Assembly: GCA_026991755.1 (NCBI GenBank)
Contig: JALXAX010000173.1
Span: 1-41,574 of the forward strand
Direction of reading: 5' to 3'
Source: Thiotrichaceae bacterium
GTDB taxonomy: Bacteria > Pseudomonadota > Gammaproteobacteria > Thiotrichales > Thiotrichaceae
DNA length: 41,574 nt
Shown: one piece after another, positions 1 through 41,574 of the stretch
Layout: each line of letters opens with the position of its first letter
Numbering within the stretch: the first letter of the stretch is position 1
The notes under the pieces: model-generated
What the model was told of the DNA's origin: nothing
The model's database searches: none
Seen by the model: the letters and a program-made list of their open reading frames with translations, nothing else
Translations under genes and position numbers: made by a program

Positions 1-253
1 CCTATAGAGTGATTCTGCTGAAGCTTCTAAGTTTCGCTAAAGCTCAACTAAGTCTTCGGCTGAATGGCGTAGTAAAAAAAGGAATTAATGGTTGATCCTT
101 AATGAGTTTTTTTACATAGCCAGTCAGTCGAAGAGGGTTGCTCTATAGGCTGTAGCGTCTTCACTCTATAAGTGAAGATAGATAAAGCTGCTTACTTTAA
201 TGCTATCAACAGTTTATTTAATGCTGGAAGCGGTTAACTGAGGATTTTAGGTT
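1..253. repeat. Palindromic repeat family R1, copy A (left end cut by window)
   Basis: This is the first of four copies of a repeat whose complete members carry imperfect terminal inverted repeats (outer end AACCTAAAATCCTCAGTTA; inner end reads TTAACTGAGGAATTTAGGTT) and a long nested hairpin near the left end. The left terminus lies outside the window. The copy carries an extra arm at 15-59 (CTGCTGAAGCTTCTAAG to AAGTCTTCGG) not found in copies C and D; the same arm appears in reverse complement on the other side of the hairpin in copy B (9278-9322). The right terminus at about 253 faces proS. Confidence 0.85.
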
Positions 254-311
254 AAACTTGATAATAGCCGTTGAAAACAGCCATTCAAAGCTGTTCAAGC
301 TATAAAACCTA

Positions 312-341
312 TTCACATAACAACCGTTAGTCAGTTATAAT
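312..341 (+). promoter_or_regulatory. Predicted sigma-70 promoter of proS
   Basis: A consensus -10 hexamer TATAAT lies at 336-341. A -35-like TTCACA lies at 312-317, giving an 18-base spacer. The predicted start of transcription is near 348, about 25 bases before the proS ATG. This is pattern matching only. Confidence 0.5.
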
Positions 342-373
342 CTTCGACCACTCAACTGACTGATTACCTAATC

Positions 374-2107
374 ATGCGTACTTCCCGTTTCCCTCTATCT
401 ACACTCCGAGAAACTCCTGCCGATGCTGAAATAATCAGCCATCAACTGATGCTAAAAGCAGGCATGATTCGCCGCTTATCATCAGGCTTGTATACATGGA
501 TGCCGATAGGTTTACGTGTATTACGCAATGTCGAGAAAATTGTCCGCGAAGAAATGGATAAGTCGGGGGGTATTGAGGTATCCATGCCAACCATACAACC
601 TGCTGAGCTGTGGCAGGAATCTGCTCGTTGGGAGCAATATGGTGCTGAGCTATTGCGCATAAAAGATCGTCACAATCGCGAGTATTGCTATGGCCCTACT
701 CATGAAGAAATCATTACCGATTACGCCCGTAAAGATCTAACCAGCTACAAACAACTGCCTATCAGTTATTACCAAATTCAAACTAAATTCAGAGACGAAG
801 TGCGCCCTCGTTTTGGTGTCATGCGCGCACGCGAGTTTCTGATGAAAGATGCCTATTCCTTTCATATTGACCATGAGTCACTTCAAGAAACCTATGACAT
901 CATGCATCAAACCTACAGCAATATATTCTCTCGCTTAGGGTTGGAATTTCGTGCCGTTGAAGCCGATACAGGCTCTATTGGCGGAAATGACTCACACGAG
1001 TTCCACGTATTAGCCGATTCAGGTGAAGACGCTATTGTCTTCTCAAGCGATTCAGATTATGCCGCTAATGTCGAAAAAGCAGAAGCTATTGCTCCAACAA
1101 GCGCTCGCCCTGCTCCAGCAGCAGGCATGCGTACTGTAGAAACCCCCAACCAGAAGTCTATTGATGAGGTCGCTGGGTTCTTAAACGTAGAGCCACAGCA
1201 GATCATCAAAACACTTTTCGTGCTGGGTGAGAATGACGACATTATCGCTCTACTCCTTCGTGGCGACCACGAACTCAACGAAATCAAAGCAGAAAAAATA
1301 AAAGGCATTGCTGAACCTCTCACCTTCGCTACTGATGATCAAATTGTTGAAGCTGCAGGCTGTCGTGCGGGTTCACTAGGCCCATTAGGGTTGACTATCA
1401 AGATTATTGCTGATCATGCCACTTCGATCATGTCTGACTTTGTGTGTGGAGCCAATAAAGAAGATAAGCATCTCATTAATGCCAACTGGGTACGCGATAT
1501 TCCTGAACCTGTCTTTATGGATATCCGTAATGTCGTTGAAGGCGACCCTAGCCCTGATGGAAAAGGTACTTTGTCGATACTTCGAGGTATTGAAGTGGGG
1601 CATATCTTCCAGCTCGGCACTAAATACTCAGAGTCAATGGGCGCCACCGTATTAAACGAAAATGGCAAAGACCAAGTCATGACAATGGGTTGTTATGGTA
1701 TAGGTGTTTCCCGTGTAGTAGCGGCCACCATTGAGCAAAACTATGATAATAACGGTATTATCTGGCCAGAAGCTATCGCACCGTTTGAAATTGCTCTTGT
1801 ACCGATTAACTACCAAAAATCTGATCCCGTTAAAGAAACGGCAGACGCGCTATATCAACAGCTCATCGAAGCTGGCTACAACGTATTGCTAGATGATCGC
1901 AAAATGCGCCCGGGTGCGATGTTTGCCGATCTTGAGCTAATAGGTATACCGCATCGCTTAGTGATTTCTGAGCGTGGCCTAGCTAATAACGAGCTAGAAT
2001 ATAAAGCAAGAAGCGGAGGCGATGCGCGACCTCTGAGTATTAATGAGGTTGATTCCTTTCTTAAGCTTGCTTTAAAAAAACATAAGATTTTTAAAGACGA
2101 AGGATAA
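374..2107 (+). CDS. proS: Prolyl-tRNA synthetase
   Basis: Class II aminoacyl-tRNA synthetase that attaches proline to tRNA(Pro) in the cytoplasm. The 577 residues match the usual length of the bacterial long form (about 570). The N-terminal catalytic half contains motif 2 near residue 139 ([10 protein letters not shown], then [12 protein letters not shown]). A long insertion from about residue 225 to 400 is the proline-type editing (INS) domain. Motif 3 follows near residue 438 (GCYGIGVSR), then the anticodon-binding domain, which includes [13 protein letters not shown]. The start ATG sits 33 bases after a good -10 box. It appears to be a single-gene unit: a strong hairpin lies about 50 bases downstream and purH has its own leader. 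The identification is secure. Confidence 0.98.
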
Positions 2108-2155
2108 TGATTCATCCCTATTAATTGCTGCAAAAGTTTTTACATACAAGCATCG

Positions 2156-2205
2156 CCTTCGACTCCGCTCAGGCTACAGAGTAGCACCCTGAGCGGAGTC
2201 GAAGG
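2156..2205. terminator. Strong hairpin after proS, REP-like
   Basis: A perfect 18-bp stem (CCTTCGACTCCGCTCAGG at 2156-2173, pairing with 2188-2205) has a 14-base loop. It starts about 50 bases after the proS stop and is followed by GCGCGGTTTTTACTG. It may terminate proS transcription in the plus direction. Its strongly palindromic sequence also resembles dispersed extragenic palindromes; only one copy is in this window. Confidence 0.55.
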
Positions 2206-2302
2206 GCGCGGTTTTTACTGAACATACTTTTGCAACTATTAATACTTGTTTGCCATAAAGCAAACAAATGAAAAACACATAGACTTACCTTAGGATATAT
2301 AG

Positions 2303-3886
2303 ATGACTGCAACTAACCGCCCCGTGACCCGTGCCTTGATTAGTGTTTCTGACAAAGAAGGTGTGCTTGAACTCGCTAAAGCACTTCAATCCAGAGATAT
2401 AGAGATCCTTTCAACGGGCGGAACCGCTAAATTACTAGCCGACAACCATGTACCAGTAGTTGAAGTCTCTGACTATACAGGCTTTCCTGAAATGATGGAT
2501 GGCCGAGTAAAGACATTACACCCTAAAATCCATGGTGGAATATTAGCAAGGCGTGGTACTGATGATGCCGTTATGGAAGCACATAACATTCCACCCATCG
2601 ACCTTATTATCGTCAATCTCTATCCCTTCGAAGCTACGGTAGCCAAGCCCGGTTGTTCTCTTGACGACGCCATTGAAAATATAGATATTGGCGGCCCTAC
2701 CATGGTAAGAGCTAGCGCAAAAAACCACGCACACGTCGCCATCATCGTTGAGCCTGCTGACTACACCACATTGCTTGAAGAAATGGATAACAACGATGGC
2801 GCACTTAGCCACTCATTTCGCTTCGACATGGCGGTTAAAGCTTTCGAGCATACCGCTCGCTATGATGGCATGATTGCTAACTATTTAGGTAAACGTGTCG
2901 ATATCTCGGAAGGAGAAACAGAAAATAAATTTCCTCGCACCTTTAACTTACAACTCAATAAAACCCCCATTGTGATGCGTTACGGCGAGAACCCGCATCA
3001 AAATGCAGCATTCTATGTCGAAGAAAATATTACAGAAGCTTCCATCGCTACTGCCACACAAATACAAGGAAAGGACTTATCCTATAACAATATCGGCGAT
3101 ACCGATGCGGCACTTGAATGTGTAAAACAATTCGATGATAAACCTGCTTGTGTCATCGTCAAACACGCCAACCCTTGTGGTGTAGCTTATGGCTCTTCTT
3201 TATTAGATGCTTACCAGCGTGCTTTCTCAACTGATCCAGAGTCCGCTTTTGGTGGCATTATTGCTTTCAACCAAGTGTTAGATGGCGAAACGGCTCAAAC
3301 CATCGTAGACAAACAATTTGTTGAAGTGATTATTGCCCCCAAAGTATCCGCTGAGGCCATCGAAGCGGTTAGTAGCAAAAAGAATGTACGCTTATTAGAG
3401 TGTGGTGAGTTTACCGAACAAAAGGAACGGCTCGACTATAAACGTGTCAACGGTGGATTATTAGTGCAAAGTGCAGATTTGTTATTACATAACGAACTTA
3501 CCGTTGTTACCGAAAGACAGCCGACTGAAGACGAAATGCGCGACTTGTTATTTGGATGGAAGATCGCTAAGTACGTCAAATCTAATGCCATTATCTATGC
3601 CCGCAATGAAATGACTATTGGCGTGGGAGCAGGTCAAATGAGCCGTATTAATTCAGCACGGATTGCAGGTATAAAAGCCGAACATGCAAACTTGGAAGTT
3701 AAAGGCTCTACCATGTCGTCTGATGCTTTTTTCCCATTCCGTGATGGTATAGATGCAGCAGCAGACGCTGGAATCACTGCGGTTATACAACCAGGTGGAT
3801 CAATGCGTGATGAAGAAGTAATAGCGGCCGCTAACGAGCATGACATGGCGATGGTCTTCACAGGGATGAGACATTTTAGACATTAA
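2303..3886 (+). CDS. purH: Bifunctional AICAR formyltransferase / IMP cyclohydrolase
   Basis: This enzyme catalyses the last two steps of de novo IMP synthesis: formylation of AICAR with 10-formyl-THF, then ring closure. The 527 residues match E. coli PurH (529). The N-terminal MGS-like cyclohydrolase domain spans about residues 1-150 ([43 protein letters not shown]). The transformylase domain follows, with the catalytic KHANPCG near residue 287 and [14 protein letters not shown] near residue 443. An AGGATATATAG stretch before the ATG gives a plausible ribosome site. The gene usually found next to purH (purD) is absent; instead a transposon-scarred region follows directly. Confidence 0.98.
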
Positions 3887-3900
3887 TCATAGTTATATTT

Positions 3901-3945
3901 CCACACTTGCTCATCCGGATTCAATTCTGGAGTGTAAGGAGGTAC
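3901..3945 (-). pseudogene. IS630-family transposase remnant
   Basis: The minus strand encodes VPPYTPELNPDEQVW. This is the conserved C-terminal block of IS630/Tc1-type DDE transposases, whose glutamate in the PELNP-x-E segment is catalytic. Only about 15-20 codons survive before the reading frame meets a stop and unrelated sequence. It lies 14 bases after the purH stop. The call rests on a short but distinctive motif. Confidence 0.7.
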
Positions 3946-4160
3946 TACTTGTCTATCTACGAAAAGTTCTTTCAGGTGAAAAACCTGAACTGTTGGCAAA
4001 AGATTTATTACTGGATGAATATCCACCCAAAACAGACTTCATTGGCTATAGAAAACACACTGCACAGCATCAGACCGATAAACAATCGAAGGAGAGAACA
4101 CAAGCTAAGAAATTTACCACTGAAGAAATTAAAGCACTGGAGCAATTATTATCACAGTAA
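3942..4160 (+). pseudogene. Orphan C-terminal coding fragment, unknown protein
   Basis: The frame ending at the TAA at 4158-4160 reads as a coherent hydrophilic protein tail (YLRKVLSGEKPELLAKDLLL, then DEYPPKTDFIGYRKH, ending FTTEEIKALEQLLSQ). No start codon precedes it; upstream the frame runs straight into the IS630 remnant on the other strand. The overlapping ATG-initiated frame at 3907-4167 looks compositionally random. I read this as the 3' end of a gene truncated by transposon insertion or deletion. I do not recognise the family. Confidence 0.45.
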
Positions 4161-4248
4161 AGCATGAGTGGCATTAGGGGGAACCTCTATTAATTACCTA
4201 AAATCTGCTAAACTATTAATCTTCTAAATTCAAACTAAAGCCACCAAA

Positions 4249-4344
4249 ATGAGAGATATATTTGACCCTTTTTTGACCTTCAAGATGCTCATCTAAAGAA
4301 ACTGGGGAATCCATTTGAAGAACTACACCACCTCATCAATTGGA
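4249..4344 (+). pseudogene. IS5-like transposase N-terminal remnant, frameshifted
   Basis: The segment opens with ATG and MRDIFDPF, shifts frame near 4275-4283, then reads DAHLKKLGNPFEELHHLINW. The pattern (short leader, G-(D/N)-P-L/F-x-x-L, then (I/V)-(I/V)-(D/N)-W) is typical of the N-terminal domain (DUF772 type) of IS5-family transposases. The frame ends abruptly at 4344, where a half copy of the 159-bp MITE begins. It is clearly inactive. The family assignment comes from pattern recognition. Confidence 0.55.
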
Positions 4345-4384
4345 GAGACCTTTGCACGAAAGATATAATGAATTAAAATGGCTT
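4345..4384 (-). mobile_element. Half copy of the 159-bp MITE
   Basis: GAGACCTTTGCACGAAAG followed by ATATAATGAATTAAAATGGCTTA matches the reverse complement of the right end of the 159-bp MITE with a few mismatches. The left half is absent. It interrupts the IS5-like transposase remnant, so this is a nested insertion that has decayed. Confidence 0.6.
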
Positions 4385-4475
4385 AGCCAAGTCCCAGAAA
4401 TTATCTTTACCCCTCGTCAGATTCCTCAAACTAACTACACGACCCATTTACACAGCCCAAATTAATAAAACTACT

Positions 4476-6176
4476 ATGCGCTTTACCACCCCTATTCTTC
4501 ACTCCATTTCTGCCCTTAGCCTATTCGCCACCAGTCTTACATTATTAACTGCATGTGGAGAAGTTTCTAACACATCAGACATCAACACTAATTTGAGCAT
4601 TCAAAAACACACCATTCAATCGATTGAGAAACAAAGTGCAAAAAAATGGCTCAAACAAGGAAGTGAAGCGGTAGCCCTATCTATAGAGAAATCAAAACAG
4701 ATTAATAACGCCCGTGGTGCTGCAAGAAACATTATCCTTTTTATTGGCGATGGTATGGGCATATCGACCATCACAGCCGCACGTATTTTGGCAGGTCAAA
4801 ACAAGGGGTTTAGTGGAGAGGAATATCAACTAAGCTTTGATAAATTCCCTTTTTCGGGACTCATTAAAACCTATAATACCAATCAGCAAACACCCGACTC
4901 TGCCGGCACGATGACCGCTATTATTACAGGGGTAAAAACTAAAGCGGGCGTTATCAGCGTCGATGAAAATATCATCCGTAGTGACTGCCAATCCATGAAA
5001 GGTACTGAGCTAACTTCTGCATTAGAGCTTGCTGAAATGGCAGGCAAAGCAACGGGGATTGTGTCAACTGCTCGTATTACCCATGCGACTCCAGCAGCTA
5101 CGTATGCAAAATCTGCTGATCGCAATTGGGAAGGTATTTCTAACATGCCTACTAAAGCCATTAAAGCAGGCTGCAAGGATATTGCCGACCAGCTCATTCA
5201 TTTCGAATCGCTGCTTAAAACACGTTTAGCTGATACAAAAAAAACCACTAACATAGATGGAATCGAAGTGATAATGGGTGGTGGTCGTCGTCATTTCCTA
5301 AGAAATATTGCTAGCGACAATAGTAAAGACACCGACAATGCTATTGAAGGTAAGCGCACGGACAACCGTAATCTAATCAATGAATGGAAAACACTCTACC
5401 CTAAAGGTAGTTACATTATTGATAAAACAGGTCTCGACGCCATTGACCCTGCTACAACGCAACAAGTACTGGGCTTATTCGATGAATCCCATATGCATTA
5501 TGAAGCCGATAGAAGCAAGGATAAACTCGGTGAACCTTCACTTACCGAGATGACAAGCAAAGCCATCAGTATTCTCAAAAAAGATAAAGAAGGTTTTTTC
5601 CTGATGGTTGAGGCGGGACGAATTGATCACGGACATCACGCAGGCAGTGCTTATAACGCATTAACCGATGCTATTGAGTTATCCAAAGCAGTTCAAGCCG
5701 CGGTAAATGCAACCAATAAGAAAGATACATTAATCATCGTCACGGCTGATCATAGCCATGTGTTTACTATTGGTGGCTACCCTACTCGCGGCAACCCAAT
5801 CCTTGGCAAAGTGATCGAAAATGATCACCAAGGCAACTCCAAAAGCCAGTATAGTTTGGCAGATGATGGCCTTCCTTTTACCACACTTTCCTATAGAAAC
5901 GGTCGTGGTTTCAAAGATTTAAAACATGAAACCGATGCCGATATTTCGTACCAGAAAAGCATTCATGCGGGCAGAGTCGATTTAACACATATCGACACCA
6001 CGCAATCAGGGTTTCATCAAGAGGCTTTTGTAGCTAGCTCTGCGGAATCTCATGCCGCAGAAGATGTTGGCATCTTCGCAACAGGGCCTGGCGCTCACCT
6101 CGTTACGGGAACCCATGAACAAAACATCATCTTCCATGTGGTTAATCACGCTGCAAACTTAACAAATCATAAATAA
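4476..6176 (+). CDS. Alkaline phosphatase, lipoprotein form
   Basis: Phosphomonoesterase of the PhoA-type alkaline phosphatase family, expected to release phosphate outside the cytoplasm. The 566 residues begin with a lipoprotein signal peptide with lipobox LLTAC (Cys27), so the mature enzyme should be lipid-anchored. Metal and catalytic motifs are present: IILFIGDGMG (metal Asp92), DSAGTMTAIITG (nucleophile Ser142), HATPAATYA, MVEAGRIDHGHHAGS, IIVTADHSH and a C-terminal SAESHAAEDVGIFATGPGAH. It is longer than E. coli PhoA (471) and closer to the larger marine and Vibrio-type enzymes. It stands alone; a MITE lies 17 bases after the stop. Confidence 0.93.
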   Translation: MRFTTPILHSISALSLFATSLTLLTACGEVSNTSDINTNLSIQKHTIQSIEKQSAKKWLKQGSEAVALSIEKSKQINNARGAARNIILFIGDGMGISTITAARILAGQNKGFSGEEYQLSFDKFPFSGLIKTYNTNQQTPDSAGTMTAIITGVKTKAGVISVDENIIRSDCQSMKGTELTSALELAEMAGKATGIVSTARITHATPAATYAKSADRNWEGISNMPTKAIKAGCKDIADQLIHFESLLKTRLADTKKTTNIDGIEVIMGGGRRHFLRNIASDNSKDTDNAIEGKRTDNRNLINEWKTLYPKGSYIIDKTGLDAIDPATTQQVLGLFDESHMHYEADRSKDKLGEPSLTEMTSKAISILKKDKEGFFLMVEAGRIDHGHHAGSAYNALTDAIELSKAVQAAVNATNKKDTLIIVTADHSHVFTIGGYPTRGNPILGKVIENDHQGNSKSQYSLADDGLPFTTLSYRNGRGFKDLKHETDADISYQKSIHAGRVDLTHIDTTQSGFHQEAFVASSAESHAAEDVGIFATGPGAHLVTGTHEQNIIFHVVNHAANLTNHK

Positions 6177-6193
6177 ATTAATGGGTATTTAAT

Positions 6194-6352
6194 GAGACCT
6201 TTGCATGAAAGGATGTCGAGAGAAAAATGAGCGTAATTTTCTCTATTTTTGCTAAAAGAGAGGGTAATAGCCGAGCTATTGGCCGAATTTTTAGCAGAAA
6301 TAGAGGAAATTTAAGCCATTTTTATCCGTCATATCTTTCGTGTAAGGGTCTC
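6194..6352. mobile_element. 159-bp MITE, copy 1
   Basis: The element starts GAGACCTTTGCATGAAAG and ends CTTTCGTGTAAGGGTCTC, near-perfect 18-bp terminal inverted repeats. It is flanked by the 5-bp direct duplication TTAAT (6189-6193 and 6353-6357). Internal sequence folds further (TCTATTTTTGCTAAAA with TTTTAGCAGAAATAGA). It has no transposase, so it must have been moved in trans. Confidence 0.9.
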
Positions 6353-6528
6353 TTAATAAATAAATTGAATGAGTTGTCTGTAATGGCTACGCAGAAGGCT
6401 ACCTACCTATCATTTGAATGAAATTTAATCGCTTGTTATCTTCCCTCAAACGTTCCATGATTATTTATTAATCACACCTTAATCTTTAGTTAAGCCAGTC
6501 TGTGTTAAAAATCTCTTAAGAGGTCTTC

Positions 6529-6604
6529 AACCTAGATTCCTCAGTTGACCGCTTCCAGCTATCGTTAGGTAATTGATAAGCTGTTCAACTGAGGATTCTA
6601 GGTT
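6529..6604. repeat. Short 76-bp relative of repeat R1
   Basis: AACCTAGATTCCTCAGTTGACC at the left and GTTCAACTGAGGATTCTAGGTT at the right are inverted copies of the R1 termini. Only about 35 bases separate them, and one stretch (GCTTCCAGC) matches the conserved segment next to the R1 right end. This looks like an internally deleted or minimal form without the long hairpin. Confidence 0.7.
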
Positions 6605-6702
6605 CAAGATCTCACAAACAGAGTCCCATACAAAAAGGTCTCTCAATAATAATAAAAATAAGAGATGCTCATCACACGAGCGGAATAATCAGGGGAGTAA
6701 CA

Positions 6703-7413
6703 ATGACCATCACACAGAAGACGTTGGGCTTAAGTATTCTATTATTTTCAATACTTTCTCATTCAAGCCACGCACACCTTTTTCAGAACATATCAAATGA
6801 TCCTGAAGGGAAGCTTTTTATAAAAAAATCAGCGGGCGATATTAGTAATTGTGGACCCATAGCAGCACTAATGGCTAGAAAGTTCTCAACACATCAATTT
6901 TCAGTTTCTAATTTAAATCAGTCCATTAGTAAAGCCAGATACACAGTTAAACCCGTTCTTAACCAGAATGACGACGAAGAACATGGAATTACAAACTTCG
7001 ACAGCCGTAGCAGCAGTAGCGATTCTAGTTGGTGGCGTACTAGTGACATTAAAGCTTACTTCAATAAAAATGCGGTTAAACATTATTCTATTAACCTCAC
7101 TCATAGTACGACCCAGAGTGAGCAAGCGCTAATAAATGAGCTAAACAAAGGCAATATTATGATTGTTAACCTTAATATGAATGATATGCCACATAGTTTT
7201 GGAAAGGTCGGCAAGCCTTATTTTACCTTCCCTATTCCTGGAGGCTGGGGGCACTACCTCGTAGTGGTTGGCTATAAGCAGGTTAATAACACATTAGTCT
7301 TTGAAACTCATGACTCCTTTTCCAAATCGGGGAAAAATAGAATGTTCAAAGCATCCAATTTAGTCCGAGCGGTTAAGCGTTATAACCCTCAAGTGGTGGT
7401 TGTACAAAAATAA
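6703..7413 (+). CDS. Secreted C39-like cysteine peptidase
   Basis: A 236-residue protein with a signal peptide probably cleaved after Ala24 (SHSSHA). The mature part resembles the papain-fold peptidase C39-like domain: NCGPIAALMARKF provides Cys50, GGWGHYLVVVGY provides His184, and THDSF provides Asp204. Spacing and context of all three fit an intact catalytic triad. GGGGAGTAACA before the ATG is a good ribosome site and supports this start. It lacks an ABC transporter domain, so it is not a bacteriocin-export ATPase. The substrate is unknown; an exported protease or amidase is the best guess. Confidence 0.65.
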   Translation: MTITQKTLGLSILLFSILSHSSHAHLFQNISNDPEGKLFIKKSAGDISNCGPIAALMARKFSTHQFSVSNLNQSISKARYTVKPVLNQNDDEEHGITNFDSRSSSSDSSWWRTSDIKAYFNKNAVKHYSINLTHSTTQSEQALINELNKGNIMIVNLNMNDMPHSFGKVGKPYFTFPIPGGWGHYLVVVGYKQVNNTLVFETHDSFSKSGKNRMFKASNLVRAVKRYNPQVVVVQK

Positions 7414-7434
7414 CCTCCTCCAGCTCCTCTCAAC

Positions 7435-7491
7435 CTAGAAGGGAGTATTTGCGCATACTGATATGGGTACTGTAAATCAGTACCCTTCTAG
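7435..7491. terminator. Nested inverted repeat after the C39-like gene
   Basis: CTAGAAGGG at 7435-7443 pairs with CCCTTCTAG at 7483-7491, and inside it GGGTACTG (7465-7472) pairs with CAGTACCC. The structure begins 22 bases after the stop codon. It lacks a clear T-run, so Rho-independent termination is not certain. Confidence 0.4.
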
Positions 7492-7594
7492 CGTAAATAG
7501 AAACCAACGTTCTAAGAACATGGATATTTAGTTCTACATGTTAGACTGCTCTCATAATCCTAAAGCGCTGTTGAACTAATATCTACTCACTCTA

Positions 7595-8434
7595 ATGAAC
7601 CATAAACATCGGCTGATCTTTTGCACCTACTCCAGTCTGTATTCCAGCCTAGTCTTGAGTAGACTGTTACAGTCAGAGCAGATTGAAGTCGTTGGTATTA
7701 TTAACTCCACCCGCGTACTAAAACCTTCATTCAACTCATTAACGGGCGCACTCAGACTCATCCAAACAACAGGCTTGAGTTACTCTACTTATTTGTTTTT
7801 AATTACAGACTTATTTAGATTACTTAAACCTTTATCACGACTTAAAACCATCCATCATATTGCCAAAAAGAAGGCAATCCCTCTTCTCGACACCGTTGAT
7901 ATAAACGCTGATGACGAAGTAAGTTTTATTAAACAATTAGCCCCAGAATTTTTGCTGTCAGCTCACTTTAATCAGCTCATCAAACCTCCTTTGTTGCAAC
8001 GCTATTCCGCGATCAATATCCACCCTTCCTTGCTGCCGAACTATAAGGGAGTTGATCCTGTGTTTTATGCTCTACTAGCTAACCGATCTATGCTTGGGGT
8101 AACCACTCACTTAATGGATGAGACGTTTGATACAGGCAAAACACTCAAACAAAAGTGCATTACAACAACTTTGACAGATAGTGTTTTCTCTAAAAACTGC
8201 CAACTTTTTGAAGCGGGAACGGAGATAGCTATTGCGGCGATTTGTGAGGCTGGTGACAACAAAGAGTCAAGTCGTTTAATGAAACATAAAGAGCGTCAAG
8301 CGATAGGCACTGAGGCAGATAAAGCAGATTATGATTCATGGCCGAATAGCCAGCTTACCAAACAGCTAAAAAAACAAGGTCGGTCTTTAATACTGTTAAA
8401 GGAATTTTGGTTGATGTTGAGGAGTTTTAAGTAA
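7595..8434 (+). CDS. Formyltransferase-fold protein
   Basis: A 279-residue protein of the formyl transferase family, which includes methionyl-tRNA formyltransferase, PurN and sugar formyltransferases. The N-terminal half is a Rossmann-like segment (LIFCTYSSLYSSLVLSRLL). The catalytic signature is intact: Asn141 and His143 in INIHPSLLPNYKG, and Asp179 in MDETFDTG. It is shorter than Fmt (about 315) and lacks an obvious C-terminal tRNA-binding domain, so a sugar or small-molecule formyltransferase is more likely than fmt. No nucleotide-sugar genes adjoin it, so the substrate is unknown. The next gene, a lipoprotein, starts 23 bases downstream and may be co-transcribed. Confidence 0.75.
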   Translation: MNHKHRLIFCTYSSLYSSLVLSRLLQSEQIEVVGIINSTRVLKPSFNSLTGALRLIQTTGLSYSTYLFLITDLFRLLKPLSRLKTIHHIAKKKAIPLLDTVDINADDEVSFIKQLAPEFLLSAHFNQLIKPPLLQRYSAINIHPSLLPNYKGVDPVFYALLANRSMLGVTTHLMDETFDTGKTLKQKCITTTLTDSVFSKNCQLFEAGTEIAIAAICEAGDNKESSRLMKHKERQAIGTEADKADYDSWPNSQLTKQLKKQGRSLILLKEFWLMLRSFK

Positions 8435-8457
8435 AGGATTTTACTATACTTGAAGTT

Positions 8458-9045
8458 ATGAATATAACGACCCCCATTAAAACAGCCCTTCTTTTTTCCT
8501 GTTATCTCATCGGCATCATGGGATGCAGCTCAAGCAACCTGAATAATGCCGACCCCAATAAATCCTGGTTCTTCCCGCAAGTGGGAGCAAAGCTAATACT
8601 ACACCAGCCGCTTACCCTCAAGCCCGACTCAGCGGCTTTGTATATCCAACAAGGAAAGGTTACAGGGAGTAAACACAGCCGTTTTGATCCCTACTGCAAG
8701 ATACGGGTTAGAGATGTAATGGCTGTAGAAAGAACGATTCAGCCCGATACATTTACCATTACTGGCAGCGGTCAGCAGACTGAATTAATCGCAGGACTCA
8801 GTGGAGTAGCTATTCCTCTTAATGTTGGTTCGATAAGACCTCGCTTTGGCTTTCTCGTTTCTAGTTCAGATGCACCTTCTGATATAACTGAAACTATTGT
8901 TATGAGCCTTTCTTCAGCCAAACAGCCTGATGTATTGAATTTGGTTTGTGGTGGTGTTGAGGATCATCCTGCTAATGCTGAACCACCTACTTTTATGGAA
9001 ATGAAGGAGGCTTTAGGGGCAATTATGAGTTTTAACATTCTTTAG
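8458..9045 (+). CDS. Small lipoprotein of unknown function
   Basis: A 195-residue protein with a signal peptide ending in lipobox GIMGC (Cys23), so probably a lipid-anchored envelope protein. The mature part has a possible disulfide pair (Cys in FDPYCKIRV and LVCGGVEDHP) and looks like a beta-rich globular domain. I do not recognise the family. It follows the formyltransferase by 23 bases on the same strand and ends 70 bases before repeat R1 copy B. Confidence 0.7.
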   Translation: MNITTPIKTALLFSCYLIGIMGCSSSNLNNADPNKSWFFPQVGAKLILHQPLTLKPDSAALYIQQGKVTGSKHSRFDPYCKIRVRDVMAVERTIQPDTFTITGSGQQTELIAGLSGVAIPLNVGSIRPRFGFLVSSSDAPSDITETIVMSLSSAKQPDVLNLVCGGVEDHPANAEPPTFMEMKEALGAIMSFNIL

Positions 9046-9115
9046 GCGTTTGGTGGCTAGGTGTTTGGGTGAATATGACTTTTTACCAAATACATACAGA
9101 AGAACTAGTAATTTC

Positions 9116-9440
9116 AACCTAAAATCCCCAGTTAAACAGCCTATAGAGTGATTCTCTTCGGCTGAATGGCGTACACCTACAGGGATGTAGGTGTTAGGGC
9201 GACGCAGGACGCTAAAGCCGAGTAAAAAAAGGAATTAATGGTTGATCCTTAATGAGTTTTTTTACATAGCCAGTCAGCCGAAGACTTAGTTAAGCTTTAG
9301 CGAAACTTAGAAGCTTCAGCAGGATTGCTCTATAGGCTGTAGCGCCCTCACTCTATAAGTGAAGATAGATAAAGCTTCTTACTTTAATACTATCAGTAGT
9401 TTAATCAGTGCTGGAAGCGGTTAACTGAGGAATTTAGGTT
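9116..9440. repeat. Palindromic repeat R1, copy B (325 bp, convergent intergenic)
   Basis: A complete copy with terminal inverted repeats AACCTAAAATCCCCAGTTA and TTAACTGAGGAATTTAGGTT. It fills the gap between a plus-strand lipoprotein gene and a minus-strand membrane enzyme; its right end lies 3 bases from that gene's stop. Relative to copies C and D it has an extra left-side insert at about 9174-9221, itself containing the hairpin ACACCTAC/GTAGGTGT, and an extra right arm at 9278-9322 that is the reverse complement of the extra left arm of copy A. The core hairpin is retained, with A7 and T7 runs in its stem. Confidence 0.9.
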
Positions 9441-9443
9441 CAA

Positions 9444-10952
9444 TCATGATTTAATCATTAGCATCGCTAAGTCTTCCACTGCAACAGCACTTCTACTATT
9501 ACTTTTTTTAGTCGCTGTATTCGTCCAAATCAGGTAATCCGTATTGTCATTTTCATACCCCAATATTTTATATATTTCTGGCATACTTGGAATGTGATCC
9601 CCGTAGATACATAGTTTATATTCTTCTTTCGATTTATCCAATAACTCTCTAATATTATGAAACATAGTATTAGCGTTTATTATATGCCTCAAGTAAACTG
9701 CAAGGTCGTTATGCTGATCAAAAGATCTGTTGCTGTAGTATTGCTTTGCCTCTTTTTCTTCCACCTTTTCCAGGTGTAGAGGTCCGTGGTTTTCCATCGT
9801 AATCACAAAAACAAACACAGGTTTTTCGGGTATTTTCTCTGCCAGTACTTCGCTAATTTTTTTTGTAACCGCCGCATCCGAAATATACGGCCCAAAGGTA
9901 TCTTTGCTGTCAAAGTCATCAATGTCGATAAAGGCATCAAACCCCATATTGACAAATAGAGTATTACGCTTAAAAAAACTGGCTGCATGAGGATGAATAC
10001 ACACGCAGTGATAGCCTTGTTGACGATAATAACTAGCTAATGACGGAATCTTTTGATCCGCCAAATAGTAATAAGGATAAAAGCGATACAGCCCTAGTTC
10101 ATCAGCGTTTATGCCTGTTAGAAAGGAAAATTCTGTACGCATGGTATTCGCTCCCCATGCGGGGACTTTTAGCTGTCCATGAGCTATAGCTTCGTTACAG
10201 AGTTGGTCAAAGCCGTCCAAAATGGTGGGATTAATGGATGGATGTAGTCGTCTGGCATCAAAGAAGGATTCACTTTGAATAACAAGGATATTGGGCTTAC
10301 TTTCATTGACCACAACTTGCTTATTCATTATCGATGATTGTACTACTTTGTTTATCTGTGATTTATACTGCGGTGTTCGTGCTTGATAGGCGTAAGCCCA
10401 TAAACTGGCGATCAGTCCGTATTGTTCAATATCAGCCGAGGGTTGTTGCATTAACGTTAATTGAAGTGATATCCGTTTAATAAAATAGAGAATAGCAATT
10501 ATCACTAACACGCTAACAAGCACAAATAATAACGAAAGCTTGATGGCTATTTCGTACTTGATCATTAAGAATATAAAACTTCCTATAACCAATGGTACTA
10601 ACACCACAGGGGCTACTCCCAGAAATCCCAAAAAGGGAAAATACAATCGTGGGTGTTTGAAGGCTTGGGAGAACATGGCTATATCGGAATACACCAGCGG
10701 CTCGCGTAGAGTTTTGAACTTAGCATTACTGACAACCACGAATACGCTTAGGGTAACGAGAGTGAAGATTGATGCAAAATAAGGGCGCTGCAATAACAAT
10801 AAAACCACTATGAAAACTGCAGATAGGGTTAAAACATGGAGTATTAAAGACCTTGCTTTATAAGCTTTTCTAGAGGGCTTTGGGTTTAGAAAATGCTCAG
10901 GAATGAAGGATAAAAATAGCGTTAAAACATAGATAAACAGAATATTACTCAT
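9444..10952 (-). CDS. Sulfatase/LTA-synthase-like membrane phosphotransferase, probably capsule
   Basis: A 502-residue protein with about five N-terminal transmembrane helices (residues 1-180) and a C-terminal alkaline-phosphatase-superfamily domain facing the periplasm. Motifs resemble lipoteichoic acid synthase and phosphoglycerol transferases: ILVIQSESFFD (metal Asp/Glu region), ANTMRTEFSFLTGI (likely Thr nucleophile), FVFVITMENHGPLH and LCIYGDHIPSMP. It is the last of three same-strand genes; the KpsS-like, SDR, sulfatase-like order recalls wcbO-wcbP-wcbQ of Burkholderia and the rkp genes of rhizobia (from memory). It may add a phospho-substituent to the capsule. The stop codon is 3 bases from repeat R1. 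Confidence 0.75.
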   Translation of the reverse strand: MSNILFIYVLTLFLSFIPEHFLNPKPSRKAYKARSLILHVLTLSAVFIVVLLLLQRPYFASIFTLVTLSVFVVVSNAKFKTLREPLVYSDIAMFSQAFKHPRLYFPFLGFLGVAPVVLVPLVIGSFIFLMIKYEIAIKLSLLFVLVSVLVIIAILYFIKRISLQLTLMQQPSADIEQYGLIASLWAYAYQARTPQYKSQINKVVQSSIMNKQVVVNESKPNILVIQSESFFDARRLHPSINPTILDGFDQLCNEAIAHGQLKVPAWGANTMRTEFSFLTGINADELGLYRFYPYYYLADQKIPSLASYYRQQGYHCVCIHPHAASFFKRNTLFVNMGFDAFIDIDDFDSKDTFGPYISDAAVTKKISEVLAEKIPEKPVFVFVITMENHGPLHLEKVEEKEAKQYYSNRSFDQHNDLAVYLRHIINANTMFHNIRELLDKSKEEYKLCIYGDHIPSMPEIYKILGYENDNTDYLIWTNTATKKSNSRSAVAVEDLAMLMIKS

Positions 10953-11010
10953 CTAGTTTATTACCTTTTCTCGTGCTGGAAACTCATACGACTTACAGTC
11001 GTACAGCCTC

Positions 11011-11811
11011 CTAGCGAGGCTCACGGTTAGCACCATATGACAGTAGTGACAAAATCCGATCAGCAAAAGCAGCAGGTAACAAGGCTAATAACCAAATTCC
11101 AAAATTAAGAGGAAACGGGAAGCTAATGCGTGCTTTGTTTTTATCCAGTCCCTTTTTAATAATCACAGCGGCTTTTTCGGCTGATAGCATAAATGGCTTA
11201 TCACCCATAAATTGATCGCTCATTGCAGACTTCACAAATCCTGGGCAAATGACTGAGACCTTAACACCCTCCTCTGCTAGCCAGCCTCTTAGTGCTTCTC
11301 CATAGACTTTTACACCCGCTTTGCTGGCACAATAAGATGGTGTAATAGGCAAGCCGCGATAAGCTGATAACGAACTAACAATGGCAATATGTCCTGCTCT
11401 TCGTTGTCGCATGGGTTCTATGAGTGGGTAGATGGTTGCGATGACTCCATGTAGATTCGTATCTAGTACGTTGCTAATTGCGCTCCATGATTCTGCTTCT
11501 CCCTTTGTACCGATAGAGCTTGTCACCCCTGCATTAGCAATTAACAAGTCGACAGGATATTGCTTGTTAAAATCGGCAATCCATTGTTGTAAAGCTTCGG
11601 TATCTGTCACATCAATATTCGCACATATAACCTGTGCTCCTTTTTGCTCACAAGCAGAAACGATGGGGTCGATAGGGACAATGGGGTCTAGTGAGCTGAT
11701 GCTGCGGCTTAATAAGCCTAGTATGACTCCAGCATTAGCATATTCCAGCGCTAGTGCAGCACCTATGCCTCTACTTGCGCCTGTAATTAAGATAACGGTC
11801 TGTGCTGTCAT
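11011..11811 (-). CDS. Short-chain dehydrogenase/reductase, capsule cluster
   Basis: A 266-residue classical SDR. The cofactor loop TGASRGIG is at residues 10-17, NAG at about 93-95, catalytic Ser in VSSLSAYRG near 147, and Tyr160/Lys164 in SYCASKAG. A hydrophobic C-terminal stretch (FGIWLLALLPAAF) suggests membrane association. It lies between the KpsS-like and sulfatase-like genes on the same strand, matching the SDR (WcbP/RkpH position) of capsule loci. The substrate, perhaps a lipid or polyketide intermediate, cannot be told from sequence. Confidence 0.8.
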   Translation of the reverse strand: MTAQTVILITGASRGIGAALALEYANAGVILGLLSRSISSLDPIVPIDPIVSACEQKGAQVICANIDVTDTEALQQWIADFNKQYPVDLLIANAGVTSSIGTKGEAESWSAISNVLDTNLHGVIATIYPLIEPMRQRRAGHIAIVSSLSAYRGLPITPSYCASKAGVKVYGEALRGWLAEEGVKVSVICPGFVKSAMSDQFMGDKPFMLSAEKAAVIIKKGLDKNKARISFPFPLNFGIWLLALLPAAFADRILSLLSYGANREPR

Positions 11812-11833
11812 AGAAGCCCAAAAGCCTAGCTAA

Positions 11834-11904
11834 AGAGGCTGTAGAAAATATACATGGTAGTCATTAAAATAGTTGAAACTTCCCAGAATACTTTCACAGC
11901 CTCT
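11834..11904. other. Inverted repeat between two capsule genes
   Basis: AGAGGCTGT at 11834-11842 pairs with ACAGCCTCT at 11896-11904, with about 50 bases between. The right arm overlaps the stop codon of the KpsS-like gene. It could be a weak attenuator between that gene and the SDR gene. No T-run is present. Confidence 0.3.
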
Positions 11905-13237
11905 AAAGTTTGGCAACATAAGTAGGAGAAGTAACAGGCGTTTTAAAGGTGTTGTTTACTACCAATTCCAAATGAGGAGCCTTGGGTTGCTGGGCGTTGG
12001 AAAGACCAAAGAAACGAAGGCTTCCATCAACAGACATCTTTATTCCTTTGTTAGAATAGAGATCACCATTGACTTGTGTGAGGTTCACCACTGCATTGTG
12101 AAACTTATGGTACAGCTCAATTTCTGGTGGCTTTCCTTCCTTCCAAAAAGTATCTAGACCATCTTGATGAGTCAGGCCAGGTATATCGTAAATAGCCTCA
12201 CCCAACGCACATAAAGGCCGTCGGTGAAATAAAGCTGACGTGCCTACCGTACTATTGACAACGATAACACCTTTGGCATTACGCACCATCGTCGGTAAGT
12301 GACCATCTTCCAAATAGACCACTCTTTTTTCAATATTAAATACTTGGGTAAGTTGCTTGATAAGCTTTCGATAGTTTGTCAGACCCGTATCCAGAGGGTG
12401 GTTCTTAATAACCAATTTACTTTTAACGGGCGCATGTAACGCAAACGACTGAATGGCATGTGCAATAACTTCAGATACGTTTTGAAAGGTAGAATGAACT
12501 CGAATTTGTGTATCTGCACTGAGCTGCAAGGGTAAAAAATAATAATCCACTTGCTGATCAACAAGACGTTCTATCATTCGATTACCGTTCCACTCATGAA
12601 AAGGCAAGGTAGGAAAACGCTTAACCCAGCCCAAGTACTCTTTTAACGGGCTGTCCGGTCGATGAGTCGAATAGTATGGAAACTTTCTTCGCATGATAAA
12701 GCTGGATAAATGATAACGCACATCATGCCACGCTCTTACTAATAAAGAACTCCCTGCATCTTCAATTTTTCTTGAAGGGAATTTACCATGTTTATAATAC
12801 CAATCTGCTTGCTGAGGCAATGATGAATTTGCGTTAACTCCATTTTTCTCTAGCGTAATACGACTAGGGCGCATGTAACCTTCTTCATAGACATGCACCT
12901 GAATATGATGAGATTTAGCTAAGCTTATAGCATTAGTATGGATGGGGCGAGAATCACCAAAAAGAACGATGTCGGTAATAGTATATTCAGCAAATTTAGC
13001 GGCAAGCCAAGAGGAAAATTGATCCATCGGCTCACGAAAATCCCATGAGGGTTTTCTATTTTCCAGGGTATTAATAGAGCTTGTAGACTTTTTGGGTTTT
13101 CTATCAAACAGGCAATCACCCCCACAAAAGTTTACTCGATATACCACACACCCTTGATCCGCAAGCCTATTAGCAAGAGACGCGAAAAAGGGACTGGCTA
13201 CTCCCTGTAGAAACAGTATTGATCTATTTGATAGCAT
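11903..13237 (-). CDS. KpsS/LipB-like capsule polysaccharide protein
   Basis: A 444-residue cytoplasmic protein of the Capsule_synth (KpsS/KpsC beta-Kdo transferase) family. Family features include the start SILFLQGVASPFFASLANRL, VYRVNFCGGDCLF, ITDIVLFGDSRPIH, VHVYEEGYMRPSRITLEKNGVN and, near the C terminus, VRNAKGVIVVNSTVGTSALFHRRPLCALG. In group 2-type capsule loci such proteins add Kdo to the lipid linker that precedes export. It is the first gene of the three-gene minus-strand set. ABC-transporter capsule genes are not in the window. The family call is firm; the exact role is inferred. Confidence 0.88.
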   Translation of the reverse strand: MLSNRSILFLQGVASPFFASLANRLADQGCVVYRVNFCGGDCLFDRKPKKSTSSINTLENRKPSWDFREPMDQFSSWLAAKFAEYTITDIVLFGDSRPIHTNAISLAKSHHIQVHVYEEGYMRPSRITLEKNGVNANSSLPQQADWYYKHGKFPSRKIEDAGSSLLVRAWHDVRYHLSSFIMRRKFPYYSTHRPDSPLKEYLGWVKRFPTLPFHEWNGNRMIERLVDQQVDYYFLPLQLSADTQIRVHSTFQNVSEVIAHAIQSFALHAPVKSKLVIKNHPLDTGLTNYRKLIKQLTQVFNIEKRVVYLEDGHLPTMVRNAKGVIVVNSTVGTSALFHRRPLCALGEAIYDIPGLTHQDGLDTFWKEGKPPEIELYHKFHNAVVNLTQVNGDLYSNKGIKMSVDGSLRFFGLSNAQQPKAPHLELVVNNTFKTPVTSPTYVAKL

Positions 13238-13891
13238 TGTGATTATTACTAACGAACTGGTGAATAATCGGTAGACAACCTGACTAAATTAAATTCAGCC
13301 TGCACTAAGGAAACTATTAATAAGTCTGCTCGGAATTTCTGTGATCTAGCTGAGCTTTAGCGAAACTTAGAAGCTTTAACAGATAGAATTTGTTAGGTTC
13401 TTGATAGAAAAGTTAGCAATCACCGTAGCTATTGGTCACTTTTATAGCGAAAAACTGGCCAATTATAGCCTCAGAAAAACGAAACATGACTTGTTCAGAG
13501 CTTGCTTAAGGAACCTCTAATCAAGTCATGATTCTTGAAAATTAAGCTTGTTCGAAATAATATGTTGTCTAGGTAATATTTATAGGCTGCGCTACTATTC
13601 ATTAGCTTTCGTTTGAGTTTTGCCAAGTACTACGAAGTACATAAGGGTCGCAAAGCATCATCCAATGCAGAAAACAAAAACAATAAATAGAGGCCTCCAA
13701 TAGCTATCACCTTAATGAAAAAGAAAGCTAGGTACAGCTTCAAAGGGGTGGAATGACCGTATTAATTAATAAACGGTATAAAAGGGGATAATAACTTTTG
13801 CCAGACTGGTGTGACTGAAGAGACTGTGAAAAATTGCACTTCCAACATAGCTGGAAGGCGACTTGCCAATAGAGTGTTACTAATAATTTCC
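13238..13891. other. Long intergenic stretch, no gene seen
   Basis: About 650 bases upstream of the KpsS-like gene and downstream of dapD. It contains a fragment of the R1 hairpin arm at 13351-13377 (GAGCTTTAGCGAAACTTAG) and a sequence GGAACCTCTAATCAAG near 13512 resembling the GGGAACCTCTATTAATTA near 4180. The rest is AT-rich with no convincing coding frame. It probably holds the promoter of the capsule genes, but I could not pick one. Confidence 0.5.
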
Positions 13892-13919
13892 GTAGAGACG
13901 TTGCATGCAACGTCTCTAC
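13892..13919. repeat. Perfect 28-bp palindrome
   Basis: GTAGAGACGTTGCA followed directly by its reverse complement TGCAACGTCTCTAC, with no spacer. It lies 55 bases after the dapD stop. It could act as a terminator hairpin for dapD or as a protein site. A similar palindrome is, from memory, very common in cyanobacterial genomes. Confidence 0.85.
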
Positions 13920-13973
13920 CACAGTAGATAAGAAATTTAATAGGTAAACATCATAGATTGAAATAGAAGTGCA

Positions 13974-14873
13974 TTAGTCATTACTATGCAAGCTACTATT
14001 TAATCCACCCCACAAAGAAGTATCAGTAACAATGGCTTCAACCGAACCTGTTTGGCTATGGCGCCTATAAAGCAAGCCAGACTTACCTGAAAGCTCTCTT
14101 GCCGATACAATCGAGCCATCTGGCATTTTTACTTTAGTACCCGCAGTTAGGTATAAACCAGATTCAACAATACACTCATTGCCTAATGAAATTCCAAGAC
14201 CTGCATTAGCTCCGAGCAAACTTCCCTTACCAATAGAAACTACCTGCTTACCACCGCCAGATAGTGTCCCCATGATAGAAGCACCACCACCGATATCGGA
14301 ATTCTCACCGACGATAACGCCAGCACTAATACGGCCTTCAACCATAGACTCGCCCAATGTACCTGCATTGAAGTTTACAAAACCTTCATGCATCACCGTT
14401 GTGCCTGATGCTAAATGAGCACCTAGTCTAATACGGTCTGCATTGCCAATACGTACCCCTTCAGGAATAACGTAATCTGTCATACGGGGGAACTTATCTA
14501 ATGAAGTTACATTCAATTGATGATTTTCATCCGCTATAAGACCACGTAATGCCTCAACTTGTGCAGGTAAAACGGGTCCAGCCGATGTCCAGGCAACATT
14601 AGCAAGTAGACCAAATACCCCCTCAAGGTTAATTTCATTGGGTTTTACAACGCATTCAGATAGCAAATGTAGACGTAAATAAGCGTCTTCCGTTGATTTA
14701 GGCGCATCATCGACAGAATCAATTTCAACATCAACGAAGTCACTTTTAATCAAACCTACTTTTTGCGCTAAACAACTTCTCGCGATTTGCTTATTAGAAC
14801 GAGGAAACCAAGTATCAATGGTCTTCCCTGTTTCACTATCAATATATCGATGGCCAGTACGTTTGATTGTCAT
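13974..14873 (-). CDS. dapD: Tetrahydrodipicolinate N-succinyltransferase (Pseudomonas-type DapD)
   Basis: Transfers succinyl from succinyl-CoA to tetrahydrodipicolinate in the lysine/diaminopimelate pathway. The 299 residues contain an alpha/beta N-terminal region (STEDAYLRLHLLS), then a left-handed beta-helix of hexapeptide repeats (RIRLGAHLASGTTVMHEGFV, NFNAGTLG, GRISAGVIVGENSDIGGGAS, LSGGGKQVVSIG, LLGANAGLGI). This pattern matches the longer Pseudomonas/actinobacterial DapD lineage, not the E. coli type, though the N terminus is about 40 residues shorter than in Pseudomonas. Nearby dapC supplies the next pathway step. Confidence 0.95.
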   Translation of the reverse strand: MTIKRTGHRYIDSETGKTIDTWFPRSNKQIARSCLAQKVGLIKSDFVDVEIDSVDDAPKSTEDAYLRLHLLSECVVKPNEINLEGVFGLLANVAWTSAGPVLPAQVEALRGLIADENHQLNVTSLDKFPRMTDYVIPEGVRIGNADRIRLGAHLASGTTVMHEGFVNFNAGTLGESMVEGRISAGVIVGENSDIGGGASIMGTLSGGGKQVVSIGKGSLLGANAGLGISLGNECIVESGLYLTAGTKVKMPDGSIVSARELSGKSGLLYRRHSQTGSVEAIVTDTSLWGGLNSSLHSND

Positions 14874-15098
14874 GTGTGTTTTCTCTATGTTATGGGTTCT
14901 TGATCATCAGCTTTGAAACCACTCAGGCAGACATCGCAGACGAAAATAAAGCGCGTATTCTACTCGTAAATAGCAGGCAATCATATAGTCTCGTAGTGCT
15001 TTAGAGAGACTGAGCTAATTGAAGATCAGACAGTCGATACCACAATCCCAGTAAAGCCTCAGTAATAAACTCCTCAATAGCGTTAATTCCTGCTGAGT

Positions 15099-15268
15099 AT
15101 TACCTGAATCAGTGATTTCACTACGGCATAGGGAATAAGATATTGATTCATCACGGGTTTAAAAAATACCCGCTTAACGAAGGGTGAAGCTAAGATTTTT
15201 TAAAATCCCGTGCTAAACCAATCTCTTGTCCCCTATTATCCGCATTGAAGTCACGGATTCAGGTATTA
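15099..15268. repeat. 170-bp imperfect inverted repeat
   Basis: The left arm (ATTACCTGAATCAGTGATTT to about 15170) and the right arm (TTTTTAAAATCCCGTGC to GGATTCAGGTATT) are reverse complements at roughly 80% over about 70 bases each, judged by eye. The centre holds smaller palindromes. It lies between divergent dapD and cspA-like genes. It has MITE-like form but no visible target duplication and no second copy here. Confidence 0.65.
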
Positions 15269-15341
15269 ACCACATTGCTTGAGAAAAACCCCTTTTACAG
15301 GTCAGAAAATAAGCTACTATAAAAAACATTCAAATAAAAGA

Positions 15342-15370
15342 TCGTTGTTTCACTATTGTACAGCTATAAT
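15342..15370 (+). promoter_or_regulatory. Predicted promoter of the cold-shock gene
   Basis: A consensus TATAAT at 15365-15370 lies 49 bases before the ATG, with a weak TCGTTG at 15342-15347 at 17-base spacing. The leader is short compared with the about 160-base leader of E. coli cspA. An AAGAGAAAAG stretch precedes the start codon. Confidence 0.4.
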
Positions 15371-15419
15371 GCTCCAGCAGAATTCTGCGTCTAATATAAA
15401 TTAAGTAAAGAGAAAAGTT

Positions 15420-15626
15420 ATGAGTAAAGGTACAGTCAAGTGGTTCAATGCAGAAAAAGGATTCGGTTTTATCACTCCAGAAGATGGGGATAAGGATCTA
15501 TTTGTACACCATTCAGATATACAAGCTGATGGCGGCTATGCAACACTTAACGATGGTCAAGCGGTAGAGTTTGATGTTGGTGAAGGTCAAAAAGGACCTT
15601 GTGCAAAGAATGTTGTTGCTTCTTAA
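15420..15626 (+). CDS. CspA-family cold-shock protein
   Basis: A 68-residue single cold-shock domain, the normal family length. It carries RNP1 KGFGFITP and RNP2 LFVHHSDI, within [18 protein letters not shown]. It binds single-stranded RNA/DNA as an RNA chaperone. It is monocistronic, with its own promoter and a downstream hairpin. The subtype (cold-induced or constitutive) cannot be told. Confidence 0.97.
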
Positions 15627-15918
15627 ATTCATAGCGAATATCTAGAAGTTACAACATATATGTTGCTGTAGTGTCAGTTTAACTGGCATTGCAGTGAAAA
15701 CCGCCTCAAGAAATAGCCATAAAAGAACTTATCGCCACGGCTAATGGCATAGCTCTATGCCCCTAACTTCACCTCAGAAGAATCAACACCAAATATACTC
15801 AACCTAGGTTTATTAAATTATAACTATACCTATGAGCACCAAAACCTGTGAGCACCAAAATACTCCTTTGAAATATCCTGCAGATAACTCTAGAACTGTT
15901 GTTCTATAGACTACTTTC
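15627..15918. other. Intergenic, hairpin and short direct repeat only
   Basis: A GU-rich 13-bp stem at 15666-15694 (CTGTAGTGTCAGT pairing with ACTGGCATTGCAG, loop TTA) lies 40 bases after the cold-shock gene and may end its transcript. GAGCACCAAAA is directly repeated near 15834-15861. No coding frame was recognised. Confidence 0.35.
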
Positions 15919-16158
15919 AACCTAAAATCCTCAGTTAGACAGCCTATAGTGTGATTCTCTTCGACTGAATGGCGTAGTAAAAAAAGGAATTAATGGTTGA
16001 TCCTTAATGAGTTTTTTTACATAGCCAGTCAGTCGAAGAGGGTTGCTCTATAGGCTGTAGCGCCTTCACTCTATAAGTGAAGATAGATAAAGCTGCTTAC
16101 TTTAATGCTATCAACAGTTTATTTAATGCTGGAAGCGGTTAACTGAGGAATTTAGGTT
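15919..16158. repeat. Palindromic repeat R1, copy C (240 bp, supplies end of dapC)
   Basis: A complete copy with termini AACCTAAAATCCTCAGTTA and TTAACTGAGGAATTTAGGTT between the convergent cold-shock gene and dapC. The right 20 bases are read as the last codons of dapC (EPKFLS then TAA). The hairpin stem reads CTCTTCGACTGA with TCAGTCGAAGAG, whereas copy D reads CTCTTCGGCTGA with TCAGCCGAAGAG: a paired change that keeps the stem. Confidence 0.92.
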
Positions 16159-17359
16159 CAACATAAGCCTTAATACGATGAGCCGCCTCGGTACATTCTT
16201 CAACTGAGGCAACTAACGCTAGCCTTATTCTATTTTCTCCAGGGTTAAAACCATTGACCGTTCTTGACAAGTAACTACCTGGAATAACATTTACATGTTG
16301 TTGCGCATAAATCTCTTTGGTAAACGTTTCATCATCAACTTCAGTTTCTGGCCATAAGTAAAAACTGGCTGAGGGTCTACTGACTTTCATTACTGGAGCA
16401 AGAATGTCTAACACAGCATCAAACTTTTGACGGTACAACCGCCTATTCTTTTTTACGTGCTCCTCATCCGACCATGCTGCAATACTGGCTTGTTGTATCG
16501 GTAACGACATAGCGCAACCATGATAAGTACGATAGAGCAAAAATTGTTTAAGAATAGCAGCATCGCCTGCTACAAAACCCGAACGCATACCGGGTGCATT
16601 GGAGCGCTTTGATAAGCTATGGAACACCACACAACGCTTGTAATCGGTATTACCCATTTCTGCTGCTGCTTGCAGTAAGCCCGCAGGTGGGTTGTTTTCA
16701 TCTAAATATAATTCGGAGTAGCATTCATCAGAGGCAACTACGAAATCGTATTTCTCGGCAAGTGCTAGTACTTCTTTTAATTGGCTCAGCTCTGCAACAC
16801 CCCCCGTAGGATTTCCAGGTGTACATAAATAGAGTAGCTGACAATCTTGCCACACGGATGCAGGCACAAGGGTGTAATCAGGGTTATAGTTTGTTGCTTC
16901 TGTACAGGGTAAGTAGACGGGTTCTGCGCCGGCTAAAATCGTTGCACCTTCATAGATCTGGTAAAACGGGTTCGGCATGACTACTTTTGCTGTGTTCGTA
17001 CTCGTATTGACACTACGATCAACTATGCATTGAGCAAAGGCAAACAAGGCTTCTCTAGTACCATTCACGGGAAGTACATTTTGCTCAGGGTTGATTGAAT
17101 TGGCGGGTAACGCAAAACGCTGTTCTAGCCATTTGGCTATCACTTCTCTAAGCTCTAGCACCCCTTTGGTTAAAGGGTACTGCTCAAACTGCTTTAAGTT
17201 ATTCGTTATAGCTTGAGTGATAATATTCGGACATGGGTGTTTTGGCTCACCGATGGCTAAGGAGATTAACGACAAGTCACTTGGAGGGGTTATGCCTTCT
17301 TTGAGTGTTGCGATACGTTCGAAAGGATAAGGCTGAAGATTCGATAGATCCGAATTCAT
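16139..17359 (-). CDS. dapC: Succinyldiaminopimelate aminotransferase
   Basis: PLP-dependent class I/II aminotransferase, 406 residues, that forms N-succinyl-LL-diaminopimelate in lysine and cell-wall synthesis. Features include SLISLAIGEPKHPCP, YPLTKGVLELREVI, CTPGNPTGG (about 179-187), SDECYSELY and the Schiff-base Lys251 in FHSLSKRSNAPGMRSGF. Overall the sequence fits the proteobacterial DapC subfamily. The final codons (EPKFLS, stop) come from the inner end of repeat R1 copy C, so the native C terminus has been replaced. The nearby dapD supports the pathway. Confidence 0.92.
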   Translation of the reverse strand: MNSDLSNLQPYPFERIATLKEGITPPSDLSLISLAIGEPKHPCPNIITQAITNNLKQFEQYPLTKGVLELREVIAKWLEQRFALPANSINPEQNVLPVNGTREALFAFAQCIVDRSVNTSTNTAKVVMPNPFYQIYEGATILAGAEPVYLPCTEATNYNPDYTLVPASVWQDCQLLYLCTPGNPTGGVAELSQLKEVLALAEKYDFVVASDECYSELYLDENNPPAGLLQAAAEMGNTDYKRCVVFHSLSKRSNAPGMRSGFVAGDAAILKQFLLYRTYHGCAMSLPIQQASIAAWSDEEHVKKNRRLYRQKFDAVLDILAPVMKVSRPSASFYLWPETEVDDETFTKEIYAQQHVNVIPGSYLSRTVNGFNPGENRIRLALVASVEECTEAAHRIKAYVEPKFLS

Positions 17360-17459
17360 ACTAATACGCTGTTGTTTATAGGGAGGCGTAGTATATCTAA
17401 TTAGTCCGTATCCACAAAGTGTGAAAGCTCAGCGATTTTAACCACTACCGGTGGTGAAA

Positions 17460-17807
17460 TTATTGAGAAAGTGGTGAAGCTCCATACAATGATTTAGCAT
17501 AGCCTGATAGCGTGTGGCTTGAATCCATAACATCTAACAATGGAATCAGATCACCCTTCGTATTGAGATGATCACCTACAGCTATCATAATAATGATAAC
17601 AACCACAGACAGGTAGCTCATAAGCAGGCCTAGTATAGCTATACGTGATCCTGCATACTGATGAGGGAAGTTAATCGCTCTTGAGCGCGCAATATGCCCT
17701 GTGATAATGCCAGGAATAGCCGTAATAATGCCGAGCATTAAAAATAACGATACAAAGCCTAAAACGAAAGAGACTCTGGCTAATCCTTGTTTGTTAATAT
17801 CAGTCAT
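17460..17807 (-). CDS. DUF4190-type small membrane protein
   Basis: A 115-residue protein with two predicted helices: one spans VLGFVSLFLMLGIITAIPGI, the other IAILGLLMSYLSVVVIIIMI, joined by a short basic loop (GHIARSRAINFPHQYAGSR). This matches the DUF4190 pattern of small inner-membrane proteins. No function is established. It lies upstream of dapC on the same strand with a 100-base gap, so it may be transcribed separately. Confidence 0.65.
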   Translation of the reverse strand: MTDINKQGLARVSFVLGFVSLFLMLGIITAIPGIITGHIARSRAINFPHQYAGSRIAILGLLMSYLSVVVIIIMIAVGDHLNTKGDLIPLLDVMDSSHTLSGYAKSLYGASPLSQ

Positions 17808-17943
17808 GATTTGCTAATTCTTTAATGCGTTGAGTAGAATGATAGTCTATAAGAAATTATTTTAAGCGTCATCATTAAGGCAGCCCGCTTGTCTTATTAA
17901 CAGGACGTGCTGTATAAATACTCAACATTAAAAGTGTTAGTTA

Positions 17944-18102
17944 GAGACCTTTGCACGAAAGGATGGCGAGAGAAAAATGAGCGTAATTTTCTCTATTTTT
18001 GCTAAAAAAGAGGGTAATAGCCGAGCTATTGGCCGAATTTTTAGCAGAAATAGAGGAAATTCAAGCCATTTTTATCCGTCATATCTTTCGTGCAAAGGTC
18101 TC
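17944..18102. mobile_element. 159-bp MITE, copy 2
   Basis: Perfect 18-bp terminal inverted repeats GAGACCTTTGCACGAAAG / CTTTCGTGCAAAGGTCTC, flanked by the 5-bp duplication AGTTA (17939-17943 and 18103-18107). Same length as copies 1 and 3. It sits between the divergent DUF4190 and RnfD-like genes. Confidence 0.93.
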
Positions 18103-18142
18103 AGTTATGAACTAATTTTTAAAATATCACCCTAAAGTGATA

Positions 18143-18171
18143 CCTTGCGCGAAAGATATGAGGGATAAAAA
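18143..18171 (-). mobile_element. Second half-copy of the 159-bp MITE
   Basis: CCTTGCGCGAAAGATATGAG followed by GGATAAAAA matches the reverse complement of the MITE right end with few mismatches, 40 bases after copy 2. The left part is absent. Confidence 0.5.
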
Positions 18172-18266
18172 GTACAGTGAATCACATTTATTAACTGAGG
18201 CTAGCTATTAATTCAAGACACGTAACAGGCATCACTGCCCTTAACGTTGACCCACGCTACTATCAA

Positions 18267-19034
18267 TTGATCGTACAAGCGTCCCTAATCTTATGGGGTG
18301 CGTTTTACCTAGAATCAAAGCTACCTCTTTCACATATTGTGGCAGGCTTTTCTGTCAGCTTGATGACGCAAGTAGCTTTTACTCGCTACTTGAGCTTACC
18401 TACAAACCTACTCAGCACCCTCAATTCAACTTTATCCATTCTGATTTTGTTACATGCTAATAGCTGGGTGTGGATTATGCTGGCCTGTTTTGTGGCTATT
18501 AGTAGCAAATTTATTATCCGCTATAACAATAAACACATCTTTAACCCATCCAACCTAGGGATTGTAGCTGTATTGTTATTAACTTCATCTGCCTGGGTAG
18601 CTCCAGGGCAATGGGGACAAGCGGCTTGGTTTATTTTACTAATGGCAGGTCTGGCGCTTATTTTTATAATGGGTTTTTCTCGGATGCTGACGTCCATCAG
18701 CTTTTTAGTCACTTTTGCTGGCATCACGTTACTACGTGCATTTTGGTTAGGTGACCCGCTACCTGTCCCCCTACACCAGTTGCAAAACGGTGCATTATTA
18801 ATCTTTACCTTTTTTATGTTATCCGATCCGATGACAACACCGAGCAACAACATATCACGACTTATTTTTGGCATTTGGCTTGCTATTACCAGTGCCATCT
18901 TACTCTTTGGTTTTTATATCCCTAATGCTTTCCTCTACGCACTAGCACTATCAATGCCATTGGTATTATTATTGAATCATTACTTTACGGGCCGTCATTA
19001 TCACTGGCCAAGGGAATATCACTATGAGAAATAA
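18267..19034 (+). CDS. Stand-alone RnfD/NqrB-type membrane protein
   Basis: A 255-residue multi-helix protein of the NqrB/RnfD/RnfE family; RnfD and NqrB carry covalent FMN in ion-pumping redox complexes. Family-like parts are HIVAGFSVSLMTQVAF, KFIIRYNNKHIFNPSNLGIV and the conserved MLSDPMTTPSN block. The position given uses TTG, but the frame stays open upstream to about 18195 and reads SRHVTGITALNVDPRYYQ, which fits the family's N terminus, so the true start is probably further upstream. No ATG, GTG or TTG exists there; ATT at 18207 is possible. No other rnf genes are here. It overlaps the next gene by 11 bases. Confidence 0.75.
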   Translation: MIVQASLILWGAFYLESKLPLSHIVAGFSVSLMTQVAFTRYLSLPTNLLSTLNSTLSILILLHANSWVWIMLACFVAISSKFIIRYNNKHIFNPSNLGIVAVLLLTSSAWVAPGQWGQAAWFILLMAGLALIFIMGFSRMLTSISFLVTFAGITLLRAFWLGDPLPVPLHQLQNGALLIFTFFMLSDPMTTPSNNISRLIFGIWLAITSAILLFGFYIPNAFLYALALSMPLVLLLNHYFTGRHYHWPREYHYEK

Positions 19035-20469
19035 AAACAAATCAGCTATACCCAGAACAGCCTCGGCACTTACATCAACCACAATCATGAGCCGCTTAAT
19101 GATAATATTAGCCACGCTGGCTTTATCTCCTCAGCTTTCTGCTTTTTGTGGTTTCTATGTTGCAAAAGCTGATACCGGTTTATTCAACAAATCATCACAA
19201 GTGGTTTATGTCCGCGACGGCAACAGAAACGTTGTCACTATGGCGAGTGATTACCAAGGGAAAGCCAAGGATTTCGCGATGGTTATCCCCGTACCCACGG
19301 TTTTAAAGCGCAAACAAATTCATGTAACCAATAACGCTATCATCAAACATATTGACGATTTTTCAGCGCCTCGGTTAGTCGAGTATCACGATGATGATCC
19401 CTGCCAACCTCAGATTATGTATGAAATGGCAATGGCCGCACCCGCTCCACGTAGCGCAATGATGAGAAAGAAAGCGAAAGACCTTGGCGTTACTATTGAA
19501 GCACAATACACCATTGAGGAATACGACATCTTGCTACTTTCTGCGAAGGAAAGCACAGGCCTAATGACATGGTTAGAAGGGGAAGGCTATACACTACCTA
19601 AAGGCGCTGAAAGTGTTGTCGGGAGTTACCTTAAGCAAGGCATGAAATTTTTTGTCGCTAAGGTCAACCTGAAAGAGTTTGATAAATCGGGTTATACCAA
19701 GCTACGCCCTATTCAGATTGCCTATAACCATAGCAAATTTATGCTCCCTATTAGACTGGGTACAGTCAACGCACAAGGCAAGCAAGAGCTATTTGTTTAT
19801 GCTATTACCAAAAAAGGTCGGGTTGAGACTACTAACTACCGTACTGTTAAGTTGCCTACAGGCTTTGATATCCCTGGTTATATCAAAGAGAAAAAGATGT
19901 TCGGTAAGTTCTATAAAGATATGTTTTCTACCCAAGTAGAAAAGCATAACAATCGGGCTGTATTTTTAGAATACGCCTGGAATATGCGCTCATGTGATCC
20001 TTGCTCAGCAGCTCCATTATCGAATAAAGAATTAAAGGAACTGGGTGTGTTTTGGATTGACCCTCCACAACAAACCAACCCATCAACAAAACCCAATAAG
20101 CCTAACATGTCAAGCAGGCCTTTTATGCCACGTAGAATGCCGCAACAAAATGTTTTCATCAGTCGTTTACACTTACGTTACGACCGTAAAAGTTTTCCTG
20201 AAGACTTAATGTTTCAAGTAACAGGTGATCGCTCTAATTTTCAAGGACGCTATGTCATACGCCACCCCTGGAAAGGCAAAGCACAGTGTGAAGCAGGTGA
20301 TAATTACTTTAATAATGAGCTACCCAAGCGTCTTAATAAAACTGCCAAAACATTGGCTAAATTAACAAATTGGGATATCAATGAAATCCGTAAAAATCAA
20401 CAAAAAGTACCTAAACATACCAATTACAATAGCAATGATAGTGATTGGATTGATAGTCTTTGGAATTGA
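19024..20469 (+). CDS. DUF2330 domain protein, exported
   Basis: A 481-residue protein with an extended signal peptide (core MIILATLALSPQLSAF) and a DUF2330-like region beginning CGFYVAKADTGLFNKSSQ, with FAMVIPVPTVLKRKQI. Cysteines occur at the mature N terminus, in DDDPCQPQIM, in MRSCDPCSAAP and in GKAQCEAGD, suggesting disulfides. The start overlaps the RnfD-like gene by 11 bases and is preceded by AAGGGAATATCACT, so the two are probably translated together. The function of DUF2330 is unknown; this pairing hints at an envelope redox or cofactor-linked role, which is inference. An internal ATG at 19087 is an alternative start. Confidence 0.8.
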   Translation: MRNKNKSAIPRTASALTSTTIMSRLMIILATLALSPQLSAFCGFYVAKADTGLFNKSSQVVYVRDGNRNVVTMASDYQGKAKDFAMVIPVPTVLKRKQIHVTNNAIIKHIDDFSAPRLVEYHDDDPCQPQIMYEMAMAAPAPRSAMMRKKAKDLGVTIEAQYTIEEYDILLLSAKESTGLMTWLEGEGYTLPKGAESVVGSYLKQGMKFFVAKVNLKEFDKSGYTKLRPIQIAYNHSKFMLPIRLGTVNAQGKQELFVYAITKKGRVETTNYRTVKLPTGFDIPGYIKEKKMFGKFYKDMFSTQVEKHNNRAVFLEYAWNMRSCDPCSAAPLSNKELKELGVFWIDPPQQTNPSTKPNKPNMSSRPFMPRRMPQQNVFISRLHLRYDRKSFPEDLMFQVTGDRSNFQGRYVIRHPWKGKAQCEAGDNYFNNELPKRLNKTAKTLAKLTNWDINEIRKNQQKVPKHTNYNSNDSDWIDSLWN

Positions 20470-20507
20470 TTTGAGGTATTAGGATTTTCTGGAACGGGCT
20501 GTGGATT

Positions 20508-20746
20508 AACCTAAAATCCTCAGTTAGACAGCCTATAGAGTGATTCTCTTCGGCTGAATGGCGTAGTAAAAAAAGGAATTAATGGTTGATCCTTAATGAG
20601 TTTTTTTACATAGTCAGTCAGCCGAAGAGGGTTGCTCTATAGGCTGTAGCGCCTCACTCTATAAATGAAGATAGATAAAGTTTCTTACTTTAATGCTATC
20701 AACAATTTATTTAATGCTGGAAGCGGTTAACTGAGGAATTTAGGTT
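20508..20746. repeat. Palindromic repeat R1, copy D (239 bp, convergent intergenic)
   Basis: A complete copy between the convergent DUF2330 gene and the gene at 20746. The nested hairpin spans 20528-20647: outer stem ACAGCCTATAGAG with CTCTATAGGCTGT, middle stem CTCTTCGGCTGA (20546-20557) with TCAGCCGAAGAG (20618-20629), inner stem GTAAAAAAA (20566-20574) with TTTTTTTAC (20601-20609). The A7/T7 runs could serve as U-tracts in both directions. The last base forms part of the neighbouring gene's stop codon. Confidence 0.92.
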
Positions 20747-21147
20747 TAAGATTGCTCTTCTTCGTAGCGCTCTTTAAAGAGTACTTCTAACTCATCAATA
20801 ACTGAGCTAGCTTCACGTCCTTTGATAATATGATCAGTCATAAGAGAAGAGGTCTTATCTAACAGACTTCCCTTATCATGCATAGGATAAGTTTTATTAA
20901 GACGTTTAATAGCTTTGATCACACTTTCCTGAGCAGGACGCTCAATGACTTGAGGTGCAGGTAAATCGGCAGTCGACTTATTAATAGTGGAATTTGTGTC
21001 ACCATCAGTCGATGCTAATGACTGACTAGAGAGAAACTCAGCAAACTTTAATAAAGTCTGCTGATCATTAGCTTGCAAAGATTTGAACAAGCCAATTAAC
21101 TTTCTTTCTTCTTTGCTACCTTGAGGAGGTGGAAAACCACCTATCAT
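20746..21147 (-). CDS. Hypothetical protein downstream of cvpA
   Basis: A 133-residue hydrophilic protein, mostly predicted helical (SKEERKLIGLFKSLQANDQQ; VIDELEVLFKERYEEEQS) with a Ser/Thr-rich middle. It has no signal peptide or membrane segment. Its ATG overlaps the cvpA stop by four bases (ATGA), so it is translationally coupled and the last gene of the trp-acc-fol-cvpA operon. I do not recognise a family beyond its position next to cvpA. The purF gene often found after cvpA is not here; repeat R1 copy D follows at once. Confidence 0.7.
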   Translation of the reverse strand: MIGGFPPPQGSKEERKLIGLFKSLQANDQQTLLKFAEFLSSQSLASTDGDTNSTINKSTADLPAPQVIERPAQESVIKAIKRLNKTYPMHDKGSLLDKTSSLMTDHIIKGREASSVIDELEVLFKERYEEEQS

Positions 21148-21782
21148 TGTGATGACTCACCTGTAGCGGGAGGTGCATCTGATGAAGCATCAGACTGCGT
21201 AGCATCACCTTGCGTACTTTGCTCACTTTGCTCACTTTGCTCACTTTGCATAGCACTCTCAATACCTAACGTCACAGCAACTGCTCTGATTTTCTCTGCT
21301 GCATTTTCAGGTATCTCTTTCTTAATCCACTCTGCTGAGTCTTCAAAGTAAGGCACTAGTTTAGAACCCTTCCATAAAGCACCATCAGTAAAAGTGGTTA
21401 ACCCTAAGCCCATCAACAAAACAACCAACGTTACAACCAATGCACCACGGAGTGCACCAAATGCCCCGCCTAATACTCTATCCGTTCCACCTAGACCTAC
21501 GGCTTTTATCGCCTTACTAAATAGATAATTAACGAGAGAGCCTATAACAAATACACCCACCACTATTAACAAGACGGCAACACCATTACGTGCGATATCA
21601 GGGGATATATTAAAGGGAAGCTGTTCTGCTAATTGCTCATAGAACATATAAGCCGCAACACCTGCTGCAACCCAGGTTGTTAGAGAAAAGGCTTCTCTAA
21701 CAAACCCGCGAAAAAAACCAACAATCGCTGATAAGAGTACTAATATAACAATACCAATATCAATGTAGTTGATTGAGTTCAT
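21144..21782 (-). CDS. cvpA: CvpA family inner-membrane protein
   Basis: A 212-residue protein with four predicted transmembrane helices (start YIDIGIVILVLLSAIVGFFR, GFVREAFSLTTWVAAGVAA, AVLLIVVGVFVIGSLVNYLF, GALRGALVVTLVVLLMGLGL), the CvpA (colicin V production) pattern with the conserved FFRGFVREAFSL. In enteric bacteria CvpA supports envelope integrity. The C-terminal tail contains a perfect in-frame 9-bp tandem repeat giving SEQSEQSEQ. The start overlaps the SPOR gene stop by one base (TAATG), and the next gene overlaps it by four. Confidence 0.93.
   Translation of the reverse strand: MNSINYIDIGIVILVLLSAIVGFFRGFVREAFSLTTWVAAGVAAYMFYEQLAEQLPFNISPDIARNGVAVLLIVVGVFVIGSLVNYLFSKAIKAVGLGGTDRVLGGAFGALRGALVVTLVVLLMGLGLTTFTDGALWKGSKLVPYFEDSAEWIKKEIPENAAEKIRAVAVTLGIESAMQSEQSEQSEQSTQGDATQSDASSDAPPATGESSQ
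21213..21249 (-). repeat. 9-bp tandem repeat in the cvpA tail
   Basis: On the minus strand CAAAGTGAG is repeated three times with a degenerate fourth unit, encoding the SEQ repeats in the CvpA C-terminal tail. The unit length preserves the reading frame, so copy-number change would lengthen or shorten the tail without breaking the gene. Confidence 0.85.
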
Positions 21783-22765
21783 TAGTTTCTAACCACAATA
21801 CTGCTTTGAACAAAGGCATTCTTGCGATAACGACGCTTCATGGAAGCTTGCTTTTTGATAGCAGTTGACTTACCTGAATAGCTACCTACACGGACACGGT
21901 ACAATGATTTACCGCTACGTTTTGTTTTGCTTACATAAGCAGGATAACCTTCTCTAGCCATCGTTGCTTTTAAGCTATTCGCTTTAGAGGCACTAGTCGT
22001 TGCTAGTAATTGAACCACGTACTTATTACGACCCGCTGGTGTAGCTGCACTTCTCTTAGCAACGGTACTCTTTTTTGCCGCTTTTTTCTTTTGGGTCTTA
22101 ACTACACTCTTTTTACCTGAAGCCGATTTATTTCTTGAGCTAGCAATTTTTTGTGAGTTTTTAGTTCGCTTACCTTTACCTACTGGGGGAAGCTTTTTCT
22201 CACCGACTAATCTCGCATTAGATTTAACCGTCTTCTTTACTGTTGGCTTTTTAGCAGTTAATCGACCATCAATTGAAGGTCTCACTTCACGCTTACTAGG
22301 AGTGCGGAATTCAAAGTTTGCTGGTGTGTTTTTAACACCTGCTGTTTTTGCACCGTAGATAGCTTGACCTGATCCATCAACCACTACATTTGATTTATCT
22401 AAAGAAGGATTGCCAGATTTCGCATCAACAGGCTGATGTTTGCCCATGGTCTCATTCGCTTTAGTCTTTCCAGAAAGACCTACTAGTTTCTTGCCCGTAT
22501 CAGCTGCTTTACCTGCACCCTCTTTTACAGCGCCTACTGCATTTGCTCCCACCGCTGCAACAGCATTTGCCGAGCCTGAAGCTCCTCCAGCAGTAGCATC
22601 ACCACTACCTTCTGGGAATATTTGAATCGGTGACTTGGGTAGCTCCATATTCACCACTTCTTTACGCTCTGGCCCCTTACCCTTAAGTAAGAAGCCTAAT
22701 AGCAATGCAGCGACAAGTGCTAAGACCACTGCTCCTATTCCACGTCTAACGACTGCCTTTTCCAT
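21782..22765 (-). CDS. SPOR domain protein, DedD-like
   Basis: A 327-residue bitopic protein: short cytoplasmic N terminus, one helix (GAVVLALVAALLLGFLL, about residues 11-27), a long Lys/Ala/Gly-rich linker and a C-terminal SPOR domain (KYVVQLLATTSASKANSLKA, SLYRVRVGSYSGKSTA). SPOR domains bind denuded peptidoglycan at the division septum. Its place between folC and cvpA matches DedD-type genes of gammaproteobacteria. The linker is unusually basic (KKSVVKTQKKKAAKKS). It overlaps cvpA by one base. Confidence 0.9.
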   Translation of the reverse strand: MEKAVVRRGIGAVVLALVAALLLGFLLKGKGPERKEVVNMELPKSPIQIFPEGSGDATAGGASGSANAVAAVGANAVGAVKEGAGKAADTGKKLVGLSGKTKANETMGKHQPVDAKSGNPSLDKSNVVVDGSGQAIYGAKTAGVKNTPANFEFRTPSKREVRPSIDGRLTAKKPTVKKTVKSNARLVGEKKLPPVGKGKRTKNSQKIASSRNKSASGKKSVVKTQKKKAAKKSTVAKRSAATPAGRNKYVVQLLATTSASKANSLKATMAREGYPAYVSKTKRSGKSLYRVRVGSYSGKSTAIKKQASMKRRYRKNAFVQSSIVVRN

Positions 22766-22868
22766 TTCACCATCTCCTGTTTCTATGAGCTGCTAATCAA
22801 TTTTCACGAATACTTAAACAGCTTTAAAAAATAATAACGTTTATGTATGAGTATATTAGCACGTTTTC

Positions 22869-24242
22869 TTAAAAAATCACTTTAAATTGACATAAAACCA
22901 AAAAAGAACCAAATACAATAACTTTATCAGCAGGTTTTAACTGTAATTTGCAAGCTTTCCATGCTTCCTGCAAAGTGTCAAAAGGATGAATCCTGCTACC
23001 TATTACTTTTACCTGTTGCATTTTGTGCACTACATCATCAACCTGTAAGCCACGCGGATCATCGAGTGATGAAACAAACCATTCATCAATATGTGGATGC
23101 ATCACCGCAACCACTTCTCCAATATCTTTATCATCCAACATGGAAAACAGGGCATAGGTTTTACCTAGCTGGTTATCTATTCGATTTTCCTCTGGGTTTC
23201 TTTCCAACTTCTGCTCAGACAAATCAGCAACGTTATTTCCTGACAGCCATTGTGCCAACTGTTTTGCTGCATGAGCATTATGCGCCACATCCAATATAAT
23301 GTCAGGAGCCGTTTGAATTTGCTCCAGCCGCCCTAACAAGCGAACCTGCTGCAAGCCATCACGAATAGATCTTTCATTGGTTGCAATTTTATCCTTTAAT
23401 AAGAATAAAGCAGTGATCGCAACTGCTGCATTATTAAATTGAAAGTTCCCCTTCAATGCAGGGAAAGGTAAGGCCGTTAGCTCAGTTTTAGATGAATCAG
23501 CAATAGTAAGATGCCAGTCATTAGCCTCTAGGTTCCATAAGAAATGTTCACCTACCTGATAGAGTATAGCCTTGATATCAGTCGCGTGCTTTGCAATAGA
23601 CACGGGAGGTTTTGGGTCTCCAGAGACAACAGGCTTCCCTGATCGCATAATACCTGACTTTTCAAAGCCTATATCTTCACGGTTATCGCCCAACCATTTC
23701 ACATGATCTATACCAATACTGGTAATAATAGCCACATCGGCATCCCACAGGTTCACCGCATCTAGGCGCCCACCCATGCCTACTTCGAGAATGGCCACAT
23801 CGACCTTTTGTTGCTTGAAAATCCACATCGCAGCCAAGGTGGCAAATTCAAAATAAGTAAGGCTTATGTCTTCTTCATTTTTACCCGCATCATCACTATT
23901 GGTACCCGCACGCGCATTATCAATAGCCTCGAAAGCTGTACAAATAAGCGCATCCTCTGTGTCTTTCGCAGATAGCTTGATACGTTCATTGTAACGATAG
24001 AGATAGGGACTGGTATAAGAGCCGGTACGATAACCGGCTGCCAATAAAATGGCTTCGAGGAAGGCCACAGTCGAGCCTTTACCATTTGTGCCCGCAACAG
24101 TGATGATAGGGAATGAGCATGTTAGCAGTTGCATTCTTTCAGCAACTTTCCGTATACGATTCAATCCAAGATCAATATCTGTCCAATGCAGGGACTCTTG
24201 CCAGTCTAACCATTCATTGAGAGAGTTAAATCTTTGGCTCAT
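22869..24242 (-). CDS. folC: Dihydrofolate/folylpolyglutamate synthase
   Basis: A 457-residue bifunctional Mur-ligase-fold enzyme that joins dihydropteroate to glutamate and then extends folates with further glutamates. The ATP loop GTNGKGS is at residues 51-57, followed by GSYTSPYLYRYNERI, DVAILEVGMGGRLDAVN, ITSIGIDHVKWLGD, and LDVAHNAHAAKQL in the C-terminal domain. Length is slightly above E. coli FolC (422). It lies downstream of accD after a 155-base gap, in the order seen in Pseudomonas and enteric relatives. Confidence 0.97.
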   Translation of the reverse strand: MSQRFNSLNEWLDWQESLHWTDIDLGLNRIRKVAERMQLLTCSFPIITVAGTNGKGSTVAFLEAILLAAGYRTGSYTSPYLYRYNERIKLSAKDTEDALICTAFEAIDNARAGTNSDDAGKNEEDISLTYFEFATLAAMWIFKQQKVDVAILEVGMGGRLDAVNLWDADVAIITSIGIDHVKWLGDNREDIGFEKSGIMRSGKPVVSGDPKPPVSIAKHATDIKAILYQVGEHFLWNLEANDWHLTIADSSKTELTALPFPALKGNFQFNNAAVAITALFLLKDKIATNERSIRDGLQQVRLLGRLEQIQTAPDIILDVAHNAHAAKQLAQWLSGNNVADLSEQKLERNPEENRIDNQLGKTYALFSMLDDKDIGEVVAVMHPHIDEWFVSSLDDPRGLQVDDVVHKMQQVKVIGSRIHPFDTLQEAWKACKLQLKPADKVIVFGSFLVLCQFKVIF

Positions 24243-24355
24243 AAGGACTGCCTTACTAAATGGTGTGAGTGTATTGAATTTGATTTAGCTACCCATTATT
24301 TGATGATAACTAATTAAGACCTAAAAGAAATTTTAGCGGATTATGCAATAAGCAC

Positions 24356-24375
24356 CTCTCTTTGTAGCAAGAGAG
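24356..24375 (-). other. Small hairpin between accD and folC
   Basis: CTCTCTT pairs with AAGAGAG around a six-base loop, 23 bases after the accD stop. It has no T-run, so it may only attenuate or protect mRNA ends. The flanking AGGGTTAGGGAAAGG resembles the interior of the inverted-repeat element at 41388-41571. Confidence 0.25.
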
Positions 24376-24397
24376 AGGGTTAGGGAAAGGAGTTAAA

Positions 24398-25363
24398 TTA
24401 ACTATCTGATGCCTTATCTTCAGTATCAACCGTTATTTCATCCTTCTGATCTTCTTCCGTTTCCGTTGCTTCATGATCAATACTGGCTGGACGGGGTCTA
24501 TGCTTAAGAATCGCTAACATATCAGCAATCTCAGCACGTAAATCATTACGGTTTACAATCTTATCAACCGCACCTTTCTCTACCAGGAACTCACTACGCT
24601 GAAAACCTTCTGGCAAGGTTTCACGAACGGTTTGCTCTATAACACGAGGGCCTGCAAAACCTATTAATGCTTTAGGCTCTGCGATAATAACATCGCCCAA
24701 CATGGCAAAACTAGCGGATACACCCCCCATAGTCGGATCCGTTAATACCGATATAAATGGCAAACCTGCTTCAGATAATCGAGTTAACGCTGCACTCGTT
24801 TTCGCCATTTGCATAAGTGAAAAAAGTGCTTCTTGCATTCGAGCGCCACCACTGGCAGAAAACACAACATACGGGATGCCTTCTTTTATAGCTGCGTTCA
24901 CACCCTGTACAAAGCGTTCGCCCACAACAGACCCCATTGAGCCACCCATAAAACGAAAGTCGAATGCTGCGGCAACTAAAGCATTTCCATGCACCAGACC
25001 TCTCATTACGATAAGTGCATCTTTCTCACCTGTGGCTTTTTGAGAAGCGGTAATTCTGTCTTTATATTTTTTCCCATCCTTAAATTTAAGGATATCAATA
25101 GGTGTAACGTTTTCAGCTATTTCTTGACGTCCTTCTTCATCTAAGAACACCTCAAGACGCTGCCGACCTCCGATACGATTATGATGTTCACATTTAGGAC
25201 AGACTTCGTTATTACGCTCTAAATCCTTCTTATACAATACCGCGCTACACGAAGGACATTGGCTCCATAAGCCTTCAGGCACAGAGCCTTTTTTGCCCGT
25301 ATCTTCCGTTCTAATACGTGAAGGTAGTAACTTCTCGAACCAGCTGATTACATCTTCTTTCAT
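24398..25363 (-). CDS. accD: Acetyl-CoA carboxylase carboxyltransferase subunit beta
   Basis: A 321-residue zinc-binding subunit that, with AccA, transfers carboxyl from biotin carrier protein to acetyl-CoA, making malonyl-CoA. The zinc ribbon uses Cys36, Cys39, Cys55 and Cys58 ([20 protein letters not shown]). The crotonase-fold core has [51 protein letters not shown] and [12 protein letters not shown]. The tail is acidic. Its ATG overlaps the trpA stop by four bases, linking fatty-acid and tryptophan genes in one transcript. Confidence 0.98.
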
Positions 25364-26181
25364 ACCTTTTCCTGTGTCATGTTATCCATTCCTTTTCTCA
25401 TGCTTAGCAATAAATCGCCAATTTCCTGCATGATTTTACCCGAGTCATCGGTATTAGCCTCAATTTTTTTCACAATAGCACTACCAACCACAACCGCGTC
25501 TGCAACCTTACCTACCGCTGTAGCTGAGGCTTCATCTTTAATACCAAAGCCTACCGCCAGTGGCAATGCTGTAATACTTCTAATTTGTTCTAGTTTTTGA
25601 GCAACCGCTTCTACATCTAAGATACTAGAGCCTGTTACCCCTTTCAACGAGACATAATACAGGAAGCCACTGCCATACTCAGCGATTTTACTGATTCTTG
25701 ATTCAATAGTAGTAGGTGCAATCAAGAAAATACAATCCAGTTTATTTGCTTTCATTTCTTTGACGAAATCATCGCTTTCTTCGGGCGGTAAATCTACCGT
25801 TAGCACGCCATCCACTCCCGCCTCGTTAGCGGCTGTTGCAAAGGTAGCGTAACCCATTTTTTCGATAGGGTTTAGGTAACCCATCAAAACAACCGGTGTA
25901 TCCGTGTTGGTTTGACGAAACTCTTTTACCATCGCCAGTACTTTCAGCACACTAATATGTTGTGCTAAAGCACGCTCCATACTCAATTGGATAGTTGGGC
26001 CATCCGCACTAGGGTCAGAAAAAGGCACGCCTAATTCGATAATATTTGCACCCTGCTTTACCATATGATGCATCAAAGGCACGGTGACTGACAAATCAGG
26101 GTCACCCGCGGCAATGTAAGGTATCAGAGCCGTTTTATTGTTAGCTTTCAGGTTCTCGAAACAACGGGCTAAGCGGCTCAT
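25360..26181 (-). CDS. trpA: Tryptophan synthase alpha chain
   Basis: A 273-residue TIM-barrel enzyme that cleaves indole-3-glycerol phosphate to indole, which tunnels to TrpB. Catalytic Glu49 and Asp60 fall at the same positions as in E. coli ([19 protein letters not shown]). The phosphate-binding region includes [14 protein letters not shown] and [13 protein letters not shown]. Four-base overlaps on both sides (trpB before, accD after) show tight coupling. Confidence 0.98.
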
Positions 26182-27413
26182 AGTGTAATTCCCTCAAGTG
26201 CTGCAACGGTATTAATATCTTTATCTCCACGTCCTGACAAGTTGATAATGATCTGTTGATCAGGCGACATACTCGCGGCTAACTTCATTCCATAAGCCAG
26301 TGCATGGCTACTTTCTAAGGCAGGAATAATACCCTCAATACGAGTTAATGCATGGAAGGCATTTAACGCCTCATCATCAGTAATCGCCACATAGTTTGCA
26401 CGACCTATATCTTTTAGCCACGAATGTTCGGGACCCACACCAGGGTAATCCAAACCTGCCGAAACTGAGTGTGTTTCAATAATCTGTCCGTCTTCATCAT
26501 CCATCAAATAGGTACGATTACCGTGTAACACACCAGGCTGACCTTTACATAACGGCGCTGCATGCTGCCCTGTTTCCAAACCATTCCCTGCCGCTTCAAC
26601 CCCATAAATCTCTACAGACTCATCTGCCAGGAAAGGATGGAACAAACCAATAGCATTCGAGCCACCACCGACACAAGCGACTAATGCATCGGGTAGCCGT
26701 CCTGTCTGTTCCTGTATCTGCTCACGCGCTTCACGACCTACTACACATTGAAAATCACGCACCAATAAAGGATAAGGATGAGGCCCCGCCACCGTGCCAA
26801 TAATATAGAACGTATCATCGACATTGGTTACCCAATCGCGCATCGCTTCGTTCAGTGCATCTTTTAGCGTCTTGGAGCCTGAAGATACAGGTCTGACTTC
26901 TGCCCCTAACAATTTCATACGATATACATTCGGTGCTTGACGAGCCACGTCAACTTCACCCATATAAACCACACATTCCAAGCCTAATCGAGCTGCTATA
27001 GTCGCAGAGGCAACACCGTGCTGCCCTGCTCCTGTCTCTGCGATAATGCGGGTTTTACCCATATGTTTTGCTAGCAACGCCTGCCCTATTGTGTTGTTAA
27101 TTTTATGAGCGCCCGTATGGTTTAAGTCTTCACGCTTTAGATAAATTTGTGCACCACCGAGTTCTTTACTCCAACGCTTAGCATGATAGAGAGGACTAGG
27201 CCTGCCGACGTAATGACGTAAATCATCATCGAATTCCGCCTGAAAAGCAGGATCATCCTTTAATTTAAAGTAGGCATCACGCAATAAATCAATGGCCTCC
27301 ATCAAGGTTTCAGCGGCGAAACAGCCACCATGAATACCAAAATGCCCTGCTTCATTAGGAAATTCTGCCCAATTAATAGCGCTAAAATCTGTTGTATTGT
27401 TTGTGCTAGACAC
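26178..27413 (-). CDS. trpB: Tryptophan synthase beta chain
   Basis: PLP enzyme that condenses indole with serine to make tryptophan. I place the start at GTG 27413 (mature start [15 protein letters not shown], 411 residues): AGAGG lies six bases upstream and the length fits TrpB (about 400). An in-frame ATG at 27452 would add 13 residues that overlap trpF. Motifs include [27 protein letters not shown] (PLP Lys104), [10 protein letters not shown], and [12 protein letters not shown]. It overlaps trpF by eight bases and trpA by four. Confidence 0.97.
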
Positions 27414-28047
27414 TTCTAACCTCTTGCATAAATTTTTGTATTTTTGTTGCATCTTTGATGCCAGGCTCTACTTCCACACCACTGCTTACGTCCACCGCGT
27501 AGACATCCGCCATCTGTAATGCGCTTGCCACATTATTAGGGTTTAACCCCCCTGCCAAAATAATAGGTGCAGGGTAATCAATAGGGATTTGTTGCCAATC
27601 AAAACTCTGGCCTGATCCACCCGCTTCACCGGGTGCATGACCATCGACTAAGAAGGCTTTGGCATCTGGGTATTGATCTGCATATTCAGTAAAGTTGAAA
27701 TCATCCTCATCATTTGCATCTCCACCCTTGCTGCCCATGGCAACCGCTTTCATATACGGTTGATCAAAGGACGAACAAAAGCTCGGCGACTCATCACCAT
27801 GAAATTGCAGCATATTACAGTGCACATCTGCAATGACTTCATGTACATAATCACTACTCGCATTCATAAATAAGGCAACAACCGAGACAAAAGGAGGCAA
27901 AGCTTCACAAATTTCGACCGCTTGTTCAACACTCACGTAACGGGAACTTTTTTTGTAAAAGACTAGTCCTATAGCATCGGCACCAGCAGCAGCCACTTGA
28001 AGCGCGTCCTCTACGGAAGTAATACCACAAATTTTTACTCTTGCCAT
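27406..28047 (-). CDS. trpF: Phosphoribosylanthranilate isomerase
   Basis: A 213-residue TIM barrel that isomerises phosphoribosylanthranilate in tryptophan synthesis. Catalytic Cys7 sits in [38 protein letters not shown] and [10 protein letters not shown] (catalytic Asp and glycine loop) are present. It heads the minus-strand operon trpF-trpB-trpA-accD-folC-SPOR-cvpA. The separate trpF, not fused to trpC, fits a Pseudomonas-like arrangement. Confidence 0.97.
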
Positions 28048-28149
28048 ATGTTTGCGCCTCTTATTGCTGATTTATTAAGCATTAACTACGAATTACTCTA
28101 TGTTAAGCTACACCCAAATATTGATCCAGAGATTAACAATAAAAGCACT

Positions 28150-29508
28150 ATGAATAAATACAAACTATTACCTACACCGCTTTCTTTTCGTATTATTATT
28201 AGCTACACCTTGATTGCATCTTATTTACTGCTATCTAGCCAATCATCTTTTGCGGAGCCACATACTCATAATGGACGCGCTCATGATCATAATTTACCTG
28301 CTCAGGGTTTTGCGCACAAACATGGCAATGGCGCTCCAGGTAAAGCAGTTGCTGGCAATAGGCCTGCACCCACAGGCAAACCACAACCTAGCCGAGCATC
28401 AGGAGGCGATCCCAATGTCCAGCTCCGCAATGCTTATGCAAAGAAGGATTACAAAACCGTTTATAAAATTGCCTCTACCTTTGCAAAACGTGGAGACCCA
28501 GCGGGTGAATATATTTTAGGACAGCTTTATTTGAACGGACAGGGTGTCAAAAAAGATCCTAAACAAGCTTTTAACTGGAATCAAAAAGCGGCGAAGAAAA
28601 ACCACTCTGGCGCTCAATACTTTATGGGCGTAATGCTAGTCAAAGGTATCGGTGTTAAAAAGAATTATAAACAAGCAATGACATGGCTGACTAAATCAGC
28701 CCCTAAAATACCTGACGCTAAACGCGACCTAGGTATTATGCACGAACAAGGTCTAGGTGTTAAAAAAAGCATAAGCAAAGCTATGAAATGGTATGAGCAA
28801 GCTGCTAATGCAGGCATGGTAGATGTACAACTTATGTTAGCAGAACGCTATCTAGAAGGTTCGGGTGTAAAGAAAAACCCTAAAAAAGCCATTGCTTTTG
28901 CACGCAAGGCGGCTAAAGCAGGACATCCTTCTGCCGACTACATGCTTGCCATCATGTACGCCAATGGCAAAGGCACTAAGAAAAATGAAAAACAAGCTTT
29001 TAATTATATGAAAAAGTCGGCTAGCAAAGGCTTTCCTAATGCTCAGTACAGCCTTGGACTGATGTATTTAGATGGTGTGGGTACTAAGAAAAATGAAAAA
29101 CAAGCTTTCAACTATTTTAATAAAGTAGCTAAAAAAGGAGCTCCTTTAGCAATGGCTATGCTTGGCGATATGTATTTGAACGGCATAGGCGTTAAAAAGA
29201 ATTATAAGAAAGCTGCACCATGGTACAAAAAAGCAGCTAAAAAAGGCCTTCCACAAGCCATGCTTATGTTAGGCGATATGTACCACGATGGAGCGGGTGT
29301 TAGCAAAAACTTGGACACTGCTATTTCTTGGTACAAAAAGGCAGCTAAGAAAGGTATTCCACATGCCCAATATAGCGTTGGCGCAATGCTGGCTACGGGT
29401 TATGGAAAAACAAAGCCTAATGCAAAACAAGCTAAAGTTTGGTTACAAAAAGCAGCTAAAGGTGGGCATAAGGGAGCGAAGGCAGCTCTTAAGCAAATGG
29501 CTAAATAA
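28150..29508 (+). CDS. Secreted Sel1-repeat (TPR-like) protein
   Basis: I choose the ATG at 28150, which gives 452 residues beginning with a signal peptide (IIISYTLIASYLLL, cleavage near SSFAEP). An open frame from 27997 overlaps trpF and is unlikely to be translated. After a His/Gly-rich stretch (HTHNGRAHDHN) come nine tandem Sel1 repeats of about 36 residues, with the pattern YxLGxMYxxGxGVKKNxxxA. Such solenoids bind partner proteins; in host-associated bacteria they can act at the envelope or on host targets. The repeats are very lysine-rich. Gene and protein repeats may vary by recombination. Confidence 0.88.
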   Translation: MNKYKLLPTPLSFRIIISYTLIASYLLLSSQSSFAEPHTHNGRAHDHNLPAQGFAHKHGNGAPGKAVAGNRPAPTGKPQPSRASGGDPNVQLRNAYAKKDYKTVYKIASTFAKRGDPAGEYILGQLYLNGQGVKKDPKQAFNWNQKAAKKNHSGAQYFMGVMLVKGIGVKKNYKQAMTWLTKSAPKIPDAKRDLGIMHEQGLGVKKSISKAMKWYEQAANAGMVDVQLMLAERYLEGSGVKKNPKKAIAFARKAAKAGHPSADYMLAIMYANGKGTKKNEKQAFNYMKKSASKGFPNAQYSLGLMYLDGVGTKKNEKQAFNYFNKVAKKGAPLAMAMLGDMYLNGIGVKKNYKKAAPWYKKAAKKGLPQAMLMLGDMYHDGAGVSKNLDTAISWYKKAAKKGIPHAQYSVGAMLATGYGKTKPNAKQAKVWLQKAAKGGHKGAKAALKQMAK

Positions 29509-29689
29509 AACAATCAAGAGGGGGCGTTTCACCTGACAAGTGAGATTTTGGTGAGTGATAGTTAACGCTATTATATCTTTTATATCAGTAGGTTGCAGGA
29601 TAATATGTGGTTATGAAGTCACTGGTTCAAGTGCAAGTTGCAATCTTCCAGATAGACCGTTTTTTTTCAACTATTCATATACCAGATTC

Positions 29690-29740
29690 GGGCATTACTC
29701 GTAAAAGAGTCACTATGACTCCTTTACTATATTCATGCCC
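29690..29740. terminator. Candidate bidirectional terminator between Sel1 gene and acs
   Basis: The outer stem GGGCAT (29690-29695) pairs with ATGCCC (29735-29740). The inner stem GTAAAAGAGTCA (29701-29712) pairs with TGACTCCTTTAC (29716-29727) around a three-base loop with one mismatch. It is in the 342-base gap between convergent genes. No coding sequence in the gap is convincing. Confidence 0.45.
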
Positions 29741-29850
29741 TTATATACTTTTACATCATATTTCTACAATGACTTGTTGCCGCCCCAACAAAGTATTAGC
29801 ATCCATTCATCAATTTACCGTTTAGCTTCCACCATTTTGTAAGCATACTT

Positions 29851-31794
29851 TTATCGATTTTCACGGTTCTCAATCAAATCATCAACTACTGATGGATCAG
29901 CCAAAGTGGAGGTATCACCCAAACCATCACATTCATTCGCTGCTATTTTTCGCAAGATACGGCGCATGATTTTTCCTGATCGGGTTTTTGGTAAACCTGG
30001 CGCCCATTGGATAATATTTACTTTCGCGATAGGACCAATTTCTTTTCGTACTTGCTGAACTAGCTCTGCTTTTAACTCATCACTGCCCTCTTCCCCTGTC
30101 ATTAGCGTCACATAGGCGTAGATCCCTTGTCCTGTTAGCTCATGGGGGTAGCCTACTACAGCGGCTTCAGCTACTTTTTCATGCAGTACTAATGCAGATT
30201 CAATTTCCGCTGTGCCTAAACGATGGCCTGAGATATTAAGTACATCATCAACACGACCTGTTATCCAGTAATCACCGTCTTCATCGCGTCGTGCGCCATC
30301 CCCTGAGAAGTAATAGCCTTTAAACATGGAGAAGTAGGTTTCATAAAAACGTTTATGATCACCAAACACGGTGCGCATCATAGAAGGCCAGGGGCGATCT
30401 ATTGCCAGGTTGCCCGAAGCAGGATTGCCTTCGATGACATTACCTTCATCATCAAGTAATACGGGGTTTACGCCAAAGAAAGGGGCAGTTGCCGAACCCG
30501 GCTTAAGTGCATGCACGCCTGGTAAGGGAGTAATCATGTGTGCACCTGTTTCTGTTTGCCACCAGGTATCAACGATAGGGCATTTACTATTACCGACTAC
30601 TTCGTTATACCACTTCCATGCTTCTGGGTTGATGGGTTCACCTACTGTACCAAGCACTCTTAAGGACTCACGAGATGTTGATTCAACAGGATCATTACCC
30701 GCTGCCATTAATGCACGAATGGCGGTGGGTGCAGTATAGAAAATATTGACCTGATGTTTATCGACTACTTGCCAGAAACGTGAGATATCAGGATAAGTCG
30801 GAATACCCTCAAACATGAGCGTTGTTGCGCCATTAGTGAGTGGCCCGTACACACTATAGCTATGTCCTGTTACCCAACCGACATCAGCGGTACACCAATA
30901 AATGTCACCATCTTTGTAGTCGAATACGATATCGTGTGTCATTGCAGCCTGTAGTAAGTAGCCACCAGTGGTATGCAATACGCCTTTAGGGGTGCCTGTA
31001 GAACCTGAGGTATAAAGGATAAATAAGGGATCTTCGGAGTCCATTTCTTCTGCTGCGCATTCGGTGCTGGCACTCTCAATGGCTTCGTCATACCAAACGT
31101 CACGCTTTTCATCCCAATCAATGGGGTCGCCACCACGCTTTACGACAATACAGGTGTGGACATTAGGGCAGCTGTTAAGTGCTTCATCCGCATTGGTTTT
31201 TAATGGGAATTTCTTTCCGCCACGCATAGATTGGTCTGCTGTAATCACCACTTGGCAATCAGAGTCTTTAATACGACTCGCCAAGGCTTCAGGTGAGAAC
31301 CCACCAAATACGATGGAATGCACCGCTCCAATACGTGTACACGCTAGCATCGCAATAGCAGCTTCGGGGATCATTGGCATATAAAGTGATACACGATCAC
31401 CTTTATTGACACCTCGTGCTTTTAATACATTAGAAAATTGACAGACTTCCTGATGTAATTCACGGTAGGTGATTTTACGATCTTCATCGGGGTTATCTCC
31501 TTCCCAAATAATAGCGACTTGATCACCTCGTGTTTCTAAATGTCGATCCAGACAATTGTAAGAAACATTTAACTTGGCATTTTTAAACCAATTAATATGT
31601 AAATCACTCTCATCGAAACTCCAATCACTCACGCTATCCCACGGCTGGAACCAGGAGATGTATTTCTCCGCTTGCTCAGCCCAAAAGCCATCAGGGTCAT
31701 CAATCGATCTTTGATACATATCTTTATATTGATCAGCGTTAACATTAGCTTGTGCTGCAAAATCAGCGGAGACGAGATAAACGGTTTCAGTCAT
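29851..31794 (-). CDS. acs: Acetyl-CoA synthetase
   Basis: AMP-forming ligase that converts acetate, ATP and CoA into acetyl-CoA; adenylate-forming superfamily. I choose the ATG at 31794 (647 residues): AGAGG lies nine bases before it but directly touches the upstream ATG at 31803, which is too close. Motifs: [86 protein letters not shown] and [17 protein letters not shown] with the acetylatable lysine. It stands alone on the minus strand. Confidence 0.97.
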
Positions 31795-32045
31795 TTTTAA
31801 CATCCTCTAAAGAGTGTTTTTAAGGAACATTTCTATTCAACAAGAGTAGCATAAAAAGGCTTGTTTCCTGTCAATATCAAAGAGTTTATTGCTATAAGTA
31901 ACGTTTAAATATTATTTAATATAGTTCCATGAGCTACAGATTTACCTCTGTTAAGTCCGTATAATCACTATAAAGTGAACTTGTTATACGAATAGCATAC
32001 TAAAGTGAGATAAGTACTCACTAGCATTATCGGGGTTGATAAAAA

Positions 32046-34271
32046 ATGAAATCGATTACTATGATTAAAAGACTAATCATTCTTGTAATGTTAGCCACAT
32101 TACTTACTGCCTGTGGTGGGGGAGGTAACACAGATACAACTACCCCAGCAACATCTACTAATACAACAGTGACTGCCCACCTTGATGGTCGAATTAGCAT
32201 ATCAGGAAAAGCTGAAAGCAATTCAACGGTAACTGTCACTTTCCCTGATGGCTCGCAACAGACGACTACTGCGGGTGCAAATGGCGATTATCAACTCACT
32301 AGTGCTGGTGCACAGCTTGCAGGTCAAGCACGAGTTACCAGTACTAACTCTGATGGTACTGTCTCACAACCTATAATTCTGTCTGCTAATGAAATTAATC
32401 AAGCTCTATTTTCCGTAATAGATACAACACCTTCGCTTTCCTTTACTCCTTCTCTTGGAATTAATACAGAAGCCCCACAAGGCGGAGCCGATACAGCAGG
32501 TTTACCCATGCCTTTTGTTGATATTTTCCGTACTGCTCGTCCTTTTAAAGAGTTATCACCTGTCGGTACTAGCTACGATAATAATGGATGGCCAACGGAG
32601 TTTGCTAGTGGAAGTAACTTTGCTAGAACCAAGTTATTACAGGGCGCGTTAAAGGGATCAATCCCTAATGGACAATATACGGTACTTTATGACGGTGCAG
32701 GCAGCTTAGAGTTTGGATCTACCGGTACAGTAACCAACATCAAGAAGATATCAGGTGAAAATAAATACACCTTCAATTTTTCGCTTAGAGATTTTGCGGG
32801 TGATGGTGGAGCGGCAGCTGCGGATACCAACGCGATCAATATGAATATTAAAAATATTTCTGCTGGAAATGGTAACTATATGAAGAATATCCGTATCGTT
32901 ATGCCCGGTGGGACGTGTAGTGGTAACCCCTTTCTTCGAGTTGATTCAGATGAAGACTGCCCAAGCGGAACAACGTACGAGTCCTTTGCTGACCGCTTAC
33001 AAACAAACAGAAATGCTATCATTTTCAACCCTGACTACTTGCTATTCCTAAGAAACTTTAAAGTTATCCGCATGATGAACCTGATGGAAGCTAGCCTTAA
33101 AAGGCTATGCTTTACCGCTGAAGACTGTCCTGCCGTAGTCGGCACTTGGGATCATCGAGCAAAAATGAATGATGCGGTTTGGGGCGGTAATGATGGTAGG
33201 ACAGCGGATGAGGATCATAACGGAGTCCCCGTTGAGGTCATGATAGCGCTAGCTAACACCATTAAACGTGATATTTGGGTCAATATGCCACATATTGCGA
33301 GTAATAATTATGTTACTCAATTTGCCAGACAAGTCTCTAGCCAATTGAACCCCTCTTTAAAAGTCTACATTGAATACACTAACGAAGTATGGAACTCAGG
33401 GTTTGCTGGCTATAACTATTCAATATCCGAAGGCACAAAGTTATCACTAGATACCGTTCCACCTGATGTTATCGCCTATTGCGATGGGCTTTCTGAGGAT
33501 ATAAGACTCAGCAACACGCGGTGCTTTGGCGATTACTATGCGCGCCTACGCTTTTACAGCCAACGCGCCGTAGAAATATTTAATTTATGGAAGGCTGAAT
33601 TTAACAACAATAATACCCGACTAGTTCGTGTACTTGGCTCCTTCATTGGTGACACAACACTCACAGACCTCATGCTTGAGCATGTTGGACCTAACAATGT
33701 TGATGCCGTTGCTATTGCTCCTTATTTTTTTGGTTGTCCTGCTCCAGAGCGATGTCCAAGAGCAGCGAAGTCTCTTCTTACCGCTCAAACGGTAGATGAT
33801 ATTTTTGAGGTCATTGACCAACTAGGAAAGGATGCGGAGGGTAATTTTGTTGATGTGAAATCATTAGATGGAACGATAGATTCTATTAAAAGGCAGCTAG
33901 TTGTTACAAACAGCAAAGGCGTTAAACTTCTCACTTATGAAGGGGGACAACACCTAGTTACAGGTGTTCTCGGTAGTAGTGCATCTGCAAGTGAACAAAC
34001 ACGTTTAAGAGCCTTATTTAATAACGCTAACCGTGACCCACGGATGAAGCAACGCTATTTGCGACTTCTCAATGAGTGGAAGAATTTATCGAACGATGGC
34101 ACGACTCTATTCACGCTTTATACCCTACCTCAATCCTATTATCGCTTTGGTAACTTCGGCATTAAAGAACATCTAAATAAACCACGTTCTGAGTCACCGA
34201 AATTTGATGGAGCTATGGAATTTCAAGAAAGCGTCGGTGATTGCTGGTGGGTAGGCGTCGGATGCCGATAA
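32046..34271 (+). CDS. Large lipoprotein with Ig-like and clan-A glycosidase-like regions
   Basis: A 741-residue exported protein. The lipobox is LLTAC (Cys24), followed by GGGG and a Thr-rich linker. A bacterial Ig-like domain follows at about 43-115 (GRISISGKAESNSTVTVTF; GANGDYQLTS). The rest resembles a (beta/alpha)8 glycosidase: YIEYTNEVWNSG, where the NE pair fits an acid/base Glu, and LLTYEGGQH, where Glu could be the nucleophile. The substrate and family number are unknown; similar proteins have been labelled cellulose-binding. Six or more cysteines may form disulfides. It ends 114 bases from the convergent sctL stop. Confidence 0.7.
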   Translation: MKSITMIKRLIILVMLATLLTACGGGGNTDTTTPATSTNTTVTAHLDGRISISGKAESNSTVTVTFPDGSQQTTTAGANGDYQLTSAGAQLAGQARVTSTNSDGTVSQPIILSANEINQALFSVIDTTPSLSFTPSLGINTEAPQGGADTAGLPMPFVDIFRTARPFKELSPVGTSYDNNGWPTEFASGSNFARTKLLQGALKGSIPNGQYTVLYDGAGSLEFGSTGTVTNIKKISGENKYTFNFSLRDFAGDGGAAAADTNAINMNIKNISAGNGNYMKNIRIVMPGGTCSGNPFLRVDSDEDCPSGTTYESFADRLQTNRNAIIFNPDYLLFLRNFKVIRMMNLMEASLKRLCFTAEDCPAVVGTWDHRAKMNDAVWGGNDGRTADEDHNGVPVEVMIALANTIKRDIWVNMPHIASNNYVTQFARQVSSQLNPSLKVYIEYTNEVWNSGFAGYNYSISEGTKLSLDTVPPDVIAYCDGLSEDIRLSNTRCFGDYYARLRFYSQRAVEIFNLWKAEFNNNNTRLVRVLGSFIGDTTLTDLMLEHVGPNNVDAVAIAPYFFGCPAPERCPRAAKSLLTAQTVDDIFEVIDQLGKDAEGNFVDVKSLDGTIDSIKRQLVVTNSKGVKLLTYEGGQHLVTGVLGSSASASEQTRLRALFNNANRDPRMKQRYLRLLNEWKNLSNDGTTLFTLYTLPQSYYRFGNFGIKEHLNKPRSESPKFDGAMEFQESVGDCWWVGVGCR

Positions 34272-34278
34272 ATATGAT

Positions 34279-34334
34279 AACCGGCTATAACTGCTAATGC
34301 TCTGTTCAACTCAGCAAGCAGGCACCGGTTTTTT
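34279..34334 (+). terminator. Candidate terminator after the large lipoprotein gene
   Basis: AACCGG (34279-34284) pairs with CCGGTT (34325-34330) directly before TTTT. The loop is long (40 bases) and contains a smaller CTGCT/AGCAG pairing. It begins eight bases after the stop codon. Confidence 0.4.
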
Positions 34335-34385
34335 CAACCTGAGACAGGCATTCAACTCCAAGTTTGGGAATACCCAGAAATCTTT

Positions 34386-35033
34386 CTAGCTATTAGGCTC
34401 TACAGATTTTCGTTCTTGTAACTTCCCAATAACATGTTGCTTAACTGCTTTCTCAATAGCCTGAAGCTGGGAGTCAATACTTGCATCAACGATACCTATA
34501 TCAGACTCAATAATACAATCAGTCTCTCCTAACTTGGGGTCAGGCAAGATTTCAAGAAATTCAATTTCATGTTTAAGTGTATCTATCTGCGATGACAAAA
34601 ACGGAATAGATTGTGGATTAACTCGAATAGCCACTTTGTTGCTGTTATAAACAGGTAGTAAACCCTTTTTTACGGCCTCAAGAACTAGCTCATCATTATC
34701 ATAATCGGCTATGATTTTTCGTACTGCAGAAATAACAACATCCGTTAAATCTTTCTCTATATCAGATAGCTGTGTCATCAAAGAAGAGGCCGACTTTAGC
34801 ATCTGACTTGCCATTCTTGCTTTCGCTTCTTCTGCACCCTTGATAAGACCGCTTTCAATTGAATTTAGCCTTAGTTGTTCGGCCTCAGCTTTATTTTTTT
34901 CTCTATCTTTCTGTGACTCATGCCATAGATCTTTAGCTGTTTTATACTGAACGTAATCATCTGATTTAATGACCTTAACACCAGGTTTTACCTGTGGAGC
35001 AAGTCCATTTAATTGAATAAAGTTTGCAACCAT
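34386..35033 (-). CDS. sctL: T3SS stator protein SctL
   Basis: A 215-residue YscL/HrpE-type protein, related to flagellar FliH and ATPase stators, which normally anchors the SctN ATPase. A long helical N-terminal region (DREKNKAEAEQLRLNSIESG) is followed by a globular part (VISAVRKIIADYDNDELV, KVAIRVNPQSIPFLSSQI, PDPKLGETDCIIESDIGIVD) typical of this family. It is the last T3SS gene in the block, 5 bases after sctK. The ATPase gene sctN, which often follows, is absent; the next gene is an unrelated lipoprotein on the opposite strand. Confidence 0.82.
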   Translation of the reverse strand: MVANFIQLNGLAPQVKPGVKVIKSDDYVQYKTAKDLWHESQKDREKNKAEAEQLRLNSIESGLIKGAEEAKARMASQMLKSASSLMTQLSDIEKDLTDVVISAVRKIIADYDNDELVLEAVKKGLLPVYNSNKVAIRVNPQSIPFLSSQIDTLKHEIEFLEILPDPKLGETDCIIESDIGIVDASIDSQLQAIEKAVKQHVIGKLQERKSVEPNS

Positions 35034-35038
35034 TCCAT

Positions 35039-35713
35039 CTACCTCTTATCGACGTTTAGTTCATTCATTATAGTTTCGATAATAGCCATATTGCCAGATG
35101 CCCCTCCAGGAATTTTATTATGAACAGAATAATGAACATAAGCATCAAACCATTTACGTGGTAGTTTAACGACAAGTCTTTTCAACAAGGGGGCAGGATA
35201 GCCTTTCATAGCTGTAAATAGGGAAATCAATCCTGCTATTAACACCTTTTGCTTGATAGACATAGCATTCGGTAAGTCTATCTGTTTCAATTGTTTTCTC
35301 TTCAGATGTGGAGCACGTGTGAGCGCAAAATCATATAACTTAGACCCCAGATCTAGACGATATTTACGAACTTCTTTCTGTACTATTTGCTGTCTTATTT
35401 CATCAAAATAAAACATAATGCCAACATAATAGACAAGCTTTTGAAGGTCTTTTCCATGCCATAGTGCAAGCTTCGTAATCGGGTCTGAGAAATCAAAAAA
35501 GAATTTTCCATTAAAACCGAGTTGAGCCATTAAATGATGGGACAAACGAGTAGAACTCTGACTACTATCTTCATGAATTAGCTTATGCAACAATTCCGCA
35601 TTAGGTAAGTCATTTACCCATGATTCATGCACATAGCGCTCAGGCTTATAGTTAAATTCCCACACGGAGTATGGAATTTTATCTTTTGGCTTTTTACTAG
35701 ATGGAACAGTCAT
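35039..35713 (-). CDS. sctK: T3SS sorting-platform protein SctK
   Basis: A 224-residue soluble protein in the yscK/hrpB4 position. SctK proteins bridge the SctD cytoplasmic domains and the SctQ-SctL sorting platform. Visible features include a Trp-rich N terminus (YSVWEFNYKPERYVHESWVN) and helical stretches (LALWHGKDLQKLVYYVGIMF). Sequence conservation in the family is low, so the call depends largely on synteny between sctJ and sctL. It starts 21 bases after sctJ. Confidence 0.7.
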   Translation of the reverse strand: MTVPSSKKPKDKIPYSVWEFNYKPERYVHESWVNDLPNAELLHKLIHEDSSQSSTRLSHHLMAQLGFNGKFFFDFSDPITKLALWHGKDLQKLVYYVGIMFYFDEIRQQIVQKEVRKYRLDLGSKLYDFALTRAPHLKRKQLKQIDLPNAMSIKQKVLIAGLISLFTAMKGYPAPLLKRLVVKLPRKWFDAYVHYSVHNKIPGGASGNMAIIETIMNELNVDKR

Positions 35714-35734
35714 AATAGTTATACGATATCCACA

Positions 35735-36331
35735 CTATTTCTTATTAATTTGAGCAGGCAACATGACTACAGAGACCTTATCGTAAGTTAGACCTTCGAT
35801 ACTCTTCTCAACAATCAATTTAATCTCAGATTTGATATCCGATAAATTAGTCCTTGGATGATATTTTATAAATACCGAAGCGGAGGATGGGGTCACCTTA
35901 TCATTGTAGGGATTATTTTCTGGCATAACGATATGTACCCGAGCAACAATGACACCATCAATATTTGTCAGCGTCTCTTGGACACTTTGCGATAGGGCAT
36001 AAATGTAACGTACACGTTCTTCTGTCGGTGACGACACAAGCCCTTCTTTCTTGAAAAGGTCTTTTATACTGGCAACTTTCTCTTTTGGATAACCATATTC
36101 CTTTAACAATCTGACAGACTCTGGGATTTTAGACTCATCTATCATCAAGGAGTAAGACTCACCTTTTTTAGACTTAACTTTTTCGGCATCTATCCCATTA
36201 CTCAGCATCAGTGCAAGCATGTCATTCACATCACTTTCTGTTAAATCGTTGTACAACTCCATTTGACAAGATGAAACTAGAAACACTGCTACAATAATTA
36301 TTAGGCTTTTTATTCTTTTATAGTTATTCAT
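35735..36331 (-). CDS. sctJ: T3SS inner-ring lipoprotein SctJ, no C-terminal helix
   Basis: A 198-residue YscJ/HrcJ/PrgK-family lipoprotein that forms the inner-membrane ring. The lipobox VSSC gives Cys22. Family motifs: LYNDLTESDVNDMLALMLSN, GYPKEKVASIKDLFKKEGLV, YIYALSQSVQETLTNIDGVI, ARVHIVMP and ASVFIKYHP. It ends at VVMLPAQINKK, before the transmembrane helix that YscJ (about 244 residues) and HrcJ normally carry, and sctK begins 21 bases later, so no helix can be encoded. It is separated from sctI by about 615 bases holding a MITE. Confidence 0.9.
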   Translation of the reverse strand: MNNYKRIKSLIIIVAVFLVSSCQMELYNDLTESDVNDMLALMLSNGIDAEKVKSKKGESYSLMIDESKIPESVRLLKEYGYPKEKVASIKDLFKKEGLVSSPTEERVRYIYALSQSVQETLTNIDGVIVARVHIVMPENNPYNDKVTPSSASVFIKYHPRTNLSDIKSEIKLIVEKSIEGLTYDKVSVVMLPAQINKK

Positions 36332-36765
36332 TTTTATAGTTATTCATTATTTATAGTACATAAAGTATTGAAGTACATTATCTTCACACGTCTAAGCTAA
36401 AAACTTGATAGAGGTGTGATTTATTTACGACCTTCAACTGTTAAGAGCGTTTCAGCAGTATCCTGAGTATACTCGTACCAAGTCTTACCGAAGTTTATCG
36501 AAGGTATGGAACCCTACACAACATCTATAACCAAATTAATGCTAACCTGAGGTATTAATAATATTTAAAATAAGGTTAGCATATGGGTAATCAGGTACAT
36601 TATTATATTTTTTTATAGTCCATCATCTCGCTTCTTGTCACCATTGAACAATAATGTTAGTTATTACATAAATTTTGATACAGCTTGCTAAGATTAGTAA
36701 TCTATCCAATAAAATTTATTGGCTTAATAAAAACTTTACATCGTTTTTAAGAGTAGAGATCTTAT
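36332..36765. other. Intergenic gap in the T3SS block, hairpin only
   Basis: AT-rich sequence upstream of sctJ with no gene recognised. ATGCTAACCT (36539-36548) pairs with AGGTTAGCAT (36573-36582). A TATAGTTATTCATT unit is tandemly repeated at the sctJ start (about 36320-36352). Unusually long for an operon of otherwise closely packed genes, it may have been added together with the MITE next to it. Confidence 0.45.
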
Positions 36766-36924
36766 GAGACCTTTGCATGAAAGGATGGCGAGAGAAAAAT
36801 GAGCGTAATTTTCTCTATTTTTGCTAAAAAAGAGGGTAATAGCCGAGCTATTGGCCGAATTTTTAGCAGAAATTGAGGAGATTCAAGCCATTTTTATCCG
36901 TCATATCTTTCGTGCAAAGGTCTC
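36766..36924. mobile_element. 159-bp MITE, copy 3, between sctI and sctJ
   Basis: Starts GAGACCTTTGCATGAAAG, ends CTTTCGTGCAAAGGTCTC, with the 5-bp target duplication CTTAT (36761-36765 and 36925-36929). It lies within the T3SS gene row, 23 bases after the end of sctI. Confidence 0.93.
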
Positions 36925-36947
36925 CTTATATATAGATTTGTAGAAAA

Positions 36948-37517
36948 CTAACCTGCTGATCTAAACAATGTTTTAAAACCTTGACTTGCCTGGCTCACTA
37001 CCGTAGTTAATATTTTTATATTCGCAGACCAAATCTGAGTTTTAATATGCCATTTCGATATTTCTTTAGAATACCCACCCGCAGTTTTATACAAATCCCG
37101 GGTTTCTTCTAACATGTCTTGAACCTCATTAGCTGGATCCTTCTCAACCGTTTCATGTACGTTAGTACGAACAGCCGGTGCCTTATCATTATGTTGCATC
37201 TCCAGAAACTTATCGAACTCTGGCACATCATTCATTTGGTTCATAATAGCTTTATATGAACTATCTAACCTAGACAAAGGGTTACTAACGGTAGGATTTG
37301 TATCAGAACCATCCATCTGCAGTAAATCGCTATCAATCCGAGCGGAATCTACTTTGACATCCTGTAATAAATGAGCCTCTGAGACATCCGATTTCTTTTC
37401 TGTTAACTCCATATTAAATCGCATGACATCATCATTCTTTGCAGCATGAGGTTGCTTTGATATATCTGATATTGATGCTGCTTGAGCCCCTTGTGCAGAA
37501 ATTAGTTGTTCGATCAT
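36948..37517 (-). CDS. sctI: T3SS inner rod protein SctI
   Basis: A 189-residue YscI/HrpB2-type protein that forms the rod below the needle. The C-terminal segment (KWHIKTQIWSANIKILTTVV, SQASQGFKTLFRSAG) has the family's amphipathic pattern ending near Leu-Phe-Lys. The N-terminal 150 residues form a long polar extension, making it longer than YscI (115). A perfect AGGAGAG ribosome site precedes the ATG at 37517. There is no sctH between sctG and sctI. Confidence 0.8.
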   Translation of the reverse strand: MIEQLISAQGAQAASISDISKQPHAAKNDDVMRFNMELTEKKSDVSEAHLLQDVKVDSARIDSDLLQMDGSDTNPTVSNPLSRLDSSYKAIMNQMNDVPEFDKFLEMQHNDKAPAVRTNVHETVEKDPANEVQDMLEETRDLYKTAGGYSKEISKWHIKTQIWSANIKILTTVVSQASQGFKTLFRSAG

Positions 37518-37577
37518 AATACTCTCCTCGTTATACAGACATCACTAGCAGAGATATACTCATCATTTAAAAATGAG

Positions 37578-37967
37578 TTATACCGCTTGTTTGGCTTCAG
37601 TCATTTCTGCAAGATAAAAACTTGCTATCGTACGATCATCTTCACCACCATGTTCAATGATGTCATTAAACAATGCTATTGCTTCATCGACATCACCTGA
37701 TTCACTAAGTGCCATCCCAAGGAAACACTTAGCAGTCATATTCTCTGGCTCATCAGTGAGCACATTTTCTTTCAATATTCTTATTGCGTCTTCATATTGA
37801 CCTGCATAGATTCTAGAAATTGCAACACCAACAAGCGCTGCTGATTGTCCGCCGCAGTTTGCTTCTACGCTGTCCATTATGAGTTGCCCTTTATCAACGT
37901 CACCATTGAAGCAGGCTAAATACCCAACTTGTGATAATAGTTGGATCATTTCAGTACTAATTTCCAT
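37578..37967 (-). CDS. sctG: T3SS needle chaperone SctG (YscG/HrpB1 type)
   Basis: A 129-residue TPR-like protein: paired helices carry IYAGQYEDAIRILKENV and MALSESGDVDEAIALFNDII. In the Ysc system YscG binds YscE and the needle monomer YscF in the cytoplasm, preventing early polymerisation. Its place after sctF fits ysc order. The HrpB1/HrpK family is the alternative label. Confidence 0.72.
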   Translation of the reverse strand: MEISTEMIQLLSQVGYLACFNGDVDKGQLIMDSVEANCGGQSAALVGVAISRIYAGQYEDAIRILKENVLTDEPENMTAKCFLGMALSESGDVDEAIALFNDIIEHGGEDDRTIASFYLAEMTEAKQAV

Positions 37968-38054
37968 AAGATTTATACCCTCTTTGATTTTATAATTATG
38001 TTTTTAATGGGACTTTGATAACTTGACTAAACCGTACTTAGTTTAATCAACAAA

Positions 38055-38126
38055 ACCTAGCTTGACGAATCAAGCTAGGTACATCTTAAGGAAACTCCAA
38101 CCAGACTCGATCAGAGATTCCTTAAC
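38055..38126 (-). terminator. Hairpin pair between sctF and sctG
   Basis: A perfect 10-bp stem (ACCTAGCTTG at 38055-38064 with CAAGCTAGGT at 38071-38080, six-base loop) is read on the minus strand just before TTTTGTTG. A second inverted repeat (TTAAGGAAACTC with GAGATTCCTTAA, 38086-38125) lies between it and the sctF stop. Together they could partly stop transcription after the needle gene and give more needle protein than downstream products. Confidence 0.5.
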
Positions 38127-38138
38127 TAACTAGTGAAA

Positions 38139-38366
38139 TTAACTAGCTAACTGTTGTGATGTTTGCTGAGCTGTATTACCAATTGCCTCAGCCATTGCAT
38201 TTAGTCGATCAGTAGCAGCTTTATGCATCTGAAATTCCATATTCAATTTTGCTGACTCGCTTTGATAAGACATCGTTGCTTGCATTTGGCTTTTCTGCTC
38301 TGTTAATAAACCTTGCAGGTCTTTAACTCCACTTGAAGCACCAGCTGTCAAATTTGCACCATCCAT
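38139..38366 (-). CDS. sctF: Putative needle or filament subunit in the SctF slot
   Basis: A 75-residue, almost wholly helical protein (MDGANLTAGASSGVKDLQGL; QSESAKLNMEFQMHKAATDR; LNAMAEAIGNTAQQTSQQLA). Size, abundance-type ribosome site (AGGAGATTTACA) and place between SctE and SctG suggest the needle. It lacks the Pro-Asp/Asn-Pro loop seen in YscF, PrgI and MxiH. Alternatives are an HrpE/HrpY-like pilin or another small secreted protein. Synteny supports the slot more than sequence does. Confidence 0.5.
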   Translation of the reverse strand: MDGANLTAGASSGVKDLQGLLTEQKSQMQATMSYQSESAKLNMEFQMHKAATDRLNAMAEAIGNTAQQTSQQLAS

Positions 38367-38501
38367 TGTAAATCTCCTAAGTTCAATAAAGTATTGTTTC
38401 TTGATAATTCAATCAAACACAAAGAAACAAAAAAAATAAAAAATGTTGTGTTCTACATATTTCCAAAAAAACTTTAGTATCCCTGCACCAATAAGTACTT
38501 T

Positions 38502-38699
38502 CTAGTACTGTTCTACCACTGAAACACTTGCTTCTACAGCCTGTAGAAGCTTATTTAAATTCTCATACTCATCAGGGGCTAAGCCTTTATTAAGCTCACT
38601 CCTTATATCTACTTCAAAAGAACTAAACTTGCCCAGCAGTTCTTTCTTATATTCACCTGTTGAATCATCTTTCAGATTACTTTCGATATCTAGCATCAC
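38502..38699 (-). CDS. sctE: YscE-like needle co-chaperone SctE
   Basis: A 65-residue helical protein (KKELLGKFSSFEVDIRSELN; DEYENLNKLLQAVEASVSVV). Length and heptad-like pattern resemble YscE (66 residues), which pairs with YscG to hold the needle monomer. The start is GTG at 38699 or the next codon ATG at 38696; AGGA is better placed for the GTG. It follows sctD by five bases. The match is by size, pattern and gene order. Confidence 0.6.
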   Translation of the reverse strand: MMLDIESNLKDDSTGEYKKELLGKFSSFEVDIRSELNKGLAPDEYENLNKLLQAVEASVSVVEQY

Positions 38700-38704
38700 T
38701 TTTA

Positions 38705-40018
38705 TTATTCCTTTTTTTGTCCAAAATATATTGGAAATATAATGTTATTATTATTTAGCAGTATATGGTCATCATTTATTGATTCAATATAATAATTACT
38801 ACCCACATGTGATCCTTTAAAATACTTATTTCCTTCCTTTGAAACTACAAATGGAACCTCACCAACACTTACACTTCTAATTGATAGTTTTATATCTGCA
38901 TCTGGAGCACGTATCGACTCTCTAAACTGAAAAGGATATGGGCTATTATCCATAAACTCTCTTTTAAGTTGTATCCAACGCGCTTCTTCTGCTTTTGTCA
39001 GTTTTCCTCTTGCAGTAATCATTGTTTTTTCTAGTCCAAGCTCTAAGCGTTTAGAAAACTCTTCTGCTAAGACTTTTTGTTCTAAAACAGAATAAATCTC
39101 TCGAAGGTTCTTAACATCATCATCATTAATTGATGTAACACCAAGAACATCACCTCGAATATTCTCTTTTACGCTTATCCACTTAGCTCTGTTATCTGTC
39201 AAACCATTTGCTTTTAGTCGTCCATGATCTAATGTAGTAAACGTTATTTCATTCTCACCTAAAGACTGAGCAATCATTCTTGCGTTATCTTCTAACTCAG
39301 TGTCAACAAAATAGTGAGAAACCACATCACCTTCAAAATTACTAATATCTCTTTTTAGTAAAGATTTCTCTGCTTCGTTACTCACATAACCATTAATATG
39401 AATCTTTCCATCTATACTCTTCACATAAATACTGGGGTATTTTTCCACCCTAATCATTGAGCTTATTCTTTGATCTGCCGTTTCAGTTAAACCTAGCAGT
39501 CCTGATATTCCTCCGTACTGTTTCGTTAAATACTGAACATTTGCCAATAGCATGATCACTGCAGCTAGCCACAACCAAGGGTTACTAAATAGTGATGTTT
39601 TCTTACTATGGTCGCTTTTGCTCCTTCTTTCTAAGTATTCACCTTGTGTGTTAGTAGTACTACTAACTGATAACTGTTTTGTTTTTGCATCATCGCCTGG
39701 CCAAGACTGTTGTTTATCCGCTATTGTAAAGTCAACAGTACCTATATTAACCAACTGATTCGGCTGTAGAATGATTTCATTAGATCCCACATCCCTACCA
39801 TCAATGTAAACAGGCTGGGCTAGCGGTGTTAAACGAATTCTTCCTTTATCTAACTCAACAGCTACATGTCTATCGGCTACGTTGGCTCCGTTAAAGATGA
39901 TGTCACATCCTGCAGATCTGCCAATAACCAAGCCTGAAGTATTTCCTAAGTCTGCTGTCGCACCTTCGTTGACTCCTGACAATACCTTCACTACATATTG
40001 TACATTTTGTTTTATCAT
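38705..40018 (-). CDS. sctD: T3SS outer inner-membrane ring protein SctD, FHA type
   Basis: A 437-residue YscD/PrgH-family protein. Cytoplasmic FHA domain at about 10-100 (LVIGRSAGCDIIFNGANVAD, RHVAVELDKGRIRL), linker, a single helix at 147-163 (NPWLWLAAVIMLLANVQYL), then periplasmic ring-building domains (IYVKSIDGKIHINGYVSNEA; DHGRLKANGLTDNRAKWISV). It forms the inner-membrane ring with SctJ and contacts SctC in the periplasm. It follows the sctC-like gene by 30 bases, as in ysc loci. Confidence 0.9.
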   Translation of the reverse strand: MIKQNVQYVVKVLSGVNEGATADLGNTSGLVIGRSAGCDIIFNGANVADRHVAVELDKGRIRLTPLAQPVYIDGRDVGSNEIILQPNQLVNIGTVDFTIADKQQSWPGDDAKTKQLSVSSTTNTQGEYLERRSKSDHSKKTSLFSNPWLWLAAVIMLLANVQYLTKQYGGISGLLGLTETADQRISSMIRVEKYPSIYVKSIDGKIHINGYVSNEAEKSLLKRDISNFEGDVVSHYFVDTELEDNARMIAQSLGENEITFTTLDHGRLKANGLTDNRAKWISVKENIRGDVLGVTSINDDDVKNLREIYSVLEQKVLAEEFSKRLELGLEKTMITARGKLTKAEEARWIQLKREFMDNSPYPFQFRESIRAPDADIKLSIRSVSVGEVPFVVSKEGNKYFKGSHVGSNYYIESINDDHILLNNNNIIFPIYFGQKKE

Positions 40019-40048
40019 TTATAGTAACCCTTAGATCGACGGCATTCT

Positions 40049-40738
40049 TTACTTGATACGTGGTTTACTTATCACCACCTCTTGCTCATCACTTTTAGTT
40101 ATTTTTATTTCGGTTATTTGTCTATGTTTATCAGGCATATCTGAACCAAAGTTTGTAATGCCGTTGTCATCAACCCATTTATAAACTCGTTTACCCGATA
40201 CGTTTTTATCAAGTACTTTTGACATTTCTAGCACGGCTGTAACGAAAGGCTCAGGACCTTTAAAATAGACCATCTTATCGATATCGGATGAGATCCATTG
40301 ATAATGATGATCTAGAATTCCTAAACGTTCTAAGGAGTGCGTAAACTGTGTAGCAGATACATTAGTAAGGCTCACACTTCCCGTTTGCATTTCTTCTTCA
40401 CGTTCAACAAATAACGTATCTCCATCGTAATACCAAACCAAGCCATTTGATTTGAGAATATCCAAGAAGATACTCTTAGGTGTTTGTCTTTTATAATAAC
40501 CACTTACTACTGCGTCTATTTTATCGCTCAATATAATGGGCGTTTTTTGCGAAGCAGCTACGGCTCTTAGTAATGAGCTAAGAGGCTCTTGATCTGAGTA
40601 ATGTGTGTAGGATGTATCATTCCACTGTAAATCTTTTGCTTCTATTTGTTGCAAGCAAAGCAATACAAAAGAAAGTGAACTAACTACTATGTACCGAGCT
40701 AGAGGATTTGAAGTTATATTTATCATTATTGAACCCAT
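40049..40738 (-). CDS. sctC: SctC secretin N-domains fused to a DUF4124-like module (no pore)
   Basis: A 229-residue exported protein: signal peptide (SSLSFVLLCLQQIEA, cleavage near residue 34), then N0 (LSSLLRAVAASQKTPIILSD, KIDAVVSGYYKRQTPKSIFL, DILKSNGLVWYYDGDTLFVE) and an N1-like part (VSATQFTHSLERLGILDHHY; YFKGPEPFVTAVLEMSKVLD) that align by eye with YscC. At the point where secretins enter N3 and the beta-barrel, it instead carries YKWVDDNGITNFGSDMP, a DUF4124-like motif, and stops. Secretins normally exceed 500 residues. Rhizobial RhcC1/RhcC2 are a known split pair; a partner pore gene could lie elsewhere. Confidence 0.72.
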   Translation of the reverse strand: MGSIMINITSNPLARYIVVSSLSFVLLCLQQIEAKDLQWNDTSYTHYSDQEPLSSLLRAVAASQKTPIILSDKIDAVVSGYYKRQTPKSIFLDILKSNGLVWYYDGDTLFVEREEEMQTGSVSLTNVSATQFTHSLERLGILDHHYQWISSDIDKMVYFKGPEPFVTAVLEMSKVLDKNVSGKRVYKWVDDNGITNFGSDMPDKHRQITEIKITKSDEQEVVISKPRIK

Positions 40739-40846
40739 ACATTCGTTATATGAATATTAGGTTACAAATTAACAACTACAACTAATAGCCTGAGGATGAC
40801 AAAAACACCCATTAAGATTATAAGCGGTCAGAATAAGTACATTCCA

Positions 40847-40868
40847 CATAGCCCAGTCTATGTGGGTT
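40847..40868. other. Small hairpin upstream of the sctC-like gene
   Basis: CCACATAG pairs perfectly with CTATGTGG around a six-base loop, about 110 bases upstream of the sctC-like start on its transcribed side. It might be an operator or the terminator of something upstream. The plus-strand frame at 40796-40987 crossing it does not look like a protein. Confidence 0.3.
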
Positions 40869-40991
40869 ACTCTATACTGATATCTCTACCTAGAAAAACG
40901 GACAGCTCAAGAAGCGAGTTTTTTGTAATAATCTCATATGTTATTTTCTCTTTCTTGAATTGGTGGTCAACTCAAGATGAGGTTTAGCACT

Positions 40992-41050
40992 GAGCCGTCT
41001 CAACGGCACAGCCTTTTGCTTGCCACGCCCACAGGACGTGGTTATCTAAG
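40992..41050 (+). mobile_element. Possible IS200/IS605-type right end
   Basis: Two adjacent small hairpins (CCGTCTCAACGG and CCACGCCCACAGGACGTGG) are followed by TTATCTAAG, then directly by the fpr fragment. This layout resembles right ends of IS200/IS605 elements, where a terminal hairpin precedes the cleavage site. No TnpA or TnpB reading frame remains. This is a shape-based suggestion only. Confidence 0.3.
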
Positions 41051-41332
41051 TTTCAATATAATAATGGTGAACACCCTGACACCTTTCAATTTATTCCGAT
41101 TGTAAGCCGCGAAGATCACAAAGGAGTTTTGAAAGGGAGAATTCCAGAACTCATTGATAAAGGTGCTTTGGAGAAAGCAGCTTCACTCACTATAAGTAAA
41201 GAGGACTCACACGTGATGTTGTGTGGAAATAGTGGCATGTTAAAAGATACCAAGGCGGTACTTAAGCAAAGAGGTATGGATAGACACCTAAACCATAAGC
41301 CAGGACATGTTTCCTCAGAGCAATATTTCTAG
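41048..41332 (+). pseudogene. fpr: 5'-truncated ferredoxin/flavodoxin-NADP reductase
   Basis: The frame reads FQYNNGEHPDTFQFIPIVSR, then LKGRIPELIDKGALEKAA, SHVMLCGNSGMLKDTKAVLK and a C-terminal HKPGHVSSEQYF. These are the NADP-binding half and C terminus of bacterial Fpr (about 258 residues): the VMLCGN motif and terminal aromatic residue are characteristic. Only about 95 codons remain; the FAD-binding half is missing and the upstream sequence looks like an insertion-element end. A TTG at 41129 could start a 67-residue frame, but a functional product is unlikely. Confidence 0.85.
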
Positions 41333-41387
41333 GGTTAGAAATACACCATCTCAAACTTTGGCAACCACTTACAGGTAGGTGTTACCT

Positions 41388-41571
41388 CAGGGCTGTTCAA
41401 TGCTAAATGAACTAAGCTCCCTCTCCCCTTTGGGGGAGGGCTGGGAAGGGGGGAGATGTTCTAAGGTCGTCTTTTTTATCAGACTATCTACCCCCTCCCT
41501 AACCCTCCCCCTGCTAGGTGGAGGGAACTTTGTCTATTCCATGAACAGATTCCTAGCATTGAACAGCCCTG
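41388..41571. repeat. 184-bp terminal-inverted-repeat element
   Basis: Perfect 18-bp inverted ends CAGGGCTGTTCAATGCTA and TAGCATTGAACAGCCCTG. Inside, CTCCCTCTCCCC and GGGGGAGGG and their near-complements form further stems. It has no coding capacity, so it is MITE-like and unrelated to the 159-bp family. The right flank is too short to see a target duplication. Confidence 0.8.
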
Positions 41572-41574
41572 GGT

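Follow-up and report, generated by a model that had tools for sequence, protein, structure and literature searches.

What is a relative of RnfD doing next to a gene of the DUF2330 family, away from the complex to which RnfD belongs? The window, by which we mean the whole 41,574-nucleotide stretch from a gammaproteobacterium of the Thiotrichaceae, carries two such genes on the forward strand (Table 1), and a sequence-only reading of this DNA had proposed that a flavin-type membrane subunit and a cysteine-bearing exported partner form an undescribed envelope redox module. The overlap of 11 bases that it reported agrees with the stop codon of the first gene and the ATG of the second. The first gene had been read from a TTG at 18267, which is probably not its true start. 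An open frame reaches back to 18195 and codes, across the TTG, for DPRYYQL, found near the N-terminus of most relatives (alignment A1); this makes the TTG a poor start. There is no in-frame ATG or GTG between 18195 and 18267, and a GAGG lies 6 bases 5' of an ATT at 18207, so that, judging from the frame and the GAGG, the gene probably starts at this ATT, though the start is uncertain. Alignment A1 of the RnfD-like proteins was made without L011 and L013, and alignment A2 of the DUF2330 proteins without L009, L011, and L017; unknown residues (X) had been stripped from the sequences beforehand.

Table 1. Features of the gene pair, in window coordinates
Feature	Position	Strand	Remarks
Short RnfD-like integral membrane protein	18207..19034	+	275 aa from ATT 18207 (probable start); 255 aa from TTG 18267
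HIFN	18534..18545	+	H110 (Asn in canonical RnfD) and N113 (matches NqrB Asn203); by NP-motif matching
Shortened linker (SSAWVAPGQWGQ region)	18582..18623	+	Replaces the five-helix linker with the FMN threonine
FMLSD	18813..18827	+	F203 and D207 (match NqrB Phe342 and Asp346; putative riboflavin/ion site)
DUF2330 protein, 481 aa	19024..20469	+	PF10092, 256.8 bits; alignment A2 of 13
DUF2330 C42	19147..19149	+	Just after the presumed signal cleavage site
DUF2330 C127	19402..19404	+	
DUF2330 C324-D-P-C327	19993..20004	+	CxxC
DUF2330 C422	20287..20289	+	

Copies of two palindromic repeats flank the pair. The first of these, of about 160 bases with arms of 78 nt, lies in the window at 17938-18110 and 36766-36924 with a remnant at 18135-18171. 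Of 262 candidates in the genome, 40 places were scored, with an identity of at least 95%. This repeat has the look of an amplified MITE, and one copy ends about 100 bases upstream of the pair. The second, of about 135 bases (20520-20655, 15931-16065, and 53-160; 40 places scored, of 111 candidates), has a copy directly downstream of the pair, starting about 50 bases away.

The same reading had stated that no other rnf or nqr genes are present. This is correct for the window, where none of the eight neighboring proteins tried against Pfam gave another Rnf/Nqr match, but does not extend to the genome, and the absence of a normal Rnf system that it implied has to be given up. The window's genome (G000, 3.66 Mb) carries rnfA, B, C, D, G, and E together with nth in one row on contig C61, where RnfD is confirmed by TIGR01946 (397 bits) and the other names were given from gene order and sequence by eye. 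A search for ApbE, which had been suggested, found one gene on contig C119 amid unrelated genes. Both ApbE and Rnf are present in this genome, apart from the pair, and the only DUF2330 gene is the window's own. An rnf row on another contig could mean that the window's protein is a spare RnfD, serving the cell's own Rnf complex as an additional, peripheral subunit. We judge this very unlikely: the branch that splits the clade of the pair from RnfD/NqrB has full support, and the protein lacks the linker of RnfD with which, according to PMC9588780, RnfG associates.

Is the pairing itself conserved? We searched the 63 genomes of the window's order with the RnfD-like protein and with PF10092. A close RnfD-like protein occurs in 16 of the 63 (17 genes, E < 1e-75; the next matches start at 1e-6). 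DUF2330 is present in all 16 as well: in 15 it adjoins the RnfD-like gene, and in one the two are unlinked. Counted by genes, DUF2330 adjoins 16 of the 17, and for the 17th (G037) both genes are kept on different contigs. DUF2330 rises above the cut-off in two of the 47 genomes that have no close RnfD-like gene (G003 and G007), which gives a co-occurrence of 16/16 versus 2/47 (Fisher p 4e-13, uncorrected for kinship); the pairing is far above chance. Seen from the other side, 3 of the 20 DUF2330 genes above the cut-off in the order are unlinked (those of G003, G007, and G037), and another (G057, contig C72) sits at a locus end, its linkage unjudged.

The pair also recurs in other phyla. A named scan for RnfD-like relatives, from which the best 80 of 137 were kept, gave 78 loci that overlap with the order set. 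DUF2330 lies immediately downstream in 26 of the 27 best of these loci (L033-L059, E <= 2e-32) and was not found in the examined stretch, short for some, of the other 51 (E 1e-25 or weaker). The linked loci include MAGs named Alphaproteobacteria, Bacteroidia, Deltaproteobacteria, and Bacteriovoracales as well as the cyanobacterium Pegethrix; a further one, L042, is named Fermentibacteria and nests among Thiothrix rows in the tree, and may be misbinned. A reverse search with DUF2330 alone was performed in the order of G438, which we take to be alphaproteobacterial since the match in L052's genome, one named Alphaproteobacteria, agrees in coordinates and E-value with that in G555 of this order. 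It gave 55 matches in 54 of 249 genomes and 12 of 48 genera, and at the loci of all 30 best matches an RnfD-like gene stands directly upstream on the same strand, as one also stands upstream at G438's own locus (L135, from the other 25 matches) and at L136, both found through DUF2330. DUF2330 also occurs in two of 398 evenly drawn Pseudomonadota, one being the window's own genome, and in two of 247 genomes from the phylum of L058's genome, one being L058's and the other holding a weak match (L190, 36.6 bits) whose locus has no RnfD-like gene. Among ten genomes with sister RnfD-like loci, three have DUF2330, G472 and G474 with one match each and the planctomycete G469, that of L062, with 13, several of them in a row on contig C60. 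A plasmid of Deinococcus sp. QL22 carries a broken pair-type DUF2330 annotated in two pieces (L193:6088-7191), with no RnfD-like gene within 6 kb. The gene-neighborhood survey that the sequence-only reading called for has therefore found a conserved pairing in both directions, and a functional pairing of the two genes is near certain.

In a tree of 94 rows, built by a quick method and with several long branches, the 30 pair-type RnfD-like rows (29 linked, and the unlinked L044) form one group with an SH-aLRT support of 94, and 13 canonical RnfD/NqrB rows stand apart on a branch with full support. Of these 13, the RnfD of the window's genome alone was checked by profile, the others being taken as canonical by length, clustering, and motif. 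L023 and L030, which are short, and L133, the genome's own RnfD again, were left out of this tree and of the residue counts. Tree distances of the two genes correlate across 28 pairs (r 0.86, 0/5000 permutations; tested without the partial L037 and the unlinked L044) and across 13 rows chosen for distance (r 0.58, 0/5000 permutations). Both this correlation and the co-occurrence are partly due to shared species history. One RnfD-like clade is tied to one DUF2330 subfamily.

That the first gene encodes an RnfD-like membrane protein, as had been read, is borne out by profile and by predicted structure. It scores above the gathering cut-off of the RnfD/NqrB superfamily profile (PF03116 NQR2_RnfD_RnfE, 41.3 versus 27.7 bits), with its C-terminal half only, and far below the curated cut-off of RnfD proper (TIGR01946, 37.3 versus 207 bits). 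Its predicted model (pLDDT 80.7) matches the RnfD structure 8rbq_D with Z 23.8 over 252 residues (rmsd 4.2). Across RnfD and NqrB structures (8rbq_D, 8ahx_D, 7zc6_D, and 8a1x_B), Z lies at 21.5-23.8 for RnfD and 21.2-21.9 for NqrB, followed by urea and ammonium channels at 9-11; the model has the fold of RnfD/NqrB. It ends after the membrane domain, with no C-terminal NAD-binding domain in its 275 residues. It differs from RnfD/NqrB in that no other Rnf/Nqr gene lies beside it, that an Asn has become His at position 110, and that it lacks the linker with the FMN threonine. Counted from N113 to the alignment column of window residue 144, the 60 DUF2330-associated proteins have 30-36 residues and the 13 canonical rows 74-105. 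The motif [ST].A[TS], as VSGATPL or ITLATPL, is found in all 13 canonical rows, whereas [ST][GSM]A[TS] occurs in none of the 30 pair RnfD-like rows and [ST]GA[ST]P in none of the 60 DUF2330-associated proteins; nor does any of 41 aligned DUF2330 sequences hold [ST]GA[ST]. Within the order, the genome's own RnfD (L133:6955-8019) reads DAMTMATPL and six relatives read DGVSGAT. Covalent flavinylation of the RnfD-like protein, for which the sequence-only reading had proposed a motif check, was rejected on these grounds, the linker being missing in 60 of 60 and the motif from both proteins. Since the threonine-carrying linker is missing, the genome's ApbE is left without a known target in the RnfD-like protein.

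A non-covalent flavin is another matter. The riboflavin site of V. cholerae NqrB comprises Gly198, Asn200, Asn203, Ala205, Thr162, Phe342, and Asp346, according to PMC10643135, and we transferred this numbering to the window by matching the shared NP and DP motifs. Both H110 and N113 are present in all 60 DUF2330-associated proteins, as is D207, with F203 in 59; the scan patterns used, [RK]H[IVL]FNPSN[ILF] and FFMLSDP[MKI], bias these counts in L033-L059, as they do the residue counts in the sister loci L060-L110, and the 30 alphaproteobacterial rows among the 60, having been found through DUF2330, are free of this bias. The pair protein thus has in common with RnfD/NqrB the Asn of the NP motif and the Asp of the DP motif of the putative riboflavin/ion site. 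The position of NqrB Asn200 is His110 in 60 of 60 proteins, where all 13 canonical rows have Asn; that of Gly198 varies (A1), and that of Thr162 has no safe alignment. As far as alignment can tell, a putative non-covalent riboflavin site is partly kept, and the loss of all cofactor-binding residues, which would have spoken against the sequence-only reading, is not seen.

The same evidence can be read in terms of a channel or transporter, in which a small solute or cation would cross through the RnfD-like protein, with DUF2330 as its periplasmic subunit for binding or gating and no part for electrons. The fold does match urea and ammonium channels, the FMN linker is gone, and, according to PMC9588780, in Rnf part of that linker occludes an extracellular half-channel and the Asp to which D207 corresponds is proposed as a Na+ site. 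The match to RnfD/NqrB is far better, however, and the flavin-site residues N113 and D207 are invariant, though D207 could serve either role; we consider a channel unlikely.

What, then, is the partner? The DUF2330 protein clears the PF10092 cut-off of 24.7 by a wide margin, and its N-terminus resembles a signal peptide that, judged by eye, ends in LSA before FCGFYV. We compared a pair-type set of 31 sequences (28 linked and 3 unlinked) with 11 other DUF2330 sequences, ten of them aligned, which come in ten cases from one planctomycete genome, include at least three partial sequences, and were read as full frames. The first cysteine, C42, is general (30 of 31 pair-type, 10 of 10 other sequences). 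C127 and C422 are each found in 31 of 31 pair-type sequences and 1 of 10 others, and C324 and C327 in 31 of 31, with a CxxC in 0 of the 11 others, so that the pair type shares a strong Pfam match with DUF2330 at large and adds to it the CxxC, C127, and C422. The motifs CD.C and AFCG also occur in all 30 alphaproteobacterial partners. The exported, cysteine-bearing partner of the sequence-only reading is in this respect well founded, even if the cysteines may form only structural disulfides, which would count against a redox role. The structure model of this protein is unusable (pLDDT 43.9); a Foldseek search with it gave nothing below E 0.26 and allows no inference on the fold, and no solved relative was found by profile.

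Sister clades of the RnfD-like protein go with other proteins. Among the 51 more distant scan loci, 21 have an UnbV/ASPIC FG-GAP protein beside the RnfD-like one or fused to it, where the label of fusion, here and in the tree, denotes ORF length and three loci (L071, L097, and L101) were scored as having none despite an UnbV gene elsewhere in each. In three of the 51, from Campylobacterota, the next protein is weakly copper-amine-oxidase-like (against a cut-off of 27 bits, the scores are 22.3, 27.1, and 31.4). The loci themselves supplied the proteins from which the UnbV model (five proteins) and the copper-oxidase model were made. Pfam's UnbV_ASPIC is found in six nearby proteins tried (L061, L062, L067, L077, L082, and L101, those of L067 and L101 one gene away). 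In three loci the RnfD-like domain is joined to FG-GAP/UnbV_ASPIC in one protein (L060:5974-8754, L089:1703-4516, and L106:5-3907), the PF03116 part being at the cut-off in L089 and just under it in L106; the proteins of L060 and L089 belong to candidate-phyla bacteria. Two other long ORFs tried, L070 and L093, gave no second Pfam domain. Genome G472 has two RnfD-like genes, one (L077) between UnbV and a polyketide-synthase-like gene and one (L136) beside DUF2330. The RnfD-like proteins beside UnbV resemble the pair protein in being short, in their H..NP and DP motifs (partly selected by the scan), and in having one partner, sometimes fused; they differ in partner family and in clade. They presumably resemble the "UnbU" of enediyne clusters, and our literature searches found no paper on an enediyne UnbU/UnbV link.

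Partnering of RnfD-like proteins with other proteins is therefore a wider theme. Such variety could suit an assembly or maturation factor, that is, a membrane protein that helps to export, fold, oxidize, or load a cofactor into its partner, only DUF2330 having an end function, and the pair-type DUF2330 genes of G003 and G007, in genomes with no close RnfD-like gene, would fit as well. The direct RnfD-like/UnbV fusions fit a permanent complex better, and an assembly role seems improbable to us. A broader idea is that the short RnfD-like proteins that lack the FMN linker serve generally as plug-in electron carriers of the membrane, their flavin-binding domain being joined, beside or fused, to unrelated extracytosolic proteins (DUF2330, UnbV/ASPIC FG-GAP, or copper-amine-oxidase-like). 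They would then form an unrecognized class of one-subunit quinone-to-periplasm redox systems, with our pair as one clade. We offer this as a speculation that we ourselves rather doubt.

The explanation that we prefer for the pair is a two-protein redox unit of the inner membrane and periplasm that uses a non-covalent flavin, a tentative reading to which we would give somewhat less than an even chance. One envelope unit would consist of an inner-membrane protein with the RnfD fold and its dedicated exported partner. The membrane protein would hold a single non-covalent flavin towards the cytoplasmic face and carry electrons between the quinone pool of the membrane and its partner in the periplasm. 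The partner might dock where RnfG would, with the CxxC cysteines or a bound metal as the site that accepts or donates electrons. In its use of quinone and riboflavin the membrane protein would act as NqrB does, while belonging to neither an Rnf nor an Nqr complex. Linkage in both directions, the single clade, the distance correlation, the RnfD fold, the kept residues, and the invariant cysteines support this reading. It is weakened by the altered riboflavin site (Asn to His, and a variable Gly198 position), by a fold held in common, more distantly, with urea and ammonium channels, and by the lack of a cytosolic electron donor in a two-gene unit, as well as by the unlinked DUF2330 genes in the order and the Deinococcus plasmid copy that has no RnfD-like neighbor.

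The closest parallel in the literature is found in the Nqr/Rnf-like two-subunit systems. As described in one article (PMC8238504) and a 2024 preprint (PMC10979944), these have an RnfD/NqrB-like unit outside a full complex, in which the flavinylation site is not conserved and a non-covalent flavin is proposed, together with an extracytosolic partner. A lone RnfD-like unit, the lost flavinylation site, a proposed non-covalent flavin, and an extracytosolic partner are thus common to both. In contrast to the pair, which has no cytosolic domain and DUF2330 as its partner, they carry an NAD-binding domain at the C-terminus, and their partner is flavinylated and NqrC/RnfG-like. Our literature searches found no paper that names DUF2330 or PF10092. 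Of the proposed undescribed envelope redox module, then, the conserved pair stands and we found no description of it in print, while the redox chemistry is inferred. What we have is an apparently undescribed, conserved envelope unit of two genes, with a reduced RnfD fold as its basis.

A DUF2330 subfamily tied to a lone protein of the RnfD fold gives a concrete handle on DUF2330, and both the invariant cysteines and the flavin-site residues are open to point mutation. If the redox reading is true, the core of the Rnf/Nqr pump would have found a further use, as a membrane unit that stands alone and takes different partners.

What the first reader, a model, noticed from the sequence alone, without database searches (positions are those of the whole stretch)
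40049..40738. T3SS secretin gene reduced to N0-N1 and capped by a DUF4124-like module
The gene sits exactly where sctC belongs, 30 bases upstream of sctD, and its N0 and N1 regions look intact with a signal peptide. The pore-forming part is absent and replaced by a short module with the YKWVDDNG motif. It is not simple decay, because the frame closes cleanly and the added module has its own family pattern. Split secretins are known in rhizobia (RhcC1/RhcC2), but fusion of the N-domain piece to a DUF4124-like module is, to my knowledge, not described. It might recruit a secretin encoded elsewhere or act as a periplasmic adaptor.
Basis: partly seen in the sequence, partly recalled or inferred. 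Interest (0 to 1): 0.85.

Follow-up and report, generated by a model that had tools for sequence, protein, structure and literature searches.

The report
Type III secretion ring lacking its pore
A family of sulfur bacteria (Thiotrichaceae) carries a complete-looking protein-export machine in which the outer-membrane pore protein has been cut down to its two docking domains and capped with a different small domain, so the way its cargo crosses the outer membrane is an open question.

Summary
The 229-aa gene at 40049-40738(-) has a signal-peptide-like N-terminus, T3SS-secretin N0 (Pfam E 1e-8), N1 (AlphaFold model superposes on InvG N1: Z 11.0, 1.3 A over 63 residues) and a DUF4124 module (E 1.1e-5). 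N3 and pore are absent. It is neither frameshift nor decay: orthologs occur in 36 of 63 genomes of the family Thiotrichaceae (6 genera); 15 of 16 aligned members match DUF4124, and their tail matches DUF4124 (hhalign E 6e-13), not secretin N3. In sister genomes it lies inside one intact T3SS locus without a secretin gene; in 11 near-closed genomes no secretin on the T3SS contig lies within 100 kb, and T3SS-negative relatives carry secretins too. The same architecture appears once outside the family (G224). Rhizobium etli RhcC1-without-RhcC2 and the Myxococcales T3SS are precedents for a missing pore gene, not for the DUF4124 cap. Spore-coat-type transglutaminases without a Sec signal occur only in T3SS-positive genomes of the family (19/38 vs 0/25), usually beside sctC1: possible cargo. 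Best reading: a periplasmic adaptor ring on SctD in a pore-less T3SS; how cargo crosses the outer membrane is unproven.

The parts
40049..40738 (-). sctC1: 229-aa pore-less SctC, signal peptide-N0-N1-DUF4124
40637..40738 (-). signal-peptide-like N-terminus (residues 1-34)
   Evidence: hydrophobic core, mean hydropathy 2.62 from residue 17; cleavage after A34 is inferred, no signal-peptide program was run
40400..40609 (-). N0 domain (residues about 44-113)
   Evidence: PF21304 match at 50-111; TIGR02516 from residue 44
40202..40390 (-). N1 domain (residues about 117-179)
   Evidence: AlphaFold model vs InvG N1, Z 11.0, rmsd 1.3 A over 63 residues; Secretin_N in 9 of 16 orthologs
40082..40195 (-). 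DUF4124 module (residues 182-219) with YKWVDDNG
   Evidence: PF13511 E 1.1e-5; hhalign of the family tail vs a DUF4124 set E 5.7e-13, vs secretin N3 no match
38705..40018 (-). sctD: FHA-type cytoplasmic domain, BON-like periplasmic domains, Y4YQ_C C-terminus
   Evidence: the three BON-like models match below their cut-offs in this copy; sister proteins
38502..38699 (-). sctE (65 aa, needle co-chaperone family)
   Evidence: PF08988 E 9e-5
38139..38366 (-). 75-aa protein in the sctF (needle) position
   Evidence: position and conserved short relatives; no significant Pfam match
37578..37967 (-). sctG, TPR chaperone
   Evidence: TPR matches; CdsG similarity of the ortholog
36948..37517 (-). sctI candidate (inner rod), by position and conservation only
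   Evidence: no significant Pfam match to an SctI family
35735..36331 (-). sctJ lipoprotein ring
   Evidence: PF01514 E 4e-26
35039..35713 (-). sctK
   Evidence: PF06578 E 3e-17
34386..35033 (-). sctL stator
   Evidence: PF06635 E 3e-10, FliH E 1.5e-16

Best explanation
The protein is the periplasmic docking ring (SctC1) of a non-flagellar T3SS that has no secretin pore of its own. It is exported by Sec, and its N0-N1 domains stack on the periplasmic domains of SctD, as the N-terminal rings of InvG do. Where a normal SctC continues into N3 and the outer-membrane barrel, this one ends in a DUF4124 module that probably binds another envelope component. I think the most likely partner is an outer-membrane channel encoded outside the locus, a PilQ- or GspD-type secretin being the leading candidate; purely periplasmic delivery is the close alternative. 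The likely cargo is not host-directed: spore-coat-type transglutaminases and collagen-like proteins encoded in or near the T3SS locus. Shown: domain make-up, family-wide conservation, absence of a linked secretin, an intact T3SS core in sister genomes, and the transglutaminase association. Inferred: ring formation, SctD docking, the DUF4124 partner, the route across the outer membrane, and the cargo.
For: Domains. Conservation in 36 of 63 family genomes and 6 of 8 genera, all as short ORFs. An intact T3SS locus with sctQRSTU, V, N, O, C1, D, E, F-position, G, I, J, K, L and no secretin in G017; overlapping stretches of the same set in other genomes. Secretins: only PilQ-like and GspD-like in the own genome; in 11 near-closed genomes no secretin on the T3SS contig lies within 100 kb (positions); g2 and g4 genomes without T3SS carry secretins too. 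Positive control: the same search finds the split pore gene in the G425 locus. SctD keeps BON-like domains and a Y4YQ_C end that weakly resembles the GspC/GspB region, which in T2SS meets the secretin N0 domain (own knowledge). A DUF4124 protein, TfpC, maintains type IV pili in Neisseria (PMC7593972). Transglutaminase in 19 of 38 SctV-positive and 0 of 25 SctV-negative genomes, Fisher p 9e-6, beside sctC1 in 13 of the 19; no Sec-like N-terminus in the nine checked.
Against: No direct evidence that N0-N1 oligomerises or touches SctD here, and none for PilQ or GspD as partner. T3SS-positive G021 (98% complete, one secretin hit) and G035 (97%, none) lack the usual pair, although both are fragmented assemblies. 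The T2SSC/T2SSB resemblance of SctD is weak (E 0.0005-0.06). DUF4124 has no known biochemical role. Fisher's test ignores shared ancestry of the genomes. The window's own T3SS is split over two contigs and carries a repeat between sctI and sctJ, so it may be impaired in this strain.
Confidence: 0.55

Rival explanations
1. The system has no outer-membrane passage at all: it delivers its substrates into the periplasm, and the DUF4124 cap merely anchors or closes the N0-N1 ring, for example at peptidoglycan.
For: No secretin in the locus; precedent of the pore-less Myxococcales T3SS and of needle subunits accumulating in the periplasm of secretin mutants (PMC3459982).
Against: The sctE/F-position/G set is kept, and the collagen-like and transglutaminase candidates look more like surface or matrix proteins.
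Confidence: 0.25
2. SctC1 works with an outer-membrane protein that is not a recognisable secretin and is encoded elsewhere.
For: All ORFs of at least 55 aa in the G017 locus were listed and none looks like an outer-membrane channel, so such a partner would have to be unlinked.
Against: No candidate gene was identified; nothing was searched genome-wide for such a partner.
Confidence: 0.12
3. It is a degrading T3SS: sctC lost its pore and the rest persists as a relic.
For: In the window genome the locus is split over two contigs and a dispersed repeat lies between sctI and sctJ.
Against: The same intact short ORF and nearly all core genes persist in six genera with invariant residues in the added module; PMC3459982 argues that T3SSs are rapidly deleted once they lose function.
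Confidence: 0.05
4. Assembly error or frameshift hides a downstream secretin domain.
For: None found.
Against: sctD starts 30 bases downstream, and the same architecture appears in dozens of independent assemblies, several of one contig.
Confidence: 0.01

Closest known systems
Rhizobial RhcC1 (NolW) of the Rhc T3SS, with RhcC2
   Same: A separate N0-N1 protein encoded beside T3SS genes; SctD of the Thiotrichaceae system ends in the rhizobial Y4YQ_C domain.
   Different: Rhizobial and Rhc-like clusters usually encode a Tad-type RhcC2 pore (PMC3459982, PMC3574062); here no such pore exists in the genome, and the RhcC1-type proteins scanned with Pfam, the R. etli one among them, lack DUF4124.
Rhizobium etli subgroup III T3SS
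   Same: Only rhcC1, no rhcC2 (PMC3574062): a T3SS with the N-domain piece and no pore gene in the cluster.
   Different: R. etli RhcC1 (L156:20039-20587) ends without DUF4124, is very divergent, and that cluster lacks sctO and sctD according to the paper.
Myxococcales secretin-less NF-T3SS
   Same: No secretin (PMC3459982).
   Different: The Myxo systems also lack SctF and are not reported to have an SctC N-domain protein; here N0-N1 and the sctE/F-position/G genes are kept.
SctC secretins of the InvG/MxiD/YscC type
   Same: N0 and N1 by sequence and structure.
   Different: N3, the secretin barrel and the C-terminal domain are absent; DUF4124 in their place.
DUF4124 proteins such as TfpC
   Same: The YKWVDxxGxxxYS module in an exported protein.
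   Different: Here it is the C-terminal cap of a T3SS ring protein.

Membership tests
SctC T3SS secretin | N0 and N1 domains | tested here: met
SctC T3SS secretin | C-terminal secretin pore domain (PF00263) | tested here: not met
   TIGR02516 positions 2-141 only, no PF00263 at the locus
Non-flagellar T3SS (the system) | core sctN, Q, R, S, T, U, V, J, D | tested here: met
   SctV groups with T3SS, apart from FlhA (100/100)
Rhc-type split secretin (RhcC1/RhcC2) | separate N0-N1 protein | tested here: met
Rhc-type split secretin (RhcC1/RhcC2) | partner RhcC2 pore gene | tested here: not met
   only PilQ-like and GspD-like secretins in the genome; the control locus G425 shows the partner
DUF4124 (PF13511) | above gathering score | tested here: met
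   26.0 vs 22 bits; 15 of 16 members at E <= 0.01
Injectisome delivering effectors into host cells | translocon and tip proteins | tested here: inconclusive
   none recognised among the locus ORFs, but such proteins evolve fast and were not searched genome-wide
Protein-glutamine gamma-glutamyltransferase (Tgl) as cargo | T3SS-dependent export | not testable with these tools
   association only

The most novel reading that the evidence does not exclude
A conserved lineage of T3SSs replaced its own outer-membrane pore by a DUF4124 coupling module that docks the basal body onto another machine's secretin (type IV pilus or type II secretion), and uses it to export self-assembling matrix proteins (collagen-like) with their cross-linking transglutaminase rather than host-cell effectors.
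Probability: 0.2. Interest if true: 0.92.

Novelty: new variant of a known kind. Interest (0 to 1): 0.72.

Why it matters
Secretins are treated as a defining part of the injectisome. A conserved T3SS that keeps the docking domains, lacks the pore and carries a new cap in a family of environmental sulfur bacteria would show that the inner-membrane machine can work with another exit, or without one, and it gives a natural system for testing how T3SSs acquired or lost secretins. The transglutaminase and collagen-like neighbours suggest a T3SS role in building cell-surface material rather than attacking hosts.

Tried and rejected
Hidden downstream pore or frameshift: rejected (sctD starts after 30 bases; conserved in many assemblies). 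Remnant of secretin N3 mimicking DUF4124: rejected (hhalign tail vs N3 probability 0.2, vs DUF4124 97.9). Full-length AlphaFold model with two sequences: uninformative (pLDDT 50); the DUF4124 part was not covered by the fold matches, so its fold stays unidentified. Burkholderia tblastn hits proved to be full-length SctC (682 aa). Whether this T3SS lost a secretin or never had one: the SctV tree leaves the backbone unresolved (the tree held one wrongly framed FlhA row and was rebuilt without it); G657, with a full-length SctC and 50% SctV identity, argues mildly for loss. Rfam: nothing in 34000-41574. Promoter and terminator scan near sctC1: not above shuffles. The first NGR234 plasmid regions fetched missed its T3SS genes and were not used.

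Full report
Observation. The ORF at 40049-40738(-) encodes 229 aa and is followed after 30 bases by sctD. Pfam finds T3S_SPI-1_N0 at 50-111 (E 1e-8) and DUF4124 at 182-219 (E 1.1e-5), both above gathering. The NCBIfam SctC model is matched only over positions 2-141 of 463; InvG N0-N1 is the best solved relative (E 4e-14). A model of residues 117-215 (pLDDT 77) superposes on InvG N1 with Z 11.0 and 1.3 A over 63 residues. The N-terminus is signal-peptide-like.

Conservation. Orthologs occur in 36 of 63 genomes of the family, in 6 of 8 genera. Their open frames are 183-306 aa long, and each one read in full carries the [YF][KR]Wx[DN]xxG motif after N1 (the script did not resolve the frame of locus L021, which one search shows as an open 220-aa frame). 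Of 16 aligned members, 16 match N0 and 15 match DUF4124; W188, G193 and P202 in the module are invariant. The tail aligns with stand-alone DUF4124 proteins (probability 97.9, E 5.7e-13) and not with secretin N3 (probability 0.2). Locus L024 is titled Thiotrichaceae bacterium isolate S141_29; its contig has the same length as that of the G014 hit, so I take them to be the same genome and call the family Thiotrichaceae.

System. In G017 one continuous locus carries sctQ-R-S-T-U, an NfeD-like protein, a STAS protein, sctV, sctN, sctO, sctC1, sctD, sctE, a 76-aa protein in the sctF position, a TPR sctG, an sctI candidate, sctJ, sctK and sctL. The order C-D-E-F-G-I-J-K-L resembles that of the Yersinia ysc operon (own knowledge). 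Other genomes show the same set over the stretches fetched: G014 stops at its contig end before sctK; several complete genomes have sctKL on the other side of sctO; sctS was not called in the G044 stretch. In the window's genome the halves lie on two contigs: C86 (L028) holds a collagen-like gene to sctO and continues with unrelated sequence, and the window holds sctC1 to sctL.

No pore gene. PF00263 finds two secretins in the own genome, on C142 and C130, which read as PilQ and GspD (my reading of the sequences). Across the family, T3SS-positive and T3SS-negative genomes alike carry secretins. In 11 near-closed genomes (G047, G049, G050, G052, G054, G055, G056, G059, G060, G061, G062) no secretin on the T3SS contig lies within 100 kb of sctV (distances worked out by hand). 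As a positive control the same search finds a 431-aa RhcC2-like pore inside the G425 locus near its N0-N1 protein.

Outside the family. Among 369 genomes of the class, G224 (another family) has the same SP-N0-N1-DUF4124 protein next to sctD, its DUF4124 match being below gathering (E 0.0019), and only two secretins of 705 and 724 aa. None of the other four held genomes of its order has it. G122 and G256 have short N0-N1 proteins without DUF4124, and G425 has the split type. In 398 genomes of the phylum, the other hits are mostly full-length SctC or rhizobial RhcC1-type proteins, and the RhcC1-type proteins scanned with Pfam, including that of R. etli, show no DUF4124. These are samples, not exhaustive searches.

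Tree. SctV of the family groups with T3SS and apart from FlhA (100/100), but the T3SS backbone is unresolved. G657, with a full-length SctC, is 50% identical in SctV, so loss of a pore is plausible but not shown.

Possible cargo. A protein matching spore-coat-type transglutaminase (PF20085) lies between sctC1 and sctQ in many genomes. Over its cut-off it occurs in 19 of 38 SctV-positive and 0 of 25 SctV-negative family genomes (Fisher p 9e-6, not corrected for ancestry), beside sctC1 in 13 of the 19 (positions); the own genome has one on C96. The nine checked lack a hydrophobic Sec-type start but share a hydrophobic stretch starting near residues 36-56, and a conserved FDC[AS][TS]P motif holds the likely catalytic cysteine (inference). 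Collagen-like proteins lie next to sctQ in G017 and the own genome. Export by this T3SS is a hypothesis.

Mechanism. I infer that N0-N1 form a ring on SctD, whose periplasmic domains and Y4YQ_C end are kept, and that DUF4124 takes the place of the pore as a contact to something else. The link of DUF4124 to type IV pili through TfpC (PMC7593972) and the weak T2SSC/T2SSB similarity of SctD make a PilQ/GspD partner the leading guess; periplasmic delivery is the close rival.

Known work. Abby and Rocha (PMC3459982) describe Myxococcales T3SSs without secretin and the RhcC1/RhcC2 split. Gazi et al. (PMC3574062) report that R. etli has rhcC1 and no rhcC2. Searches of the held library for T3SS with Thiothrix or Thiotrichaceae, DUF4124 with secretin, and truncated SctC gave no description of this architecture; subscription papers are largely missing from that library.

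Noticed in passing
G000:C96:15489-16175 (L063:5348-6628), and beside sctC1 in G037, G039, G044, G047, G048, G050-G052, G054-G056, G060, G062: Spore-coat-type transglutaminase homologs (PF20085) without a Sec signal, found over the cut-off only in T3SS-positive genomes of the family.
   Followed up: partly
L031:17025-19607, L028:282-974: Collagen-like proteins encoded next to sctQ.
   Followed up: partly
L031:11805-12633, L028:5230-6284: NfeD-like membrane protein and STAS protein inside the T3SS operon between sctU and sctV; a STAS gene also occurs near the T3SS of G657.
   Followed up: no
window 36898-36920 and 4349, 6326, 18076: A dispersed repeat (CCTTTGCACGAAAGATATGACGG) has four copies in the window; one lies between sctI and sctJ, where the sister genome G017 has almost no spacer.
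   Followed up: partly
window 41388-41571: Small element with 18-bp perfect terminal inverted repeats at the contig end.
   Followed up: no
window 41093-41334: Apparent C-terminal fragment of a ferredoxin-NADP reductase-like gene upstream of sctC1 (my reading of the sequence).
   Followed up: no
G037:C35:162317-162523: Decayed second copy of sctC1 (two stops) between two transglutaminase genes, suggesting duplication of the unit.
   Followed up: no
L060:2114-2713, L061:2440-3057: Short N0-N1 SctC proteins without DUF4124 in another gammaproteobacterial family (G122, G256); whether a pore gene serves them was not settled.
   Followed up: partly
L052: A DUF4124 domain fused to what looks like a glutaredoxin domain in another genome.
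   Followed up: no
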